Of a DNA stretch of 64,000 nucleotides, positions 1-64,000 are shown piece after piece (position 1 is the first letter of the stretch; every line of letters begins with the position of its first letter). The notes below the pieces were generated by a model. The model did not search any database and had not been told where the DNA came from. It saw only the letters and a program-made list of their open reading frames with translations. The translations under genes were made by a program, and so were the position numbers. The DNA is from Pedobacter sp. KBW06 (lineage in GTDB: Bacteria; Bacteroidota; Bacteroidia; Sphingobacteriales; Sphingobacteriaceae), in contig NZ_QAJL01000005.1 of assembly GCF_003852525.1 (NCBI RefSeq), positions 408,853 to 472,852 of the forward strand, in the 5' to 3' direction.

Positions 1-138
1 AATGATAAAGAGGTGGAAAAATACAGCTATACCGCAAGGTTTAAAAATGAAGATCTAAATACGGTATTGCTTAAACTACAACAGGTAAAACATTTCGATT
101 TTAAGAAGAAAGGAGGCCGGATCATCATCTACAAATAG
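1..138 (+). CDS. FecR-type anti-sigma factor, C-terminal end (partial)
   Basis: The window opens inside a plus-strand gene whose last 45 codons end with TAG at 136-138. The residues follow the usual end of Bacteroidota FecR proteins (the DUF4974-type C-terminal domain): a short helix with the pattern NEDLNTVLLKLQQV, a strand, then a final strand ending RIIIYK. FecR proteins sit in the inner membrane and pass a signal from an outer-membrane transporter to an ECF sigma factor. The next gene is a SusC-type transporter carrying the matching signalling domain, which supports the call. The start and main body lie outside the window. Confidence 0.75.
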   Translation, partial: NDKEVEKYSYTARFKNEDLNTVLLKLQQVKHFDFKKKGGRIIIYK

Positions 139-161
139 AATTTTTGATTGGAAAATAAAAA

Positions 162-198
162 GGGAAAGTGCGCTAACACTTTCCCGGATAATTTTTTG
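162..198 (+). terminator. Terminator after fecR
   Basis: A perfect 9-bp stem (GGGAAAGTG at 162-170, CACTTTCCC at 177-185) with a 6-base loop is followed by a T-rich stretch at 192-197. It separates the FecR gene from the SusC gene, so the SusC operon probably has its own promoter. Confidence 0.7.
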
Positions 199-271
199 AT
201 TCTCATTTGAATAAGGGTTTTACACTTCGAAATCTAAGACCCAAATATCAGCTAACCAAAAAACCAAAAGT

Positions 272-3200
272 ATGAATAAAATTTACTTCACCCAAGGGTG
301 GCCTGGCATAAGGTCGCTCTCAAAACTCATTGTCATAATGAAGATTGCATTTTTCATAGTACTAGTTACATGTTTAAATGTCTCTGCCAAGGTTTTTTCG
401 CAAGAAAAACTCTCACTTGATGTTAAAAATATACAACTACAAAGGGCGCTTCAAATCATTGAAAGAAAAAGCTCCTATCGATTTGTTTACAGCCCCACCG
501 AAGGACCATTTGATAAACTCGTCAGCATACAAACCAGCCGTGCGCCGATTGCAGAGGTGCTTAATGCGCTGTTTAACGGAACTTCACTGGACTTTTCCCT
601 GGAGAACAACCTGATCACGATTGTAAAAAAAGGAAACAGGTTACCTGATTTTGTTGCCACAGGAACGGTTACAGACAGTCTTGGTATCGCTTTGCCCGGT
701 GTTACCGTAACCGTGAAAGGGCTTAAAGGCATTGGCACCTCTACGGATGTAAATGGCAGATTCAGTCTGAAAGTTCCGGAAAATGCGATTCTTGCTTTTT
801 CTCTTCTCGGCTTTGGGCAACTGGAAATACCTGCTGTTCAGGGTGCTGCCATGAAGGTCGTGTTGAAAACTGCGAACAATAACCTGGACGAAGTGGTGAT
901 TCAGGCATACGGTACAACAACCAAGCGTAAAACCACTTCTGCAATCAGCACCCTTGACATGAAGAGCGTGGCCTCCCTGCCTGTGCAGTCTATCAATGAT
1001 GCGGTTGCAGGAAGGTTACCCGGGGTAATTGTAACCGCCAGCAACGGGGCTCCCGGTTCTAAAAGCAGCATCTCTATCCGTGGCGGAGGTACGCCTTTGT
1101 TTGTGATTGACGATGTGATTCGCTCTGCAAACGATTTTTCCAATATCAATCCAAATGACATTCAGGAATATTCCATCCTCAAAGATGCGGCAGCAACAGC
1201 ACTTTACGGGGTCTCCGCGGCCAATGGCGTGGTGATTGTAACGACCAAGCGAGGTAAAGAAGGACAGACGAGCATCAATTATGCCTACAACCAGATTTTT
1301 TCCAGGCCAGCCATTTTTCCGGAGAAAATCAGCGCTTATGAACAGGCGGTAGCGCTCAACAGGCTCTATGCCGATGAAGGTAAAAGTCCCTTCAGATCGC
1401 CTGCAGATTTGGAAAAAGTACGTACCGGATCAGATCCCTTAAATTTTCCAAATACCGATTGGCAGAAATTAACGATGAAAAATTTCGCACCTGAAATGCG
1501 CCATGATTTATCACTCACCTCTGGCACAAAGCAGTTAACCTATTATGCCTCTCTTTCTCATTACGACCAGGGCACGATATTAAAGACCGATAACAATTAT
1601 AACAAAAGAACCACTTTTCGGATAAATGCAACGAGCGAAATTGACAAGCTCCACCTTAAGGTAACTGGAGGGATTGATGGTTTTATAGAGAAGAATTCCA
1701 TCCCCATTGCAGGTTATGGCGGTGTTTACAGCCATATCCAGAACAGGGCTGCTTCCCAGTTGGCCGTAAACGAATTTGGTCTCCCTTCCTCTCAGCCAGA
1801 CAATCCGGTCAGAGAGCTGGATCCGCTTTCAGGATATAACAGGATCACCTCTAAGATTTTCAACTCCAACCTGGGCCTGGAATACAGTGCGCCTTTTCTG
1901 GAAGGTTTAAAGATCAAAGCAAACGGAGCCTATACCACTTACAATAATTTCAGAAAAATCTGGAATTACCTTGCTCCGGCCTATGCAATCGGAAGCAAAA
2001 CACCCATAAATTCAGCTCCCCCATCCTTAACGAATGAACAGGGACAAGGTGCAACACTGACCTTACAAGGTTATTTAACCTATAGCAAGACATTTGGCGA
2101 CCATTCCATTGACTTCACCAGTGTTTTTGAACGCCAGATTGATGACTTTTCGAGCGTTAGCGGAACACGAAAAAACTATCAGATCATATATGATCAGATT
2201 GTAGCCGGTCCAACGGTGGATGCCACTACAGGCGGCGGTGAAGGAGAGAAAAGACGCGCTGCGGTCCTTGCCCGTTTAAAATATAGCTACAAGTCAAAAT
2301 ACACGGTCGAAGGCTCAATCAGAAGAGATGGTGATTACCTTTTCCCTCCTGGAAATCAATGGGGAACTTTTTATGCAGCATCTGCAAACTACCTCATTTC
2401 TGAGGAAAGTTTTATGAAGCCCTTAAAGGAAAAACACATCATTGACTTCCTGAAGCTGAGGGGCTCTTATGGTCAGCTGGGTGATAAAAAAGACATCGCC
2501 AATAACAACGAGGAAATTGCGCCTTTTCAGTATGTACCTGCATATGGTTTAAACGCCAATGCCTGGGTGATTAACGGAAACCTGGTACAGGGAAGTTCAG
2601 AGCCTGGCACTTTACCCAGAAACCAGTACTCCTGGCAAACCATTGGCAGCCGGGATTTAGGTCTTGAACTCGGTACGCTGAACGACCGGTTAACCGCTGG
2701 CTTTGATTATTTCTATACCCGGAGAAAAGGTTTCGTGGCCAGTGACCCCCGCTTTTCTTCTACTTTAGGGATCGGATTGCCATTGGTTAACGTTGCCGGA
2801 GCGGCATTCCGCACAGAAGGCTATGACCTGAGTGTAAGCTGGGCAAGTACCTTCAGGAGCCTGACTTATAAAATTGGTTTTAACTTTACGCGTTCCAATA
2901 CGCTTTGGGAAAAACATCCTTTTGACAGTGATGCGGCGATTAAAAATCCCTATACCAGAAGAACGAATACTGCAGGCGATTTCTTTGGTAATGGCCTGCA
3001 TAGTCTTGGCTATTATACCGACAACAGTCAGCTGTTGAGTGGTGCACGTTTCGATGCGTCGAATGTAGCGGCAGGAGACCTGAGGTATTACGATGCCAAT
3101 GGCGATGGCCGGATTACTGCGGATGATTACCGTCAGATTGGCGATAGTTCATTCCCCCGCACCAATTATGGGCTTACCTTTGATTTAGGCTATAAAGGTT

Positions 3201-3637
3201 TTTCATTTAATATGGTGGTTCAGGGTTCGGGTAACAGAGATCGCTATATCGGTAATGCCGTGCAGGGTTCTGATCTTCAAAACCAGTTTTTCTATGATTT
3301 CCAAACGGATTACTGGCGCCCGGACAATACTGATGCCCGCTTTCCAAGAGCAGTCTCGAGCACGAGTGTAAACGGAAATAACAATTTCCAGCAAACAGAT
3401 GCCTGGTTGATCAAGTCCAAATACATCCGCTTAAAATATGTACAGCTGGGTTATGACTTTAAGCAAAGCCTGCTTAAAAACGCACCTTTCCAGCAACTGC
3501 GTTTATTTGTGTCGGGTACAAACCTGCTCACCTCTTCGAAAAGCCAGGATTATTTCATCGATCCGGAATCGAACACTAATAATTATGATTATCCTATTCA
3601 GCGCACTTTTGCGATAGGTTTAACTGCAGGTTTTTAA
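272..3637 (+). CDS. SusC/RagA-type TonB-dependent outer-membrane transporter with STN signalling domain
   Basis: This 1121-residue protein is the barrel of a SusCD glycan importer and moves oligosaccharides across the outer membrane using TonB energy. Order of parts: a signal sequence (hydrophobic core about residues 23-43, ending FSQ); an STN domain (about 46-120) of the kind that contacts FecR in the periplasm; a carboxypeptidase-regulatory-like beta domain (about 128-200); the SusC signature DEVVIQAYG at 206-214; a plug with the sequence INDAVAGRLPGV (241-252); then the barrel, ending in a C-terminal Phe. The STN domain and the FecR remnant upstream suggest control by an ECF sigma/anti-sigma pair. 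An internal Met at residue 23 could also start the signal peptide, but the longer start is usual for STN-SusC proteins. SusD follows 100 bp later. The glycan is inferred only from the linked hydrolases. Confidence 0.93.
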   Translation: MNKIYFTQGWPGIRSLSKLIVIMKIAFFIVLVTCLNVSAKVFSQEKLSLDVKNIQLQRALQIIERKSSYRFVYSPTEGPFDKLVSIQTSRAPIAEVLNALFNGTSLDFSLENNLITIVKKGNRLPDFVATGTVTDSLGIALPGVTVTVKGLKGIGTSTDVNGRFSLKVPENAILAFSLLGFGQLEIPAVQGAAMKVVLKTANNNLDEVVIQAYGTTTKRKTTSAISTLDMKSVASLPVQSINDAVAGRLPGVIVTASNGAPGSKSSISIRGGGTPLFVIDDVIRSANDFSNINPNDIQEYSILKDAAATALYGVSAANGVVIVTTKRGKEGQTSINYAYNQIFSRPAIFPEKISAYEQAVALNRLYADEGKSPFRSPADLEKVRTGSDPLNFPNTDWQKLTMKNFAPEMRHDLSLTSGTKQLTYYASLSHYDQGTILKTDNNYNKRTTFRINATSEIDKLHLKVTGGIDGFIEKNSIPIAGYGGVYSHIQNRAASQLAVNEFGLPSSQPDNPVRELDPLSGYNRITSKIFNSNLGLEYSAPFLEGLKIKANGAYTTYNNFRKIWNYLAPAYAIGSKTPINSAPPSLTNEQGQGATLTLQGYLTYSKTFGDHSIDFTSVFERQIDDFSSVSGTRKNYQIIYDQIVAGPTVDATTGGGEGEKRRAAVLARLKYSYKSKYTVEGSIRRDGDYLFPPGNQWGTFYAASANYLISEESFMKPLKEKHIIDFLKLRGSYGQLGDKKDIANNNEEIAPFQYVPAYGLNANAWVINGNLVQGSSEPGTLPRNQYSWQTIGSRDLGLELGTLNDRLTAGFDYFYTRRKGFVASDPRFSSTLGIGLPLVNVAGAAFRTEGYDLSVSWASTFRSLTYKIGFNFTRSNTLWEKHPFDSDAAIKNPYTRRTNTAGDFFGNGLHSLGYYTDNSQLLSGARFDASNVAAGDLRYYDANGDGRITADDYRQIGDSSFPRTNYGLTFDLGYKGFSFNMVVQGSGNRDRYIGNAVQGSDLQNQFFYDFQTDYWRPDNTDARFPRAVSSTSVNGNNNFQQTDAWLIKSKYIRLKYVQLGYDFKQSLLKNAPFQQLRLFVSGTNLLTSSKSQDYFIDPESNTNNYDYPIQRTFAIGLTAGF

Positions 3638-3737
3638 TCATTTTATTTAAAGAATCATGAAGCCATCAGGATCCTGCAGAAATTACAACTGAAATAAAGA
3701 TCATGATCGCTTCATCACCATTAAAAAATATACTCTG

Positions 3738-5627
3738 ATGAAAAGAATTACAACAACCATAGGGATTTTAACTTGTTTACTGACATTGAATTCCTGCAAG
3801 AAAGTACTGGATACTTTGCCTACCGACCGGATCAGTCCGGATATTATATGGAGCAGTAAAGCGAATGCCGAAACCTTTATATTCAGTACTTATGGCATCA
3901 TGTCCAGTTACCAAAGTGGTCCGGGCTCGGATACGTATACCACGAATATCCTCGCTCAGGAAGGTACCGCCAATGGCGCAAACCCGGTCTTTGGGGAAAC
4001 CTTAACTAACAGAAGCGATTTTGGAACCTTTAACAACTGGGCTGCTGTTCGTCGCTGCAACGTGATCATTAAAAACGTCGGCGAATCAGCAGGGATCAGC
4101 GATGCGGATAAAAAGCCATTAATTGCCGAAGCCAAGTTCTTAAGGGCAATGTCCTATTACAATGTTGCCCGCAGCGTAGGCCGGATCGTATGGATTGACA
4201 AGGTCCTGAATGAAAATGATGAGTTTAAACTTCCTACAACTGCCAATCCTACCGAAAGCTATAACTACATCATCAAAGATCTCGAAGATGCGGTGGCTGA
4301 TTTACCCACAACCAAAATATCGGGTAGAACCAATAAATATGTGGCAGCAGCCTTCTTAACCGAGGTTTGTTTACAGGCACTGGCGTATAAAAATTATCCG
4401 GCGGCTCCGAATGTGGCAGTTAATGATCCCTTGCTGGACAAGGTGATCAGTAACGCTCAGTTGGTAATCGCAGGTGGTTATGTACTGGAAACGGATTATG
4501 AAGGAATGTTCAATGAAGTTAAAAGTACCTCACCGGAAATCATTTACGCTGTTTACAGGAAAGCGATAAATACGACTGTACAGAATACCCCGATGCAAAA
4601 TGCAATGCCAAACATCACAGCAGATAAAATTAATAAATTTCAGGGTTCTCCATTGTTCACAAAGTCGGTTCCCTTTGAATGCTGGCCGGAAAATTTCCCC
4701 GCACAGAATTTAACAGATGAATACCTGACGGTTGATAAGAGTGATCCGGGAAAAGCCCTTCCCTGGAACCAGACTTCGCAGTACCTGAATGCGGTAGACG
4801 AAACAGCGAACGTCATTGCCCCTTTTACGAGGTTGGGCTTTCCTCATGATAAGGTGGCCAAACTGAACGATGAAAATCTGCTGAAAATGGGAAGGATCAA
4901 AGCCGGAAGTGCTGAAACTTTCTGGACCTTAACCAATGAAAACCGTGATGCCAGATGGAAAGCATCCATCATCAGTGATTCGACCCGTTTCTATGGGGAA
5001 TTGTTTACCACGGGCTTAAGAGGGAACGCAGGACGATTCCTGGGCGTTATTAACGGAGGCGATTATGCCTTTACGTTGAGCAATATGTACTGGCGCAAAG
5101 GGATATATACCAATGTTTCTCCTTCCTATTTAAACAGCGTAAGCACCGACTATCACTTCGTTTGCATGCGCTTAGGCAGGGTTTACTTAAATCTGGCCGA
5201 GGCATATCTGCTAAAAGGCGACCTGGCTAACGCCCTGACCAATTTCAATAAAACGCGTACGCTGCATGGTCAGCTGCCGGCATCCAATGCAGGGAATTTA
5301 ACGGAAGCCTGGAAAGACTATAAAAGAGAACGCCGCGTAGAGCTGACCGAAGAAAATGACCACTATTACAGTCTGTTGCGCTGGGGCAGATTTGGTGGTG
5401 ATGCAAACGAAGGCATTGCTCCGGGAGGAACAATCCCGGAATTAACAGAGCCAATCAGGGTGATGGACATCTCTAAAGACCGCAAATCTTTTTCTATAGT
5501 TACCGGGCCTTTCAGAAACATTTACAATGACCGTAAATTTCAACCCGGAAGAAGGTACCTCTTCCCTATTCCTCAAGGCTTTATAGACAACAACTCACAA
5601 TTTGCGCCTCAAAACCCCAACTGGTAA
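3738..5627 (+). CDS. SusD/RagB-family glycan-binding lipoprotein
   Basis: A 629-residue lipoprotein with a type II signal peptide and lipobox Cys20 (TLNSC), followed by KKVLDTLPTDRIS, the usual opening of SusD proteins. The body has the helical TPR-like architecture of the family, with the SusD-type stretch RLGRVYLNLAEAYLLKGD and the late segment KDYKRERRVELTEENDHYY. The C-terminus has the family ending LFPIPQGFIDNNSQF followed by NPNW. SusD caps the SusC barrel outside the cell and captures the glycan. It is the second gene of the SusCD pair, and the next lipoprotein gene follows only 18 bp after its stop. Confidence 0.93.
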   Translation: MKRITTTIGILTCLLTLNSCKKVLDTLPTDRISPDIIWSSKANAETFIFSTYGIMSSYQSGPGSDTYTTNILAQEGTANGANPVFGETLTNRSDFGTFNNWAAVRRCNVIIKNVGESAGISDADKKPLIAEAKFLRAMSYYNVARSVGRIVWIDKVLNENDEFKLPTTANPTESYNYIIKDLEDAVADLPTTKISGRTNKYVAAAFLTEVCLQALAYKNYPAAPNVAVNDPLLDKVISNAQLVIAGGYVLETDYEGMFNEVKSTSPEIIYAVYRKAINTTVQNTPMQNAMPNITADKINKFQGSPLFTKSVPFECWPENFPAQNLTDEYLTVDKSDPGKALPWNQTSQYLNAVDETANVIAPFTRLGFPHDKVAKLNDENLLKMGRIKAGSAETFWTLTNENRDARWKASIISDSTRFYGELFTTGLRGNAGRFLGVINGGDYAFTLSNMYWRKGIYTNVSPSYLNSVSTDYHFVCMRLGRVYLNLAEAYLLKGDLANALTNFNKTRTLHGQLPASNAGNLTEAWKDYKRERRVELTEENDHYYSLLRWGRFGGDANEGIAPGGTIPELTEPIRVMDISKDRKSFSIVTGPFRNIYNDRKFQPGRRYLFPIPQGFIDNNSQFAPQNPNW

Positions 5628-5645
5628 AACTTAAAATACCTGATC

Positions 5646-6125
5646 ATGAAAAGAAAAAATAAATACATATCAACGCTGCTGATGTTACTAGTGGTAAGCT
5701 TAACCACATCCTGTTTAAAAAAGAACCTGGATGATTATCCTTTGTTTGATGCTGCGGAAATTACCCTGGTCAATGCAGAATACCGTTTTAACGGGAGTCA
5801 GATGATGAATGGTCAGCCTGTGGTAGCTTACCAAAAGTTAAATCTTAGTCAAACCGTCGACAATAATACTTCAACAATTAATGTGACCGTAGCTGTTCCG
5901 GCAGCAAACGGACAGTTCACGGCGGTAGAAAAAGCGAAGGTTAGTCAGAATAAATTATGGTTCTATATGAACATTTCTACTGCGGCAACTATTGCCCCAA
6001 TTGGCGACACACCTAAATTGGGCGATCCAACAGATGCAACAAAGCCTTTAAAGTATACCGTTACCGCTGCCAATGGGACTACCAGAACATGGACCATTAA
6101 TGTAAGTTCATTTACCAACAATTAA
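5646..6125 (+). CDS. Small surface lipoprotein, DUF5018-related
   Basis: A 159-residue protein with a lipoprotein signal peptide (lipobox TTSC, Cys23). After the lipid anchor come about 130 residues of beta-rich sequence with a late motif in which the chain restates a value and ends in RTWTINV. That is the pattern of the DUF5018/Ig-like modules often found after SusD in Sphingobacteriaceae. By position it is probably an accessory surface glycan-binding protein of the SusCD complex, comparable in role to SusE/F-type proteins. The family assignment comes from sequence pattern and position only. A strong hairpin directly follows. Confidence 0.6.
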   Translation: MKRKNKYISTLLMLLVVSLTTSCLKKNLDDYPLFDAAEITLVNAEYRFNGSQMMNGQPVVAYQKLNLSQTVDNNTSTINVTVAVPAANGQFTAVEKAKVSQNKLWFYMNISTAATIAPIGDTPKLGDPTDATKPLKYTVTAANGTTRTWTINVSSFTNN

Positions 6126-6147
6126 TAGTGACCAGAAATTAACAACA

Positions 6148-6175
6148 GAATGGCGGACGTTTTAGTCCGCCATTC
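6148..6175 (+). terminator. Strong hairpin between the SusCD genes and the glycosidases
   Basis: A perfect 11-bp stem (GAATGGCGGAC at 6148-6158, GTCCGCCATTC at 6165-6175) with a 6-base loop. It lacks a long T tract, so it may act as a partial terminator or an mRNA-stabilising 3' end that sets the ratio of SusCD to glycosidase transcripts. Confidence 0.6.
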
Positions 6176-6202
6176 TTCAAACTATGTTTAAATATCTAAA
6201 AT

Positions 6203-8458
6203 ATGTTGAAAAGAAATCTGATGCTGCTGGTTTGCAGTCTCTTTTCGGTAACTCAGCTCTATGCCCAGGTCTATAACATAGACATTAAGGATAAAGCAGA
6301 AAAACCATTAGAAAAGATTCCTACGATGGCAGGGACAGCAAATGGAACCACATTTTCCGTCAACAACCGGTACTTTGAAAAAGATGGAAAACCCTGGTTT
6401 CCGATTATGGGCGAGATGCATTATAACCGCGTAGCTCCGCAAAATTGGGAACAGGAAATTATTAAGATGAAAAATGCAGGAATTTCAATCGTCGCTACTT
6501 ATGTATTCTGGAATGAGCATGAAACAGCAAAAGGCGTATGGGATTGGAAAAATAACCGTGATTTAAGGCGGTTCATCCAGCTTTGTGCCCGGCAACAAAT
6601 GCTGGTTTGGCTGCGCATTGGCCCATGGAGTCATGGTGAACAGCTTCATGGGGGATTTCCGGATTGGATCCAGCAGCTAAAAGGCCACAGGAGCAATGAT
6701 CCTGATTATCTTGCTGCAGCAAAGCAATTGTTTCATCAGATTGCTGCGCAGACCAGGGGTTTATACTTTAAAGATTCAGGACCAATCATAGGAATACAGC
6801 TGGAAAACGAATACGCCTCGGGACAGGCCGAACACATTTCCGAACTCAAAAAAATGGCTGTACTTGCCAATATCAGTCCGGTTTACTGGAGCGTAACCGC
6901 AAACACCGTTTTCGACGACCGTAAAATGGAGGTGATCCCATTACAGGGCTCCTACCCTTACCGTGGCTGGGAAAAAGCAGGTGGCCGCGCCACCAAAGAT
7001 TTTTTATATGGGAACGATCAATGGATCATGACCGATGCTTTGGGAAAGGTATTTTACGACGTCCAAAAGTTTCCTAAAGGCTTATGCGAGCAGGGATGCG
7101 GAAGTCAGATGACCTATAATAACAGGTTTGTAGTTGAACCTCATGTGGTTGAAGCCCATTTACAAAACCAGATCGGTCGCGGGATGAACCTGGTTGGTTA
7201 CTATATGTTTCATGGCGGTACACAAACACCGGGATTAAAAGAACCTGGTCTTCCGGAAAGTTATGATTTTCAATCTCCTCTTAGCGAATTTGGTTTATTG
7301 AGACCTTCTTATAGAAGCCTTAAAATCCTTCATTCTTTTGTTAATGATTTCGGATCAGATTTGGCTGAAATGCAGGTTTTTGAGCCGGAAAATCCGGTTC
7401 GGAATGAACTGGATACGAACAATCTAAGGTATATTGCCCGAGCAAAGGGCAATAGCGGTTTTCTGTTTCTGGGAAACACTCAGGTACGGGTAAATATGCC
7501 GGACAAAACAGTAACGATGCGCGTGAACCTGCCAGCTGAGCAGATTAGTTTTCCTTCGTTAACGCTTAAAGGCCAAACCACGGCTATACTCCCATTTAAT
7601 TTAAAGGTTGGCGGGTTGCTGATCAAATATGTAACCGCACAACCTTTTGCACGCCTGGTGAATGGCAAACACATCAGCTTATTTTTTCAGGAACTACCAG
7701 GTGTACAACCTCAGCTGGCCATCGATGCAAAAACCATCCCCCTTAAGAAAATCAGGGGTTGGAAGACCATTGCATTGAAAAATCAGCTGCTGCTAAAATC
7801 TGAAGGTCAAAAGGACCTCAGTTTTTCAGATAAGGAAGGGAATACCTTTACCCTGATTTTTTTAAGCAGGACACAGGCTGAGAATGCCTGGCGGATCAAA
7901 CTAAAAGGACAGGCAGCTTTGATGATTACTTCGGCGGATGTTTTGGCGGAAAACAACAAAATAACATTGCAGGAAATCAACAACAAACAATTCAAATGGC
8001 AGGTATATCCTAAGTCCTTAAAGGCCTTCAGCAGGTACGCTGCCATACCTGAAAAAGAAAACGTTTTGTTTGATACTTATCTGCTAAAAACGGCCCCATA
8101 TGTCCCTGAAGTCGGGATTACCTATCCAAAAGCAAAAAATGCGCTGATCACTTTGCCTTTGTCTTTTCCGGAAAATGTATCAAATGTGATCTTAAAAATA
8201 GATTATCTTGGAGGCAGCTGCCAGTTGTTTCAAAAAGGAAAATTGATCACCGATGATTTGTTTAATGGTACCGTCTGGCAGATTGGATTAGCTGATATCC
8301 TGAAAAATGGGGCGCTTAACCTGAATATTGGAAATGCGGACGATAAGGTTAGCGGCCTGCCTGTTGATCTGCTGCATGAAATGAAAATAAAAGGATCCGT
8401 ATTTAAAGAAATAAAGGCATTACCTCAATATCAGGTAACATTACCCCTAAACAATTAA
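6203..8458 (+). CDS. GH35 family beta-galactosidase, secreted
   Basis: This 751-residue glycoside hydrolase has a signal peptide ending at residues 20-22 (LYAQ). The TIM-barrel part (about 55-380) carries GH35 landmarks: GEMHYNRVAPQNWEQEI (70-86), Y100 with FWNEHE (102-107), RIGPW (138-142), QLENEY (199-204) with Glu203 as the acid/base, and Glu296 in GLCEQGCG as the likely nucleophile. Beta-sandwich-like sequence follows to the end. GH35 enzymes release terminal beta-linked galactose with retention. The protein is longer than the minimal family and lacks a lipobox, so it is probably periplasmic. The GH110 gene starts 4 bp after its stop, so the two are cotranscribed and may act one after the other on the same glycan. 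Confidence 0.88.
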   Translation: MLKRNLMLLVCSLFSVTQLYAQVYNIDIKDKAEKPLEKIPTMAGTANGTTFSVNNRYFEKDGKPWFPIMGEMHYNRVAPQNWEQEIIKMKNAGISIVATYVFWNEHETAKGVWDWKNNRDLRRFIQLCARQQMLVWLRIGPWSHGEQLHGGFPDWIQQLKGHRSNDPDYLAAAKQLFHQIAAQTRGLYFKDSGPIIGIQLENEYASGQAEHISELKKMAVLANISPVYWSVTANTVFDDRKMEVIPLQGSYPYRGWEKAGGRATKDFLYGNDQWIMTDALGKVFYDVQKFPKGLCEQGCGSQMTYNNRFVVEPHVVEAHLQNQIGRGMNLVGYYMFHGGTQTPGLKEPGLPESYDFQSPLSEFGLLRPSYRSLKILHSFVNDFGSDLAEMQVFEPENPVRNELDTNNLRYIARAKGNSGFLFLGNTQVRVNMPDKTVTMRVNLPAEQISFPSLTLKGQTTAILPFNLKVGGLLIKYVTAQPFARLVNGKHISLFFQELPGVQPQLAIDAKTIPLKKIRGWKTIALKNQLLLKSEGQKDLSFSDKEGNTFTLIFLSRTQAENAWRIKLKGQAALMITSADVLAENNKITLQEINNKQFKWQVYPKSLKAFSRYAAIPEKENVLFDTYLLKTAPYVPEVGITYPKAKNALITLPLSFPENVSNVILKIDYLGGSCQLFQKGKLITDDLFNGTVWQIGLADILKNGALNLNIGNADDKVSGLPVDLLHEMKIKGSVFKEIKALPQYQVTLPLNN

Positions 8459-8462
8459 TGAC

Positions 8463-10253
8463 ATGAAGAACTACTTTTTAGGCCTGATATTGTGCATCAG
8501 TATTAGTTTAAAAGCCCAGACAATTGAGGTGACCAGGTATGGTGCCATACCCGATAGTTTTGCTGATGCGACTGAAAGTGTGAAAAAGGCAATTGAAGCG
8601 GGCAAGGGACAAGCGCAGACCATTTTAAATTTTCCCAAAGGAAGGTATGATTTCTGGCCAGACAATGCGACTGAAACACAGTATTACATTACCAATACTT
8701 CTTCAGAAACGGAATTCCCGGTAAAAAAACAGCGGGTTGGATTGTACCTCAAAGGATTGAAAAACCTAACCATTGAAGGAAATGGATCGGTATTTATTTT
8801 CCATGGAAAGATGATCAGCTGGGTCCTGGACGATTGTACACAGATCAGCATCCGGAACTTATCGATCAATTATGAGCGCCCCGGCATGTCTGAAATGCGT
8901 TTAAAGGAAGTATCAGACCAGACTGTCGTAGCCGACATTCATCCGGATTCAAAATTTGCGATTTCCGATGGACACCTGGAATGGTACGGAGAAAAATGGA
9001 TCGCCAAAAATCACCATGCTGTATTGGTACGTCCTGAAAAAGGAATGCTCCTGTACAGCAACTGGGATCCGTTTTTGAAAAGCAAAGCCGAAAAGATTGG
9101 GCCACTCCAGGTTAAATTTACCGGTGATTTCTCCAAATTTAAGGGGAAGGCGGGCGAAGTGCTGACCGTAAGGGACCGGTACCGGGATTATGTAGGTGCT
9201 TTCATCAACCGGTCGAAGAACATTCGCCTGAACAACCTGCATATGAATTCCATGCATGGCCTCGGCATTGTTTCGCAGTTTTCTGAAAATCTGGATTACG
9301 ACAGTGTTTTTGTGGAGCCTGAAAAAGGAAGCGGCCGGGTGATTGCCTCATCGGCAGATGGAATGCATTTTTCAGGTTGTAAAGGACAGATTACCATCAA
9401 CAATTGCAGGTTTAATGGTTTACATGATGATCCGGTAAATGTTCATGGAACGCATCTGAAAATAACGGAAATCATATCTCCAACGACTTTGAAACTGAGG
9501 TTTATGCACCATCAGACCTATGGTTTTGAGGCTTTTATCCCCGGAGATTCGGTGGCTTATCTGCACACCGCTTCCCTGCAGATTTTTGAACAGGGCATCA
9601 TTAAATCCGCAAAGTTGATTTCCGAAAGGGAAATGCTGGTAGAAATGCAAAAGCCATTTTCCGGAGCGCTTAAAGTTGGTGATGCTTTGGAGAATGTAAC
9701 CTGGACGCCATCTGTTACCATTAAAAATTCCCGGTTCGAAAGCACCATATCCAGAGGAAATTTAATCACCACGCGCAGAAAGGTAGTCATCGAAAACAAT
9801 GTGTACTACCGGACCGGGATGCATGCCATCCTGATTGAAAATGATGCTTCCGGCTGGTATGAATCAGGCCCGGTAACGGACCTGACCATTCGCAATAATC
9901 AGTTTATAGAATGTGGCTTTAATTCTTCTCCGGATAACTATGTTATCAGCATCAACCCGCAAAACCGGGAAATGGTACCTGGTTATTATGTGCATAAGAA
10001 CATCAATATCACGCAGAATACATTTAAGGTCTATGACGCGCCATTGTTGACAGCAAGAAGTACCAAAGGATTAGTTTTCGCGAATAACAAAATAGAAAAA
10101 TCTGATTTTCTACCCGGGGATACCACAAAACCGGCCTTCAATTTTACAGGCTGTACCCAGGTAAAAGTAACCGGTAATCATTTCTATAAGGATGCACCAG
10201 AGCTGATTAAAACAAACGGCATGAGCAGCAGGGATATCGTTCAGAAGAAATAA
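8463..10253 (+). CDS. GH110 family alpha-1,3-galactosidase, right-handed beta-helix
   Basis: A 596-residue protein with a signal peptide ending in LKAQ (residues 16-19), then a right-handed parallel beta-helix with repeated short strands and Asn/Gly turns. The SSADGMHFSGCKG segment (297-308) and RFNGLHDDPVNVHGTH (316-331) are typical of GH110. Asp299, Asp322 and Asp323 match the spacing of the three catalytic aspartates known in this inverting family. GH110 enzymes remove terminal alpha-1,3-linked galactose, as in B-type and linear alpha-Gal epitopes or related galactans. It is translationally close-coupled to the GH35 gene. The exact linkage preference (branched or linear) cannot be told from sequence reading. 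A generic pectinase assignment fits less well. Confidence 0.85.
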   Translation: MKNYFLGLILCISISLKAQTIEVTRYGAIPDSFADATESVKKAIEAGKGQAQTILNFPKGRYDFWPDNATETQYYITNTSSETEFPVKKQRVGLYLKGLKNLTIEGNGSVFIFHGKMISWVLDDCTQISIRNLSINYERPGMSEMRLKEVSDQTVVADIHPDSKFAISDGHLEWYGEKWIAKNHHAVLVRPEKGMLLYSNWDPFLKSKAEKIGPLQVKFTGDFSKFKGKAGEVLTVRDRYRDYVGAFINRSKNIRLNNLHMNSMHGLGIVSQFSENLDYDSVFVEPEKGSGRVIASSADGMHFSGCKGQITINNCRFNGLHDDPVNVHGTHLKITEIISPTTLKLRFMHHQTYGFEAFIPGDSVAYLHTASLQIFEQGIIKSAKLISEREMLVEMQKPFSGALKVGDALENVTWTPSVTIKNSRFESTISRGNLITTRRKVVIENNVYYRTGMHAILIENDASGWYESGPVTDLTIRNNQFIECGFNSSPDNYVISINPQNREMVPGYYVHKNINITQNTFKVYDAPLLTARSTKGLVFANNKIEKSDFLPGDTTKPAFNFTGCTQVKVTGNHFYKDAPELIKTNGMSSRDIVQKK

Positions 10254-10259
10254 TGCAGC

Positions 10260-10287
10260 GAAACGGAGCTAATAAAACCTCCGTTTC
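10260..10287. terminator. Bidirectional terminator between converging genes
   Basis: A 9-bp stem (GAAACGGAG at 10260-10268, CTCCGTTTC at 10279-10287) lies between the converging GH110 and DUF808 genes. An A/T-rich run follows on each side, so it can serve both strands. Confidence 0.65.
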
Positions 10288-10300
10288 ACTAAAAAGCTGT

Positions 10301-11167
10301 TTATCGCTTAATTAATGAGATGATCTTTTTGATCCCCATTGTCAAGACAACAATAATTAATCCGGCTACCAGTCCAATCAGGGTTTCCTTAATGATCGAA
10401 GGCATTTCCGGGAATAAATGGTGTAAAAATTCAATGTTATGGACAAAGATTCCACCGGAAACCAGGATCAGTGCAATGGTACCAACCACACTAAGAATCC
10501 GGATAATAACAGGTAGCGATTTAACGAGTAGTCGTCCCAGACTTCCCAGAAAACCTTTATCATTGGAAGTTTTGATTAATTTATGACCGGCATCATCCAT
10601 TCTTACAATGAGGGCCACTATACCATAAACCCCAATTGTAGCCAGAAGTGCCACAACAGAAACGGTCAGGATCTGTAATGTCAGGCTTTTTTCCAGAACA
10701 GTCCCCAATGCGATAATTACAATCTCCACAGACAGGATAAAATCGGTCATTACCGCAGATTTGATCTTCGCTTTTTCTGCATCATTTCCATCCTGTTTAA
10801 TCTCCGCAACTACTTCGTGACCTTCCTTTGAACGGTGAAACAAGTATTCAACAATCTTTTCAACGCCCTCATAGGCAAGATAAAACCCTCCCAGAACCAG
10901 GATCACCTTAATGGCGATGGGAAAGAACGCACTGAGCAGCAATGCGATCGGAACAATAATCACTTTGTTAATTAAAGAGCCTTTGGTGATTGCCCAAAGT
11001 ACCGGTAATTCGCGTGAAGAAAGGAAGCCTGTCGCTTTTTCTGCATTCACCGCTAAATCATCGCCCAAAATACCGGCAGTTTTCTTTGTCGCTATTTTTG
11101 CGGTAACCGCAACATCATCCATTAAAGCAGCAATATCATCTAAAATCGCAAAAAAACCTGAAGCCAT
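10301..11167 (-). CDS. DUF808 family inner-membrane protein
   Basis: A 288-residue membrane protein. It opens with SGFFAILDDIAALMDDVAV and goes on to KIATKKTAGILGDDLAVNAE, the diagnostic start of DUF808 (YedI-like) proteins. Several hydrophobic segments follow (about 63-100, 140-195 and 215-285), separated by short charged loops. The family has no settled function; members are predicted multi-pass inner-membrane proteins. The gene stands alone, with a shared terminator at its 3' end and a 258-bp AT-rich gap before the next, divergent gene. Confidence 0.85.
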   Translation of the reverse strand: MASGFFAILDDIAALMDDVAVTAKIATKKTAGILGDDLAVNAEKATGFLSSRELPVLWAITKGSLINKVIIVPIALLLSAFFPIAIKVILVLGGFYLAYEGVEKIVEYLFHRSKEGHEVVAEIKQDGNDAEKAKIKSAVMTDFILSVEIVIIALGTVLEKSLTLQILTVSVVALLATIGVYGIVALIVRMDDAGHKLIKTSNDKGFLGSLGRLLVKSLPVIIRILSVVGTIALILVSGGIFVHNIEFLHHLFPEMPSIIKETLIGLVAGLIIVVLTMGIKKIISLIKR

Positions 11168-11336
11168 GTGTGTATTATTAATAAGGGCGCAAAATATAAA
11201 TACGATTTCGAATTACAACAAAAACAGCGGTATATTTTATTAGAAATTAAACAAATCAATAAAAAAAATGAAGGTTGCTGAGCAATACGGGAACCAGATA
11301 CATGGAATTATATGCTTTTAATTTCTTTTGCTTTTT

Positions 11337-11354
11337 ATTGAATGAATGTTCAAT
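11337..11354. promoter_or_regulatory. Inverted repeat upstream of the phosphoesterase gene
   Basis: ATTGAA (11337-11342) and TTCAAT (11349-11354) form an inverted repeat 72 bp before the next start, inside a 258-bp AT-rich intergenic region. It could be an operator. Nothing else in this gap resembles a gene. Confidence 0.3.
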
Positions 11355-11425
11355 CTATTTGTTAATTTAAGCCTAACCTAATCCTAACATGGCCATCAGA
11401 ACTTAGCAAACACACAAATTAAATA

Positions 11426-12346
11426 ATGAAACTAAACAGAAGATCTTTATTAAAAGCAGCAGGGCTCGCCACAGGTGTCGTGGTTAGCGGAGGACTGCCT
11501 GCACTGGCTTCCGGGATTGAACCGGATAACAAAAAAGGAAAGAAATTAGCACTAAAGGTGGCACACATTACCGATGTGCACATCAGAGAGGGAGACAATG
11601 CCGCAGAAAGGTTTAAAAAGTGCTTAAAGCAAATCATCGATAAGCATAAACCCGATTTCTTTTTAAACGGTGGGGATTCCATTAACGATGCTTCCTATGA
11701 CAATGTCACTTACGAACAGGTGATCAAACAATGGGGCATCTGGGATGAATGTACCACCGTACTCGATAAATATGAATTGCATAGCTGCATCGGCAACCAT
11801 GATCCATGGTGGAAAGCGCCTTCAAAAGAAGATGAGATGTATGGAAAAAACTATGTAGTTAAGCGACTAAAAATTCCACATCGTTATTACAGTTTCCGCA
11901 AAAAGAACTGGCATTTTATCGTACTCGATGGGAACAACAGCAAGATTTCTCTGGATCAGGAACAGTTTGACTGGTTAAAAAAAGAGCTGGAACAGCTTCC
12001 TGCATCCACACCTACCCTGCTCATGTCGCATTATCCAATTCTGGGTACAACACAGGTGCTGGTTGGCGGTGGCCATTCTGATTGTAAGCAATTGAAAGAT
12101 TTGTTTTTCAAGCACCACGATAAAGTAAGGGTTTGCTTAAGCGGGCATAACCATTTATCAGATCAAACGCGTTACAACGATGTACTATACTGCTGCAATG
12201 GTGCGATGAGCGGATTTTGGTGGGGCAAGGGCGATGCAGAATCGGCCGGTCCAGGTTACTATCTGGAAACCCCTCCGGGTTATGCAATGCTAAATTTGTA
12301 TGAAGATGGAACGGTTGAAAACGAGTATTTCCCACATACTTACTAG
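11426..12346 (+). CDS. Tat-exported calcineurin-like metallophosphoesterase
   Basis: A 306-residue protein whose first 30 residues form a twin-arginine signal (RRSLLKAAG at 5-13 plus a hydrophobic stretch ending ALASG), so it is probably exported folded with its metals. The phosphoesterase motifs occur in order: ITDVH (48-52), NGGDS, GNHD, a HYP histidine (SHYPILG) and GHNH. These supply the two-metal site. The length fits a one-domain exported phosphoesterase. The substrate is unknown; relatives act on nucleotides, phospholipid headgroups or phosphodiesters. It is a single-gene unit followed by a hairpin. Confidence 0.85.
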   Translation: MKLNRRSLLKAAGLATGVVVSGGLPALASGIEPDNKKGKKLALKVAHITDVHIREGDNAAERFKKCLKQIIDKHKPDFFLNGGDSINDASYDNVTYEQVIKQWGIWDECTTVLDKYELHSCIGNHDPWWKAPSKEDEMYGKNYVVKRLKIPHRYYSFRKKNWHFIVLDGNNSKISLDQEQFDWLKKELEQLPASTPTLLMSHYPILGTTQVLVGGGHSDCKQLKDLFFKHHDKVRVCLSGHNHLSDQTRYNDVLYCCNGAMSGFWWGKGDAESAGPGYYLETPPGYAMLNLYEDGTVENEYFPHTY

Positions 12347-12363
12347 TCCGCTATTTTAATGCA

Positions 12364-12403
12364 ATATCCGCTGCTGTCTATCATCCATAGGAGTAGCGGA
12401 TAT
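12364..12403 (+). terminator. Terminator-like hairpin after the phosphoesterase gene
   Basis: A 9-bp stem (ATATCCGCT at 12364-12372, AGCGGATAT at 12395-12403) with a 22-base loop lies 17 bp after the stop codon. The following tract is only moderately T-rich. Confidence 0.45.
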
Positions 12404-12501
12404 CTCTAATTTAAATGACGTATTCGCCCCCTTATATTGTCGTTTCTGCAATGTCTTGAACTGTATCTCGCAGCGTAGGTTTGTGTATAAATATAAATCA
12501 T

Positions 12502-13410
12502 ATGAAAAAAGACTTAAGAAACAATCTGCTTTATACATTTTGTAAGCTGGTTACCATCACCTGCATTCTGGGCATCGTCACAATTGGTGACTGTCTGGCT
12601 CAAACACCGTTAAAAAAGGGTTACGCAACTCTTAAAGAGCTTCGGTTGTACTATGAGATTCATGGTCAGGGCAAGCCATTGGTACTGATACATGGCGGTC
12701 TCGGTTGTATTGAATTGTTTGATCCCATTTTGAAGAACCTTGCAGCAACAAGACAAGTAATTGCAGTAGATCTGCAGGCGCATGGCCGTACCGCCGACAT
12801 CAACCGCCCGCTGAGTTATGAAGCGATGGCTGATGACATTGCGGGATTACTGGAATACCTCCACATTTCAACAGCAGATCTGATGGGATTTTCGCTGGGT
12901 GGTGGCGTAGTACAACAAGTTGCTATTCGCCATCCACAGATGGTTATTAAACTGGTGGTTCTTTCTGCCCCCTATAAACACGCGGGTTGGTATCCGGAAA
13001 TTCAGCAAGGTCAGGCACAAATGGCGCAGGCTGCTGAAGCATTGAAATCAACCCCACTCTATGGCCTTTATACATCTCTCGCGCCGAGGAAGGAAGACTG
13101 GCCTGTACTCTGTACTAAATTGGCCGATTTTTTAAAGAAAGATTACGATTGGAGTAAGGAGGTTGCAGCAATCAGGAAACCTGTTCTATTGATTGCGGGT
13201 GATGCAGATGCAGTTCCTCCCTCTCATCTGACAGAATTCTTTGGTTTACTTGGAGGTGGTAAAAAAGACGGAGGATGGGATGGCGCTGGTGTGCCTGTTT
13301 CCTCATTGGCTATTCTTCCTCGGGCGACTCATTATAATGTCATCAGCTCAGCTACACTGGTACCTGTAGTCACCGCATTTTTGGATAAACAGGCCGGACA
13401 AAGAAGATAG
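12502..13410 (+). CDS. Alpha/beta-fold hydrolase, exported
   Basis: From the ATG at 12502 this is a 302-residue alpha/beta hydrolase. The first 34 residues are a signal peptide ending in CLAQ. The fold is shown by the oxyanion-hole segment LIHGGLG (62-68), the nucleophile elbow GFSLGGG with Ser131, an acid in GDADAVPP (Asp236 region) and the late histidine His277 in RATHYN. The family hydrolyses esters, lactones, epoxides or C-C bonds, and the substrate cannot be told here. An in-frame TTG at 12481 would add seven residues in front of the signal peptide and is less likely. Confidence 0.85.
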   Translation: MKKDLRNNLLYTFCKLVTITCILGIVTIGDCLAQTPLKKGYATLKELRLYYEIHGQGKPLVLIHGGLGCIELFDPILKNLAATRQVIAVDLQAHGRTADINRPLSYEAMADDIAGLLEYLHISTADLMGFSLGGGVVQQVAIRHPQMVIKLVVLSAPYKHAGWYPEIQQGQAQMAQAAEALKSTPLYGLYTSLAPRKEDWPVLCTKLADFLKKDYDWSKEVAAIRKPVLLIAGDADAVPPSHLTEFFGLLGGGKKDGGWDGAGVPVSSLAILPRATHYNVISSATLVPVVTAFLDKQAGQRR

Positions 13411-13425
13411 ATACCCTATGAAACT

Positions 13426-13456
13426 TTTGTTAAGATGAAAAGAATGTCTACCTTCA
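13426..13456 (+). promoter_or_regulatory. Bacteroidota-type promoter for the 34-residue peptide
   Basis: TTTG at 13426-13429 is followed after 19 bp by TACCTTCA at 13449-13456, close to the TTTG-N19-TAnnTTTG consensus of the group. Transcription would start near 13463, about 26 bases before the small ORF. Confidence 0.5.
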
Positions 13457-13488
13457 TCAGATATTTCAAAATATAAACATTAAAGCAT

Positions 13489-13593
13489 ATGGCAACGTTA
13501 TTTTCTTTACTTACTCTTGTGGTTATTATTATGGCTTCTGCCTTTTATCTTTCTTTCATCAAAAAGACAAAAGAGACAAAAGGTCATCACTAA
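13489..13593 (+). CDS. 34-residue single-span membrane peptide
   Basis: ATG at 13489 opens a 34-codon ORF ending with TAA at 13591-13593. Residues 4-25 are strongly hydrophobic (FSLLTLVVIIMASAFYLSF) and the tail is basic and polar (KKTKETKGHH). That is a one-pass membrane peptide with a positive cytoplasmic tail. A promoter-like pair lies just upstream and a strong hairpin just downstream, so the ORF fills a complete small transcription unit. I do not recognise the family. It could be a small regulatory subunit of a membrane complex. Confidence 0.55.
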   Translation: MATLFSLLTLVVIIMASAFYLSFIKKTKETKGHH

Positions 13594-13604
13594 AATATTC
13601 TTTT

Positions 13605-13645
13605 ATGCTTCTTTCTGATCAATTGAAATGACCGGAAAGAAGCAT
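13605..13645. terminator. Bidirectional terminator
   Basis: An 11-bp stem (ATGCTTCTTTC at 13605-13615, GAAAGAAGCAT at 13635-13645) is flanked by TTTT on both strands. It lies between the small ORF and the oppositely oriented DUF2314 gene. Confidence 0.65.
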
Positions 13646-13646
13646 T

Positions 13647-14516
13647 TTAACTTGCTACCCCCAGAACTCTCCATCCCTGGGCAGTTTTATAGGTCTGTAA
13701 TTTCTGTACAGATATTCCTCCATCCGGATAAGTGCAGACTTCCGTAATGATCCAGTAGTTTTCATTTATCTTATCGCGCTGCGTAAAAGCCCTGTTGATA
13801 TTTTTAAAGTCAGGCATCCCTTCTTTTTCAATATAGCTGACAAAAGAAAGGGCCAACGCTTCGGAAGTACTCAGAATCATTTCCTCCTCTATTGGAAAAT
13901 CAAATGTGGAAAGCATGAGCTTTGCTTCCTGATAAAAGTCTTTGCAGGAGAGCGCTTTGTCGATGTCTTTTTGCTGGTAGGCCTCCTCCAGCGCCAATAT
14001 TGCTCCTTCCGGCGTATCAAAGTCGGGCTTAAAATAATCACTGCCTGCATCTACTACAAGGCCGATAGATTCATCAAATGCCTGTCTCTCCGTTTCGGGC
14101 AGACCTTCCCGGATGGCCCTGATGGTATACCCACCAACTAAACGGCCTTTTTCAACGATCATCCAATCGGAAATCAAAGACCTCATCACGCCTATTTTCT
14201 GCCCGAGTTTAACTGTTTTCACCTGAACAGGTTCATTGCCCACCTCTCCAAACAGGTTTCCTTCTTCGTCAAAATCAGGAGCGGTCAGCCAGATATGTTC
14301 CACCTTTCCTGAGTCTTCAATCAGCACTTTAATGGAAAAATACTCTTGTCCGGCAACCGGACTTTTCAGGCTGTTTTCAAAATACCATAAAGTAAGCCCT
14401 GCTTTTTCGATGGCCCATTTCATGCGCTCATCTTCATTTGGTATATAGACCAAATCAGGTTCGGACTCCCTTTCTACAACTTTGTTTTTTCCAAAAAAAC
14501 GTGATAATAAACTCAT
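13647..14516 (-). CDS. DUF2314 domain protein
   Basis: A 289-residue protein without a signal peptide. Residues 30-145 match the DUF2314 (YegJ-like) pattern: DERMKWAIEKA, a central EYFSIKVLIEDSGKVEHIWL, and the GQKIG...SDWMIVEKGRLVGGYTIRAIRE ending. The remaining C-terminal half (about 165-289) has the helix/strand pattern of an NTF2-like or SnoaL-like domain and contains KDFYQEAKLML and NENYWIITEV. Both parts are of unknown function; family members are cytoplasmic. The gene is transcribed alone and ends at a shared hairpin. Confidence 0.75.
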   Translation of the reverse strand: MSLLSRFFGKNKVVERESEPDLVYIPNEDERMKWAIEKAGLTLWYFENSLKSPVAGQEYFSIKVLIEDSGKVEHIWLTAPDFDEEGNLFGEVGNEPVQVKTVKLGQKIGVMRSLISDWMIVEKGRLVGGYTIRAIREGLPETERQAFDESIGLVVDAGSDYFKPDFDTPEGAILALEEAYQQKDIDKALSCKDFYQEAKLMLSTFDFPIEEEMILSTSEALALSFVSYIEKEGMPDFKNINRAFTQRDKINENYWIITEVCTYPDGGISVQKLQTYKTAQGWRVLGVAS

Positions 14517-14611
14517 GATTGCGTAATTTGTGATTTTTTAAATATAATAATTCTTCTATATTTAAAAAAGGCTCTCCTCCTGCTTATTAATGTTCAAATG
14601 CCAATAATTGG

Positions 14612-14641
14612 TTTGCTTTGTCAATAGAAAATGTAAATTTG
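14612..14641 (+). promoter_or_regulatory. Strong Bacteroidota-type promoter of the GH20 gene
   Basis: TTTG at 14612-14615, an 18-bp spacer and TAAATTTG at 14634-14641 match the -33/-7 consensus. The expected start of transcription near 14648 lies before the ATG at 14669 but after the in-frame TTG at 14618. This settles the start codon of the next gene. Confidence 0.7.
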
Positions 14642-14668
14642 GTTTACACAAATCAGAAACAAACCTTA

Positions 14669-16930
14669 ATGAACACCACAAAACGGGCGATTGCCTCCTC
14701 CTTTACTTTACTATTTTGTTTACTTTCAAATATTTCATTTGCCCAGGATTCTTTGGCCATTATTCCAAAGCCGGTCCTGCAAATTTCAAAGCCCGGATAT
14801 TATACCTATGCTCCGGAAACCGAAGTGTATTCCAGTGCTTCTTTTCTGGAAGCAGCCGATCTTCTCCATGAGCATCCGTACCTGAAATTCCATAAAATCA
14901 AAACATTGCGTCCGGGAAAGAAAGCCCCCCTTAAAGGGATCATTCTTCTGGAAGCCGGAAAGAACGATACCCTTGCCCAAAATGCCTATCGCCTGGAGAT
15001 CAGTGCCGATCGGATTCTGATCACCGCGCATCAGCCGGAAGCCATCCTGAACGGGATTGCAACGCTCCGTCAGCTCGCGCTAACGGGAAAAGACCGTCGT
15101 TTGCCTGCGGTATGGATTGAGGATCAGCCTGCTTTTGGTTACCGGGGCCTGATGCTGGACGTATCCCGTCATTTCTTTCCCATTCCTTTCCTGAAGAAAT
15201 ACATAGACCTGATGTCTTTGTATAAACTGAATACCTTCCACTGGCACCTCACAGATGGGGCTGGCTGGAGATTAGAAATCCAAAAATATCCCGAGCTGAC
15301 CAGCAAAGCTGCATGGCGGACAAATGCCAACTGGAAATACTGGTGGAACAATGGACGCCAATATTCAGAAATGGGCAGTCCGAATGCTTTCGGTGGATAT
15401 TATACCGCGGAGCAGGCAAAGGACCTGGTAAAATATGCAGCAAAACGGGGGATCAGGGTCATCCCTGAAATTGAAATGCCGGCACATACAGAGGAAGTTC
15501 TGGCCGCCTATCCGAACCTGTCCTGCTATGGCCTCCCTTATAAAAACTCAGAATTTTGCATCGGCAATGAAGATACCTTTCGTTTTCTTCAGGACGTGCT
15601 TGATGAGGTGATCGAAATTTTCCCTTCTGAATATATTCATATCGGTGGTGATGAAGCCAATAAATCGGCCTGGAAACAATGTCCGAAATGCCAGAAGGTG
15701 ATTAAAGACTTCGATTTAAAAGACGAACATGGCTTGCAGAGCTATGCCGTTAAAAGAATGGGAACTTATTTGAAAAGTAAAGGAAGAAAGCTGATCGGAT
15801 GGGATGAAATCCTGGAAGGCGGACTTGCCCCTGAAGCGACGGTCATGAGCTGGCGCGGAGAAAAAGGAGGTATTGAAGCCGCAAATTCTGGTCACGATGT
15901 GATCATGACTCCTGGCTCCCACCTTTATCTTGATGCTTATCAGACCAATCCAATCGGACAACCGGAAGCCATTGGCGGATACCTGCCCTTAAAAAAAGTG
16001 TACAGTTACCAACCTGTACCTGCTGAAATCAATGCCGACGAAAGAAAACATGTACTCGGAATTCAGGCCAATGTCTGGACAGAATATATGGCAACAACAA
16101 GTCAGGTTGAATATATGGTTTTTCCAAGGGCCCTTGCTGTGGCAGAAGCGGCATGGACAGCGGAAGGTCAAAAGAACTGGGATGATTTTCAGATGCGCCT
16201 CCAAAAGCATTACCTCCTGCTGCAACGCCTGAATGTGAATTACTACCCGCCATCAAATGAACTGAGCATCCTCTCCAGGTTCAATATTGCAGAGAAAAAG
16301 GCAGAGGTGACGATCAGCTCTGAGCAGTTTAAACCGGAAATAAGGTATACTACGGATGGCAGCAACCCGGTTGCAGGTTCGCCTTTGTACAAAGATGGCA
16401 TTCCTCTAAGTGCGACTGCAACGGTAAAGGCGGTCATCTTCAAAAATCAACAGCCTTTGGGTAAAATTCAGGAGCTGGAACTGGATGTCCATAAGGCCAT
16501 TGGCAAAAAAGTCATTTACAACAACAAATGGAGCAGCAGTTATCCTGCACAAAAGGAACTCAGCCTCGTAAACGGGCAAACCGGAGACCTTACCTATGGT
16601 GACGGACAATGGCAGGGCTTCCTCGGCGATTTCGATGTGACCATCGATCTGGAGAACACGATTCCCTTAACGCAATTGAAAATCCGCTTTATGCAGTTAA
16701 CCGGTCCGGGTGTATACATGCCCGCGAATGTTAGTGTGGCGGTTTCCGAAGATGGAATTGTTTTCAAAAACATCCAGAAAGTAGACAATGATGTTCCCTA
16801 CACCGATGCCTCGCTGAGGTTTAAAACGTTTAGCTTCGACCTCAAAGGAAACCATGCAAGATACCTCAGGGTAACCGGCAAAAACGAAAAAAAGGGCTTT
16901 ATGTTCAGCGATGAGGTGGTGGTGTATTAA
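14669..16930 (+). CDS. GH20 family beta-N-acetylhexosaminidase
   Basis: From ATG 14669 this is a 753-residue secreted enzyme that removes terminal beta-linked GlcNAc or GalNAc by substrate-assisted catalysis. Parts in order: signal peptide (1-26, ending SFAQ); GH20b domain (about 30-150); GH20 TIM barrel (about 155-500) with YRGLMLDVSRHF (158-169), HWHLTDGAGWR (191-201) and the catalytic pair Asp328-Glu329 in HIGGDEA; a chitobiase C-terminal-type beta domain with RYTTDGSNP; and a final discoidin (F5/8 C)-like carbohydrate-binding module. The ORF could be opened from TTG 14618, but that lies upstream of the predicted transcription start and would bury the signal peptide. It has no lipobox, so it is probably periplasmic. 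It converges on the two-component genes, separated by 4 bp. Confidence 0.92.
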   Translation: MNTTKRAIASSFTLLFCLLSNISFAQDSLAIIPKPVLQISKPGYYTYAPETEVYSSASFLEAADLLHEHPYLKFHKIKTLRPGKKAPLKGIILLEAGKNDTLAQNAYRLEISADRILITAHQPEAILNGIATLRQLALTGKDRRLPAVWIEDQPAFGYRGLMLDVSRHFFPIPFLKKYIDLMSLYKLNTFHWHLTDGAGWRLEIQKYPELTSKAAWRTNANWKYWWNNGRQYSEMGSPNAFGGYYTAEQAKDLVKYAAKRGIRVIPEIEMPAHTEEVLAAYPNLSCYGLPYKNSEFCIGNEDTFRFLQDVLDEVIEIFPSEYIHIGGDEANKSAWKQCPKCQKVIKDFDLKDEHGLQSYAVKRMGTYLKSKGRKLIGWDEILEGGLAPEATVMSWRGEKGGIEAANSGHDVIMTPGSHLYLDAYQTNPIGQPEAIGGYLPLKKVYSYQPVPAEINADERKHVLGIQANVWTEYMATTSQVEYMVFPRALAVAEAAWTAEGQKNWDDFQMRLQKHYLLLQRLNVNYYPPSNELSILSRFNIAEKKAEVTISSEQFKPEIRYTTDGSNPVAGSPLYKDGIPLSATATVKAVIFKNQQPLGKIQELELDVHKAIGKKVIYNNKWSSSYPAQKELSLVNGQTGDLTYGDGQWQGFLGDFDVTIDLENTIPLTQLKIRFMQLTGPGVYMPANVSVAVSEDGIVFKNIQKVDNDVPYTDASLRFKTFSFDLKGNHARYLRVTGKNEKKGFMFSDEVVVY

Positions 16931-16934
16931 TGCA

Positions 16935-17615
16935 TCAGCGTTTGTCTCTGATTTCTAAGATATAGCCTATATTTCTTACGGTAAGAATCCTGATTCTGGG
17001 ATCTTCCCGTAAGATTTTCCTTAACCGGCTAATGAAGACCGCCAGACTTCTGCCGGTGAAGAAATTGTTTTGGTCCCAGAGTTCTTCCAGTAACTCCTGT
17101 TTGGTGACTACGCCGTTTTTATGCTCAATCAGTTTTCTCAACAGCTCCGACTCCCGGTAAGAAAGATGGATGCTGTTCCTGTTGATGGACAGTTCATGCA
17201 TTCTTGAGTCAAAAGCATAATTGCCGACACTGTACTTCGGATATTCTACCTTATTTGCTTTCTTTAAATGGCTGTGCATTCTGGCAATCAACTCTTTAAT
17301 GCTGTAAGGCTTTTTCATATAATCACTCGCCCCTATTTCGAAACCTTTCAATACATCTTTAATTTGTATTCTGGCAGTGGCAAATATAATTGGGACCTGA
17401 TCATCCATTTCGCGGATTTTCTCCGCCAGATGGAAGCCGTTTAGCTCTGGTGTAATGATGTCGAGAATCACAATATCTGGTTTGAAAAGTTTAAAGCTTT
17501 CAAATGCTTCCCGCCCATTGAGGTAATGACGGACCCAAAATCCTTCAAATTTCAGACTCTCCATCACAATTTCCGCCATTCCGGCTTCGTCTTCCAGAAA
17601 TAATACATCGATCAT
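16935..17615 (-). CDS. OmpR-type response regulator (RprY-like)
   Basis: A 226-residue two-domain regulator. The receiver domain (1-120) has the acidic pocket (LEDE, 7-10), phosphoacceptor Asp52 (IVILDI) and the conserved Lys in MKKPYS. The C-terminal winged helix (about 130-225) has the OmpR/PhoB pattern HLSYRESELLRKLIEHKNGVV, then SLAVFISRLRKIL and a final NIGYIL. Its start overlaps the stop of the upstream kinase gene by 4 bp (ATGA), so the two are coupled. Domain make-up and neighbour resemble the RprX/RprY system of Bacteroides. Targets are unknown. Confidence 0.9.
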   Translation of the reverse strand: MIDVLFLEDEAGMAEIVMESLKFEGFWVRHYLNGREAFESFKLFKPDIVILDIITPELNGFHLAEKIREMDDQVPIIFATARIQIKDVLKGFEIGASDYMKKPYSIKELIARMHSHLKKANKVEYPKYSVGNYAFDSRMHELSINRNSIHLSYRESELLRKLIEHKNGVVTKQELLEELWDQNNFFTGRSLAVFISRLRKILREDPRIRILTVRNIGYILEIRDKR

Positions 17616-18877
17616 AATTTGAAAGGGATTGAAATTAGAAAAGTGCTTCCTACTGTTAATGTACTTTCCAGGCCTATACTGCCTTCATGAAGCTCTACCA
17701 CCTTTTTGACATAGGAAAGGCCAAGCCCGAAACTTCCGGAAGTATCGTCATTAGTGGAAACCCTAAAAAAGCGCTCAAAGATATCATTGTGATATTTCTC
17801 AGGAATGCCAATCCCGGTATCACTGATGGAAAGCTTCCATACCTCGTTTTCAAAGGTACTCGTGATCCTGATGATGACTTCATCGCTGGCATATTTGATC
17901 GCATTGTCTATGATGTTCCGCAGGGAATTGCTCAGGTGCAGCGGATCAATCCATAAGGCAGGGATATCATTGCTGCAGTCCAGCCTGATGTCTACAGCTT
18001 TAGCGTTTTTAATGGAATAATTTTCAACAATCTGATGAATGAGTTCATTGACATCCGTACTTTCTTTATGCAGAACCATTTTATCGTTGTCGAAGATGGA
18101 TTCCTGTAAAATTAGCTCTATCAGCTTAGACAGGTGATTGATCTCATTTGTGGAGATTTCCAGGTAACGTGCTGTTTTGTTTTTATCCAGCAGGGTACCA
18201 TACCGCTTTATGGCCTCTACAGCTACGGATATCGTAGCTAAAGGGGTTTTTAGTTCATGGGCCATACTGTTGATGAAATCGTTTTTGACAAGCGAGATCC
18301 TTTGCTGCCGGAATATGGTGATCAGCATATAAGCCAGGCTGCAGGTCGTCAGTACGATCAAAAGTACAGAGACACCGAACTGCCATTTCATTTTATTAAA
18401 GATATAGGATGCCGGCGCTTTGTATGCGGTGGTTCTGGCAAACTCCAGAGGCATGGCTCTACCCTGTTGGAGCTCATTTTTAAACATTACAGTGTCTTCG
18501 TATAAGGGAGCAGCCCTGGTAAAATGAACCGTATCAGGCATTGCGCTTTTGACGAGGTCAACAGCCTCAGGCAAAGCCGGTATTGTTTGTACCGGCCTCA
18601 TGGAGACGGTATTCATCGGATAGGCAAGAATGGTATTTGATCCGATTTGATTTTCATCTACAAGGACTGCCTTTGTTGCGGCGACACCAAAAACGGCATG
18701 GGCAGTGGGAAGAAAAATATCATAATCAGAAGAAAGAAAAGGCTGGCTCTTATAGTACCTGTAGTCCCTGTAAAGCCAGAATCCCTGTGCAAGAATAACA
18801 CCTAAAATACATAAGGTCATTAAACATAAAATGTACTTTATCCGATGTAGCATAGCTGGTTTGTTTTCATTGAACAA
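17612..18877 (-). CDS. Sensor histidine kinase (RprX-like)
   Basis: A 421-residue membrane kinase. A transmembrane segment at about 15-33 and a second at about 168-190 enclose a roughly 130-residue periplasmic sensor region. The cytoplasmic part has a HisKA domain with the phosphoacceptor in SMAHELKTPLA, the N box (NSLRNIIDNAIKYA), the G1 box DTGIGIP and the G2 box GSFGLGLSYVKKVV. The short linker without a HAMP domain is like RprX. It is cotranscribed with, and overlaps, the response regulator. The start at 18877 is followed by a Met at residue 9 that could also serve. Confidence 0.9.
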   Translation of the reverse strand: MFNENKPAMLHRIKYILCLMTLCILGVILAQGFWLYRDYRYYKSQPFLSSDYDIFLPTAHAVFGVAATKAVLVDENQIGSNTILAYPMNTVSMRPVQTIPALPEAVDLVKSAMPDTVHFTRAAPLYEDTVMFKNELQQGRAMPLEFARTTAYKAPASYIFNKMKWQFGVSVLLIVLTTCSLAYMLITIFRQQRISLVKNDFINSMAHELKTPLATISVAVEAIKRYGTLLDKNKTARYLEISTNEINHLSKLIELILQESIFDNDKMVLHKESTDVNELIHQIVENYSIKNAKAVDIRLDCSNDIPALWIDPLHLSNSLRNIIDNAIKYASDEVIIRITSTFENEVWKLSISDTGIGIPEKYHNDIFERFFRVSTNDDTSGSFGLGLSYVKKVVELHEGSIGLESTLTVGSTFLISIPFKL

Positions 18878-18990
18878 ATGTAACCGCCCCTACTTCATTA
18901 AAAGTTTCTCTTAACGATTTTTAACAAATCGTAACATTCGTTAACATTCCCTCAGTACATCTTTGTCAGCATCAATTATTTATATAAATT

Positions 18991-20355
18991 ATGAATTCTA
19001 CGCTTAAGATTTTGCCGGGCCAATTGCTGCTCTGTTTCTCCTTTGTAGTCCTTTTTGTTTCGGCTTGCAGGAAGGGCGACCAGATTGGCTTGCCGAAAAA
19101 TGAAAATCCGATCTCCATGGAGATGACCGATACGGTTACGGTGATTGCCTCCACTTATCTGCTGGACTCCCTGCCCAGTTCCAACTCCGGCTCAATCCTG
19201 CTGGGACAAGTCGAGGACCCTGATTTCGGAAAAACCAGGCTATCGTCCTATTTACAGATTGGCATACCCGCTTTTAACAATGGAAGTATCCCCGATGATG
19301 CCCTGTTTGACTCCCTTAACCTGGTCTTGAAATACAACAAGTATGTATATGGAGATACCAATGAGGTACAAAAGTTCTCGGTACATCAGCTGAGCAAAAG
19401 AATAAAGCTGATCAAGGTTGAGCAGGCGGTAGAACCCGAAGAGCGGCCCATATTTGTTAAGGAAGAGGCACTCTACAGTACAAGTAAAATTGACTACGAT
19501 CCTCTGCCACTGGCTGAGCTCAGCGTATTGCCGAAGCCTTTTTCCAGCGATACCCTTTCCATTCCTTTAAGAAAGTCTTTGGGACAGGAGCTTTTTAAAA
19601 TGCTGCTCAATAAAGACAGCCGGTTAAACGTCAACGAAGATTTTTTGAACTATTTCAAGGGGCTTGCCCTGATTACCGGAAATACTGGAAAGAGTGTGCT
19701 TGGCTTTGATGCTGAAAAGTTAAAAATGGTTTTATACTATCATTATAAAGGGGCCGATGGCTTTCCCAAAAAAGGAAGTGTTCAGTTCAATTTAAATGAT
19801 AAGCAGTATCAGTTTAACCATATCGATGCGGACCGGAATAAAACGAAGTTACAAGCCTTAAATTATCATTCCAGGGAATTAAGTGCGGAGGCCACCAATA
19901 AGGAGTTATTCGTTCAGGCCGGAACCGGGATCGTAACCAAGCTCTCCCTGCCCGGTTTAACCAGCTTTCTTCAGCAGCCCGGAATCGGCGTAAATGATGC
20001 GGAGCTCGTGATCGAAACCGAATCATCGTCGTACAAGGTTTTCAAAGCACCCAGGGAGCTCAACTTATTCATTTCGAATTCCTCGAACACCCCCACTCAG
20101 GTGCTGACCAATACCGATGGCAAGTCCATACAGATGGCGAAGTTCCAGCCGGGAAATGATGCCGGTTCAAAAGCAAAGTATATTTTCTCCCTGGCAGGCT
20201 ATATTGATGCCATCAGAAAAGGTAAATATAAAAAGACTTCGCTCATGCTTAGCCTTCCTTTCGATCCCCTGACAAAAACAGTTGACAGGCTGCATATTAC
20301 CAACGGAGAATCCATACGCTCGATAAAACTCAAGATTTTTTACACTAAATTTTAA
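18991..20355 (+). CDS. DUF4270 family lipoprotein
   Basis: A 454-residue protein with a type II signal peptide (lipobox FVSAC, Cys26). The opening after the anchor (DTVTVIASTYLLDSLPSSN, then GSILLGQVEDPDFGKTRLSSYLQIG) is the hallmark of DUF4270, a large beta-rich family found in Bacteroidota. Members are predicted surface or periplasmic lipoproteins of unknown role. The Kelch lipoprotein gene follows 9 bp later and the pair is surely cotranscribed. A role in surface attachment or substrate binding is inference. Confidence 0.85.
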   Translation: MNSTLKILPGQLLLCFSFVVLFVSACRKGDQIGLPKNENPISMEMTDTVTVIASTYLLDSLPSSNSGSILLGQVEDPDFGKTRLSSYLQIGIPAFNNGSIPDDALFDSLNLVLKYNKYVYGDTNEVQKFSVHQLSKRIKLIKVEQAVEPEERPIFVKEEALYSTSKIDYDPLPLAELSVLPKPFSSDTLSIPLRKSLGQELFKMLLNKDSRLNVNEDFLNYFKGLALITGNTGKSVLGFDAEKLKMVLYYHYKGADGFPKKGSVQFNLNDKQYQFNHIDADRNKTKLQALNYHSRELSAEATNKELFVQAGTGIVTKLSLPGLTSFLQQPGIGVNDAELVIETESSSYKVFKAPRELNLFISNSSNTPTQVLTNTDGKSIQMAKFQPGNDAGSKAKYIFSLAGYIDAIRKGKYKKTSLMLSLPFDPLTKTVDRLHITNGESIRSIKLKIFYTKF

Positions 20356-20364
20356 TATATATAT

Positions 20365-21363
20365 ATGATCATGTTGAAAAACCTGCTAAAAGTGTCCATA
20401 CTGGCCATGGTGTTAATGGCATCCGCCTGTAAAAAAGAAAAAGAAGATCCCAAGGAATGGGTTCGTGGCTCTGACTTTGAAGGGACCCGCCGGAGTGGGG
20501 CAACCAGTTTTGTTATTAATGGAAAAGTATACATTACAGGAGGCTTTGATGGCGAAAAAAGATTAAATGATTTGTGGACCTATAACGAAGAAAAATCAAA
20601 TTGGATCAGGGTTAAAAACGACAAGGCTGAAGATGTGGTGTTCCCCGGAAAGGCCAGGAATTATGCCGTTTCCTTTACCGTTAACGGAAAGGCTTATGTT
20701 GGATCCGGTTTTGATGGTAAAGATGCGCTGTCCGATTTTTATGAGTACGACCCGCTCCTGAAAACATGGAAAAAAATTGCCGCTGATTTTCCCGGCGAAG
20801 CCAGGTACGGCGCTATTGCTTTCGCCGCCAACGGCATGGGAGTTGTAGGTACCGGAACCAATAAGTCTGGAGATCTGGTTGATTTTTACACCTATAATCC
20901 GCTAACTGATCAATGGAAAAAAGTGAGCAGTTTACCCAGCTCTAAAAGGTCAAATGCCTTTACTTTCACGATTGGAGAGACTGTCTATATTGGTGGCGGC
21001 CTGAATAACGGGAGTTATTTATCGGATTTCTGGAGGTATTCTGTTAAGGACGACAGCTGGACGAGGTTAAATGATTTGAATCGCCCTAAAAAACCATATG
21101 AGTATAACCTGAGCAGACAGTTTGCCTCGACCTTTGTGATAGGAAACACCGGATACCTGATTGGAGGAAACTCGGGACAGCTTTTAAGCTCGGTATGGAA
21201 ATACAGGGCTGATACCGACGACTGGAAACAACACGAAGATTTTAAAGGCGCCGCAAGAGATGCTGCTATTGGTTTTTCTATCGGTAACCAGGGATTTATT
21301 ACGACAGGAAGAAACGGATCAACCTTGTTTGATGATACCTGGATCTTTACGCCTGCCAAATAA
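20365..21363 (+). CDS. Kelch-repeat lipoprotein
   Basis: A 332-residue protein with a lipoprotein signal (lipobox ASAC, Cys22) followed by Kelch repeats forming a beta-propeller. Each repeat has the pattern 'xxFxxNGKxYxxGGxDG...LxDxWxYxxxxxxW', seen at VINGKVYITGGFDG, VNGKAYVGSGFDG, GETVYIGGGLNN, GNTGYLIGGNSG and GNQGFITTGRNG, each followed by an aromatic-rich strand (DLWTYNEEKSNW, DFYEYDPLLKTW, DFYTYNPLTDQW, DFWRYSVKDDSW). I count about six blades. Propellers of this kind bind proteins or sugars. There are no visible galactose-oxidase copper ligands. It is coupled to the DUF4270 gene. Confidence 0.88.
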   Translation: MIMLKNLLKVSILAMVLMASACKKEKEDPKEWVRGSDFEGTRRSGATSFVINGKVYITGGFDGEKRLNDLWTYNEEKSNWIRVKNDKAEDVVFPGKARNYAVSFTVNGKAYVGSGFDGKDALSDFYEYDPLLKTWKKIAADFPGEARYGAIAFAANGMGVVGTGTNKSGDLVDFYTYNPLTDQWKKVSSLPSSKRSNAFTFTIGETVYIGGGLNNGSYLSDFWRYSVKDDSWTRLNDLNRPKKPYEYNLSRQFASTFVIGNTGYLIGGNSGQLLSSVWKYRADTDDWKQHEDFKGAARDAAIGFSIGNQGFITTGRNGSTLFDDTWIFTPAK

Positions 21364-21366
21364 ATA

Positions 21367-21400
21367 AAAGAGGGCTTGTTTATTAAACAAGCTCCTCTTT
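21367..21400. terminator. Bidirectional terminator
   Basis: AAAGAGGGCTTGTTTA at 21367-21382 pairs, with one bulge, to AAACAAGCTCCTCTTT at 21385-21400. It overlaps the last codons of the HxlR gene and serves both the Kelch and HxlR transcripts. Confidence 0.7.
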
Positions 21401-21751
21401 CTGATATTTAGCCTTATGGTTATTTCCCCATTCCGACATCTTACTGAGCATGGGTTGCATGCACAATCCATCTTCAGTAAGCTCATATTCTACTTTTGGC
21501 GGAACCTGAGGATAAACAATCCTGATCAGGATGCCGTCTTTTTCCAGTTCTCTTAATTGTTGCACGAGCATTCGCTCTGAAATCCCGGTAATAGAATCCC
21601 TAAGGTCGCTATACCTGACTTTCCCATCCATTAACCGGCAAATGATGGTAGGCTTCCAGCGGCCACCGATGATGGACAATGCATAGGAAGTACCACACAT
21701 TTCTCTTAGCCTTTTTTCATTAATATTGTTCGTAGAGCTCTCTTTTCTCAT
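21383..21751 (-). CDS. HxlR-family transcription regulator
   Basis: A 122-residue winged-helix protein with the HxlR pattern: Cys at residue 19 in LREMCGTSYAL, then IIGGRWKPTIICRLMDG, the recognition region RYSDLRDSITGISERMLVQQLRELEKDGI and the wing PPKVEYELTEDG. Members bind DNA as dimers and often sense electrophiles or oxidants through the conserved Cys. It is transcribed away from an SDR oxidoreductase gene, which is the classic arrangement for a regulator and its target. Confidence 0.9.
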   Translation of the reverse strand: MRKESSTNNINEKRLREMCGTSYALSIIGGRWKPTIICRLMDGKVRYSDLRDSITGISERMLVQQLRELEKDGILIRIVYPQVPPKVEYELTEDGLCMQPMLSKMSEWGNNHKAKYQKEELV

Positions 21752-21753
21752 TT

Positions 21754-21793
21754 CTTACGTTTTTGTAAGTACCTAACAATTTGATGTGTACCT
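21754..21793. promoter_or_regulatory. Candidate HxlR operator and divergent promoter region
   Basis: The 94-bp gap holds an inverted repeat CTTAC (21754-21758) / GTAAG (21765-21769) directly before the hxlR start, and two direct copies of GTACCT (21769-21774 and 21788-21793) spaced 19 bp apart. TACCTTTA at 21789-21796 resembles a -7 element for the SDR gene. The operator assignment is inference. Confidence 0.4.
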
Positions 21794-21845
21794 TTAAATG
21801 CAAATATCAATATATATTTTTGATAGAAATAAAGATTTATTCCAT

Positions 21846-22586
21846 ATGACAAATTTAGAAAACAAAGTTGCATTGGTAACCGGCGGAAGCAGAGGTATCG
21901 GCGCGGCGATAGTAAAAAGATTAAGTGCTGAAGGTGCTAAAGTTGCCTTCACTTATGCAAGCTCAGCAACTGCTGCTGAAAATCTGGTTAAAGAAATTGA
22001 AAGTAAGGGAGCTCAGGCAATTGCAATTAAAGCAGATAGCGGCAGCTATGAGGAAGTGACTGCGGCAGTAGAAAAAGCGGGAGCGCATTTTGGTAAAATA
22101 GACATTCTGGTAAACAATGCAGGGATTGCAGATGGTAAAGCTTTCGAAGCATACAGCGTTGCAGATTTCGACAGAATGTTTGATGTGAATGTAAAAGGCG
22201 TGTTTTTTGCCACTCAGGCGGCCTTAAAGTTCATTCCTGATGGCGGAAGAATCATTACCATAGGCAGCTGTCTTGCAGAAATCGTGACCGTTCCTTACCT
22301 CACCTTATATTCTATGAGTAAATCTGCCCTGGTTAGTTTTAACAAAGGACTTGCACGTGATCTTGGTGACAGAAGGATTACTGCGAACCTCGTAAACCCG
22401 GGACCAACAGAAACGGATATGAATCCGGCTACAGGTCCTACAGCAGATGCAGCAAGGGAAAGAATGGCGATTAAAGAATATGGAACTGCTGAAGGAATTG
22501 CTTCACTGGTAGCCTGGGTTGCTGGCGAAGAGTCGAAGTACATGACGGGTACCTCATTAACAATGGATAGCGGCACAAATATTTAA
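21846..22586 (+). CDS. SDR-family NAD(P)-dependent oxidoreductase
   Basis: From ATG 21846 this is a 246-residue classical short-chain dehydrogenase. It has the cofactor motif TGGSRGIG, the NNAG motif (VNNAGIADG), a Ser in the IGS strand, the catalytic YxxxK (YSMSK) and the PGPTETDM loop after it. It resembles 3-oxoacyl-ACP reductase-like enzymes, but the substrate is open. Divergence from hxlR suggests induction by the compound the regulator senses. The longer reading from 21798 overlaps the operator region and adds no conserved sequence. Confidence 0.9.
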   Translation: MTNLENKVALVTGGSRGIGAAIVKRLSAEGAKVAFTYASSATAAENLVKEIESKGAQAIAIKADSGSYEEVTAAVEKAGAHFGKIDILVNNAGIADGKAFEAYSVADFDRMFDVNVKGVFFATQAALKFIPDGGRIITIGSCLAEIVTVPYLTLYSMSKSALVSFNKGLARDLGDRRITANLVNPGPTETDMNPATGPTADAARERMAIKEYGTAEGIASLVAWVAGEESKYMTGTSLTMDSGTNI

Positions 22587-22593
22587 GTAAACA

Positions 22594-22632
22594 GCGCGTG
22601 TTACCGGGAACAATATTCCAGATCACACGCGC
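22594..22632. terminator. Bidirectional terminator
   Basis: An 8-bp G/C-rich stem (GCGCGTGT at 22594-22601, ACACGCGC at 22625-22632) lies between the converging SDR and beta-lactamase genes. A run of T follows on the plus strand at 22635-22640. Confidence 0.65.
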
Positions 22633-22638
22633 CGTTTT

Positions 22639-23532
22639 TTATTTCAACCCTTCTTCAAAGGCAGCTTTAGTAAGCGCTGCAATGATCTTATCGTTCTCCT
22701 GATCACTTTCCTTTGACATCGATACGAAAGCAGAAATGAGCATCTTTTTTCCATTAGGAAGCGTTACGATTCCGATATCGTTAGATGCCGCAGTAATCCC
22801 TTCCTTATTTACCCCTGAATTTCCTGTTTTATGGGCAACAAGTGTGCCCTTAGGCAATAAACCTTTGATCTTTCCAGGGCCAGTTACGGTCTCTTCCATA
22901 ATTTTCATTAAGAAATCTTCAGTCGTTTTTTTAAGTACTTTACCCTCCAGGAATTTTTTAAGCAAATTGTTGGCCGCCTTTGGCGTGGTCCAGTTTCTGA
23001 ACTGTACCTGATCATCTTTATGCATCTCCTCTTCCGTTCCGGTAATAGAGATCTCTTTTATGCCTTGTTTTTTAATGAACTGATCTGCCTTTCCGGTACC
23101 TCCAATGAGTCTGAATAAAATATCGCAGCCATTGTTGTCGCTTTCTGAAACGGTATATTTCAGGATTTCAGATAAAGGTAATCCTACATTTCCATTGAGA
23201 TATTTTTCGCGCAAAGGACTCCAGGTATCCTGAAGTAAATCGCTTTTTTTAACAAAAATCTTTTGGTCGAGCTTGAGTTTTCCCTGATCTACCTGATTCA
23301 ATACGGCCAGGGCCAGGTGAAATTTGTAGACACTTTGCATAGGGTAATGTTTGTCGCCATTCAGGGAGACAATTTTCTGGTTTTCCAAATACATTACGGA
23401 GAAGCCAACATCAGCTTTTTTTGTGCTGACGATACTGTCTAATTTTTGTTGGAGTGGGTTGTTTTGTGCAAATAATGCTGAGGAGAAAACAGATGCCGTC
23501 AGCGTTAAAAATAAAAAGGAATTTCGTTTCAT
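22639..23532 (-). CDS. Class A beta-lactamase, subclass A2 type
   Basis: A 297-residue enzyme with a signal peptide ending LFAQ (residue 23). It has all the class A active-site motifs: SVYK (Ser67-Lys70), SDN (131-133), a Glu in the omega-loop region (TEEEMHKDD, about 167-174) and KTG (235-237). The omega-loop sequence and spacing resemble the Bacteroidota/PER-like A2 subclass, which often has a cephalosporin-leaning spectrum. It acts in the periplasm by hydrolysing beta-lactam rings. It is a chromosomal single gene with no mobile element beside it, so it looks intrinsic. A perfect inverted repeat lies just upstream of the start codon. Confidence 0.92.
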   Translation of the reverse strand: MKRNSFLFLTLTASVFSSALFAQNNPLQQKLDSIVSTKKADVGFSVMYLENQKIVSLNGDKHYPMQSVYKFHLALAVLNQVDQGKLKLDQKIFVKKSDLLQDTWSPLREKYLNGNVGLPLSEILKYTVSESDNNGCDILFRLIGGTGKADQFIKKQGIKEISITGTEEEMHKDDQVQFRNWTTPKAANNLLKKFLEGKVLKKTTEDFLMKIMEETVTGPGKIKGLLPKGTLVAHKTGNSGVNKEGITAASNDIGIVTLPNGKKMLISAFVSMSKESDQENDKIIAALTKAAFEEGLK

Positions 23533-23539
23533 GTGACAA

Positions 23540-23563
23540 AGCTAATGTCTTTATGCATTAGCT
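23540..23563 (-). promoter_or_regulatory. Inverted repeat in the beta-lactamase leader
   Basis: AGCTAATG (23540-23547) and CATTAGCT (23556-23563) form a perfect 8-bp inverted repeat 7 bp upstream of the beta-lactamase ATG. It may be an operator or a hairpin in the mRNA leader. It does not look like a BlaI/MecI site, and no bla regulator gene is near. Confidence 0.4.
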
Positions 23564-23714
23564 GTTCTTCTAACGTGTATGGGGTCAAAATATTCTGATA
23601 TGCTGAAACTTTTACGGGGCAAAGGATTTTTTAATGAATTTTATGCCCGATGTGATGACCGTCATTTCGGGTTGAAAGGAATTTTCCCTTATTTGCATGG
23701 ATTAACAGGTAAAT

Positions 23715-24986
23715 ATGAATGTAGGAATTATTGGTCTTGGCGATATGGGTAAAATGTATGCTTTAGGTTTTTCTAAAGCTGGTTATCCCGTTTATGGCTC
23801 AGACCTTCCGGAGCGAAGGGACGAATTAAATGAAGCGTTAAATCCCCATGGGATTACCATTTTAGAGGATGGAAAGGAAGTTTCCCGGATTTGCGATGTG
23901 ATCTTTTATGCCGTAGAATCTGAAAAAATTGAACAGGTGCTGGCGATGTATGGCAGTTCCACCAAATATGGGGCAATTGTAGCTGGACAGACTTCTGTAA
24001 AACATCCGGAGATCGTTGCTTTTGAAAAGTACCTGCCTAAGGACATTCAGATCATCACCTGTCATTCTTTACATGGCCCCGGTTTTGATCCTGCAGGTCA
24101 GAAAATGATCGTGATTCCACACCGGACCAGCAACGAGGCTTATCAGCGCATGACCGACCTCCTCTCCTGCCTGGGCTCCGAACTGGTGGAGATGAAAGAC
24201 TACCGGGACCATGACCGGATTGTTGCGGATACACAGGCTGCCACACATGTGGGCTTTGAAAGCATGGGTACTGCCTGGGCTTCAGCAGGTTTCTTCCCCT
24301 GGGAAAATGCCTCATACCTGGGCGGGATCGACAATGTAAAGATCCTGACGACCCTTAGGATTTTTAGTTATAAAGCACACATCTATGCCGGTCTGGCGAT
24401 TTTAAACCCTTTTGCGCGCCAACAGGTGAAACGTTATGCCCAATCGGAATCAGAGCTCTTTAAGATGATGATCATGGAAGAAGAGAAAACCTTCCGGGAG
24501 CGCCTGTACAAGGTCAGGGATTTTGTTTTCCATGAAAGCAGGAAACCTTTGCTACTGGACGATCAGGTGATGCAGGAGTTCTCGCTTTCTTCGAATCCGG
24601 GGGTAAGAAAGGCCAATTCCCACCTGAGCCTGCTCAGTATGGCTGATGCCTGGTATCATTTACAAATCAATCCTTACGACAACCTGATTTGCCAGACGCC
24701 TCCTTTCCGGCTAAGGCTGGGAATTGTAGAATACCTTTTTCGAAATGAAGCGTTACTGGAAGAATCTATCCATGCAGCACTGTTCGACAAAAGTATCCGT
24801 GCTGACGACCTGGAGTTTCATTCTGCAGTGCGGGAATGGACTTCCATCATCGGATATGGGGATATGGAAGGTTATAAGCAGCATTTTGATCAGACTAAAC
24901 TGTTCTTCAAAGACAGGTTGGAACATGGCCGTGAGCAGAGTTCAGCGATGATCAAAAGGCTGACAGATCAAACGTTCCTTCCTTAG
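23715..24986 (+). CDS. Prephenate dehydrogenase-type NAD(P) oxidoreductase, long form
   Basis: A 423-residue enzyme with an N-terminal Rossmann fold ([13 protein letters not shown]) and the prephenate dehydrogenase pattern: a [15 protein letters not shown] strand-helix, [11 protein letters not shown], the [13 protein letters not shown] substrate loop with its His, and a long helical C-terminal half. The reaction converts prephenate to 4-hydroxyphenylpyruvate in tyrosine synthesis. Its length and C-terminal half resemble the yeast Tyr1-type enzymes more than the short bacterial TyrA, as far as I can judge by eye. It is not next to other aromatic amino acid genes, so it may be a second copy or serve a special pathway. 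Its stop overlaps that of ribB (TTAG). Confidence 0.75.
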
Positions 24987-25603
24987 TTTTCTTTTTTAAG
25001 ATAAGTAATCAGGTCTTCAATCGAGATGATTTTCAATTGATGCCGGACTGCGATTTCCATTAAATCAGGTAAGCGGGCCATTTCTCCATTGTCTTTGAGG
25101 ATTTCCACGAGCACTCCTGCGGGTTCCATGCCTGCTAAACGGGCAAGATCAACAGTTGCTTCCGTGTGGCCGGGCCGGGTAAGTACGCCTCCATCTCTGG
25201 CACGTAAGGGAAAGATATGTCCGGGTCTGCCGAGGTCGAAGCCTTTTACTGTAGGGTCGATCAGCGACTTAACGGTTTTAGAGCGGTCGGAAGCCGAAAT
25301 TCCCGTGGTACAACCGCTTCCAAGCAAATCAACAGAAACGGTAAAACTGGTCTCATAGGCAGCGGTATTATCGCTCACCATTTGATGGAGGTTCAGCTCA
25401 TCGCACCTTTCTGCAGTCAGTGGAGCGCAAACCAGGCCTCTGCCATGACTCACCATAAAGTTGATCACCTCCGGGCTTGCATTTTGAGCAGCGGTAATAA
25501 AATCTCCCTCATTCTCCCTGTTTTCATCGTCTACTACTATAATTACTTTACCAGCCCTGATCTCTTCAATGGCCTCGGCAATGCTGTTCAATTTAATCTG
25601 CAT
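24983..25603 (-). CDS. ribB: 3,4-dihydroxy-2-butanone-4-phosphate synthase
   Basis: A 206-residue monofunctional enzyme that converts ribulose 5-phosphate to the four-carbon precursor of riboflavin. It has the metal-binding [11 protein letters not shown] motif (27-37), the [15 protein letters not shown] segment, the [11 protein letters not shown] loop and the late [14 protein letters not shown] with catalytic His/Glu. The length fits RibB without a fused GTP cyclohydrolase II. I looked for an FMN riboswitch upstream (25604-25700) and saw none. It runs convergent to the preceding gene with overlapping stop codons. Confidence 0.95.
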
Positions 25604-25703
25604 GATGCGGTATTGGCTTTAGTGTTTTAAAACGCAAAGGTATCCAGGCTGGATTTTCGAATGTTAGGACTAAGAACTGCTTTATTGGTACTTTTGGTGA
25701 AAA

Positions 25704-26573
25704 TTATCCCGAAGGGCTGCTGGATTTACGGAATTCGGCAGGTGTTAAGCCCTCCTGCTTTTTAAAATGCCTGGAGAAATAGGAGAAATCTTTAAATCCA
25801 AGTTCAGAAGCGATCTGTCCTACGGTCCAATGTCCATGGATGAGCATTCTTTTTGCCTCGAGTAAAACCCTTTCCCTGATCAGTTCTCCGGCCGTTTTAC
25901 CGGTGATTTTTTTAGCGATCTCGTTTAAATGGGCATTGGTCATAAACAGTTGTGCGGAGAAAAAAGAGAGTTTGGTTTCCTTCTTATAATATTCCTCTAT
26001 CAGCTTTTTGAATTTTTTGAGGTTCAGTACCTGGATGTTATCCGCTTCGGAACTGGCCTCTCCTGCCATCATTCTCTGGATCTGGAAAAGCAAGGCCAGC
26101 AAGAGGTGCCTGATGATACTGGCAGAACGGTCTTTGCGTCCGGATTCTTTTAATAACATGCCAATGATATCGCCGAGTTCTTCGCTTTGCTGAGGTGCCA
26201 GGCTCAGCGATGGCCGGGAATAGCTGTTTTCCAGAAAAGACAAGCCGGCAAGCATTTCGGGATTGGCATGGCTGAGGGAAAGAAACTCCTCGCTGAACAT
26301 AATGCTGTACCCTTTTACGTTTTCCGAATGGCCAAGCTCATGGATCTGTCCGGGAGCAATAAAGAACAGCGTATCTGAATGAAGGTCGATGGTATGCTGA
26401 TCAATCAGGTGTTGTGCATTTCCTTTTTCAATCCACAAGACCTCATAGAAGCTATGTTTATGAGGCCATACCATATCTGCAGGCTTTCCGACGTCTTCAA
26501 ACCGGTCCATCATAAACTGTCCGGGAATGGAAAATGGGGCGCTAAAATCCTCGAGATGGTAGCTGATGATCAT
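25704..26573 (-). CDS. AraC-family transcription regulator with cupin sensor domain
   Basis: A 289-residue regulator. The N-terminal half is a cupin-like ligand domain with HSFYEVLWIEKG and LHSDTLFFIAPGQIHELGHS. The C-terminal 100 residues are two AraC helix-turn-helix motifs, with ILVLEAKRML-like helices and the signature VGQIASELGFKDFSYFSRHFKKQEGLTPAEFR. It is the last gene of a three-gene minus-strand run (yiaA-like, hypothetical, araC) with gaps of 23 and 21 bp, so it is probably cotranscribed with them. The ligand is unknown. Confidence 0.9.
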   Translation of the reverse strand: MIISYHLEDFSAPFSIPGQFMMDRFEDVGKPADMVWPHKHSFYEVLWIEKGNAQHLIDQHTIDLHSDTLFFIAPGQIHELGHSENVKGYSIMFSEEFLSLSHANPEMLAGLSFLENSYSRPSLSLAPQQSEELGDIIGMLLKESGRKDRSASIIRHLLLALLFQIQRMMAGEASSEADNIQVLNLKKFKKLIEEYYKKETKLSFFSAQLFMTNAHLNEIAKKITGKTAGELIRERVLLEAKRMLIHGHWTVGQIASELGFKDFSYFSRHFKKQEGLTPAEFRKSSSPSG

Positions 26574-26594
26574 GACCTATACTTGTTATCTGTT

Positions 26595-27092
26595 TTAATA
26601 CTTCGTTGCCGTCCAATGGATGAGCTTTCCACTGAAATTCCCGCTAAAATAAGACAATAATTCTTCAGCAGAAGGAAAACCATCATTTATAGCGAGCGTA
26701 TTGAGCTGTTCTTCATCCAGCGGCTTTCCATCTACGCTAACCGTATAATTTTCACCGGCAGCCTGCCTGATTTCAATTTTCTGAATGCTGATGCAGTGGA
26801 GCATCGGTGCAAACTGAAATTCGTCGCTGGTATCTTTATAGATGACCATCGCGATTTCTGTCCCAGGATGCCAGAGCCCATCGGGGTCTTTTCTGATCGT
26901 ATGGATTTTTGGTTCAAGAAATTCGGTATAGGTATCCCCGTCCCAGTTCCTGTCGAACTTCTGGATGTGTCGTTCCTGATACCTGTAATGCTCATTGTCC
27001 AGATGTGAAGAAAGGGCCATGAGGCCCTTCCAGATCTTTTCAATGAAATAATTCGGTTGGTCGTTAATGACCGTTCCAAATGATAATTTCAT
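26595..27092 (-). CDS. Hypothetical protein, 165 residues
   Basis: I do not recognise this protein. It has no signal peptide or membrane segment and is mixed alpha/beta: a first strand KLSFGTVINDQPNYFIEKIWKGL, a basic/acidic middle (HIQKFDRNWDGDTYTEFLEPKIHTIRKD) and a C-terminal part with EEQLNTLAINDGFPSAEELLSYF. The KIHTIRKD...LWHPGTEIAMVIY stretch loosely recalls ASCH-like RNA-binding folds, where a basic patch precedes a strand, but this is only an impression. It is the middle gene of the yiaA-like/araC run. Confidence 0.6.
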   Translation of the reverse strand: MKLSFGTVINDQPNYFIEKIWKGLMALSSHLDNEHYRYQERHIQKFDRNWDGDTYTEFLEPKIHTIRKDPDGLWHPGTEIAMVIYKDTSDEFQFAPMLHCISIQKIEIRQAAGENYTVSVDGKPLDEEQLNTLAINDGFPSAEELLSYFSGNFSGKLIHWTATKY

Positions 27093-27115
27093 TCTTTAAT
27101 GTTGTTATTTGTAGC

Positions 27116-27544
27116 TTAATTGTCTTCGTTACGGCCGATGTGTCCACCATTGCCACCACCTTCTGATTTATTGTCCCTGGTGTTTTTCTGCACTGCAATA
27201 GCGCCAAACATGGCAAGCAGGAAAGCAAAGGCATAAAATCCTTTTTCGCTTGGCAATAATGTCGCATTCCAGAGTCCAATGGTTAATAAGACAATGGACA
27301 ACAGCGTGGCGAACCAGCTTAATCCATAATAAATGTCTGTTACCGGAATTCCTTCCAGTCTGTCCCTTACGCTTTTTTGTACGGATACTACCGCAAACAG
27401 ACCAAACATCATGATGGTGAAATAATATCCTTTTTCGTTAAGCTGCATTTCTGCTCTTGCTAAACCGACGAAATAGCCGATCATTCCCGCTCCAAGGGCG
27501 ATCCAGGATACTGCGACGAAAGCATTAGATGTTTTTTGATTCAT
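27116..27544 (-). CDS. YiaA/YiaB-type small inner-membrane protein
   Basis: A 142-residue membrane protein with four hydrophobic segments in two similar halves (about 5-28, 40-57, 73-93 and 103-120). Each half follows the YiaAB two-helix pattern: [47 protein letters not shown], then the parallel [49 protein letters not shown]. The tail is rich in Gly and polar residues. The family is conserved but has no assigned function. It is the first gene of the run leading to the AraC regulator. Confidence 0.85.
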
Positions 27545-27730
27545 AGTTTGTGTTTTTGTAACTGTAATTATAATGAATAATCAGATATAATTGTTCATTC
27601 TGCAAAATATATTTACGGTAATAATTAAGGTACAATAGGGAAAACACTTGGAATAGAGCATCTGAGCAGATAAATTTTCAAAAACAAAACTTATACAGGT
27701 TTGTTAAAGAAATACATTTAAACATATCCT

Positions 27731-28312
27731 ATGAAAAAATTATTCTTAACTGCGAGTCTATGTGCCGGACTATTATTTGGAGCAAAAGCACAAATACAAA
27801 AAGGCAATGTATTTGTCGGTGCCTCCCTTTCAGACATCAGTTTCGGTCTGGATAAACCCAATACATTCAGCTTTGATATCAACCCTAAAGCAGCCTGGTT
27901 TGTACAGGACGGGCTTGCAATTGGTGGTGAAGTGAATTTTGGTCTGACTACTCAAAAAGGTGGCGGAACGGGTATTAACTATGGCATTGGTGCTTTAGGC
28001 CGATACTTTGGCGCAACCGGAGCAAATGAAGTGGTAAAAAACTCAAGATTCTTTGGTGAGGCGACTGTAGGTGTTAACGGAATCAATCCTGCCGGTCCTG
28101 TTGGAAATACCAACGGACTCGGTTTTAGTTTTGGTCCTGGTTTCACCTATTTTGTTACTCCATCTATCGGACTGGAAGGGTTGTTAAAGTATAACGGTGT
28201 TGTCGGATTTGGCAGCAGTGCTTATGCCCATAAATTAACGCTTGGTGTTGGTTTTAGCATTTATCTTCCCGGAAAAAGTACGGCAAGAAAAGTACAAAAA
28301 GATGTAAACTAA
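27731..28312 (+). CDS. Outer-membrane beta-barrel protein
   Basis: A 193-residue secreted protein with a signal peptide ending at GAKAQ (residues 17-21). The rest alternates hydrophobic and polar residues with Gly/aromatic turns (KGNVFVGASLSDISFGLD, FGEATVGVNGIN, FGPGFTYFVTPSIGLEGLLKYNGVVGFG), the pattern of a small eight-strand barrel of the OmpA-like/porin-like type. It ends in a Lys-rich tail instead of the usual aromatic residue. It stands alone with a strong terminator. No specific function can be given. Confidence 0.75.
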   Translation: MKKLFLTASLCAGLLFGAKAQIQKGNVFVGASLSDISFGLDKPNTFSFDINPKAAWFVQDGLAIGGEVNFGLTTQKGGGTGINYGIGALGRYFGATGANEVVKNSRFFGEATVGVNGINPAGPVGNTNGLGFSFGPGFTYFVTPSIGLEGLLKYNGVVGFGSSAYAHKLTLGVGFSIYLPGKSTARKVQKDVN

Positions 28313-28342
28313 GGTATACCATCTTTTTATTGCCGTATATCA

Positions 28343-28385
28343 GGGGCAATTGCTTTCAAGGGAAAGCAGTTGCCCCTTTTGTTTT
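28343..28385 (+). terminator. Rho-independent terminator
   Basis: GGGGCAATTGCTTTC (28343-28357) pairs with GAAAGCAGTTGCCCC (28362-28376) around a 4-base loop, followed by TTTTGTTTT. Confidence 0.85.
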
Positions 28386-28521
28386 GCCCGGCCGCTTCCC
28401 CCAGGCCTTCCTGAAATTATAGCAGCAGCGCTGCAGATCCGATTCTTAATCCCCCAATTTGTAGCATAATTCTACAATTAAAATATAGCCCACAACTGAT
28501 AACTAACTAATAATCAGCTAC

Positions 28522-28605
28522 GTGCCAAAAACCAGTCATTGCGGCATCATTATTAAACCTACCCTAAACGTAATTAACAAGAATATTAACTGAAATACAT
28601 TGAAT
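28522..28605 (+). promoter_or_regulatory. Conserved leader element with hairpin, copy 1
   Basis: These 84 bases before the start codon match, without gaps, the 84 bases before the paralogous gene at 39419. A stem GTGCC (28522-28526) / GGCAT (28543-28547) is kept while its loop has diverged, and 26 consecutive bases (28560-28585) are identical in both copies. The element is probably a 5' leader or a shared regulatory site. Confidence 0.6.
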
Positions 28606-28917
28606 ATGAAAAAGATCATTTTATCAGCAGCATTTTTAGCTTTCGCAGGATTCACAGCAGCAAACGCAACAGAAGTAAAAGAACCAGTAGCCATTACCGT
28701 TAAACAAGACAGCGCCACAAAAGTGCCGGTAGAATTGAAAGACTTGCCTGAGCCGGTTAAAGCAACATTGCAAACAGAACCAGTTAAAGCATGGACGCCA
28801 ACAGCTGCCTTCCTGGTAACGGCCGCAGATAAATCTACTTACTATCAGATCGACATCAAAAAAGGTGAAGAAACAGCTTCAGTAAGGTTAGATAAAGACG
28901 GTAAACCCGTAAAATAA
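28606..28917 (+). CDS. Secreted PepSY-like small protein, paralogue 1
   Basis: A 103-residue protein with a signal peptide (MKKIILSAAFLAFAG, cleaved near ANA-TE). The mature part holds one short PepSY/BLIP-like unit: LKDLPEPVKATLQTEPVKAWTPTAAFLVT, then a two-strand YYQIDIKKGEETASVRLDKDGKPVK. Single PepSY-like units of this kind are common in exported proteins of Bacteroidota, but their role is not settled. A close paralogue sits 10.8 kb away (39419-39730), with the same length, nearly the same signal peptide and the same leader. The in-frame TTG at 28600 is less likely as start because the paralogue begins at the ATG. Confidence 0.75.
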   Translation: MKKIILSAAFLAFAGFTAANATEVKEPVAITVKQDSATKVPVELKDLPEPVKATLQTEPVKAWTPTAAFLVTAADKSTYYQIDIKKGEETASVRLDKDGKPVK

Positions 28918-28943
28918 TAACAAGTATCTCTATATATGCTATG

Positions 28944-28972
28944 AAAGAGCCGGCTTTGTCCGGCTCTTTTTG
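28944..28972 (+). terminator. Rho-independent terminator
   Basis: A perfect 10-bp stem AAAGAGCCGG (28944-28953) / CCGGCTCTTT (28960-28969) with a 6-base loop and trailing T run. Confidence 0.9.
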
Positions 28973-29113
28973 CGTTTGAGCTGTTTTGTAACCAGCATCA
29001 GCTACTGCAGTTCAGCCTTTTCTCCTTTTTAACTGATCCCTTGATTTCTTTAGTTCGGACACCGTTTTCTACAACTCGGTCAGTTTCTCCTCATGATCAC
29101 CCTTTTCAGGGAA

Positions 29114-29121
29114 TAATTTTG
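29114..29121 (+). promoter_or_regulatory. -7 promoter element of the efflux operon
   Basis: TAATTTTG matches TAnnTTTG. Transcription would start near 29128, about 18 bases before the ATG at 29146, which supports that start over the in-frame TTG at 29041. No clear TTTG lies at the -33 position. Confidence 0.5.
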
Positions 29122-29145
29122 AAGAAATTAAACAACTCAACAGAA

Positions 29146-30267
29146 ATGAAAAAAGGAAAAAATATCATCATCTGGGGATCCTCTATCACCGGAATATTCG
29201 TATTTATTGCTTTCATATTGATGGGCAATAAGGAAGCTGCCGACAAGGAGATCAGGAAAGAGCTCCGTCCGATCCCCTACACCGCTGTTGTTGCTTATGC
29301 TGCAGAAATGAACATTCCCGGAGAGGCCGTATTCAGAGGCCATATCGCTGCAAAGAATATCGTTAATATTTTTAGTGAAGGAGAAGGTAAACTGACCAGT
29401 TCAGGCATAGAATTGGGCAAAACACTGCGCAAGGGACAGGTGATCGGTCAAATAGATAAAACCATCAGGTCGGCAGCGAATCAGATCAATGTATTGGGGC
29501 TGGACAAAGCGAAAGCCGATTACGAAACCGCCAAACGGAATTCGGCCCGGTTTGAAGCCCTGTTAAAAGAAGACAATGCTTCCTATGTAGAAGTAGAAAA
29601 CGCAAGGCTCCAGCTCAGTTCCGCAGAAATGCAATTGAAGACCTATCAGCAACAGCTCCATATTTCCAGGAAACAAGTCGGACAAACCAATATCATTTCC
29701 CCGGCAAATGGCATAATTGTAGAGAAAAGATCGAATCCCGGTGATTATATCAGCCCCGGGACATTATTGGGCGTGATTGCAGAACTGGACCATGTGCTGG
29801 TTAAAGTGGCTGTTCCGGAATACCTGATTACAAAGATTCAACCGGGTGGAACGGTCAGCATCAAACCTGATGTGTATGCCAAAACAACGCTCAAAGGAAA
29901 GATCAAAACCATTATCCCATTGGCAAATGAAGCCAAAGCATTTCCGGTAGAGATCGAAATCCCCAACAATAAAGAAAGGCCACTCATGAGCGGAATGAAT
30001 GTTTCCGTTTATTTCAATGAAGATTTGTTTGCAAAAGCACTCAGCATCCCGAGGACTGCTTTATTAAGAGATGTTAAAGGCAATTATGTTTATGTGCTGG
30101 ATGCAGGAAAAAAGCCAATGCGTAAAATGGTGGTTCCGGGAAGAGATATCGGTACTTCGGTTGAAATCAAAGCCGGTCTCGCCAAGGGCGATTTGGTCAT
30201 CAGCTCCGGACAGGGCAATGTTGAACCCGGAAAGGTATTGAAGTCTTATACCATCAGCAATCCTTAA
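29146..30267 (+). CDS. RND efflux periplasmic adaptor (membrane fusion protein)
   Basis: From ATG 29146 this is a 373-residue adaptor. Its N-terminal membrane anchor (about 8-27, IIIWGSSITGIFVFIAFILM) lacks a lipobox, so it stays in the inner membrane. Then come a barrel-sandwich half (FRGHIAAKNIVNIFSEGEGKLT), a coiled-coil hairpin (about 105-190) with AKADYETAKRNSARFEALL and AEMQLKTYQQQLHISRKQ, the second lipoyl half (IISPANGIIVEKRSNPGDYISPGTLLGVIAE) and the beta-barrel/membrane-proximal domains with LMSGMNVSVYF and IPRTALLRDVKGNYVYVLD. It bridges the inner-membrane pump and outer-membrane channel, here encoded by the next gene as one protein. Confidence 0.9.
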   Translation: MKKGKNIIIWGSSITGIFVFIAFILMGNKEAADKEIRKELRPIPYTAVVAYAAEMNIPGEAVFRGHIAAKNIVNIFSEGEGKLTSSGIELGKTLRKGQVIGQIDKTIRSAANQINVLGLDKAKADYETAKRNSARFEALLKEDNASYVEVENARLQLSSAEMQLKTYQQQLHISRKQVGQTNIISPANGIIVEKRSNPGDYISPGTLLGVIAELDHVLVKVAVPEYLITKIQPGGTVSIKPDVYAKTTLKGKIKTIIPLANEAKAFPVEIEIPNNKERPLMSGMNVSVYFNEDLFAKALSIPRTALLRDVKGNYVYVLDAGKKPMRKMVVPGRDIGTSVEIKAGLAKGDLVISSGQGNVEPGKVLKSYTISNP

Positions 30268-30298
30268 CCATTTATTTCATCCATTAAAATAAACCACC

Positions 30299-33200
30299 AT
30301 GTCTATTACAGGTTTGGCGATCAAACGCCCTATCATATTTATTGTCTTTTTTATTCTGCTGGGAGGCCTTGGTTTTATCTCCTACAAAAAATTAAAATAC
30401 GAACTGCTGCCTGATCTGGCGACCCCGTATGTTACTATTTTGACCAGCTATCCTGGTGCTTCGCCCAAGGAGGTGGAAAATAGTGTCACAAAAAAAATCG
30501 AGGAAAGTCTGGCTTCCGTCACCAAGGTTAAAAAGATGACTGCAGTCTCCTCGGAAAACCTCTCTGCAATCACCCTGGCATTTATAGCGGATGCCAATGC
30601 AGACCAGGCCGTACAGGATGTTCAAAGAGCCATTAGCGGCGTACTTGCAGAAATGCCTGCAGGGGTTAAAAGTCCGTATGTAGATAAGTTTAACATCAAC
30701 GACCTTCCCGTTCTCCGCCTTGGGATTACCGCTAATACCACTTCTGCGGCTTTATATGAAATGCTCCGGGACAAAATAAAACCCCGTCTTGCACAAATTA
30801 AAAGTGTAGGCCGGATCAGCATATTGGGCGGCGAACAGAAAGAGGTGAAAATCTGGATTGATCCGGATAAAATGGCGAGTTATCAGATCTCCAATGCCGA
30901 ACTGGTAGAGGTGATCCGTAGGAATAACAACGATTTTCCATTGGGCAATATTAAAGATACCGATGCAGAGCTCAGCATCAGGATGGCGGGAAAGATCAGC
31001 GATCCTTTGCAGGTAGCTGGCTTGCCGATCCGTGTTTTTCCGGATGGCACAGCGATCCGCGTTAAAGATGTAGCCCGGGTAGAAAATGCGGCTAAAAGTG
31101 TGGAGGTGGTTAACCGCCTGGACAGGGCACCTTCTATCGGTTTATTCATCAACAAACAATCAGGTGCAAACGCGGTAGATGTTTCTGAGAAAGTAAGTGC
31201 AGAACTGAAGGTATTGGAAGGGGAATACAAAAACATTCAGTTGAAATTCGACATCGCTCAGGACAGCAGTGAGTTTACTTTAAATGCGGCTAAAGCTGTT
31301 TATACCGATTTCTTTATTGCCATTGTACTGGTTGCACTGGTGATGCTGGTGTTTTTACACAGCCTCCGCAATGCGGCGATTGTGCTGATAGCCATTCCGA
31401 CTTCTCTGGTAACCGCCTTTATCATGATGTACTTGATGGATTATTCCCTGAACCTGATGACCCTGCTGGCCATGAGCCTGGTGATCGGGATTCTCGTGGA
31501 CGACAGTATTGTGGTGTTGGAGAACATCTATCGCCATATGGAGATGGGAAAAGAAAAAGTACAGGCCGCTTTGGATGGCAGAAATGAGATCAGTTTTACC
31601 GCCCTGTCCATCACCCTGGTTGATGTGGTCGTATTCCTGCCTATGGCATTGGTTCCCGGGCTGGTTGGCAGTTTGGTTAAACAGTTCTCTTTGGTGATTG
31701 TCATCTCTACACTGACAAGCTTGTTCGTTTGTTTCACACTGACCCCCATGCTGGCTTCCAGATTTGCAAAACTGGAACATTTAAGCAGCACCTCATTTTT
31801 TGGAAAAATTGGACTTTTCTTTGAACACCGGATCAATGCCCTGATCCGCTGGTATACTGCCGCACTTAAAGTCTCTTTACAACATAAAATGGCGACGATC
31901 CTGATTACTGCCGGTCTGTTGATCGCGTCCTTAAGCCTGGTATTTACCGGAATTGTAGGTTCTGAATTTACACCCGCCACCGATAAAGGAGAGCTTTCCC
32001 TATTGATCGACCTGCAGCCCGGAACGAAATTGTCGACCACCGATGACGCCGTAAAAGCGATAGAAGAAAAATTAAAAGCCCTTCCGGAGATCACCAAAGT
32101 ATTTACCAATGTTGGTTATCAGTCTGATGGTTTTGGCGAAAATATCAGTGGAAATGTAGCGGCCATAAATATCTCTTTGAAGCCGGCCAGGCAAAGGACA
32201 AAATCCCTTACCGATCTGGGCAGGGAAGTTCGCGAACTGGCGATGGAAGTGGGCGGTGTAAAAGCCAGGGTTTCTCCTATCGGTTTGTTTGGTGCAAACG
32301 ACGCACCGATTCAGATCCTCCTCTCCGGAAATGAGCGGGACAGCGTTTTTGTAGCTGCGGAGCAACTCATGGCGATCATGCGTGCAACCGCTGGTGTGGT
32401 CAGCCCACGCATGTCCTCAGAACAAGGTAAGCCTGAAATTGAAATTGAGATCGACCGTGAAAAAGCCGCATTACTGGGGCTCGATATGGGCATGGTAGGT
32501 GTCAATATGAGAAGCGCGATCAATGGCTATGATGAGTTGAAGTTTAGAGGTGCTACAGAGGATACACCGGTAAGGATTCAGCTGCAGGAAGATAAAAACA
32601 ACCATACGGGGATGTTGTCGAAATATAGTTTCAGCAATGATAAAGGGGCATTGATTTACCTGGACCAGTTTGCTAAGGTTGTGCTGAAATCCAGTGCCAC
32701 CAACCTTCAGAGAAGGGCAAAACAAGCGAGTCTCGTGTTGTTGTCGCAGGTTACAGGCAGGCCTGTAGGTGATGTTGGTGAAGACATCAAAGCTGCGGTT
32801 GCGAAGATCAAATTCCCTCCGGGTGTTCAGATCTCTTATGAGGGCGACCTGGAAATGCAGGATGATGCCTTTACCCAGCTTGGATTGGCCTTACTGGCTT
32901 CTTTTACCCTGGTTTACCTGATTATGGTGGCCCTGTATAACAATTGGGTATATCCTTTTGTGGTCCTGTTCTCGATCCCGGTAGCTGCTGTGGGGGCATT
33001 GCTGGCACTGGCCCTGACGGCAAAAAGCCTCAATGTTTTTTCTATTCTCGGCCTGATTATGATGATGGGGCTCGTGGCCAAAAATGCCATCCTGCTCGTC
33101 GACAGGACGAACGAAGCCAGAGCGGAAGGCAAATCCCTGAGGGATGCGCTTTTAGATGCCGGAAGTACCCGTTTAAGGCCTATCCTGATGACAACGCTGG

Positions 33201-34762
33201 CGATGGTGATTGGAATGCTGCCCCTGGCACTGGCAAAAGGTGCCGCAGCAGAAATGAACAGTGGGCTGGCCTGGGTGCTCATTGGCGGATTGAGCAGTTC
33301 TATGTTTCTTACCTTATTTGTAGTTCCGGTGATCTATGACCTGATCACCCGTTTACTGGAAAAATCAGCTGCGGGAAAATCAGCAGGAAGTAAAGGCCAG
33401 ACTGCCTTACCGGGAATGGCCAAAGTAACCGGCGTAATGCTGCTGATGGTATTTGCAGGTCAGTCTGCGCCGGCACAAACACAGAAACTCAGTCTTCAGG
33501 AAGCTTTAAATAAAGGTTTGTCTGAAAACATCCGGATTAAGCAGGCCGAACTGGAAGAGCTGAAAGCAAAGCATTTCAAGGCAGAAATTAAAGGGAATTT
33601 GTATCCTGATATTTCCGCCTCCGGAGAATATTACAGGAATGTGAAATCACCGGTTATGTTCTTCCCAACCGTAGGTTTTGATGCACAAGGCAACCTGTTA
33701 CTGGATGATAAGAACCTGATGCCTGTTAACGCTACGGCTAAAAACGCCTATTCCCTGACCGGAACTTTGAGCATGCCTGTTTTCAACAGAGAAATTTATA
33801 AAGAAATTGAAGCTTCGAAATGGAACGAGCAGCTGGCTAAAGTCAATACCCTGCTTTCTAAAAAACAGCTGGCCGATGAAATCAGAAGGGCTTATTATTA
33901 TGTGCTGGCTACAGAGGCCGGAAAAACACTTGTTGCACAGTCGATTAAGCGGGCAGAATTCAATTTAAGAAACAGCAGGAATTTAGTCAGGCAAGGAATG
34001 GCGGTACCTGCGGATACTTTGTCTGCATTTGTGAACCTGGAGTCTATGAAAATCAATGAACTGAAGTCGGAAAATGAAATCCGACAGTCTAAGAACTTCC
34101 TGAAAAACCTGATCCAGCTGCCATTGCAGACTGAAATTCTGTTGAGTGATGAGTTGACAGTGGGTGTTGCTCCATTGACTTTAACGGAAAATACTGCGGG
34201 AACTGCGATTGAAAATCGTCCGGAAATCATCAGGAACAAAATTCATATCGAAGCGGCGATGAATCAGATTGAACTGGAAAAGAGCAAATACCTTCCGAGT
34301 CTTAATTTTGTCAGCCAGTATCAACTGCAGACCCAGTCGGATAATTTCAGGTTCGGGGATTACAGGTGGCCAAACAGTCTTTTTGTTGGCCTTCGGTTAA
34401 GCGTACCTATTTTTTCCGGCTTTAAAACAAGCAACCGGGTAAAACAGGCACGGGCTACAGCAAAGATCGCGGAGCTGGAAAATATTAAATTGAACCATGA
34501 CCTGAACCTGGAATTGCAAAACGCAAAAAACAACCTGAACACGGCCTGGCTGGAATGGGAACACCAGGGTAAAATTGTCCCTTCTGCAGAGCGGAACCTG
34601 CAGCTCATCAGCAGCCGCTGGCAAAAAGGTGTGGTCAAATACCATGAAGTAGCAGATGCAGAGCTGACACTCATCCAGGTTAAAAATAGCCAGTTGCAAG
34701 CAGCCTATGGTTATTTGATGGCGCAAACGGCCTATTTAAAGGCCAGTAATCAAATCTTTTGA
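30299..34762 (+). CDS. RND permease fused to a TolC-type outer-membrane channel
   Basis: A 1487-residue protein in two complete halves. Residues 1 to about 1030 are an HAE1-type RND permease: SITGLAIKRPIIFIVFFILL as the first helix, the porter-domain sequence SYPGASPKEVENSVTKKIE, the proton-relay pair Asp401-Asp402 in GILVDDSIVV, and the late GLVAKNAILLVDRTNEA. From Met1040 a second signal-like hydrophobic stretch (VTGVMLLMVFAGQSAPAQ) leads into an outer-membrane efflux protein of about 448 residues with two repeated helical halves (LSLQEALNKGLSENIRIKQAE; LQNAKNNLNTAWLEWEHQGKIV). Each half has its usual family length. The permease C-terminus is cytoplasmic, so the signal-like stretch must act as an extra membrane crossing, or be cleaved, to place the channel in the periplasm. 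Upstream adaptor, downstream regulators: a self-contained efflux operon. The substrate is unknown. Confidence 0.9.
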   Translation: MSITGLAIKRPIIFIVFFILLGGLGFISYKKLKYELLPDLATPYVTILTSYPGASPKEVENSVTKKIEESLASVTKVKKMTAVSSENLSAITLAFIADANADQAVQDVQRAISGVLAEMPAGVKSPYVDKFNINDLPVLRLGITANTTSAALYEMLRDKIKPRLAQIKSVGRISILGGEQKEVKIWIDPDKMASYQISNAELVEVIRRNNNDFPLGNIKDTDAELSIRMAGKISDPLQVAGLPIRVFPDGTAIRVKDVARVENAAKSVEVVNRLDRAPSIGLFINKQSGANAVDVSEKVSAELKVLEGEYKNIQLKFDIAQDSSEFTLNAAKAVYTDFFIAIVLVALVMLVFLHSLRNAAIVLIAIPTSLVTAFIMMYLMDYSLNLMTLLAMSLVIGILVDDSIVVLENIYRHMEMGKEKVQAALDGRNEISFTALSITLVDVVVFLPMALVPGLVGSLVKQFSLVIVISTLTSLFVCFTLTPMLASRFAKLEHLSSTSFFGKIGLFFEHRINALIRWYTAALKVSLQHKMATILITAGLLIASLSLVFTGIVGSEFTPATDKGELSLLIDLQPGTKLSTTDDAVKAIEEKLKALPEITKVFTNVGYQSDGFGENISGNVAAINISLKPARQRTKSLTDLGREVRELAMEVGGVKARVSPIGLFGANDAPIQILLSGNERDSVFVAAEQLMAIMRATAGVVSPRMSSEQGKPEIEIEIDREKAALLGLDMGMVGVNMRSAINGYDELKFRGATEDTPVRIQLQEDKNNHTGMLSKYSFSNDKGALIYLDQFAKVVLKSSATNLQRRAKQASLVLLSQVTGRPVGDVGEDIKAAVAKIKFPPGVQISYEGDLEMQDDAFTQLGLALLASFTLVYLIMVALYNNWVYPFVVLFSIPVAAVGALLALALTAKSLNVFSILGLIMMMGLVAKNAILLVDRTNEARAEGKSLRDALLDAGSTRLRPILMTTLAMVIGMLPLALAKGAAAEMNSGLAWVLIGGLSSSMFLTLFVVPVIYDLITRLLEKSAAGKSAGSKGQTALPGMAKVTGVMLLMVFAGQSAPAQTQKLSLQEALNKGLSENIRIKQAELEELKAKHFKAEIKGNLYPDISASGEYYRNVKSPVMFFPTVGFDAQGNLLLDDKNLMPVNATAKNAYSLTGTLSMPVFNREIYKEIEASKWNEQLAKVNTLLSKKQLADEIRRAYYYVLATEAGKTLVAQSIKRAEFNLRNSRNLVRQGMAVPADTLSAFVNLESMKINELKSENEIRQSKNFLKNLIQLPLQTEILLSDELTVGVAPLTLTENTAGTAIENRPEIIRNKIHIEAAMNQIELEKSKYLPSLNFVSQYQLQTQSDNFRFGDYRWPNSLFVGLRLSVPIFSGFKTSNRVKQARATAKIAELENIKLNHDLNLELQNAKNNLNTAWLEWEHQGKIVPSAERNLQLISSRWQKGVVKYHEVADAELTLIQVKNSQLQAAYGYLMAQTAYLKASNQIF

Positions 34763-34767
34763 GTTTC

Positions 34768-34860
34768 ATGAAACCCAAATTTAAAATATATTCAGTTCTG
34801 CTGTTGATTCTCGTAATTTTGATGATGATCTCGTTTAAAACTATAATTCAGAAATTCTAA
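34768..34860 (+). CDS. 30-residue single-span membrane peptide in the efflux operon
   Basis: ATG 34768 opens a 30-codon ORF five bases after the stop of the pump gene. Its TAA (34858-34860) shares its last A with the ATG of the kinase gene (TAATG), a typical translational-coupling junction. The peptide has a basic start (MKPKFK), one hydrophobic helix (about residues 8-22, SVLLLILVILMMI) and a basic tail. Small one-span proteins such as AcrZ bind RND pumps in other bacteria; a similar role here is inference from position. I do not recognise a family. Confidence 0.6.
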   Translation: MKPKFKIYSVLLLILVILMMISFKTIIQKF

Positions 34861-35915
34861 TGCAAAAACTAACCTACCGGCTGTTCAGATTTTACGGTTA
34901 TCCTTTTCTAACGGTGGTCATTTACTTATTGTTTTTTTTCATGACCAGCGAGGATCATATGAAATCTTATGCTGAGTATACCCTTTACGATTATTGTCTC
35001 GAGATATCTTACCTGAGTTATTTTGTGGTGGTGACTATAGAGTCGGCGATCTTGATTACAGCGACACTAAATCAGTTTCTGCCCTGGGAGAAATCACCAA
35101 TAAACCGTTTTCTTTTACAGCTGATCATTCAGATTGTTTTGCTGACGGTGATGTTTTATGGCACATCGATGTTGATCCAGGCAGTTTCCCTCAGTGCTTT
35201 TCAATTCCTGACGGATTTACTGATTCGGCAAGCCCTTGTGCTTGGTGTACTCATTTCCCTGCTGAGTACCGCTGCCTTTACCATAGATTATTTTTTACAC
35301 AAATGGACGGATGCGGAACTGGAGGCGATCAGGTTGAAACAATCGGTTACACAGGCACAGCTGGATGCCTTAAAAGCACAAATTGACCCTCATTTTCTTT
35401 TCAATAACTTCAGCACGCTGACTGCTTTAATTGAGGAAGATAAAGACATCGCCGTAAAATTCCTTCAACAGCTTTCTTCCGTATACCGGTACTTATTGGC
35501 CAACCGGAGCCAGAGTGTCATCTCACTTAAAGAAGAACTGGCTTTTATCAGGTCTTATTTTTTTCTGTATGAAATGCGTTATGGCGACAGTATCGCCCTG
35601 CTGATTGACATTCCTGAGGCCATGTATGCTTCCGGCATTGCTCCCATCACCCTGCAGCTGCTGATTGAAAATGCCATTAAGCATAATGTGGTCAGTGCAG
35701 CCGAACCCTTGCATATCCGGATCTATGGCGCCGGGGAATACCTTTTCGTAGAGAACAACATTAACCTGAAAACTCATGTGGAGCTCAGCTCTAAGATGGG
35801 CCTCAAAAATATTGAAGAACGTTACCATTTGCTATCGGACCACATTCCTGTGATTGTTCAGAGTCCGGAGACCTTTCAAATAAAAATCCCTTTGTTGCCG
35901 TATGACCATAAATAG
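34860..35915 (+). CDS. LytS/YehU-type sensor histidine kinase
   Basis: A 351-residue kinase with four hydrophobic segments (about 13-28, 45-70, 83-112 and 121-145) and a cytoplasmic His_kinase domain. The phosphoacceptor lies in LKAQIDPHFLFNNFSTLTALIEE, with the N box in LLIENAIKHN. There is no large extracellular sensor. It forms a pair with the LytTR regulator whose start lies 14 bp before its stop. Placement directly after the pump suggests it senses membrane or envelope stress, or the pump's substrate, and controls this operon. Confidence 0.88.
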   Translation: MQKLTYRLFRFYGYPFLTVVIYLLFFFMTSEDHMKSYAEYTLYDYCLEISYLSYFVVVTIESAILITATLNQFLPWEKSPINRFLLQLIIQIVLLTVMFYGTSMLIQAVSLSAFQFLTDLLIRQALVLGVLISLLSTAAFTIDYFLHKWTDAELEAIRLKQSVTQAQLDALKAQIDPHFLFNNFSTLTALIEEDKDIAVKFLQQLSSVYRYLLANRSQSVISLKEELAFIRSYFFLYEMRYGDSIALLIDIPEAMYASGIAPITLQLLIENAIKHNVVSAAEPLHIRIYGAGEYLFVENNINLKTHVELSSKMGLKNIEERYHLLSDHIPVIVQSPETFQIKIPLLPYDHK

Positions 35916-36663
35916 TTTAATTATAGAAGATGAATTGCCCAATGCCCGGCGTTTGGAAAAACTCCTCAATGAATCGGCTTATCCTGTTCAGATTGTCGGG
36001 CGGTTACAAACGGTTAAAGAGGCCATTGCCTGGTTTAAAAGTAACCCTGCTCCTTCCCTGATTTTTATGGACATCAGGCTAAGTGATGGGCTCAGTTTTG
36101 AAATTTACAAGAATGTGGAACTGGAAGCACCTGTGATCTTTACGACGGCTTACGATGAGTACGCTTTGCAGGCTTTTAAGGTAAACAGTGTGGATTATCT
36201 GTTAAAGCCTATCGATAAGACGGCATTGGAACAGGCGCTTGAAAAATTCAGCAAGCAACAGCGTAAGCCGGATTATCAGTCCATGGTACAATTGTTTGGT
36301 CAGATTCAATCTCAGCAGGTGATTTACAGGTCCCGCTTCCTGCTGACGTTCAGAGATCAGCTGATCTCTATGCCGGTGGAAGAGATTGCTTATTTTGGCT
36401 CTGCTTTTAAAACGACCTTTCTTGTGAGCCATAAGGGTGAAAAACATTATATCAGTCAGACACTGGAAGAAGTGGAAAGGGAATTAAACCCTGCGTTGTT
36501 TTTCAGGGTGACCAGACAATTCCTGGTCTGCACCCTGGCGGTAGCCAAGATTCATGTGTTTTTTAACGGAAAGCTCAAATTGGAATTACTGCCTGCTGCG
36601 GAAGAGGAAGTTGTGCTGAGCAGGGACAAATCTATCGCCTTTAAAGAATGGCTGGACAAATAA
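35902..36663 (+). CDS. LytTR-family response regulator
   Basis: A 253-residue regulator: receiver domain (1-120) with IEDE acidic pocket, phosphoacceptor Asp in LIFMDIRLSDG and the Lys of LLKPID, then a C-terminal LytTR DNA-binding domain (about 145-250) with SRFLLTFRDQLISMPVEEIAYF and FFRVTRQFLVCTLAVAKIHVFFNGKLKLEL. It is coupled to the kinase gene by a 14-bp overlap. LytTR proteins bind direct repeats spaced about two helical turns apart. The likely target is the efflux operon itself. Confidence 0.9.
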   Translation: MTINSLIIEDELPNARRLEKLLNESAYPVQIVGRLQTVKEAIAWFKSNPAPSLIFMDIRLSDGLSFEIYKNVELEAPVIFTTAYDEYALQAFKVNSVDYLLKPIDKTALEQALEKFSKQQRKPDYQSMVQLFGQIQSQQVIYRSRFLLTFRDQLISMPVEEIAYFGSAFKTTFLVSHKGEKHYISQTLEEVERELNPALFFRVTRQFLVCTLAVAKIHVFFNGKLKLELLPAAEEEVVLSRDKSIAFKEWLDK

Positions 36664-36695
36664 TGAAATTAAATTCTTTTATTAAAAGAGAATAA

Positions 36696-36703
36696 TACCT
36701 TTG
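36696..36703 (+). promoter_or_regulatory. -7 promoter element of the repeat-protein gene
   Basis: TACCTTTG is an exact TAnnTTTG match 24 bp before the ATG at 36728. The -33 region (36671-36680) is T-rich but has no TTTG. Confidence 0.55.
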
Positions 36704-36727
36704 ATGTGACACACAACATTTGCCATC

Positions 36728-37387
36728 ATGAAATACAAAAAAACACTAATCATCGCCGCATTGTTAGGAATGCAGCTGATGGCCAGGGCACAAAATATTT
36801 CTAACCTTCATTTCTTTATTCCGGGAAAAGCAGTCGTTTATGCAAGGATGGACATAGACGATGTGAGGCTTTACCTCAATGGAAATGGAAAAATTTCTTT
36901 AGAGAATGGCGGCGGGCTGAAAGGCAATGTCGACTACTATGACGGACTGAACGACGGCCCGAAACGAGGAAAAATTAAGTCTATCGATGGCATCAGATAT
37001 GATTATTATGATGGCCTCAACGATGGCTTTAAAACAGGAATGCTCAAATCAATCGGAAGCATAAGGATTGATTACTACGATGGCCTCAATGATGGCGTTA
37101 AAACAGGAAAAGTCAAGTCTATCGGCGCTATGTCCGTGGACTATTACGACGGGCTTAATGACGGAGTGAAAACAGGGAAGTTAAAATCTGTGGGCGGTAC
37201 ACAGATTCAATATTATGATGGCCTCAACGACGGTGTTAAAACAGGTTTGGTAAAGTCAATCGCTGCGACGCAGATTCAATACTATGACGGCTTAAATGAT
37301 GGTATAAAAACCGGAAGAATCAGGTCTGTAACGGGAAACAGCCCTGGAATAAAAGTCTCGGTTGGCAGAGATGAGGTGGAGCAATGA
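36728..37387 (+). CDS. Secreted protein of six 23-residue repeats
   Basis: A 219-residue protein with a signal peptide ending ARAQ (residue 22). After a short unique part (23-67) come six tandem 23-residue repeats (68-205) with the core DYYDGLNDGVKTGKVKSIG, differing mainly in the positions after the SIG. Each repeat probably forms a strand-turn-strand unit, giving an elongated beta structure. The Asp/Asn/Gly-rich loop (YDGLNDG) could bind metal ions. A short polar tail follows. I do not recognise a family. Its last four bases overlap the start of the Crp-like gene (ATGA), so the two are coupled. Confidence 0.7.
   Translation: MKYKKTLIIAALLGMQLMARAQNISNLHFFIPGKAVVYARMDIDDVRLYLNGNGKISLENGGGLKGNVDYYDGLNDGPKRGKIKSIDGIRYDYYDGLNDGFKTGMLKSIGSIRIDYYDGLNDGVKTGKVKSIGAMSVDYYDGLNDGVKTGKLKSVGGTQIQYYDGLNDGVKTGLVKSIAATQIQYYDGLNDGIKTGRIRSVTGNSPGIKVSVGRDEVEQ
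36929..37342 (+). repeat. Six tandem 69-bp coding repeats
   Basis: The segment encoding residues 68-205 is six units of exactly 69 bp without indels. The encoded cores are well conserved, while codon third positions and the spacer residues differ, so the array has been kept by selection on the protein and is not a recent expansion. Confidence 0.85.
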
Positions 37388-37950
37388 TCAGTAGTTTTCT
37401 AAGTTCATTTGACATTTTTACGCCCGCAGAGATTGCTGCATTTGAAGAAAAGACCGCATCAAGGTCAATTAAAAAAGGTGAATTCTTAATTCAGGAAGGT
37501 CAGTTATGTAAGGAAGTTGCCTTCCTGAAAACGGGGATTCTCAGGTCTTTTTTTAGTCCGGAATCCGGAGAGGAAATTACCTATTGCATCACCTTCCCAA
37601 ATACCTTAACAACAGCATATTCTTCATTTATTACCGGAATGCCGACGCTGGAAAACATTCAGGCGGTGTCTGCGGCAGAATTGATTGTTATTCAGAAGAC
37701 CGACCTGGATCAGTTGTCAAAGTCCAGCCTGAACTGGACCAGGTTCCTCAGGATCATTGCTGAACAGCAATATCTCGAACTGGAAAAGCGGTTATTCCTT
37801 TTCCAGAAAGAGAAGGCGAAGAAAAGATATATAGACCTTCTGGAGAACCAGCCGGTTTATGTTCAGCAAATTCCCTTACAATACCTCGCCTCCTATCTGG
37901 GCATTACGCCAAGGCACCTCAGCCGCCTGAGAAGAGAAGTGGTTTTATAG
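37384..37950 (+). CDS. Crp/Fnr-family transcription regulator
   Basis: A 188-residue regulator with an N-terminal cyclic-nucleotide-binding-like fold (KKGEFLIQEGQLCKEVAFLKTGILRSFF, about 30-58; the phosphate-binding RxS is absent, as is common in the Bacteroidota branch) and a C-terminal helix-turn-helix (IPLQYLASYLGITPRHLSRLRREVV). It probably responds to a ligand other than cAMP, or acts without one. Its start overlaps the repeat-protein gene by 4 bp. The quinone-reductase gene downstream has its own promoter element. Confidence 0.85.
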   Translation: MISSFLSSFDIFTPAEIAAFEEKTASRSIKKGEFLIQEGQLCKEVAFLKTGILRSFFSPESGEEITYCITFPNTLTTAYSSFITGMPTLENIQAVSAAELIVIQKTDLDQLSKSSLNWTRFLRIIAEQQYLELEKRLFLFQKEKAKKRYIDLLENQPVYVQQIPLQYLASYLGITPRHLSRLRREVVL

Positions 37951-37983
37951 ACAAATGTCCTGTAGCCGGAATCCTCATCGGGA

Positions 37984-37991
37984 TACCTTTG
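37984..37991 (+). promoter_or_regulatory. -7 promoter element of the flavodoxin-fold reductase gene
   Basis: TACCTTTG is an exact TAnnTTTG match 27 bp before the ATG at 38019. Confidence 0.5.
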
Positions 37992-38018
37992 CCCTGAACA
38001 AATTAACATCAGGACAAA

Positions 38019-38597
38019 ATGACCAAAATTCTTATCATAAACGGACATCCCAATAAGGAAAGTTTCAATCGGGCACTGGCAGCAGCTTATGAGGATGGCG
38101 CGCTGAAATCAGGTGCCAGCGTTTCCATGATCCACATCGGGGAACTTCAGTTTAACCCAAACCTGCAATTCGGCTATACCAAAAGAATGGACCTTGAGCC
38201 GGATTTGCTGGACAGTCTGGAGAAAATAAAAGCCGCAGATCACCTCGTTTGGATTCATCCCGTTTGGTGGGGCGGCATGCCGGCCATCATGAAAGGGTTT
38301 ATAGACCGCCTCTTTCTTCCGGGAATTGCCTATCAATACCGTGAAAATTCCGTTCGGTGGGATAAACTGCTGAGCGGTAAAACTGCGCGCATCATCACCA
38401 CACTGGATCAGCCGGGATGGTATTACCGGTTGATGTACGGCAGGCCAAGTGTGAATCAACTGAGAAAAAGTACACTGGAGTTCTGCGGGGTAAAGCCGGT
38501 AAAGCTGACCTATCTCGGCATCATCAAAACTTCAAAGCCGGAACAGCGACAAAAGTGGATCAATCAGATCTACAAGTCAGGCCTGCAGCAAGGTTAA
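38019..38597 (+). CDS. NAD(P)H:quinone oxidoreductase-like flavoprotein
   Basis: A 192-residue protein with the flavodoxin-like fold of the NQO1/KefF family: ILIINGHPNKESFNRALAAAY (FMN/FAD phosphate loop), a WIHPVWWGGMPAIMKGFIDRLFLPGIAY core and a TLDQPGWYYRLMYG segment near the flavin. These enzymes reduce quinones or electrophiles by two electrons in the cytoplasm. It follows the Crp-like regulator by 68 bp and may be under its control. Confidence 0.88.
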   Translation: MTKILIINGHPNKESFNRALAAAYEDGALKSGASVSMIHIGELQFNPNLQFGYTKRMDLEPDLLDSLEKIKAADHLVWIHPVWWGGMPAIMKGFIDRLFLPGIAYQYRENSVRWDKLLSGKTARIITTLDQPGWYYRLMYGRPSVNQLRKSTLEFCGVKPVKLTYLGIIKTSKPEQRQKWINQIYKSGLQQG

Positions 38598-38631
38598 TCC
38601 AATCCGACTATCCACTTCTAAATTTATAATT

Positions 38632-39243
38632 ATGCCCAGAGTAAAAGTGCAAAGAAAGGCATTGACTATCGACATGACGGCCATGACCGATGTTTCTTTT
38701 CTGCTCCTCACCTTTTTTATTTTAACTGCCACAGCGAAACAGCCGGATCCCCTGGATGTAAAGATCCCAACCTCTACCTACACGATTAAGGTACCCGATA
38801 AAGACATTACGATCCTGACGATCGGGAAAGGAAAGGTTTTCTTTGAAGCGAGCGGCCAGGACATTAAGATCGCGATGCTGGAAAAGATTGGCCAGCAATA
38901 TAAAATAGCATTCAGTGCAGAGGAGAAAAAAAGGTTCAGCGTAATCGGTTCATTCGGTGTTCCCGTTCAAAGCCTTAAAGCTTATATCATGATGGATGGC
39001 ACAAAACGAACGGCATCAGGATTGGAAACAGGAATCCCTTCTGATTCGGCAAATAACCAGCTTGCAGATTGGGTCCTGCATTCCAGACAAGCGGTTGCCG
39101 AATTGCATTCTGCTGCCATGAGGGTGAGCATCAAAGGAGATGCGGCAGAAGAATATCCATCCGTTAAAAAGATCATCGACGTGCTGCAAAAACAGAAAAT
39201 CAATAAGTTTAGCCTGCTGACCAATGCAGAATCTGCTCCATAA
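38632..39243 (+). CDS. ExbD/TolR-family biopolymer transport protein
   Basis: A 203-residue protein with one N-terminal membrane helix (about 18-37) holding the family's proton-conducting Asp (Asp20 in MTAMTDVSFLLLTFFIL). The periplasmic part (about 45-203) has the ExbD fold, with an extra insertion compared with the roughly 140-residue E. coli protein. ExbD works with ExbB and TonB to energise outer-membrane transporters. No exbB, tonB or second exbD lies in this window, so this copy must pair with subunits encoded elsewhere. Confidence 0.85.
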   Translation: MPRVKVQRKALTIDMTAMTDVSFLLLTFFILTATAKQPDPLDVKIPTSTYTIKVPDKDITILTIGKGKVFFEASGQDIKIAMLEKIGQQYKIAFSAEEKKRFSVIGSFGVPVQSLKAYIMMDGTKRTASGLETGIPSDSANNQLADWVLHSRQAVAELHSAAMRVSIKGDAAEEYPSVKKIIDVLQKQKINKFSLLTNAESAP

Positions 39244-39334
39244 AGAATAATTCTGCTTCCTTAAGCTACAAAGTGTGGAGGATCTCTACAGTTAAATTAA
39301 ACGGTATTTTGTTAAAGTGTTGTTTATCAGTAGT

Positions 39335-39418
39335 GTGCCAAACTATTGTTCTTCTGGCACCATTATTAAACATACCCTAAACGTAATTAACAAGAATAAT
39401 AACTGAAATACAGAAAAT
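39335..39418 (+). promoter_or_regulatory. Conserved leader element with hairpin, copy 2
   Basis: This is the gap-free counterpart of 28522-28605. The stem here is GTGCCA (39335-39340) / TGGCAC (39355-39360), one base pair longer than in copy 1 and with G-C in place of G-U at its base. The stretch 39373-39398 is identical to copy 1. Confidence 0.6.
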
Positions 39419-39730
39419 ATGAAAAAGATCATTTTATCAGCAGCATTTTTAGCTTTCGCAGGAATATCAGCAGCAAACGCATCTGAAGTAAAAGCTCCGG
39501 TAGCAATTACAGTTAAACAAGACAGTACTACAAAAACTCCTGTAGAATTAAAAGATCTACCTGAAGCAGTGAAAACAACTTTGCAATCAGAACCCGTTAA
39601 AGCCTGGACTCCAACCGCAGCTTTTCTGGTAACAAATGCAGACAAAACTCAATATTACCAGATTGATGTGAAAAAAGAAGCAGAAACTGCTTCCATTAAA
39701 ATTGGTACAGACGGTAAAGTGATTCAATAG
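39419..39730 (+). CDS. Secreted PepSY-like small protein, paralogue 2
   Basis: A 103-residue paralogue of the protein at 28606. It has the same signal peptide opening (MKKIILSAAFLAFAG), the same length, and a mature part with VELKDLPEAVKTTLQSEPVKAW followed by YYQIDVKKEAETASIKIGTDGKVIQ. Most changes are conservative. The shared leader shows that the whole unit (regulatory region plus gene) was duplicated. Likely an exported PepSY/BLIP-like protein of unknown role. Confidence 0.75.
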   Translation: MKKIILSAAFLAFAGISAANASEVKAPVAITVKQDSTTKTPVELKDLPEAVKTTLQSEPVKAWTPTAAFLVTNADKTQYYQIDVKKEAETASIKIGTDGKVIQ

Positions 39731-39760
39731 ATCCCTATTAATCCAACAACATGTATGTTT

Positions 39761-39793
39761 AAAAAAGGGGTCGGAGCAATCCGGCCCTTTTTT
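39761..39793. terminator. Bidirectional terminator
   Basis: AAAAAAGGGGTCGG (39761-39774) pairs imperfectly with CCGGCCCTTTTTT (39781-39793). It lies between the converging PepSY-like and GNAT genes and has T tracts on both strands. Confidence 0.75.
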
Positions 39794-39805
39794 ATACCCT
39801 CCTTT

Positions 39806-40207
39806 TTACGCTTCTCTTTTGATCATAAATGCATTGTCAAGATGATCCATCCCGATCCCTGGATAATAGGTCATCGCTGTTGGGGCAGCGAGCAGCAGCA
39901 GCATAGACTCCCCTCCTATACTTTCTTTCGTTAGTGCCACCAGTTGTTTTCCGATCCCGCTTTTCTGGTAGTCCAGATGAACAGCGAGGTCTGAAAGGTA
40001 ACAGGAATAACAAAAATCTGTAAGTGAACGGGCAATCCCCACCAGTTTATCGCCATCCCATGCGCTTACAATCAGATTCGAATTCGCATACATCTTATGT
40101 ATTCTTTCTACATCAGAAGTAGGTCTGTTTAAGCCCGAACTTACATACAGTGCAACAATTGCGGCAGTATCAGGGCAACCTTCAGTTTTATAAGTTATGT
40201 CCATCAT
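39806..40207 (-). CDS. GNAT-family N-acetyltransferase
   Basis: A 133-residue acetyltransferase with the GNAT core: a YSCYLSDLAVHLDYQKSGIGKQLV segment containing the acetyl-CoA phosphate loop (Q/K-x-G-I-G), and the preceding LVGIARSLTDF strand. The substrate is unknown. It is divergent from the MocR regulator gene, with a 79-bp region holding repeated half-sites between them, so it is a probable target of that regulator. Confidence 0.85.
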   Translation of the reverse strand: MMDITYKTEGCPDTAAIVALYVSSGLNRPTSDVERIHKMYANSNLIVSAWDGDKLVGIARSLTDFCYSCYLSDLAVHLDYQKSGIGKQLVALTKESIGGESMLLLLAAPTAMTYYPGIGMDHLDNAFMIKREA

Positions 40208-40242
40208 ATTGGTTGTTTATTTATTCAAAAGTACCGCGCAGA

Positions 40243-40288
40243 TGGACTACCTTTACTGTCCAGATTTAAAAAACAGAGTAGTCCAGAT
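40243..40288. promoter_or_regulatory. Repeated half-sites in the GNAT/MocR divergent region
   Basis: TGGACTAC (40243-40250) is the exact reverse complement of GTAGTCCA (40278-40285), and GTCCAGAT occurs twice in direct orientation (40258-40265 and 40281-40288, 23 bp apart). MocR regulators bind spaced direct or inverted half-sites in such divergent regions, so this is the likely operator. Confidence 0.5.
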
Positions 40289-41765
40289 GCTTCCATTTAC
40301 CACCCTCCTTTCCATTGATAAGGAATCTTCGCAACCGATCTTTCTTCAGATCGCGAACAATATTGTAAACATCATCCGTGAAGGACAGATTAAGCCGGGA
40401 ACCATGCTCCCCGGAACACGGGCACTGGCCAGGCTTCTGAACATTCACAGGAAGACTGTTATTTCAGCTTATGATGAACTTTATGCACAGAGCTGGATAG
40501 AGGTGATTCCAAAGAAAGGTGCCAGGATTGCCCAGAACCTTCCGGATTTAAAGCCACAGCGCTGGAATGAGCCCAGGTTAAGCTCCTACGGGGAATTCCT
40601 TGCGGCTCCTTTTTATCCGATGGAGCCCCACATGCCTATTGCTTCTGCACCCGTTTTGAGGTTCCCCGAATTCATCATTGATGAAGGATATCCGGATGCC
40701 CGGCTTGCACCCCTGGATTTATTAAACAGGGAGTACCGAAGCCGGGCGAAGCAGGCGGCGGCAAGGAAATGGCTTCCCGGATCGCTGGCTGGGGGATCGC
40801 CATTGCTCAGGGAAGCTTTGGTCGGTTATCTTTTGGAAAGCCGCGGGTTAAATATTCAAATGCAGCATACGATGGTTACCCATGGGGCACAGATGAGCAT
40901 TTACATTGCCGCAAGTTTGTTGCTGCAGGCCGGCGACAAAGTAATTGTAGGCGACCCAAGCTATTTTCTCGCCAATAAAGTGTTCGAAAAGCTCGGCGCG
41001 CATTTGGTTAAAGTTCCTGTTGATGCCCATGGTATGGACATGGATGCTGTGGAACAGGCCTGTAAAAAGCATAAAGTGAATGCGCTATATGTGATCCCGC
41101 ACCACCACCATCCCACTACAGTGACACTCAGCCCCGAGCGGCGGATGCGGTTACTGGAACTTTCCAGGAAATTTGATTTTGCCATTATCGAAGACGATTA
41201 TGATTACGAATTTCATTACAGCTCGGCACCATATCTTCCTCTGGCCAGTAGTCAGCATGAAGGAAGGGTTATCTACATCGGTTCCTTTTCCAAATCTATT
41301 GCATCTTCTGTAAGGATCGGTTTTATGATTGCCCCAGCCGATTTTATCCGGCAGGCGATTCAATTGCGACTGATGATTGACCTGAGGGGTGACCATATCC
41401 TGGAAGATGCGCTTGCGGTGCTGATTCAAAACGGCGATATCGGCCGCTACCTGAAAAAGGCGAACAAGGTATATTTTGACAGGCTGAACAACATTTGTAC
41501 CTCCCTGCAGGAGTTGAAAGGCATTATTGATTTTGATCGCCCCTCTGGTGGAATGGCAATCTGGGCAAGCTTTAACAAAGACTATCCCCTGGCAAAGGTG
41601 GCTGATGCTGCTGTGGCCAAAGGTCTGTACATTAGCCGCGGTTTTCAATCTCATGGCAACCTGAGGGACAGCAATTCCATCCGGATGGGTTTTGCGGCAA
41701 TGAACATCAATGAGATGAATGCCGCGATTGAAATCCTCAGTAAGGTGTTAAAAGCTAAAATATAA
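40287..41765 (+). CDS. MocR/PdxR-type regulator (GntR helix-turn-helix plus aminotransferase fold)
   Basis: From ATG 40287 this is a 492-residue protein. The N-terminal GntR winged helix (PIFLQIANNIVNIIREGQ, LPGTRALARLLNIHRKTVISAYDEL) is joined to a class I aminotransferase-like domain with the PLP-binding lysine in GSFSKSIASSVRIGF and the Asp/Tyr pair in EDDYDYEF. MocR proteins use PLP adducts as effectors and control linked metabolic genes. I chose 40287 over upstream starts (40242, 40197) because MLPFTTLLSID is the family opening, and the upstream stretch contains the repeated half-sites and overlaps the divergent GNAT gene. Confidence 0.88.
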   Translation: MLPFTTLLSIDKESSQPIFLQIANNIVNIIREGQIKPGTMLPGTRALARLLNIHRKTVISAYDELYAQSWIEVIPKKGARIAQNLPDLKPQRWNEPRLSSYGEFLAAPFYPMEPHMPIASAPVLRFPEFIIDEGYPDARLAPLDLLNREYRSRAKQAAARKWLPGSLAGGSPLLREALVGYLLESRGLNIQMQHTMVTHGAQMSIYIAASLLLQAGDKVIVGDPSYFLANKVFEKLGAHLVKVPVDAHGMDMDAVEQACKKHKVNALYVIPHHHHPTTVTLSPERRMRLLELSRKFDFAIIEDDYDYEFHYSSAPYLPLASSQHEGRVIYIGSFSKSIASSVRIGFMIAPADFIRQAIQLRLMIDLRGDHILEDALAVLIQNGDIGRYLKKANKVYFDRLNNICTSLQELKGIIDFDRPSGGMAIWASFNKDYPLAKVADAAVAKGLYISRGFQSHGNLRDSNSIRMGFAAMNINEMNAAIEILSKVLKAKI

Positions 41766-41794
41766 TGTAGCTTTGAGACCGCTAAGTACCAGAT

Positions 41795-42268
41795 ATGACC
41801 ACAACGATCCATCAATTGACAAAAGGAAAATATGTATTCTTCGGAACTCCGGAACAACAGCAGGGAGAAAACCTGCTCGTCCCTTATTTTACTGCCAGTG
41901 GTTTAAGTATTACTGAGGAAGACGGTGCCTTATCAGCTAAGGTACAGCTATTTGACATCAGCAACCTCATTTCTAAAAGGTCAGTATATGTGGACAGCCA
42001 AAGGTCTCTTGAAGCGCATAAGTTGTATACCTGGCCTGCAAAACTTGGCGATCCGAATGCCTGGGCAGAAAGCAAACGGATATTTTTTGAAGATCACCTG
42101 ATCGATCACCCCATTGAAATCCTTTTCGAACTGGGAGAAGCACAGGTGAGCTGGAAGCACATCAGTCCGGAAGCCTTTTCTGAAGCCAGTGCTATGGCCT
42201 CAACTTCTCCAGAATTTAAAGCAGTCGAAACCAGCCTTGTTTTAAAGCGTAAGGTAACAGAGGGATAA
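41795..42268 (+). CDS. Hypothetical protein, 157 residues
   Basis: I do not recognise this family. The protein has no signal peptide or membrane segment and looks mixed alpha/beta: HQLTKGKYVFFGTPEQQQGENLLVPYF, then VQLFDISNLISKRSVYV, and a C-terminal half with FFEDHLIDHPIEILFELGEAQVSW. It lies 29 bp after the MocR regulator on the same strand and is probably cotranscribed with it. It may act in the same unknown pathway. Confidence 0.6.
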   Translation: MTTTIHQLTKGKYVFFGTPEQQQGENLLVPYFTASGLSITEEDGALSAKVQLFDISNLISKRSVYVDSQRSLEAHKLYTWPAKLGDPNAWAESKRIFFEDHLIDHPIEILFELGEAQVSWKHISPEAFSEASAMASTSPEFKAVETSLVLKRKVTEG

Positions 42269-42397
42269 GGAGTTCCAGCCTTTTTGCCGGTTTAAGATTG
42301 ATTTTTGTGTTTAACAGAATTGTTAAATCAATGCCATTTAACGGTTACAGGAATGCCATATCCCGGTTTTTGCCTTTTTCCCGAATGCGAATAGCGC

Positions 42398-42405
42398 TAA
42401 GTTTG
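42398..42405 (+). promoter_or_regulatory. -7 promoter element of the second phosphoesterase gene
   Basis: TAAGTTTG matches TAnnTTTG 20 bp before the ATG at 42426. A TTTG at 42369-42372 lies 25 bp upstream, a wider gap than usual. Confidence 0.5.
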
Positions 42406-42425
42406 GTGGAAATAGCAGATTTTAA

Positions 42426-43226
42426 ATGAGAGTGTTTTTAGTACCGGCGTTAATTACAGTGATGGGATTGTGGAGTTGTAACAACTTTGAATATAGCCCC
42501 AATCAGGTGTTCGACAGGAATTCCTATAAAGACATCAATGCGGGCAACCTCAAGCGCCTGGGTGATGGCCGCAAGGACGATACAGTCCGCTTTATATTGA
42601 GCGGAGATACGCAGCGCTCCCGTGACGAGACGATCAGGTTCACTAAAAAGGTAAATGAAATGCCTGGTATAGATTTCGTTGTGGTTGCCGGTGACATCAC
42701 CGAATATGGTGTATTGCAGGAAATGGAATGGATCAGCCGGAGCTTGTCAAAGCTAAAGGCACCCTACGTAGCCGTAATCGGAAACCACGACCTCACTTCC
42801 CGTGGAAGAGAAGCTTTTACCCATATGTTTGGTCCGCTTAATTATTCCTTTGTCTATGGAGGAGTAAAATTTGTTTGTCACGATACCAACAGCAGGGAAC
42901 ATAAATTTAACGGAGAAGCGCCTAATATTCCATGGTTAAAAGCAGAAATGCAGGCACAGGAAGGGGTCAGTAATTACATTGCCATTTCCCATGTACCTCC
43001 GAATTCAGCAGATTTTGATCCCGGTCAGATTGACGATTATACCGCCACTTTCGCCGCAGTTCCGGGCTTTCTGGCCTCTCTGCATGCACATAGCCATAAG
43101 TATAATCTTTTTTATCCCGATAATTCCGGGATCCCTTACTTCATCACCAGCGCTATGGGGAACGAGGAATTTTTACTAATAGAAATCATTAATCATAAAT
43201 TAAGTTTTGAACGGATTCAATTTTAA
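42426..43226 (+). CDS. Calcineurin-like metallophosphoesterase lipoprotein
   Basis: A 266-residue protein with a short lipoprotein signal (lipobox GLWSC, Cys18). The phosphoesterase motifs are in order: LSGDTQRS, VAGDITEYG, GNHDLTS, a late SHVPP histidine and LHAHSHKY as the last metal ligands. The opening D-x-H is replaced by GDTQ, a variation seen in some branches. It would act at the outer side of a membrane on an unknown phosphoester. The following gene overlaps its 3' end by 20 bp. Confidence 0.82.
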   Translation: MRVFLVPALITVMGLWSCNNFEYSPNQVFDRNSYKDINAGNLKRLGDGRKDDTVRFILSGDTQRSRDETIRFTKKVNEMPGIDFVVVAGDITEYGVLQEMEWISRSLSKLKAPYVAVIGNHDLTSRGREAFTHMFGPLNYSFVYGGVKFVCHDTNSREHKFNGEAPNIPWLKAEMQAQEGVSNYIAISHVPPNSADFDPGQIDDYTATFAAVPGFLASLHAHSHKYNLFYPDNSGIPYFITSAMGNEEFLLIEIINHKLSFERIQF

Positions 43227-43812
43227 GGCCATATGCCTCAGCGTATTGCTGATGGCGGGCACAAGAAAAGCCAATGCACAACATCTGAAATTTCTGATTC
43301 CCGACAATGCCATTGTACAGCTTGCCGGGAGTATTGGTTATTTTAGCGTCGGTGCAGGCTATGATTTATTCAAAAACAAAAGAGGAATCTTAGATTTCAA
43401 CTACGGATATGTTCCTGCTTCGAAAGGTGGAGAACTGAATATTGTGACCGCCAAATTTGCGTATAAAGTCTATGAGATTAAGCTCAAAGACTGGGGGAAA
43501 TTATACCCTTTCAACCCGGGTTTCTTTCTGAGTTATACTTTTCACCCGGAGCTTTCCTATCGTTTTAACCGAAACCGGTATTCTTCTGATTATTACCGCT
43601 GGTCTGAAGCCCTGAGACCGCATTTGTCTATCGCCAGCGAGATCGAGTTCAAGGGGGAAAAGCTGATAAAAGGATTGGGTATAAAAGCGGTCAGTTTATA
43701 TACCGAGTTCAATACCAACGACTATTATCTGGTCAATTATATGCAGAATACCTCGTCACTTACCCTTGCAGATATTTTCAAGCTCGGTATAGGGTTGCGG
43801 CTTAAATTCTAA
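43207..43812 (+). CDS. Probable outer-membrane protein, TTG start
   Basis: A 201-residue protein read from TTG 43207, overlapping the phosphoesterase gene by 20 bp. No in-frame ATG preserves its signal peptide (FKAICLSVLLMAGTRKANAQ, cleaved after residue 25), and the next Met at residue 17 would cut the hydrophobic core. The mature part alternates polar and hydrophobic residues with aromatic girdles (GSIGYFSVGAGYDLF, ILDFNYGYVP, PGFFLSYTFHPELSYRFN) and ends in GIGLRLKF with a terminal Phe, as outer-membrane barrels do. The family is not recognised. It is coupled to the phosphoesterase gene. Confidence 0.65.
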   Translation: MNGFNFKAICLSVLLMAGTRKANAQHLKFLIPDNAIVQLAGSIGYFSVGAGYDLFKNKRGILDFNYGYVPASKGGELNIVTAKFAYKVYEIKLKDWGKLYPFNPGFFLSYTFHPELSYRFNRNRYSSDYYRWSEALRPHLSIASEIEFKGEKLIKGLGIKAVSLYTEFNTNDYYLVNYMQNTSSLTLADIFKLGIGLRLKF

Positions 43813-43819
43813 GGTTCTT

Positions 43820-45346
43820 TTATGCGGTGGTTTGGTTCTGCTCTCCAACAATCGTAACCAGTGCCAGCCTCCCGCCCTCTTCGCCGGAAAATAAAATCTT
43901 TTTACCTGCGCTGAGTTCCACAAATCCCCCGATAGGAATGTCGGCCTGTTCGGTGATGTCCCTTAGGGAAGTCAGCGTTTGGTTGACAAGCACCCATTTA
44001 TCGTTGTGTTTCACGAAATAACCGGCAGGTACTTTATCTGCAGCTGTCAGCTTTTCATTTCTGAGGATGTTCCGGTTCACATGCCATGGAAAGAGGTATT
44101 GATTGGTATACACCATTAAGCGGTGCTGTTCCGGGCGGTAAGCTCCTTCAGCAGATTTAAAATACAGGTCGAGCACCGGTAAGCTGCCGGAATGGACTTG
44201 TCCGCAGAAAGGGCATTTTGGCTGGGTGGTATTGTCGAAAACATACCACTTTTGCTCACATGCAGGGTTGCTGCAGGGTTGTAACAGGTCACTTGTTTTC
44301 ATCAATGCCTGTTCCCAGATGTCTGCTGCCGGGCGGAATGCGGGATGATGCAGCCCCTTTACAAAAGCCTGGTCAAACAATTCAGAAAGATAGGGACCGG
44401 TGAGGGTATATGGCAATTTGTTGACATCTCCCCAGGGTTGCTCCCATTTTGACAGCTGATTTACTTTAGGCCTGTTGCTCAGGTCTGTTGGATGTTCTAT
44501 AAATAAGGCATGTGCTCCCATTGCCAGCAGGTTGTCTGTTTCGGGATCAAGGTCATGAACTTTTCCACCAAGCAGCGGATGCCGGTGCAGCAGGTACATA
44601 TAAATCAGTACAGGAAGAGAATGCAGGTCCGTTTCCCTTCTGGGTAATTTTCTGTTGGGATCGGATTTGTTCAGGTGTTTTGTAGCCATGACTTCCGGAG
44701 CGATAAATTCGGCGGTGCCGATCACCTCTGCGGGGAACAGTCCGGGAACCACGAGGCCGTCCAGATCGATCATACAGGCTGATTTGCTGACCGGATCTAC
44801 CAGCACATTGTTGTAAGAGAGGTCGGAATGTGCAAGGCCCATCGCATGCATCTTTTTTACCCCGCGACAAAGGTTTACACAGATTTGCAGGTAGCTCATC
44901 CAGTTGCCCAGTTCCGAACTGGCAATCCTCAACGGGAAATTAGGGTTCCTGAACTTAGCACCAGCAAACCATTTTCCGTTTTTTTCAGCGCCCAGAATGA
45001 GGTCGTTCTTTTCATAGCCTTTGGAAAAGAAGAACTTTTGCGCATATATCGGAACGATGATTCCTGTGAGGCCTTTCCATTCGATCACATCTGTAGGCCA
45101 GCGGTAAACCTCATTGAGGTAATAATCTCCGGCTTCCTTGGTACTGATCTGTTGCAAATAGTGACCGGTAATTCTTTTTAGCCGCTCTTTTTGATTATCA
45201 TCCAGGGCTTCCCTGAAAATGGCCACTACATATTGTTTGTCCACACTAAAATAAACGTCTTTGAGACCACCTCTTTTCGGGTCCCCGTTATCATAATACT
45301 GGTATCTTTTTCGGGTATATGGGGATTCTACGGTTACAACTGCCAT
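43820..45346 (-). CDS. Ser/Thr protein-kinase-like protein with C-terminal zinc ribbon (Ter-associated type)
   Basis: A 508-residue cytoplasmic protein. The kinase fold covers about residues 25-330: catalytic loop HSDLSYNNVLVD (HRD-equivalent Asp and the Asn), a DLDG in place of DFG (MIDLDGLVV), and APE in FIAPEVMATKH. The beta-3 strand reads VVAIFRE, so the usual VAIK lysine is not at the expected place. About residues 355-385 are a zinc ribbon (CSNPACEQKWYVF, then CPFCG), followed by a beta-rich tail. It is the last gene of an operon with PP2C and two TerY-like proteins, the known TerY-phosphatase-kinase module of Ter stress systems. Whether it is an active kinase is uncertain. Confidence 0.8.
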   Translation of the reverse strand: MAVVTVESPYTRKRYQYYDNGDPKRGGLKDVYFSVDKQYVVAIFREALDDNQKERLKRITGHYLQQISTKEAGDYYLNEVYRWPTDVIEWKGLTGIIVPIYAQKFFFSKGYEKNDLILGAEKNGKWFAGAKFRNPNFPLRIASSELGNWMSYLQICVNLCRGVKKMHAMGLAHSDLSYNNVLVDPVSKSACMIDLDGLVVPGLFPAEVIGTAEFIAPEVMATKHLNKSDPNRKLPRRETDLHSLPVLIYMYLLHRHPLLGGKVHDLDPETDNLLAMGAHALFIEHPTDLSNRPKVNQLSKWEQPWGDVNKLPYTLTGPYLSELFDQAFVKGLHHPAFRPAADIWEQALMKTSDLLQPCSNPACEQKWYVFDNTTQPKCPFCGQVHSGSLPVLDLYFKSAEGAYRPEQHRLMVYTNQYLFPWHVNRNILRNEKLTAADKVPAGYFVKHNDKWVLVNQTLTSLRDITEQADIPIGGFVELSAGKKILFSGEEGGRLALVTIVGEQNQTTA

Positions 45347-45354
45347 TGTTAAAT

Positions 45355-46596
45355 TTAATAAATGATTACCAGAGTCCGGTCATCATGATTTCCGGTACTC
45401 CAAAAGTCCATCCATTGGGAAAGTGCTGCGGCAACATCCGGGTTTCCATTTTGCATTTTCAGCTGATGTCCTTCCGGATTGTCTCCTTCCAGGTCCGCAA
45501 TCAGGCGGTTCCATAGTGCCGGCTGTGCCAGATTAAAGGTAGTTTCGAATTTCGCATCATAAATTCCATCACTCATCATCATGAGGTAAGAAAAGTCAGG
45601 GACGATGCGGGCAGAGAAGCGGCTTGAATAATCCGGCTGCTCAAATATTTCGGGCATGGTGACGAAACGTGTGGCCCCTCCATATTCTCCTGTATCCAGC
45701 CAGTTTAATAGGGCGACCTCATTTTTATCACTGTTTAATAACGCAATAGGACAATCACCTACACTAAATGTTAAGATGGCCCAACCCTCTTCAAATTGTT
45801 TGATCAGACATAAGGCCAGCGTGGCATGTAAATCGGACAGCTCCGCATCAAGGCTATTGGCCAAGGTTTCCAGCCGGAGATGGAGCTCATGAATGGCTGG
45901 AGCCAAAAATGCGTTTGCAATTTTGCGGAGTTCCGGTTCAGCTGGTTTTTCCACGCTGTGGCCGGTCATCTTTAACTGCGCTTCCAGCGCTTCATAAGCA
46001 GATGCAGGTAATTCTTTTAAATGGCTGACGGTCGTTTCGGCGACAATTTTAGAGCCCAGTCTGGATAATGCTGCACTTCCTGCACCATCTGATACCGCTA
46101 TGATGTTCCAGCCCTGTGCTCCGGTATTTCCCAAAGCATAGTGATCTTCCCTGAACTTGCCGATATTGGCATGTGCCCTTCCTCTTTTTGAGGCCGCTAC
46201 CAGCTGTTTGTTTCCAAAAGGCTGTTGTGTATGCACTTCATCGGCTTTCCACCAGGGATCATTTTGATCACTGTCCAGTGTTTTCCATAAGGAACGCGGA
46301 TCCGGGTTTACGGCGAAAGGAATTTTCTTTTCCATTGCTTCTCCGGCCACGAGGAGCTGGAAAACAAGTTTAACATCAGCAGCGGCCGACGGAATTCCGC
46401 TTAAGGTTTTACTTTCTTTGGTGTAAGTTAACCCAATCTGTTCCAGGCCGGTTATGTCTGATATCACTACCTCATTCCAGTCTTCTCCCTCCAGGTCAAG
46501 AACCACCTGGTAAGCTTTACCTACTGTGGCATTTGGCAGTACAATACGTTTCTCTTCCAGGTTTTTCTTCCTTTGAAATATTTCCCATTTTTCCAT
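45355..46596 (-). CDS. PP2C-family Ser/Thr phosphatase with N-terminal Ig-like domain
   Basis: A 413-residue protein. Residues about 20-100 look like a putative-Ig (He_PIG-like) beta domain (NATVGKAYQVVLDLE, then LSGIPSAAADVKLVFQLLV). A PP2C domain (about 130-410) follows, with the metal-binding Asp in NIIAVSDGAGSA, an early KFREDHY, FSVGDCPIAL and the late LMMMSDGIYD and HDDRTLVIIY. It would reverse phosphorylation by the partner kinase, 8 bp downstream. An Ig-like domain of this kind is usual in surface proteins and odd in a cytoplasmic phosphatase without a signal peptide. Confidence 0.85.
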   Translation of the reverse strand: MEKWEIFQRKKNLEEKRIVLPNATVGKAYQVVLDLEGEDWNEVVISDITGLEQIGLTYTKESKTLSGIPSAAADVKLVFQLLVAGEAMEKKIPFAVNPDPRSLWKTLDSDQNDPWWKADEVHTQQPFGNKQLVAASKRGRAHANIGKFREDHYALGNTGAQGWNIIAVSDGAGSAALSRLGSKIVAETTVSHLKELPASAYEALEAQLKMTGHSVEKPAEPELRKIANAFLAPAIHELHLRLETLANSLDAELSDLHATLALCLIKQFEEGWAILTFSVGDCPIALLNSDKNEVALLNWLDTGEYGGATRFVTMPEIFEQPDYSSRFSARIVPDFSYLMMMSDGIYDAKFETTFNLAQPALWNRLIADLEGDNPEGHQLKMQNGNPDVAAALSQWMDFWSTGNHDDRTLVIIY

Positions 46597-46604
46597 CAGC
46601 CTGC

Positions 46605-47657
46605 CTATCCCTGCGTTCTGCTAATGTCGAAACCGCCACCTCCTGTTCCATATTGTGCCTTTGTATTGCACCATGGACAGGTACTGTACTCTTCTTCCCC
46701 GATGCAGTGAATTTTACCGCAGGAACAAATGGCAAGGCCATACTGATTGCCGCAGGAAGGGCATGTCGGTGCTCCGATCAGTTCTTCGCTATTGATCTTA
46801 AAAGCATTGACAGACTGGTCGGAAAGTTCATAATAAGAATTGTCGACCTGAAATGCGCCGTTGAGTTTATAGGCAACGGTCTGCAGTCCCAGATCAGAAA
46901 ATGGTGAATCGTTTAAGACCTTCCGGTATTTCATCAGATAAGGCCTTTTGGTATTCTGGCATTTCGCCGCAAGGACAACATAGTTCGGATCAATGTATTC
47001 CTGAGCGATGGTTTTCTTGCTCAGGTCAATTTTACTGATGACCTGCTCGTCCAGCTTGGCCAGTTCAAAGCCTGAAGTGCTGTTGTCTACACTGATACTG
47101 CTCGTTTTGATGGAGTCTGTTACCCATTTAAAAAATGCGGTATACTGTTCCGTGCTGCTGTTGTTAAACATGAGCACATGCTCTGTCAGTTCGGTTAACA
47201 AGGAAAGGTCTGTTTCCTGTCCGAAAGAGATGGCCACGAGATTGGTTGATTTCTGCCAGTTCTGTTTCCACTCCTGAATTGCAGAGCGGGTATCGTCTGT
47301 AGGTACCCCATCGGTAAGCAGGAAGATGATGGGCTTCCAGTCGCCCTTTTGTTCATGGGTGGTTTTAATCACGTTTGACCTGAGTTCGTACATCAGGTGG
47401 CCCAGCCCTTTACTAAGGGAAGTTCCTCCGCCAATGGGAAACCTGGGCGGGTAGAAATCGGCAATTTCCTGTAAAGGAACGATGGTCTTCGCCTGTCCGG
47501 CAAAAACCAATACCGAAACCCAAACCGTTTCTATGGCATATGGATCAGATTTTAAAGCTTTAATAATATTGGCCATTCCTTCTTCAACATTTTGAATAGG
47601 CTCGCCAATCATGGATTCGGAAATATCTATAAGAAAGTATATAGGAAGTCTTCTCAT
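46605..47657 (-). CDS. TerY-like vWA protein with C-terminal zinc ribbon
   Basis: A 350-residue protein. Residues 1-200 form a von Willebrand A domain opening RRLPIYFLIDISESMIGEP, with the MIDAS triad DISES, a Thr in the GGGTSLSKGLGHL loop and an Asp in FLLTDGVPTDD. The C-terminal 60 residues hold paired Cys motifs (CPSCGNQYGLAICSCGKIHC, then CPWCN), a two-zinc ribbon. TerY proteins are thought to act as metal-dependent scaffolds in Ter stress complexes. It lies 14 bp downstream of the shorter TerY gene and 8 bp upstream of PP2C. Confidence 0.88.
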   Translation of the reverse strand: MRRLPIYFLIDISESMIGEPIQNVEEGMANIIKALKSDPYAIETVWVSVLVFAGQAKTIVPLQEIADFYPPRFPIGGGTSLSKGLGHLMYELRSNVIKTTHEQKGDWKPIIFLLTDGVPTDDTRSAIQEWKQNWQKSTNLVAISFGQETDLSLLTELTEHVLMFNNSSTEQYTAFFKWVTDSIKTSSISVDNSTSGFELAKLDEQVISKIDLSKKTIAQEYIDPNYVVLAAKCQNTKRPYLMKYRKVLNDSPFSDLGLQTVAYKLNGAFQVDNSYYELSDQSVNAFKINSEELIGAPTCPSCGNQYGLAICSCGKIHCIGEEEYSTCPWCNTKAQYGTGGGGFDISRTQG

Positions 47658-47671
47658 GTGATGGAATAGGA

Positions 47672-48307
47672 TCAGATAATTAAGTGGATTTCGGATGGCG
47701 GCGGCGGCAGGGTAATGCTTTCAGTAGTTCCCATAGACTTATTGCCCTGGTCTATGGTATCGGAAACCCATTTAAAGAATTGTTTCAGTGTACTGCTGTC
47801 TGCGGTGTCCAGGTGCACCACTGTATCCGTCAGTTCCTTTAAAATGGAGTCATCTGCCAGGTGTCCTGCCGCGCAGGCCACGATGGAGGCAAAATTTAAG
47901 GCTTTGACTTTAGGGATCATCTCTCTGTACAGCTTCAGGTCAGAAGGTTTGCCATCGGTAAACAGAAAAAATAAGGGGCGCCAGTCTGCACTCTGTTCAT
48001 TTGTAGCCTTCTGAATTTCCGCGGTTGCTTTTTCATGTAACAATTCCAGTCCCTGGCCCATATGTGTAGGGCCGCTCTGTGGGCAGAGGATTTCGGGCAG
48101 CTGAAAATGAACCAGTTCCGTTAGGGGGACAAGCTCTTTCACTTCTCTGTCGAAGGTAATGATGCTGATCCATAGGGAATCCAGCGCCTGTGCATCAGTT
48201 CTTAAGGTACTCAGCATTCCGTTTAATGCGTTATTTAACGCTTGAATAGGCTCTCCATACATCGACCCGGATGTATCCAGCAAAAAATAAACAGGTAATC
48301 TTCTCAT
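47672..48307 (-). CDS. TerY-like vWA protein, short form
   Basis: A 211-residue protein that is almost entirely a von Willebrand A domain. It opens RRLPVYFLLDTSGSMYGEP with the MIDAS triad DTSGS, has a Thr in the PTHMGQGLELL loop and FLFTDGKPSD later. It resembles the first half of the next gene's product, so the two probably arose by duplication, one with and one without the zinc ribbon. It is the first gene of the four-gene operon. A 199-bp divergent region separates it from the histidine kinase gene. Confidence 0.88.
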   Translation of the reverse strand: MRRLPVYFLLDTSGSMYGEPIQALNNALNGMLSTLRTDAQALDSLWISIITFDREVKELVPLTELVHFQLPEILCPQSGPTHMGQGLELLHEKATAEIQKATNEQSADWRPLFFLFTDGKPSDLKLYREMIPKVKALNFASIVACAAGHLADDSILKELTDTVVHLDTADSSTLKQFFKWVSDTIDQGNKSMGTTESITLPPPPSEIHLII

Positions 48308-48506
48308 CTAATTTTTCAAAAAGGTAATCAGCTAAACGCTATGGTGTATGTTCTTATGAATAGGTTAAAGTTAATTGGTTTTTTACACATAAAATAATTA
48401 ATTCAGAGGGTACAGTTGTTTTTCTACTTTAATTAAATACGATTTGTTTTATATTCATATCCTAGAATTATGTCTATCTTAATCGGACTCATCAGTCATC
48501 ATCCCT

Positions 48507-51125
48507 ATGAAAAACATACTGAGAATCCTTCTTCTTGAGGACCCTGAAAGAGATAAAGGGGAAGTCGTTGCTGCATTAAGGTGCTCAGGTACTGAGGTTA
48601 ACCTCTTGGTTGTCCATGTGCTGGAAGCGTACCTGGAGGCATTAAATGAGTTCTCCCCCGACTTGATACTGGCCTCATTTTCGGGAGCTGAATCTATAGG
48701 ACATCAGGCTTTTCGTCTGGTAAAGGCCCTGGATCAGCAAATTATTTTTATGGGGATCAGCAGTGTTGAATTCGAAGATGAAGGACTGAAATTGCTGGAG
48801 GCCGGAGCTACGGACTACTTCTTAAGAGACCGCCTGGCCCGTCTTCCTTTTGCGATGCTGCAGGCATTGGAGAAAGCGAGGTTAAAAGCGCAGGAAACAC
48901 ATCAGCTGCAATTGCTGCAGAAGATACCATCTGCTGTGGCCATTGTGATTGGACCTGAGCATACCTTTCAGTTTACCAATTCCTTTTATCAGCAGCTCTG
49001 TGGAAAAGAAGCTGCCCTTGGCAAGCGCTTGTCTGAGGTATTTACAGATCTTGAACACCAGTTTATTGTACATGTTGCCGATCAGGTGTATAAAAGCGGT
49101 GAAACTTTTGTCGACAAGGAGGTGTTTGTTCATCTTGATGAAGGAATCGGCGGGAACCCGCTTTTGACCAGCTTGTACATTAATTTCACCGTTCAGGCTT
49201 TGCGGAGTAATAAAGGAGCCATAGAAGGGTTGTTGATTTTTGGAATAGATGTGACCGAGCAGGTATTGTCGCGCAAGGAGACCGAGCGGGTAAATCAGGA
49301 GATTGACAAGCTGTTTGGTGCTGTTAACGAAGGGTTTTACCTGAAAGATATTGTCCACAACAAATACATTCAGTTGTCTGCCGGCTGTCCTAAAATATAT
49401 GGGTATACGATCAGGGAGTTTCATGAGAACCCTGATTTATGGTATGAGGTGATTTATCCTGAGGACCGGTATATTGTGGAGCAGGACGATGTGCTGCTGC
49501 AAAAAGGCGAGCAGGTGAAAAGCCAGTACCGGATTACCCATAAAGATCAAAGTATGAGGTGGCTGGAGGTCAGGGCTTTGCCGAACCTTGTGGACGGGGC
49601 GCTCATTAGTGTAGAGGGTGTGGTGAGTGACATTACGCAACGGAAATTCTCTGAAGAAAAGATCCGTCTGGCGGAGGCTGGTCTTTCAGAGGCCCAGAAA
49701 ATGGCACAGATTGGCAACTGGAATTACGATCTGATCAGGGAAGAGCTGACCTGGTCTGATGGTTTGAAAGAAATCTATTGGGGCGACGAGTCTATGGTTC
49801 CGGCCAATCAATATTTTGAAAACCTTGTTCATCCTGATGACCGGCTCAGGCTGGAGTATGAAGTGAGTAAACTGAAACGTACCGGAAAAAATATGAAAAC
49901 CAGTTTCAGGATCATCAATTCTAAGGGGAAAGTTAAAATCCTGACCGGCGAGAACCGTATTGAGCTCGACAAGGAAGGTAAGCCTATCCGCCTCTATGGC
50001 ATCTTACAGGATGTGACTTCCCTGAAAATTGCGGAAGAAACCCTAAAGAAATCAGAAGCCAACCTGCGGACTTTACTGAACCATACCGACGCGGCTTACA
50101 TTCTGGTAGACCATCAGCTGAGAATTGTGTCTTACAGTCACCTGGCGCATGAAATTGCCGAATTCAGAGGGCATGCCACCCCTTTTGAAGGGAGCCATAT
50201 TTTCGATTACTTCGTGGAACAGAAACGCTCTAAGCTGGAAAAAATCATCGAAGAGGTGACCAACGGGAAGAACATCTCTTATGAGATTAAGGTGAAGGAA
50301 AGGGACGGGCAGCGAAAATGGTATGCGATCAAATGGGTTGGTGTCAACGACAATGAGCATAAAAACTGGGGCTTCATTTTGTCGATCAAAGACATTACCC
50401 AGGTGAAAATCCTGGCAGATCAGCAAAACCTGATCACTTCAGAGCTGATCCGGAGAAATAAAGACCTGGAGCAGTTTACCTATGTGGTTTCTCATAACCT
50501 GCGGGCACCTGTTGCCAATATTATCGGGCTTAGTGAATTGATGAACACTGCCGGCTTAGACCAGCGGAGTTCAGCCGAACTGATGCATGGACTGCAGACT
50601 TCCATCAAGAACCTTGATACAGTGATCAAGGACCTCAACTATGTTTTACAGGTGAAAAAAGATGCTCCCGGAAGGATTAAAGAACCTGTTGACATTCAGG
50701 TGCTCGTTGATGAAATCAAACAAAGCATTAACCACCTCGTGGTACAGGAGCAAATGGTTTTTGACTGTGATCTTGAGGTTCATCAGGCCTATACCGTACG
50801 CGGTTACCTGTATAATATTTTCTATAACCTGATCTTAAACAGCTTAAAATACCATAGGCCGGGTTTCCCTCCCAGCCTTCATATCAAAGCTTATCTGACC
50901 GGAAAACATTTGAACCTGATCTTTAAGGACAATGGAAAGGGCATAGACCTGGGTAAATACGGCGCACAGCTGTTTGGCCTTTACAAGCGCTTTGACCTGG
51001 AAGTTGAGGGTAAAGGAATGGGCTTATTTATGGTAAAAACCCAGATTGAAGATTTAGGCGGAAGTATTCAGGTGGAAAGCGAACCTGAAAAGGGAACGAC
51101 ATTCCACATCATACTTCCGGTATAA
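48507..51125 (+). CDS. Multi-PAS sensor histidine kinase with degenerate receiver-like N-terminus
   Basis: An 872-residue cytoplasmic kinase. The first 125 residues fold like a receiver domain (ILLLEDPERDKGEVV; TDYFLRDRLARLP at its end), but the phosphoacceptor position reads DLILASFSG, with no Asp after the strand. Four PAS domains follow (about 135-255, 262-385, 390-512 and 515-640), the second with clear PAC motifs (YRITHKDQSMRWLEVRA). The kinase core has phosphoacceptor His663 in FTYVVSHNLRAPVANIIG, then an ATPase domain with NLILNSLKYH, FKDNGKGIDL and GKGMGLFMVKTQI. No membrane segment is seen. It lies between TerD and the TerY operon on the other strand, so it may be the sensor that feeds the Ter module. 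Confidence 0.88.
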   Translation: MKNILRILLLEDPERDKGEVVAALRCSGTEVNLLVVHVLEAYLEALNEFSPDLILASFSGAESIGHQAFRLVKALDQQIIFMGISSVEFEDEGLKLLEAGATDYFLRDRLARLPFAMLQALEKARLKAQETHQLQLLQKIPSAVAIVIGPEHTFQFTNSFYQQLCGKEAALGKRLSEVFTDLEHQFIVHVADQVYKSGETFVDKEVFVHLDEGIGGNPLLTSLYINFTVQALRSNKGAIEGLLIFGIDVTEQVLSRKETERVNQEIDKLFGAVNEGFYLKDIVHNKYIQLSAGCPKIYGYTIREFHENPDLWYEVIYPEDRYIVEQDDVLLQKGEQVKSQYRITHKDQSMRWLEVRALPNLVDGALISVEGVVSDITQRKFSEEKIRLAEAGLSEAQKMAQIGNWNYDLIREELTWSDGLKEIYWGDESMVPANQYFENLVHPDDRLRLEYEVSKLKRTGKNMKTSFRIINSKGKVKILTGENRIELDKEGKPIRLYGILQDVTSLKIAEETLKKSEANLRTLLNHTDAAYILVDHQLRIVSYSHLAHEIAEFRGHATPFEGSHIFDYFVEQKRSKLEKIIEEVTNGKNISYEIKVKERDGQRKWYAIKWVGVNDNEHKNWGFILSIKDITQVKILADQQNLITSELIRRNKDLEQFTYVVSHNLRAPVANIIGLSELMNTAGLDQRSSAELMHGLQTSIKNLDTVIKDLNYVLQVKKDAPGRIKEPVDIQVLVDEIKQSINHLVVQEQMVFDCDLEVHQAYTVRGYLYNIFYNLILNSLKYHRPGFPPSLHIKAYLTGKHLNLIFKDNGKGIDLGKYGAQLFGLYKRFDLEVEGKGMGLFMVKTQIEDLGGSIQVESEPEKGTTFHIILPV

Positions 51126-51132
51126 GCCTGAT

Positions 51133-51708
51133 TTATTTAATGATGTCTCCTGTATAATATTTGGCCAGGAAAAAAGCAAGGTCTTCTTTATATCCCCTGC
51201 CTGAAGCCTCGAATTTCCAGCTGCCGTTTCTTTTATAAAGGCGGCCGAATTCAATCGCAGTTTCAATAGAGAAATCTTCATCCAGCTCGTATTTGGCCAC
51301 CTCTTCCCCCGTGGTATCGTCTACGATCCTGATATAGGAGCTCCTCACCTGTCCAAAGTTTTGTCTTCTGATTTGCGCTTCATGAATGGTCACTACAAAC
51401 AACAGTTCCTGAATGCGGTCGTCTACCAGGGAAAGGTCTACTTTCAGGATCTCATCATCGCCGGTCGCACTGTTTCCTCCTGTGGGGTCATCTCCTGTAT
51501 GAAAGAGCGCTCCATCCGGAGATTTATCATTTCCATAGAAAACGAAGAATTCTTCTGCCGGGATCATCCTGTTCGCATCGACCATGAATGCCGAAGCATC
51601 AAGGTCAAAGTCATGCCCTGTTCCATCATTAGGGTCCCATCCCAGTCCCACACTGATCTTTGATAAACCAATATTGATTTTTTCGCCTTTACGTAAGTTA
51701 ATTGCCAT
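51133..51708 (-). CDS. terD: TerD-family calcium-binding stress protein
   Basis: From the start at 51708 this is a 191-residue TerD domain protein. It opens MAINLRKGEKINIGLSK, then has the metal-binding GLGWDPNDGTGHDFDLDASAFMV and GDDPTGGNSATGDDEILKVDL. The ORF could extend to 51783, but the family begins at MAINL. TerD proteins bind calcium and belong to the tellurite-resistance and stress module. Only one terD copy is here, with no terC, terZ or terA, so the rest of the Ter set would have to be elsewhere. Confidence 0.92.
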   Translation of the reverse strand: MAINLRKGEKINIGLSKISVGLGWDPNDGTGHDFDLDASAFMVDANRMIPAEEFFVFYGNDKSPDGALFHTGDDPTGGNSATGDDEILKVDLSLVDDRIQELLFVVTIHEAQIRRQNFGQVRSSYIRIVDDTTGEEVAKYELDEDFSIETAIEFGRLYKRNGSWKFEASGRGYKEDLAFFLAKYYTGDIIK

Positions 51709-51794
51709 GTTTTCTTGATTTGAACTTTTTAAAGTTAGTAGGTTTTGCGGGAATGGCAATTCTATTTTTTTATCTTGGCACAAATTTTACAAGT

Positions 51795-52520
51795 GTGAGC
51801 GCAAAAGACTACTCAGCGAAAGCTACCAATCAGGAAATAGAAAGCAGATTTGATCAGGATGTGGAACGTTTTTCCAATTTGGATACCGGCCAGCTGACCA
51901 CGCTTGATGCGCCCTTAACTATGGAACTGTGTACTGATGCCGCGAAATATGTGAATCCTGAAGCGAAAGAGCTGCTGGATATCGGATGTGGCGCGGGCAA
52001 CTATACCCTGAAGATGCTGAGTAAAATTCCAAACCTGAACTGCAGCTTAAATGACCTGAGTTTGCCCATGCTGGAAAGAGCAAAGGAAAGGGTAAGTGCG
52101 GAAACACAGGGAACGGTGACCACCATTCAGCTGGACATGAGGCTGCTGGAGCTGGAGGCGCAGAAGTACGACATTGTCCTTGCAGCGGCAACCCTGCATC
52201 ACCTGCGTGGAGATGAAGAATGGAAACAGCTGTTTCAGAAGGTTTATGATGCACTGAAACCCGGAGGCTCCTTTTGGATCTCCGACCTGATTGCGCATGA
52301 TGCCCCTCATTTGAACGCTTTATTCCAGCAGAAATACGGCAGTTATCTGGAGGGCCTCGGCGGAGCGGAATACCGGGAAAAGGTTTTCGATTACATTGCC
52401 TATGAAGATACCCCCCGTTCTATCGGTTACCAGCTGAAGCTGATGGAAGAGGTTGGCTTTAAACACGTAGAAGTGTTACACAAAAATCTTTGTTTCGCAG
52501 CTTTTGGAGGGGTAAAATAA
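51795..52520 (+). CDS. SAM-dependent methyltransferase, class I
   Basis: A class I methyltransferase of about 241 residues from the GTG at 51795. It opens SAKDYSAKATNQEIESRFDQDVERFSN and has the SAM-binding LLDIGCGAGNYT, a DLSLPMLERAKERV strand, a VLAAATLHHL and a KPGGSFWISDL post-core. ATG 51753 (17 codons after the TTG at 51702) is an alternative, but it would add an upstream stretch that overlaps promoter-like sequence (TTTG 51744-51747, TATCTTGG 51771-51778). The substrate is unknown. It is 4 bp before the MFS gene and cotranscribed with it. Confidence 0.8.
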   Translation: MSAKDYSAKATNQEIESRFDQDVERFSNLDTGQLTTLDAPLTMELCTDAAKYVNPEAKELLDIGCGAGNYTLKMLSKIPNLNCSLNDLSLPMLERAKERVSAETQGTVTTIQLDMRLLELEAQKYDIVLAAATLHHLRGDEEWKQLFQKVYDALKPGGSFWISDLIAHDAPHLNALFQQKYGSYLEGLGGAEYREKVFDYIAYEDTPRSIGYQLKLMEEVGFKHVEVLHKNLCFAAFGGVK

Positions 52521-52524
52521 GCAT

Positions 52525-53730
52525 ATGTCTTTACTTCAAACTATTGCCGGGAACTATAAAAGGTCTTTCTCCGGGTTGAGCCGTGAAACCTGGATTCTGA
52601 GTATCGTGATGCTCATTAACCGGAGTGGATATATGGCTGTGCCTTTTATGGGCTTATATGTGACCCAATCGCTTCACCGTTCTGCATCTGATGCCGGATT
52701 TATCATCACGCTTTTTGGCCTGGGCTCTATCCTAGGTTCGGCAGCTGGTGGTAAGCTGACCGACGTGATCGGCTTCCGGCCTGTTCAGATTTTTTCGGCA
52801 ATTATTGGCGGTACATTTTTCCTGTTCTTTGCGAGTATCACCCATTTCCATACCCTTTGCGTCCTTGCCGTCGTGATTAGTTTCTTTGCAGAGGCTTTTC
52901 GTCCTGCCAATTTTGCGGCGATTGCCGCTTATGCTAAACCGGGGCTGGAAACGAGGTCTTATTCTCTGAACCGTCTGGCCACCAATATCGGATGGGCATT
53001 TGGGGTAAGTATGGGCGGATTGATCGCTTCTTATAATTACAGCCTGCTTTTTTATGTGGATGGAATGGTCAGCATTTTTGCAGGATTGAGTATCTTTTTT
53101 TTCCTGCCGAAGATAAAGGCTTATAGAAAAACCATCAAAGAAAAGGTGAAAGGGATTGTGGTGCGTAAGCCCTGGGAAGATGGTTTGTTTATCAGGTTTA
53201 TCCTGTTGAGTATGATCTTTATCATCTGTTTTTTCCTGATGTTCCGGGTAGTTCCGGTTTTCTTTAAAGAGTCCTGGAAGATCAATGAGTTTATGATCGG
53301 CCTGATCCTGGGCCTGAACGGGGTAATCATCGCTTTATTTGAAATGGTGATGGTGCACCGGATTGAAGGAAAAAGGTCGCCGGTGTTTTTCATCACTGTT
53401 GGGGTGTTGTTTATTGCGGCTTCGTTCCTGGTGCTGATGATTCCATTTGGCTCTCCGATCCTGCTGGGAACTTTATGTATCGTATTTTTTACGGTGGGAG
53501 AAATGTTTGCCCTCCCCTTTGTGAACACTTTTGTGATGAGCAGGGCAAACGAGTTTAACAGAGGACAGTATGCTGCAGGTTATATGCTGGTTTGGTCTGT
53601 CGCACAGGTAGTGGGACCAACGGCAGGTTTTTACATCGCGGAACATCATGGTTACAACGTCCTTTGGCTGATCTTAACCGCTTTATTACTGGCCTGTGCC
53701 TATCTGTATAAATTTATGAAGACGGAGTAG
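52525..53730 (+). CDS. MFS transporter
   Basis: A 401-residue membrane protein with twelve predicted hydrophobic segments in two halves. The first half has GLYVTQSLHRSASDAGFIITLFGLGSILGSAAGGKLTDVIGFRPVQI, which includes the cytoplasmic loop-2 motif GxLTDxxGxR, and WAFGVSMGGLIA. The second half has GEMFALPFVNTFVMSRAN and GYMLVWSVAQVVGPTAGF. This fits the drug-efflux type of MFS carrier. The tight junction with the methyltransferase (4 bp) suggests export of a methylated or related compound. No substrate can be named. Confidence 0.9.
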   Translation: MSLLQTIAGNYKRSFSGLSRETWILSIVMLINRSGYMAVPFMGLYVTQSLHRSASDAGFIITLFGLGSILGSAAGGKLTDVIGFRPVQIFSAIIGGTFFLFFASITHFHTLCVLAVVISFFAEAFRPANFAAIAAYAKPGLETRSYSLNRLATNIGWAFGVSMGGLIASYNYSLLFYVDGMVSIFAGLSIFFFLPKIKAYRKTIKEKVKGIVVRKPWEDGLFIRFILLSMIFIICFFLMFRVVPVFFKESWKINEFMIGLILGLNGVIIALFEMVMVHRIEGKRSPVFFITVGVLFIAASFLVLMIPFGSPILLGTLCIVFFTVGEMFALPFVNTFVMSRANEFNRGQYAAGYMLVWSVAQVVGPTAGFYIAEHHGYNVLWLILTALLLACAYLYKFMKTE

Positions 53731-53736
53731 TCGTTT

Positions 53737-54075
53737 TTATGCGTTCAGAAAATCTTCACGATGTGGTGTAAAAGCATCGATCAGGATTCCCGCTTCTAAA
53801 CAAACGCAGCCATGGATGGCGTGTGGCGGCACATAAAAGCCATCTCCTTTTCGGATCATTTTCTTTTCTGAGCCAATGGTCATTTCAAATACGCCGCTGT
53901 CTACGTAAGTGACCTGGGTATGGTGGTGCTCGTGCAATACGCCAACGGCTCCGGCTTCGAATTTTGCTTTTACCAGCATCACCCGGTCGTCATATCCAAA
54001 AACCTGTCTTTTAATGCCATTACCAAGATCTTCCCAGGGCATTTCGCTTTCTATTTGAAACAATTCACTTTGCAT
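53737..54075 (-). CDS. Cupin-domain protein
   Basis: From the start at 54075 this is a 112-residue single-domain cupin with the two motifs G(X)5HXH(X)3-4E(X)6G (here VLHEHHHTQVTYVDSGVFEMTIG) and the second GDGFYVPPHAIHGCVCLE. The His residues would bind a metal. The ORF could extend to 54114, but MQSELFQIESEMPWEDLGNG is the family opening. Such stand-alone cupins act as small-molecule binders or isomerase-like enzymes. Cotranscription with a neighbour is not apparent. Confidence 0.85.
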   Translation of the reverse strand: MQSELFQIESEMPWEDLGNGIKRQVFGYDDRVMLVKAKFEAGAVGVLHEHHHTQVTYVDSGVFEMTIGSEKKMIRKGDGFYVPPHAIHGCVCLEAGILIDAFTPHREDFLNA

Positions 54076-54099
54076 GTTGAAATAATTATAGCCAAATAT

Positions 54100-54132
54100 A
54101 AAAAAAGGGGCCAATGAATAATCACCGGCCCC
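54100..54132 (-). terminator. Terminator of the outer-membrane protein gene
   Basis: On the minus strand GGGGCC (54132-54127) pairs with GGCCCC (54112-54107) and is followed by a T run (plus-strand A run 54100-54106). It ends the transcript of the barrel gene before the cupin gene. Confidence 0.75.
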
Positions 54133-54154
54133 ATTATTTTGTTAAAAAGAGAAA

Positions 54155-54724
54155 TTAGAAAATTTTGAAACCTACAGATAAGTTATAAATACCTGTTTTT
54201 TCCTGTAATCCTTTGTTGATTTTGGTGAATCCTCTCGTGTAACGGGCATCTATGGTTAAGTTTCCGAGGTCCACTCCTGCGTTAATTACACCACCAATAT
54301 TGAATTTTTTGTAATCAAATGAGGTTGGGGAATTTGGTTTATTCAGGGTATAGCTAAAGTCCGGACCGGCAGATACATGCAGGTTAAAGGCTTCAGTATT
54401 GATGATTTTATAACCAACCATCAATGGAATGTTCATTTGTTTGAAGTTAGGCTTATAGGTAGATCCGCTATAGCTGTACTCACTTTTAAATGTCGTGTAA
54501 TTAATCTCAGGTTGAAAATAAAGGGTTTTTCCGATCCTTGCAAATGCACCGACATTAAATCCCATTTTCCCTTTTTCATTAGAGAGGCCTTTAAAATCAG
54601 AATGCAGGTTGGCGAAGTTTGCGCCTGCTTTAATTCCAAAGTTCAATCCCGGCACTTGCGCCTTAACGGAGTTCATACTGAAAATGCTTACGGTAATGAT
54701 AAGTAGATACTTGATTGTTTTCAT
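54155..54724 (-). CDS. Porin-like outer-membrane beta-barrel protein
   Basis: A 189-residue secreted protein with a signal peptide (TIKYLLIITVSIFSMNSVKAQ). The rest matches the eight-strand porin-like/OmpW-like pattern of Bacteroidota: GLNFGIKAGANFANLHSDF, FNVGAFARIGKTLYFQPEINYTTFKSEY, MNIPLMVGYKI, LHVSAGPDFSYTLN and a final NLSVGFKIF with C-terminal Phe. It probably sits in the outer membrane. No specific role can be given. Its terminator lies directly downstream. Confidence 0.82.
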   Translation of the reverse strand: MKTIKYLLIITVSIFSMNSVKAQVPGLNFGIKAGANFANLHSDFKGLSNEKGKMGFNVGAFARIGKTLYFQPEINYTTFKSEYSYSGSTYKPNFKQMNIPLMVGYKIINTEAFNLHVSAGPDFSYTLNKPNSPTSFDYKKFNIGGVINAGVDLGNLTIDARYTRGFTKINKGLQEKTGIYNLSVGFKIF

Positions 54725-54812
54725 TTTGTTGTTCTTTTAAATAATTGATCAATTAATTTTTAATGATTTACAGGTAAGACAACAAAATCAGCACATACCC
54801 CTACGTCCCTTT

Positions 54813-54841
54813 AAAAAAAAATCCCGGATTAGTTCCGGGAT
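54813..54841 (-). terminator. Minus-strand terminator without an assigned gene
   Basis: Read leftward, ATCCCGG (54841-54835) and CCGGGAT (54827-54821) form a 7-bp stem followed by eight T (plus-strand A run 54813-54820). No recognised gene lies to its right on this strand within 1.3 kb, so it implies an unannotated leftward transcript. Confidence 0.65.
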
Positions 54842-54879
54842 TAGGATGATCAGTCTTTTTGAAAAAAGAATGAAATGAA

Positions 54880-55023
54880 TTATTGAAAAGAATTGTTGTT
54901 CATTGAAGAAAGGGGAATACTCCCCTTTTGAATTAACAAACTATATGAGAACGCGAGATGTTTTTGTTCAATTACTTTAAGGGCAGTAAATTGAAGAAAA
55001 ATCCCCGATGCACCTCCATGCAT
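54880..55023 (-). CDS. Doubtful 47-residue ORF on the leftward transcript
   Basis: A minus-strand ORF of 47 codons runs from ATG 55023 to TAA 54880 and is followed 39 bp later by the minus-strand terminator. It opens MHGGASGIFLQF. It has no signal peptide or clear helix, and no Ser/Thr-rich core, so it is not an obvious second precursor. Its start lies inside a small hairpin. A TATCATTG (55078-55071) lies 48 bp before the start. It could equally be non-coding RNA. Confidence 0.2.
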   Translation of the reverse strand: MHGGASGIFLQFTALKVIEQKHLAFSYSLLIQKGSIPLSSMNNNSFQ

Positions 55024-55088
55024 CAGGAATTTTCGTTTTATAGGGGGGATGTCATAAAAGTAGGCAAGATCAATGATACCGCCAATTC

Positions 55089-55142
55089 TTTTACGTGAAT
55101 GAAGGGTTTTGCGTGGTGAATAATATGAACTGCATGGTGAAT
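55089..55142. promoter_or_regulatory. Triple 21-bp-phased direct repeat (candidate LytTR operator)
   Basis: Three 12-mers stand exactly 21 bp apart: TTTTACGTGAAT (55089-55100), TGCGTGGTGAAT (55110-55121) and TGCATGGTGAAT (55131-55142). The last five bases (TGAAT) are identical in all three. Two-turn phasing of direct repeats is how LytTR regulators bind. Confidence 0.5.
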
Positions 55143-55292
55143 GAAAAATTAACCTTCAAAATCCGTTAAAATCATCCATAACTAGGTGTAAACGCAATAA
55201 ATCCTTGACTTCTGCATAGAAAATTATAGTTTTATCCCTGAATTTGATTTAACTTTACACATTCTTAATAAAATTCATGAAATAATAAAAAG

Positions 55293-55325
55293 TATTACGC
55301 CAAGGACCTGTTTTGCGTTGTGAAT
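55293..55325. promoter_or_regulatory. 21-bp-phased direct repeat upstream of the LytTR gene
   Basis: TATTACGCCAAG (55293-55304) and TGCGTTGTGAAT (55314-55325) are 21 bp apart and resemble the other phased pairs of this locus. The pair ends 49 bp before the regulator's start, suggesting self-regulation. Confidence 0.5.
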
Positions 55326-55362
55326 ATTTTTAGGTTAGATTTATTAATATTATTCCAATTAT

Positions 55363-55368
55363 AGGAGG
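55363..55368 (+). promoter_or_regulatory. Strong Shine-Dalgarno site, unusual for this phylum
   Basis: AGGAGG lies 6 bases before the ATG at 55375. Most genes here have no such site, as is usual for Bacteroidota. It fixes the start of the LytTR gene. Confidence 0.6.
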
Positions 55369-55374
55369 AGATCA

Positions 55375-56121
55375 ATGGACAAGAAATTAAACTGCGTAAT
55401 TATTGACGATGAGAAACACGCTGTAGAACTCCTGGTAGATTACATCAATACGATGCCCAACCTGCAGCTTGTAAAATACTTTACAAATCCTTTGCAGGCT
55501 TTGATGGAAATTTCGGCCAATGACCAGATTGATATTGTTTTCATGGATATGGATATGCCGGGGATGTCAGGAATAGATCTTTCAATTGCCATTAGAGACA
55601 AGACAAAGTACCTGGTGGTTACTACAGGGCATTCGAAGTATGCTTATGAAGCGTTTGGTGTACAGGCAAATGAATATTTGCTGAAGCCGATTTCCATGAG
55701 CAAATTCGCTTTGATGATCAAAAGGCTCCTGAATTCGGAGCTGGCTGTAAAAAATGTGGTTGCAGCAGATGATTTCTTTTTTATCAAGACTGATCAGGTG
55801 CAGAAATATACAAAAATCAATATCAGAGACATCATCATGATTGAGGGCTTAAACAATTATGTGAAGATACATACAGTGAATGAGACGCATGTCGCTTATC
55901 TGACGATGAAGGAGCTGGAAACGAAGCTGCAGGACAATCCGAACTTTGTCAGGGTACAAAGGTCTTTTATCGTATCTATGAATTACATCACTAAAGTGGA
56001 AGGATATACGATTATTCTGAGCAATAAAATGGAGGTGCCATTGGGGACGACTTATAAAAAGCAGTTTTTAGTCTTTCTGGGAGAAAAAACAATGAAATCC
56101 AAGCGGAATGTACCCGATTAG
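55375..56121 (+). CDS. LytTR-family response regulator of the peptide locus
   Basis: A 248-residue regulator. The receiver domain (1-120) has IDDEKHAVELLVDYI, the phosphoacceptor in IVFMDMDMPGMSG and the Lys of LLKPIS. The LytTR domain (about 130-235) has FFFIKTDQVQKYTKINIRDIIMIEGLNNYVKIHT and FVRVQRSFIVSMNYITKVEGYTIILSNKMEVPLG. The kinase gene downstream is separated from it by the precursor ORF on the other strand. I propose that it binds the phased repeats around it and at lanB. Confidence 0.9.
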   Translation: MDKKLNCVIIDDEKHAVELLVDYINTMPNLQLVKYFTNPLQALMEISANDQIDIVFMDMDMPGMSGIDLSIAIRDKTKYLVVTTGHSKYAYEAFGVQANEYLLKPISMSKFALMIKRLLNSELAVKNVVAADDFFFIKTDQVQKYTKINIRDIIMIEGLNNYVKIHTVNETHVAYLTMKELETKLQDNPNFVRVQRSFIVSMNYITKVEGYTIILSNKMEVPLGTTYKKQFLVFLGEKTMKSKRNVPD

Positions 56122-56143
56122 ATTTCATTGCCTTAAACACTTT

Positions 56144-56314
56144 CTAGTGTGCTCCATATCCAACTATACCACTGGTATGCGATGTTGCACTGGTATTGGT
56201 CGGATCTGTATACGTTTTAAAAGTATCAGTATAGTAAGCTGATTTACCTTTTTTTGATTTGAACACAAATAATGTGCTTTTCTTTAGATTGATTGCTGTT
56301 AGTTCCTTTTTCAT
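56144..56314 (-). CDS. Lanthipeptide-like precursor peptide, cysteine-free
   Basis: A 56-codon ORF runs from ATG 56314 to TAG 56144, filling the gap between the regulator and kinase genes on the opposite strand. The N-terminal part has the leader style of Bacteroidota class I precursors (KKELTAINLKKSTLFVF, a helix with the L-x-L-K-K-x-T-L pattern) and a Lys/Gly-rich hinge (SKKGKS, 20-25). Residues 29-48 hold eight Thr and three Ser in twenty positions; the tail is SGIVGYGAH. There is no Cys anywhere, so thioether rings cannot form. A LanB-type dehydratase is encoded 1.15 kb away, and both upstream regions carry the same phased repeats. The precursor role is inference from leader style, composition and context. 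Confidence 0.65.
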   Translation of the reverse strand: MKKELTAINLKKSTLFVFKSKKGKSAYYTDTFKTYTDPTNTSATSHTSGIVGYGAH

Positions 56315-56363
56315 GTTCTTTTTTTTGAGGAAAATTAAGCAGGATCGCAGGCCCCGGGAAAAG

Positions 56364-56396
56364 TATTACGTTAACACTGGCTTCTTTTACACGAAA
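56364..56396. promoter_or_regulatory. 21-bp-phased direct repeat between precursor and kinase genes
   Basis: TATTACGTTAAC (56364-56375) and TTTTACACGAAA (56385-56396) are 21 bp apart and end at the kinase start codon. The first unit is 50 bp upstream of the precursor start. The spacing and sequence match the pair upstream of lanB. Confidence 0.55.
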
Positions 56397-57490
56397 TGAA
56401 AATAACACCTGATAATTTCAAAGACTTTTTATACCGTTACCGGATCCATTTTATAGGCTGGTTCCTCTTTATATTCTATGAAGTGGTGATTATGGGCGTG
56501 ATCCGCGGGGTCTTTGCGACGTTTGGAAACTATGCACTTTTTTATACGTTTAACATCAGTTTGTTTTACTTTCATGCCCTTGTGGTGATGCCTGCGGCAA
56601 AAATGAAAAGTATTCAGGCACTTTGGAGGCTGCCTTTGTTCATTTCGCTGGAAGTGATCCTGTATATTCCGCTTGTTCTTCATACCGCTGATTTCTTCAA
56701 CCGTTATGGTACGCTGGAGCTTATTGAACCGATCCAGTTTACCTTTAGGGCACATACCAATGTGGCTTACCGTGCCATTTATTTCATTTTGTTTGCCACG
56801 GGCTACGATTATATCCTCAATTACTTCAAGGAAAGAAAACGGGCAGAAGAACAGGAGAAAGAGCGCTTGCTGGTGATCATTGAAAACCAAAGGATTTATT
56901 CTGATCTGATTAAGTCGCAGCATGCCCACCTGAAAGCGCAAATCAATCCTCATTTCCTGTTTAATACCTTAAATTTCATTTATACGAATACAAGAAAAAC
57001 TGCTCCTGAGGCCGCAGAAGCGATTATGGCATTGTCAGAAATGATGAGGTATTCTATTGAAGAGGTGAAGGATCATGCGCAATCCGCCTTGTCCGGAGAA
57101 TTGGAACAGGTAGAAAACCTGATCAAGCTTCATCAGATTAAGGCAGGTCATGGTTTACATATTTCCCTGAATTACACTGAAGATGTGGAATACATTCAGA
57201 TCATTCCCCTACTCATTATGACCCTCGTGGAAAATATGTTCAAACATGGGGAACTCAGGCAGGCCGCCCATCCTGCAAGCATTGACATCAGTTGTTCCGG
57301 TGGATTGCTGCAGGTCAGTACGAGAAATCTGATTAGCCTGCAGCCTGCACATAGCAGTCACCATATAGGCCTCAGCAACGTAAAGAAGCGGCTGAAGTCT
57401 GCTTATGGGAACAAAGCCGCACTTCATACTGCCGTTACTGAGGACCATTATTTTGAGGCCACTTTATCGATCGAGCTTAACCAGGTGTAG
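56396..57490 (+). CDS. LytS/YehU-type sensor histidine kinase of the peptide locus
   Basis: A 364-residue kinase with four hydrophobic segments (about 14-36, 44-65, 76-100 and 120-138), then a cytoplasmic coil (YFKERKRAEEQEKERLLVIIENQ) and a His_kinase domain with the phosphoacceptor in LKAQINPHFLFNTLNFIYTNTRK and the ATPase motif LLIMTLVENMFKHGEL, then GLSNVKKRLKSAYG. It pairs with the LytTR regulator upstream. The 3' end overlaps lanB tail-to-tail by 27 bp. It may sense the mature peptide, which would make the system autoinducing. Confidence 0.88.
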   Translation: MKITPDNFKDFLYRYRIHFIGWFLFIFYEVVIMGVIRGVFATFGNYALFYTFNISLFYFHALVVMPAAKMKSIQALWRLPLFISLEVILYIPLVLHTADFFNRYGTLELIEPIQFTFRAHTNVAYRAIYFILFATGYDYILNYFKERKRAEEQEKERLLVIIENQRIYSDLIKSQHAHLKAQINPHFLFNTLNFIYTNTRKTAPEAAEAIMALSEMMRYSIEEVKDHAQSALSGELEQVENLIKLHQIKAGHGLHISLNYTEDVEYIQIIPLLIMTLVENMFKHGELRQAAHPASIDISCSGGLLQVSTRNLISLQPAHSSHHIGLSNVKKRLKSAYGNKAALHTAVTEDHYFEATLSIELNQV

Positions 57491-60268
57491 ATTTTGCTTT
57501 TCGAGCTGCAATATTTTATGGAGGAAGCTGTAAATGATCGTTTCATGGGCCCTTGGCTCCGTGGCGAACAACCTGTTGATGTGCATGTGAAAAAGACTGC
57601 AAAACAGGGACCTCCGGTTTTCGGGCGTGCTTTCCGCTAAAGTATGGTTAAAGGAACGGATCAGCTCGTTGGGGATGGCATGAAGTACATGATCCAGGCT
57701 TCCAAAGGGATATTCTTCCAGGAAAAGGCCCCACTCCCTGTTTACCTTTTTGAACTCCCTGCTGGTCATGCCGTGTTCTTCCTCAAATGATTGCTGAACA
57801 TTTCGGATAAATACCGCCTGTTCTCCCTGGTTCAGCTCAAGTGTCCCCAGTACTGCTTTCATCAATGCCGTACAATTTGCATATTTAGTAAACAGATCCG
57901 GATTGCTATCCAGAAGACTTAAAGCATAATTGCTGTCGGCCGTAAAATGATGCTCTGTCAGCGCCATCTGCGCCGCGCCGTAACGTTCTGTTTCCCGGTG
58001 ATAGGTCTTCAGCTGAACGTCTGTAATGATCCCATCCGACAAGTCCTCTGCCAGTATTTCCATTAACCTGCTGATGTAAAAATATCCTTCTTCTTCCCGG
58101 TTCAGCTGCAGCCTTAACCTGAGGTGCGGAGCCGGATCATTGTACCGGATAAAGAACCAGGTTTTAAAATTCCCGGAATACCTTTCTATGAATTTTCCGA
58201 TCAGCGAAGTAAGGAGGAAGTCTGTCCGTTCCTCATGACAGTAAATCTCAAAATAGAGCCAGTCTTTCCCCGGAACGATGACCCGTTCGACGTCCTTATG
58301 TGCTGCTTTTTTTAGCGGCGTATGTCCGGAATACAATAATTCGCCGTGATTTAGCGTGAGGAGAATCTGACTGAAGTAATTCTTTCCAGATTCATCTCTA
58401 AATACTTGATTACTAGCAATAATACATTCACTTATAACGAAATCGTTGTATTGTTTCAGGTAGGATTTAAAGTGAAAAAGATCGGTTTCATTCTCTTTAT
58501 CGAAGCATAGAGTCTGGTCTCCGTTTCCTGCAGAGAAGTACCGGCCTACCCCCATTTTATCCAGCAGGGAAAGGACTGGCTCCTGCCCCAGATCAGAGGC
58601 TTTGATCCTCCATTTTGCCGGGGATAAAACCAGGTTTTTGTATTGGACCCTGGGGTAAAAATCCAGGCCGGGTAAGAGCGACTGGATGTCAAACAAGATC
58701 TGAGTCCGGACTCGCTGATGTTGCAAATCACATAGAAAGCGATAAACGGACAGGTCAGACCGGCTGTAGTTATAAGCAGAAGCGAGCCTTGGGACCAGTC
58801 TTTTCCCATATTGTGCGGAGAGCAGGATGATTTCTCCGTTTTTTACCGTAACCAGGAGGTCATTTAAAGAGATGGGCTGCCCGCTGCAGGAGTAATTTAG
58901 AATGGGAAGTTCGTGGTCATAAATCCCCTTTCTTCGGTTTATATTGTCGACTTTTCCTTCAGCCATGTATGCCAGATCGAAGAAAATCACCTCCGGATTG
59001 GCTGCTGATTCTGCGGCCGCAATCTGTTTACAATGTGATTCTACCGCCTCGCTGGCCATGGTAAACCTGCCGGCCAGCGCATTAGCAGTGCAGCCGCCCA
59101 CTTGTTCCAGTACCACCAGATCATCCGCAAATCTTGCTAAAGCGCTAAAGCTGTTCGCCGGCTTTATCTTGCTGTCTGACTGTTGGTTGTTTTCTATATT
59201 TTCCAGTTTAATGACTTGTTTTCCATCTCCCCTGAGCATCTCTTTGAGCAAAGTCCAGGCAAAGGCTCCCGGATGAGCTGCTGCCGGTGCAGCATTGCCA
59301 ATGGCATCCCTCAGTTCATGCGCTAAATCTGTTGCGGCAGCAGCGCCGGCAAGGTCTCCGTAACCAATTCCCAGCTCCGGATCAAGGACCATCATTAAAG
59401 GCAATTCCTGAGATTCAAAGCGTCTTTGGAATTCGCTGGAAAAGGACTTAAGTCCCTGGTTTTCTTGTGCTGAGCTGATCGATGTTAAATGGTCTATACA
59501 TGCAGGTAAGTGCGCTAAAGCGGCTTTACCGACCCCACCCGAACACACCTTACGCTCCGCGATGAGGTATTGCTCTTCTGTGTCGTTGAGGGCTTGCCCG
59601 CTCCGTCCAAAGTAATCCGGTCCGATGATATTGGGGTTGAGGTCTGTGAAAAGCAGTTGTAAATCAAGCATCGCCCTGAGAATTCCTGTCAGTACTTCTT
59701 CGGAGACGGCACGGTCAGCAGCGAAATCACATATGGCGGCATACCTTGCTTTCTTACTGCAGAAATCCAGCAATTCTGTGATGAACGTGCTTTTTTCGAT
59801 TTCAGCCAGTTCAAACACCTGTTCCTGCAGGGAAATGAAGCGGATGTTCCTGGAGGTTGAATAAGTACTTGAATTTGAGAAATAGAGGCGATCTGAGGAG
59901 GTTAAGTCCTCGTTTGATATCTGAAGGTCATTGCGGTAAGACCAGTCTTTAAAACGGTGCAAATGCTGCTTACGGGAAAAGACAACTTCCGTTGTTCCGG
60001 CTGTTAATTCCGCGACTGCAAAACCGGCAAAGCTGCCATATGGTGTTCCCCGGTATTTGGAGCGGTTGAAATACTTCCATATCGTAAACTGTATTTTCGG
60101 ATCTAAATCCGTCAGTTCATGGGCTTTAACTGTTTTAATTTTATCGTAGAAGGCACTGGAAGAAAAGCTGATAGCTATTTTTAGCTCTTCCCATACTTCA
60201 ACTAACTGATCTGTAATGGAGAATGCCGGGATTCTTAAAAGAACGACAGGGCTGATGGTTGTTTTCAT
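57464..60268 (-). CDS. LanB-type lantibiotic dehydratase, full length
   Basis: A 934-residue protein with both parts of a class I dehydratase. Residues 1 to about 640 are the glutamylation part, opening ISPVVLLRIPAFSI and containing KYFNRSKYRGTPYGSFAGFAVAEL (the R-x-TPFG-like signature of LanB N-termini) and NRRKGIYDHELPI. Residues about 660-930 are the SpaB-C-type elimination domain (DWLYFEIYCHEERTDFLLTSLIGKFIE, WFFIRYNDPAPHLRLRLQL). Such enzymes add glutamate from Glu-tRNA to Ser/Thr side chains and eliminate it, giving dehydroalanine and dehydrobutyrine. No LanC cyclase, protease or peptide exporter is found in the window. Its 3' end overlaps the kinase gene by 27 bp. Confidence 0.9.
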   Translation of the reverse strand: MKTTISPVVLLRIPAFSITDQLVEVWEELKIAISFSSSAFYDKIKTVKAHELTDLDPKIQFTIWKYFNRSKYRGTPYGSFAGFAVAELTAGTTEVVFSRKQHLHRFKDWSYRNDLQISNEDLTSSDRLYFSNSSTYSTSRNIRFISLQEQVFELAEIEKSTFITELLDFCSKKARYAAICDFAADRAVSEEVLTGILRAMLDLQLLFTDLNPNIIGPDYFGRSGQALNDTEEQYLIAERKVCSGGVGKAALAHLPACIDHLTSISSAQENQGLKSFSSEFQRRFESQELPLMMVLDPELGIGYGDLAGAAAATDLAHELRDAIGNAAPAAAHPGAFAWTLLKEMLRGDGKQVIKLENIENNQQSDSKIKPANSFSALARFADDLVVLEQVGGCTANALAGRFTMASEAVESHCKQIAAAESAANPEVIFFDLAYMAEGKVDNINRRKGIYDHELPILNYSCSGQPISLNDLLVTVKNGEIILLSAQYGKRLVPRLASAYNYSRSDLSVYRFLCDLQHQRVRTQILFDIQSLLPGLDFYPRVQYKNLVLSPAKWRIKASDLGQEPVLSLLDKMGVGRYFSAGNGDQTLCFDKENETDLFHFKSYLKQYNDFVISECIIASNQVFRDESGKNYFSQILLTLNHGELLYSGHTPLKKAAHKDVERVIVPGKDWLYFEIYCHEERTDFLLTSLIGKFIERYSGNFKTWFFIRYNDPAPHLRLRLQLNREEEGYFYISRLMEILAEDLSDGIITDVQLKTYHRETERYGAAQMALTEHHFTADSNYALSLLDSNPDLFTKYANCTALMKAVLGTLELNQGEQAVFIRNVQQSFEEEHGMTSREFKKVNREWGLFLEEYPFGSLDHVLHAIPNELIRSFNHTLAESTPENRRSLFCSLFHMHINRLFATEPRAHETIIYSFLHKILQLEKQNLHLVKLDR

Positions 60269-60646
60269 ACTTACAAATTCCTATAGAATACCAGGAGGAA
60301 CAAAATCTATTACGCAAACGAGCTGATCTATTACGTGAATTTTTCAGCTGTTTTAAACCTTTTGCCCTTATTTGAGTCCTTATAGCAGCCCGCAAAGGTA
60401 AAGCGGATGAAAGCTACTGATGAAAGCAGAAAAAAAACATCATAATTATTAACAGGGACATCGGTTCCGGCAATTTGCCATGACGATAATACACTATTAA
60501 GATAGTTAAGTCATAAAAAAGTAATAGCCTACTAAATTTCAATCTAAACATCAATTAATCAATATATTAGCGTTTAAACATCAGGCCTATAGCATAAAAA
60601 TACATAACTAACAATTCAATTATTCATAGCACTAAACCCAAATTCT
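60269..60646. other. 378-bp divergent region between lanB and the L,D-transpeptidase
   Basis: The half nearest lanB holds the phased repeat pair (60308-60340). The rest (60345-60646) is AT-rich with no ORF over 12 codons that looks real, no tRNA and no clear terminator. It should contain the promoters of both genes. Confidence 0.6.
60308..60340. promoter_or_regulatory. 21-bp-phased direct repeat upstream of lanB
   Basis: TATTACGCAAAC (60308-60319) and TATTACGTGAAT (60329-60340) share their first seven bases and stand 21 bp apart. The first unit is 40 bp upstream of the lanB start. This is the cleanest pair of the locus. Confidence 0.6.
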
Positions 60647-61438
60647 ATGATGAGATACCTTTTTGGTGGAGCAGGATTAATTACGATGGCGGTTGCCTTC
60701 ACCATGATAAACCGGGAGCCGGTAACTCCCCAGATTAACCCGGTTGTAATTCCAACTGAAGATAGCCTGTACAACAGGCATGTCAGTAACATTTACCAGT
60801 CTGCACACCTTGCCGAAAGCGGGTTAACCCCATTAGTTTTTGAAAAAGCCCTTACCGGTTTTTACAACCTTAAAAAGTCCGGACAGGTGTCTGCCGGCAA
60901 GTCCATTTTAACCATTGCAGATTTCGACCAGAACAGCACGAGTAAGCGTCTGTGGATCATCGATCTGGACAAAAAGAAACTCCTGCTGAATACCTGGGTT
61001 GCCCATGGCCAGCGTAGTGGAAATGATAAAGCCACCCGCTTTTCTAACCTTAATGATTCCTTTCAAAGCAGTATCGGATTTTACCTGACCGCGGAAATTT
61101 ACCACGGACAGCATGGTAAATCATTGAGGCTTGATGGAATGGACGAAGGATTCAACTCCAATGCCCGCAAACGTTCCATTGTTGTTCATGGGGCAGATTA
61201 CGTGAGCCAGGGGACGATCAATGCATTGGGCAGGCTCGGAAGGAGTCAGGGCTGCCCGGCAGTGGCGCCAGAACTGGCAAATACGGTGATCAATACCATT
61301 GAAGGAGGAACGGTTTTATTTATCAATGTAACCGATCATTACTATACTTCCAGGTACCTGAATGAACATATTGCCGCGCAATATGCAGCTGCAGACACTG
61401 TTGATCATGAGCTGACCCACAATGCTTTGAGTATTTAG
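60647..61438 (+). CDS. YkuD_2-type murein L,D-transpeptidase family protein
   Basis: A 263-residue protein with an N-terminal membrane anchor or signal (RYLFGGAGLITMAVAFTMI). The catalytic region (about 85-225) has the pattern of the L,D-transpeptidase catalytic-domain family of Bacteroidota: LWIIDLDKKKLLLNTWVAHGQRSG, SIGFYLTAEIYHGQHGKSL, VVHGADYV and the active-site segment LGRSQGCPAV with the nucleophilic Cys. It would cross-link or trim peptidoglycan, or tether proteins, in the periplasm. It is divergent from lanB and transcribed alone. Confidence 0.85.
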   Translation: MMRYLFGGAGLITMAVAFTMINREPVTPQINPVVIPTEDSLYNRHVSNIYQSAHLAESGLTPLVFEKALTGFYNLKKSGQVSAGKSILTIADFDQNSTSKRLWIIDLDKKKLLLNTWVAHGQRSGNDKATRFSNLNDSFQSSIGFYLTAEIYHGQHGKSLRLDGMDEGFNSNARKRSIVVHGADYVSQGTINALGRLGRSQGCPAVAPELANTVINTIEGGTVLFINVTDHYYTSRYLNEHIAAQYAAADTVDHELTHNALSI

Positions 61439-61462
61439 AGTTCATTAAATACATCATATTCA

Positions 61463-61492
61463 GAGGCAGGCTAAATTGTCCTGCCTCTTTTT
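61463..61492 (+). terminator. Rho-independent terminator
   Basis: A perfect 8-bp stem GAGGCAGG (61463-61470) / CCTGCCTC (61480-61487) is followed by a T run (61488-61492). Confidence 0.85.
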
Positions 61493-61542
61493 CATCTTAA
61501 AAACAGGAACAATTGTTTATCTTGCTTTCCCAAAGCCTGTTT

Positions 61543-62127
61543 ATGTTCCAGCCAATCTTACAACATATCAATCGGTATGTCCCTCTGAATGAAACTGAAG
61601 AAGTCCTCATCGCCGAAAAACTGAAATACCTCCAGCTGAAAAAGAAAGCGCTGATTTTAACAGAGGGAAAGATCTGTTCTGCCAATTATTTCGTGGTAAA
61701 AGGTTGTCTGAGGATGTATTTTTTTGACGATAAGGGAGCAGAACAAACCACGCAGTTTGCAATTGAAAACTGGTGGATCAGTGATTATACCAGTCTGGAA
61801 AACCGCATTCCTTCCGGATTTCAGATTCAGGCAGTAGAAGTATCAGAGGTCATTGCTTTTGAAAAAAACAGCGAGAAGGAACTTTTTGACAAGGTACCCA
61901 AGCTGGAAAGGTATTTTCGCCTGATCCTGCAGCGTGCCTATTCTGCCGTTCAGACCAGGACAAAATTCCTCCATACCCTATCCAGAGAAGCGCAATATCA
62001 CCAGTTCAACGATGCATTTCCAGAATTCGTTCAAAGGGTGCCCCAGTATATGCTGGCCTCTTACCTTGGCTTTACCCCTGAATTTCTGAGTAAAATCCGC
62101 GCCAGGAAGGGAAAGAGAATTTCTTAA
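61543..62127 (+). CDS. Crp/Fnr-family transcription regulator
   Basis: From ATG 61543 this is a 194-residue regulator with a cyclic-nucleotide-binding-like domain (ILTEGKICSANYFVVKGCLRMYFFD, then QTTQFAIENWWISDYTSL) and a C-terminal helix-turn-helix (VPQYMLASYLGFTPEFLSKIRARKG). It lacks the cAMP phosphate-binding motif, as usual for this branch. A TTG at 61513 could extend it but adds no conserved sequence. It lies 108 bp before the carboxymuconolactone decarboxylase-like gene, a pairing common in Bacteroidota, so it probably regulates that gene. Confidence 0.85.
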   Translation: MFQPILQHINRYVPLNETEEVLIAEKLKYLQLKKKALILTEGKICSANYFVVKGCLRMYFFDDKGAEQTTQFAIENWWISDYTSLENRIPSGFQIQAVEVSEVIAFEKNSEKELFDKVPKLERYFRLILQRAYSAVQTRTKFLHTLSREAQYHQFNDAFPEFVQRVPQYMLASYLGFTPEFLSKIRARKGKRIS

Positions 62128-62235
62128 ACCAGGTTAAGTTTTTTTAAGGCTTTTGATGCCGAAATTTGAACTGAAATTTAAACATCGTATAGCATGAAGC
62201 GATCATTGCTTCAGAGAAAAAACAACAATATAGTT

Positions 62236-62682
62236 ATGAAAGATAGAATTGATATTCAAAAGACCAATCCAAAAGCTTATCAGGCGATGTTCGCATTGGA
62301 AGGCTTTTTAAACGAAAGTTCCCTTAGTAAATCTCATAAAGAGCTGATCAAGATCAGGGCTTCACAAATCAATGGCTGTGCCTTTTGCCTGGACATGCAT
62401 ACTAAAGATGCCAGGAAACACGGAGAGACTGAACAGCGGATTTATACCCTGAGTGCCTGGAGGGATACCTCATTTTTTACTGAAGAAGAAAAGGCCATTC
62501 TTGCTTTAACAGAGGAGGTTACTTTGATTCCTTCAGGGGTATCGGAAGAAACCTATGGCCGTGCTGCTGAATTGTTTACTGACTTGCAGCTCTCTGAAAT
62601 TATCATGGCAGTGGTAACCATCAATGCCTGGAACAGGATTGCCATCAGTACCCACAGGAAACCCGAACAGGACCGGGTTTAG
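62236..62682 (+). CDS. Carboxymuconolactone decarboxylase/AhpD-family protein
   Basis: From ATG 62236 this is a 148-residue protein of the AhpD-like fold. It has the redox pair of Cys and the following His in KIRASQINGCAFCLDMHTKDARKHG, the family signature. Members act as alkylhydroperoxidase-type antioxidants or, less often, in ring cleavage; the CxxC points to the first. An ATG at 62194 in frame would add 14 residues of low-complexity sequence (RSLLQRKNNN) and is less likely. A strong terminator follows. Neighbour to a Crp/Fnr regulator. Confidence 0.88.
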   Translation: MKDRIDIQKTNPKAYQAMFALEGFLNESSLSKSHKELIKIRASQINGCAFCLDMHTKDARKHGETEQRIYTLSAWRDTSFFTEEEKAILALTEEVTLIPSGVSEETYGRAAELFTDLQLSEIIMAVVTINAWNRIAISTHRKPEQDRV

Positions 62683-62689
62683 AAAAAAG

Positions 62690-62735
62690 AAAGCCCCCTC
62701 TGCTTTGTTTAACACAAATCCGGAGGGGGCTTTTT
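62690..62735. terminator. Bidirectional terminator
   Basis: AAAGCCCCCTC (62690-62700) pairs with GAGGGGGCTTT (62723-62733), with T tracts on both strands. It lies between the converging AhpD-like and metalloprotease genes. Confidence 0.85.
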
Positions 62736-62750
62736 AATGTGGTAAATAAT

Positions 62751-64000
62751 TTACGATTTCGGATTCAATGCGTTATTGATGCGCACCAATAAATCCTGTA
62801 AATGATATTTACTCAAACCTGTTGCTGCAGGAATGGCAAGGCGGACATCTTTGGCTAAGCCAGCCATGTGCGCACGGCTAATGCTGGATACATCTGAACT
62901 TGTAGGATCAGAAGACCTCATTCCAGGGAAACCACCGGGAGCGGCCGATGAAGGCGCTACCATCAGCTTACTCAGGTTGTCTATGTAAGCTTTCTGAAGG
63001 TTTCTTCTGTACACGTCGATGTTCTTATGACTGTACAATTCAGACCAGATTCCGCTTTTAAGGTCGGCAAACAGATGCTCCGCAGTATAGGCTTTGGCAC
63101 CACTCATTACCTCTGCATTGATGAGTTTGCCAATGGTATTGGCATTCAGGAATCTCGATAAAGTACTTTTCTGAATTCCCTGAAAAACATCTACAGGATT
63201 AATCCCTGTGCGTTCGATCAATTCTTTGTTAATTAACCAGGTTGGGCTGGTAAACAATTGTGCATTTAAAAAGGTCATTGCTTCCTTTTGTGTTGCATAA
63301 GGAACAGCGACAAAAGAGGCACCGTTTTCTTCTACTGTTTTAGGTGTAGAATAGATTCCTCCGATATTTTTTGCTACATGGCCCATGTAGCGGCCATATT
63401 GACCTACCAGTTCGCCATATAACGTTTTTGCATTCTGGTAACCTTCATTTGGCTCTTTGCTCCAGGTCAATAAATTCGGCAAAATGCGTTTTAAGTTCTT
63501 AATTCCATAAGCAGAAGCCAGCATGGCATTGTCGCCAAGGTCTTCGTTCTGGTTGCGGGGATCATTTGGATCACTTTCTGTTCCGAAGATCAGGCGTTTG
63601 TTTCCGGAGATCCTGCTGATGATGTTTTTGTTGGAGCTCGCCAGTTCCTCTTGCGGGCCCTTAAACTCAGGCGTCCATTTATAACCCCATTCGATTGCCC
63701 ATAAATCGTAATCACCGATTCTTGGGAAAATTCCTTTGGAGCTGATGTTATCTTCCGGCTGAGCAACATAGTTGAAACGGGCATAATCCATGATTGATGG
63801 CGTGTGTCCATTTTTTTCCACCCATTGTTTGTCTCTTAATTTTTCTACCGGTACAGTTGCTGAAGATCCGAAATTATGACGCAATCCCAGGGTATGTCCG
63901 ATTTCATGAGAAGACACAAAACGGATCAGTTCTCCCATCAGTTTATCGTCGAAAGTCATTTTCCGTGCTGCAGGGTCAACTGCTGCGGCCTGGATCAGGT
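62751..64000 (-). CDS. Zinc-dependent metalloprotease, C-terminal part (runs off the window)
   Basis: The reading frame stays open to the right edge of the window, so the visible 416 codons are the C-terminal part of a larger protein. A Met at 63959 opens the longest in-window reading, but sequence continues upstream in frame (DPAARK before it). The zinc site HEIGHTLGLRHNFG (HExxHxxGxxH) is followed by a met-turn-like SIMDYARFN, typical of the metzincin-like DUF4953/DUF5117 proteases of Bacteroidota. The remaining 300 residues are mostly helical, with repeated segments such as YGRYMGHVAKNIGG. It is probably exported, but the signal peptide lies outside the window. Confidence 0.88.
   Translation of the reverse strand, partial: LIQAAAVDPAARKMTFDDKLMGELIRFVSSHEIGHTLGLRHNFGSSATVPVEKLRDKQWVEKNGHTPSIMDYARFNYVAQPEDNISSKGIFPRIGDYDLWAIEWGYKWTPEFKGPQEELASSNKNIISRISGNKRLIFGTESDPNDPRNQNEDLGDNAMLASAYGIKNLKRILPNLLTWSKEPNEGYQNAKTLYGELVGQYGRYMGHVAKNIGGIYSTPKTVEENGASFVAVPYATQKEAMTFLNAQLFTSPTWLINKELIERTGINPVDVFQGIQKSTLSRFLNANTIGKLINAEVMSGAKAYTAEHLFADLKSGIWSELYSHKNIDVYRRNLQKAYIDNLSKLMVAPSSAAPGGFPGMRSSDPTSSDVSSISRAHMAGLAKDVRLAIPAATGLSKYHLQDLLVRINNALNPKS

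Follow-up and report, generated by a model that had tools for sequence, protein, structure and literature searches.

The window, that is, the whole 64,000-nucleotide stretch of the Pedobacter sp. KBW06 genome that was analysed, contains at positions 55375–60268 a module of four genes encoding a LytTR regulator, a 56-aa peptide, a histidine kinase, and a LanB dehydratase. The LytTR-type response regulator (RR; 55375..56121, plus strand, 248 aa) carries domains PF00072 and PF04397 and is a neighbour kept in every module, and the sensor histidine kinase (HK; 56396..57490, plus strand, 364 aa) is of the PF06580 type. Between them, antisense to both and on the same strand as the LanB gene, lies the peptide ORF (56144..56314, minus strand). 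The LanB gene (57464..60268, minus strand) is arranged tail-to-tail with the kinase gene, with a 27-bp overlap. An earlier reading of this DNA, made from the sequence alone (hereafter the sequence-only reading), had noted a two-component system; its presence was borne out by the domains of both proteins, but it is not a mere extra of the locus, since no other partner of the peptide is as strongly conserved. As that reading had also stated, no LanC, exporter, or protease gene lies within 55.2–60.3 kb of the window. A second pair of a kinase and a LytTR-like regulator, weakly similar to the HK and RR of the module, is located at 34860–36663 of the window, and no precursor-like ORF was found beside it.

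The LanB protein (934 aa) is full-length, as had been claimed, with matches to both Lant_dehydr_N (PF04738, 1.7e-67) and Lant_dehydr_C (PF14028, 3.7e-53). Its best sequence relative in the PDB is NisB (1.5e-25), and the best structural matches of its AlphaFold model (m1b0f13bb1e39, pLDDT 84.8) are MadB, NisB, and MibB. The NisB residues R83, R87, and R464, which are known to function in glutamylation, align with R69, R73, and R401, and the elimination residues R784, R786, E823, R826, and H961 align with R717, R719, E759, R762, and H894; each mapped catalytic residue is kept in 43–45 of 45 aligned LanBs. The elimination domain PF14028, present with its mapped residues, distinguishes the protein from PEARL and glutamylation-only LanB-like ligases. 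With both domains present and the NisB residues intact in the alignment, the enzyme looks catalytically competent.

The peptide ORF encodes the sequence MKKELTAINLKKSTLFVFKSKKGKSAYYTDTFKTYTDPTNTSATSHTSGIVGYGAH (56 aa), which has 11 Thr/Ser in residues 29–48 and no Cys at all, just as the sequence-only reading described it, and which matches no Pfam or NCBIfam family. The "class I-like leader" of that reading was retained only as a loose likeness: the motif K-K-x-T-x-F-V-F-K (LKKSTLFVFKS in the window peptide) resembles the LxLxKx5L leader of Bacteroidetes (PMC7268733), but the FxLD box is absent, no leader model in Pfam or NCBIfam fits, and NF038153 (class I lanthipeptide leader L1a) matched neither the window peptide nor the scanned homologues. 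Conservation beyond this genome is clear, since a search of 145 Pedobacter genomes revealed precursor matches in 31 (KBW06 and 30 others), with 58–96% identity in nine relatives. A median dN/dS of 0.14 among homologues (77 pairs of equal length) indicates purifying selection. The homologues, the synteny described below, and the dN/dS value of about 0.14 establish that this is not a chance ORF.

The gene order RR–precursor(s)–HK–LanB is common to nearly all relatives of this LanB, at LanB identities of 33–87%, and was found in P. steynii, P. caeni, P. soli, P. kyungheensis, and others; unlike this order, the flanking genes vary between distant species. The same order was seen in about 80 further LanB or precursor loci from other genomes, and the whole sample comprised 90 distinct RR–HK modules, 75 of them with an adjacent LanB. 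Between RR and HK, nearly all of the 90 modules carry an antisense precursor gene, in 1 to 7 tandem copies in the sampled modules; the first precursor pattern missed modules with early in-frame ATGs or leader variants, in which reading of the gaps revealed precursors. Homologues of the 56-residue ORF thus occupy the same position in nearly every LanB relative inspected. The module occurs mostly in Pedobacter, with representatives in other genera of Sphingobacteriaceae, and the full-length LanB subfamily was detected in 102 of 145 Pedobacter genomes (E ≤ 1e-120).

About 15 RR–precursor–HK modules have no adjacent LanB, and all 14 of their host genomes encode a LanB of the subfamily elsewhere. 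Therefore, in these cases either LanB would act in trans or the peptide would stay unmodified, and one LanB may serve several peptide–receptor pairs. Such satellite modules were observed in L064–L067, L069, L071–L074, and L076–L083, two of them within 16 kb in L074, and some of their precursors are very Thr-rich (SDPTTTTLTLGTTG). In a related subtype, HK and RR form an operon adjoining LanB (L141, L142, L051, L213, and L227–L230); L141 and L230 contain small Ser/Thr-rich ORFs upstream of HK.

The lack of Cys is kept in the homologues, with 139 of 146 distinct precursors being Cys-free and just 7 containing Cys. No LanC was found anywhere in 35 of the 71 module-bearing Pedobacter genomes for which the module was read, and 55 of the 102 Pedobacter genomes with the full-length LanB subfamily (E ≤ 1e-120) lack a LanC domain. 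The combination of a LanB with a Cys-free precursor and no LanC, proposed earlier for this one locus, is thus a conserved trait of a gene family. Besides the LanB of the module, the KBW06 genome encodes four LanBs and four clear LanCs. The LanCs are all located near three of those LanBs, at distances of at most about 10 kb, and the remaining LanB (C11) has no LanC nearby. A Cys-containing partner with a LanC elsewhere was rejected for the LanB of the module, because the LanCs of this genome adjoin different LanBs and LanC is missing from half of the module genomes. Since so few peptides contain Cys and so many genomes lack LanC, the module does not in general yield lanthionines, and, as judged from these genomes, LanC ring formation is not part of the general action of the module; having neither Cys nor LanC, the system is by definition not a class I lanthipeptide. 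The second LanC-less LanB (L085 5416–11234, G000 C11; 1053 aa) is accompanied by an HK–RR operon and by a Cys-containing small ORF (MKKLNKTTKILNLKKATVSNL...) with a weak match to NF038153 (E 0.08, below the cut-off). The rare Cys-bearing precursors of the family (L062, L058, L059, L079, L080, and L138) offer natural tests of ring formation.

The module has no linked gene for an exporter or a leader protease. C39 peptidases are encoded in 127 of 145 genomes of the genus; a C39 exporter as the universal partner was ruled out by four module genomes (G026, G048, G081, and G116) without any C39 peptidase, so another export route is needed at least there. Two satellite modules, in L069 and L081, adjoin a gene for a C39-like/VKOR/thioredoxin protein, and the one in L069 also a C39-like transporter ORF (L069 8953–10533 and 13706–15919; L081 4514–6094); these genes are possible export machinery.

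Upstream of the precursor gene, and again upstream of the LanB gene, there is a common direct repeat whose period is 21 bp. The putative operator TGTAAAA-N14-CGTAATA (56364..56391, minus strand) lies in the divergent precursor/kinase promoter region, and CGTAATA-N14-CGTAATA (60308..60335, minus strand) lies 40–67 bp upstream of LanB; a candidate degenerate operator located 5' of the regulator gene (55272..55299, minus strand) has one good half-site, CGTAATA, and a weak other half. LytTR operators usually consist of two half-sites two helical turns apart, and the repeat, being LytTR-like in layout, is a putative operator. It is recognisable in 11 related species, although in places degenerate (at LanB sometimes). 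Exact copies of YGTAAWA-N14-YGTAATA number three in the 8.1-Mb genome, two of them being the precursor and LanB sites; the third and one near match fall in coding sequence. In eleven relatives, the sites of the module itself recur, while other matches occur at about the level of a reversed-pattern control, and a large genome-wide regulon was therefore rejected. A row of three half-sites with 21-bp spacing (L180; G000 C1:146505-146553), which has the 14-mer TTCACGTAATAGAT in common with the LanB operator, was observed about 240 bp upstream of a lipoprotein-like ORF of 326 aa without a Pfam match (L180 8790–9770; C1:146789-147769), a possible output gene of the circuit. In a more distant clade, a conserved TTTGTGTAA block is found upstream of the precursor in 53 of 80 modules (0.35 expected) and GTAA-N17-GTAA 5' of the regulator gene in 55 of 81 (0.2 expected); the direct repeat is absent at LanB in this clade, where plain promoter-like sequence is present.

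According to the AlphaFold model (m47af0b9da69c) and hydropathy, the kinase sensor has four predicted membrane helices (about residues 16–37, 43–68, 75–103, and 117–140) followed directly by the dimerisation helix; the model predicts short loops and no periplasmic domain. For 80 modules, pairwise distances were obtained separately for six parts (precursor core, leader, kinase sensor, kinase domain, RR, and LanB) and set against each other. Within one clade of 52 modules, core and sensor distances were correlated with a rank r of 0.75; controlling for the kinase domain left a partial correlation of 0.61, and controlling for the 400 fastest LanB columns left one of 0.715. This evidence is correlational, and the permutation p-values take no account of common descent. 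Leader distances in this clade followed not those of the sensor (-0.11 given the kinase domain) but those of LanB (0.56) and of the kinase domain (0.51). Physical linkage is an unlikely cause of the core–sensor co-variation: since the leader-coding part is situated between those for the core and the sensor, linkage or gene conversion should have produced the opposite pattern. Correlational as it is, the pattern is as expected if the core were the ligand of the sensor and the leader the substrate of LanB.

We consider it probable that the Cys-free peptide, dehydrated by LanB, is a pheromone for the adjacent kinase–regulator pair and closes an autoinduction loop. We infer the action of LanB on this peptide, the linearity of the product, its export and sensing, and the direction in which the genes are regulated; the steps could run as follows. 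LanB would recognise the leader of the 56-aa precursor, glutamylate Thr/Ser residues of the core by means of Glu-tRNA, and then eliminate glutamate to give dehydrobutyrine and dehydroalanine. The product would be a mostly linear dehydrated peptide; in the proposed model no lanthionine is formed, because there is no Cys and no dedicated LanC, and a linear dehydroamino-acid product would be the simplest chemistry. Leader removal and export would be carried out by unlinked functions. The four-helix membrane kinase would then detect the core and phosphorylate the LytTR regulator, which would bind the 21-bp direct repeats before the precursor and LanB genes and raise their expression. Signalling to the adjacent two-component system is the most likely, and best-supported, role, and the persistence of this system where LanB is not adjacent also points to signalling.

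Several other explanations should be weighed. That the 56-aa ORF arose by chance or through an annotation error, next to a LanB that has no partner, would agree with its shortness and the absence of a domain match, but its conservation, synteny, tandem duplication, and dN/dS have already refuted this, and the chance of it is practically nil. The product could instead be a dehydrated antimicrobial, bacteriocin-like peptide, autoregulated as nisin and subtilin are via NisRK and SpaRK, with signalling secondary. LanB products are often antibacterial, many modules carry tandem precursor arrays, and the operator-like repeat would be autoregulatory in kind. However, no conserved immunity gene, exporter, or protease lies beside the module, occurrence in 102 of 145 Pedobacter genomes (E ≤ 1e-120) is an unusual spread for a bacteriocin, and core–sensor co-variation is predicted only if the peptide is also an inducer, making this explanation unlikely without being negligible.

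Alternatively, the peptide could act unmodified inside the cell as a direct modulator of the kinase (or its gene through an antisense transcript), LanB being a mere neighbour that serves other precursors. Such an action would account for the antisense position of the peptide gene between RR and HK, the modules without an adjacent LanB, and the lack of a linked exporter; nevertheless, LanB and the precursor have a common strand and operator-like repeat and are linked over 33–87% LanB identity, the leader co-varies with LanB, the cores are Thr/Ser-rich and nearly Cys-free, and each genome with a LanB-less module has a subfamily LanB elsewhere. A pure antisense RNA is excluded because selection acts at the protein level, as seen in dN/dS, and intracellular action as a whole appears distinctly unlikely. 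A non-linear product, in which Lys or His side chains, a trans-acting LanC, or a small thiol compound cross-link the dehydro residues, seems very improbable: 72 of 146 cores have a Lys near the end and 72 of 146 contain His, and the KBW06 genome does have LanCs elsewhere, yet half of the cores lack Lys and half lack His, each of those LanCs adjoins another LanB, and LanC is absent from 35 of 71 module genomes.

Compared with known systems, the module resembles those of nisin (NisA/NisB/NisRK) and subtilin in having a NisB-fold LanB with the mapped catalytic residues, a precursor with a leader and a Thr/Ser-rich core, and a linked kinase and regulator, but differs from them in the absence of core Cys, LanC, LanT/LanP, and immunity genes and in the antisense position of the precursor between RR and HK; the kinase is PF06580-type and the regulator LytTR-type, while the nisin regulator is OmpR-type. 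With AgrC/AgrA, ComD/ComE, and BlpH/BlpR it has in common that a gene for a small peptide is linked to those for a polytopic membrane kinase and a LytTR regulator, and that the operator (here putative) consists of direct repeats in pairs, spaced by two helical turns. Unlike these systems, it belongs to Bacteroidota, has a PF06580 kinase with four membrane helices and a presumably LanB-modified peptide, and lacks AgrB and C39/GG processing. Dehydro residues without lanthionine, inferred for the product here, are found in linaridins, goadsporin, thiopeptides, and dehydrazoles; the module, however, has no azole, pyridine, or decarboxylase enzymes, and its enzyme is a single full-length LanB. The Bacteroidetes class I lanthipeptides (pinensins, P. 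lusitanus Ped peptides, and those with LxLxKx5L/NF038153 leaders) are of the same phylum and enzyme class and have a similar L-x-K-K-x5-like leader, but they contain Cys, are accompanied by LanC, and often have GG leaders with C39 proteases (PMC7268733), while the module precursors tested do not match NF038153.

A large mining survey took LanC-domain proteins as its starting point, so that LanC-free loci fell outside it, and in a related context it left Cys-free precursors out of consideration (PMC7268733). The Pedobacter surveys consulted here contain no discussion of loci of this kind (PMC12181424, PMC10609062). Nothing matching an orphan or LanC-free LanB of this type was found in the literature searched, and a prior mention in work on P. 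lusitanus lanthipeptides is possible.

Little is known of peptide signalling in Bacteroidota, and LanB enzymes are commonly interpreted as makers of lantibiotics. As to whether peptide quorum sensing by LanB-dehydrated, Cys-free, linear pheromones containing dehydrobutyrine and dehydroalanine is widespread in this phylum, with LanB also serving satellite modules, we consider the chances to be evenly balanced. If true, this would be a RiPP and signal class not described in the literature searched, dehydration would gain a role of its own, in signalling and not in ring formation, in most Pedobacter genomes, and the core and kinase sensor would provide a testable signal–receptor pair.
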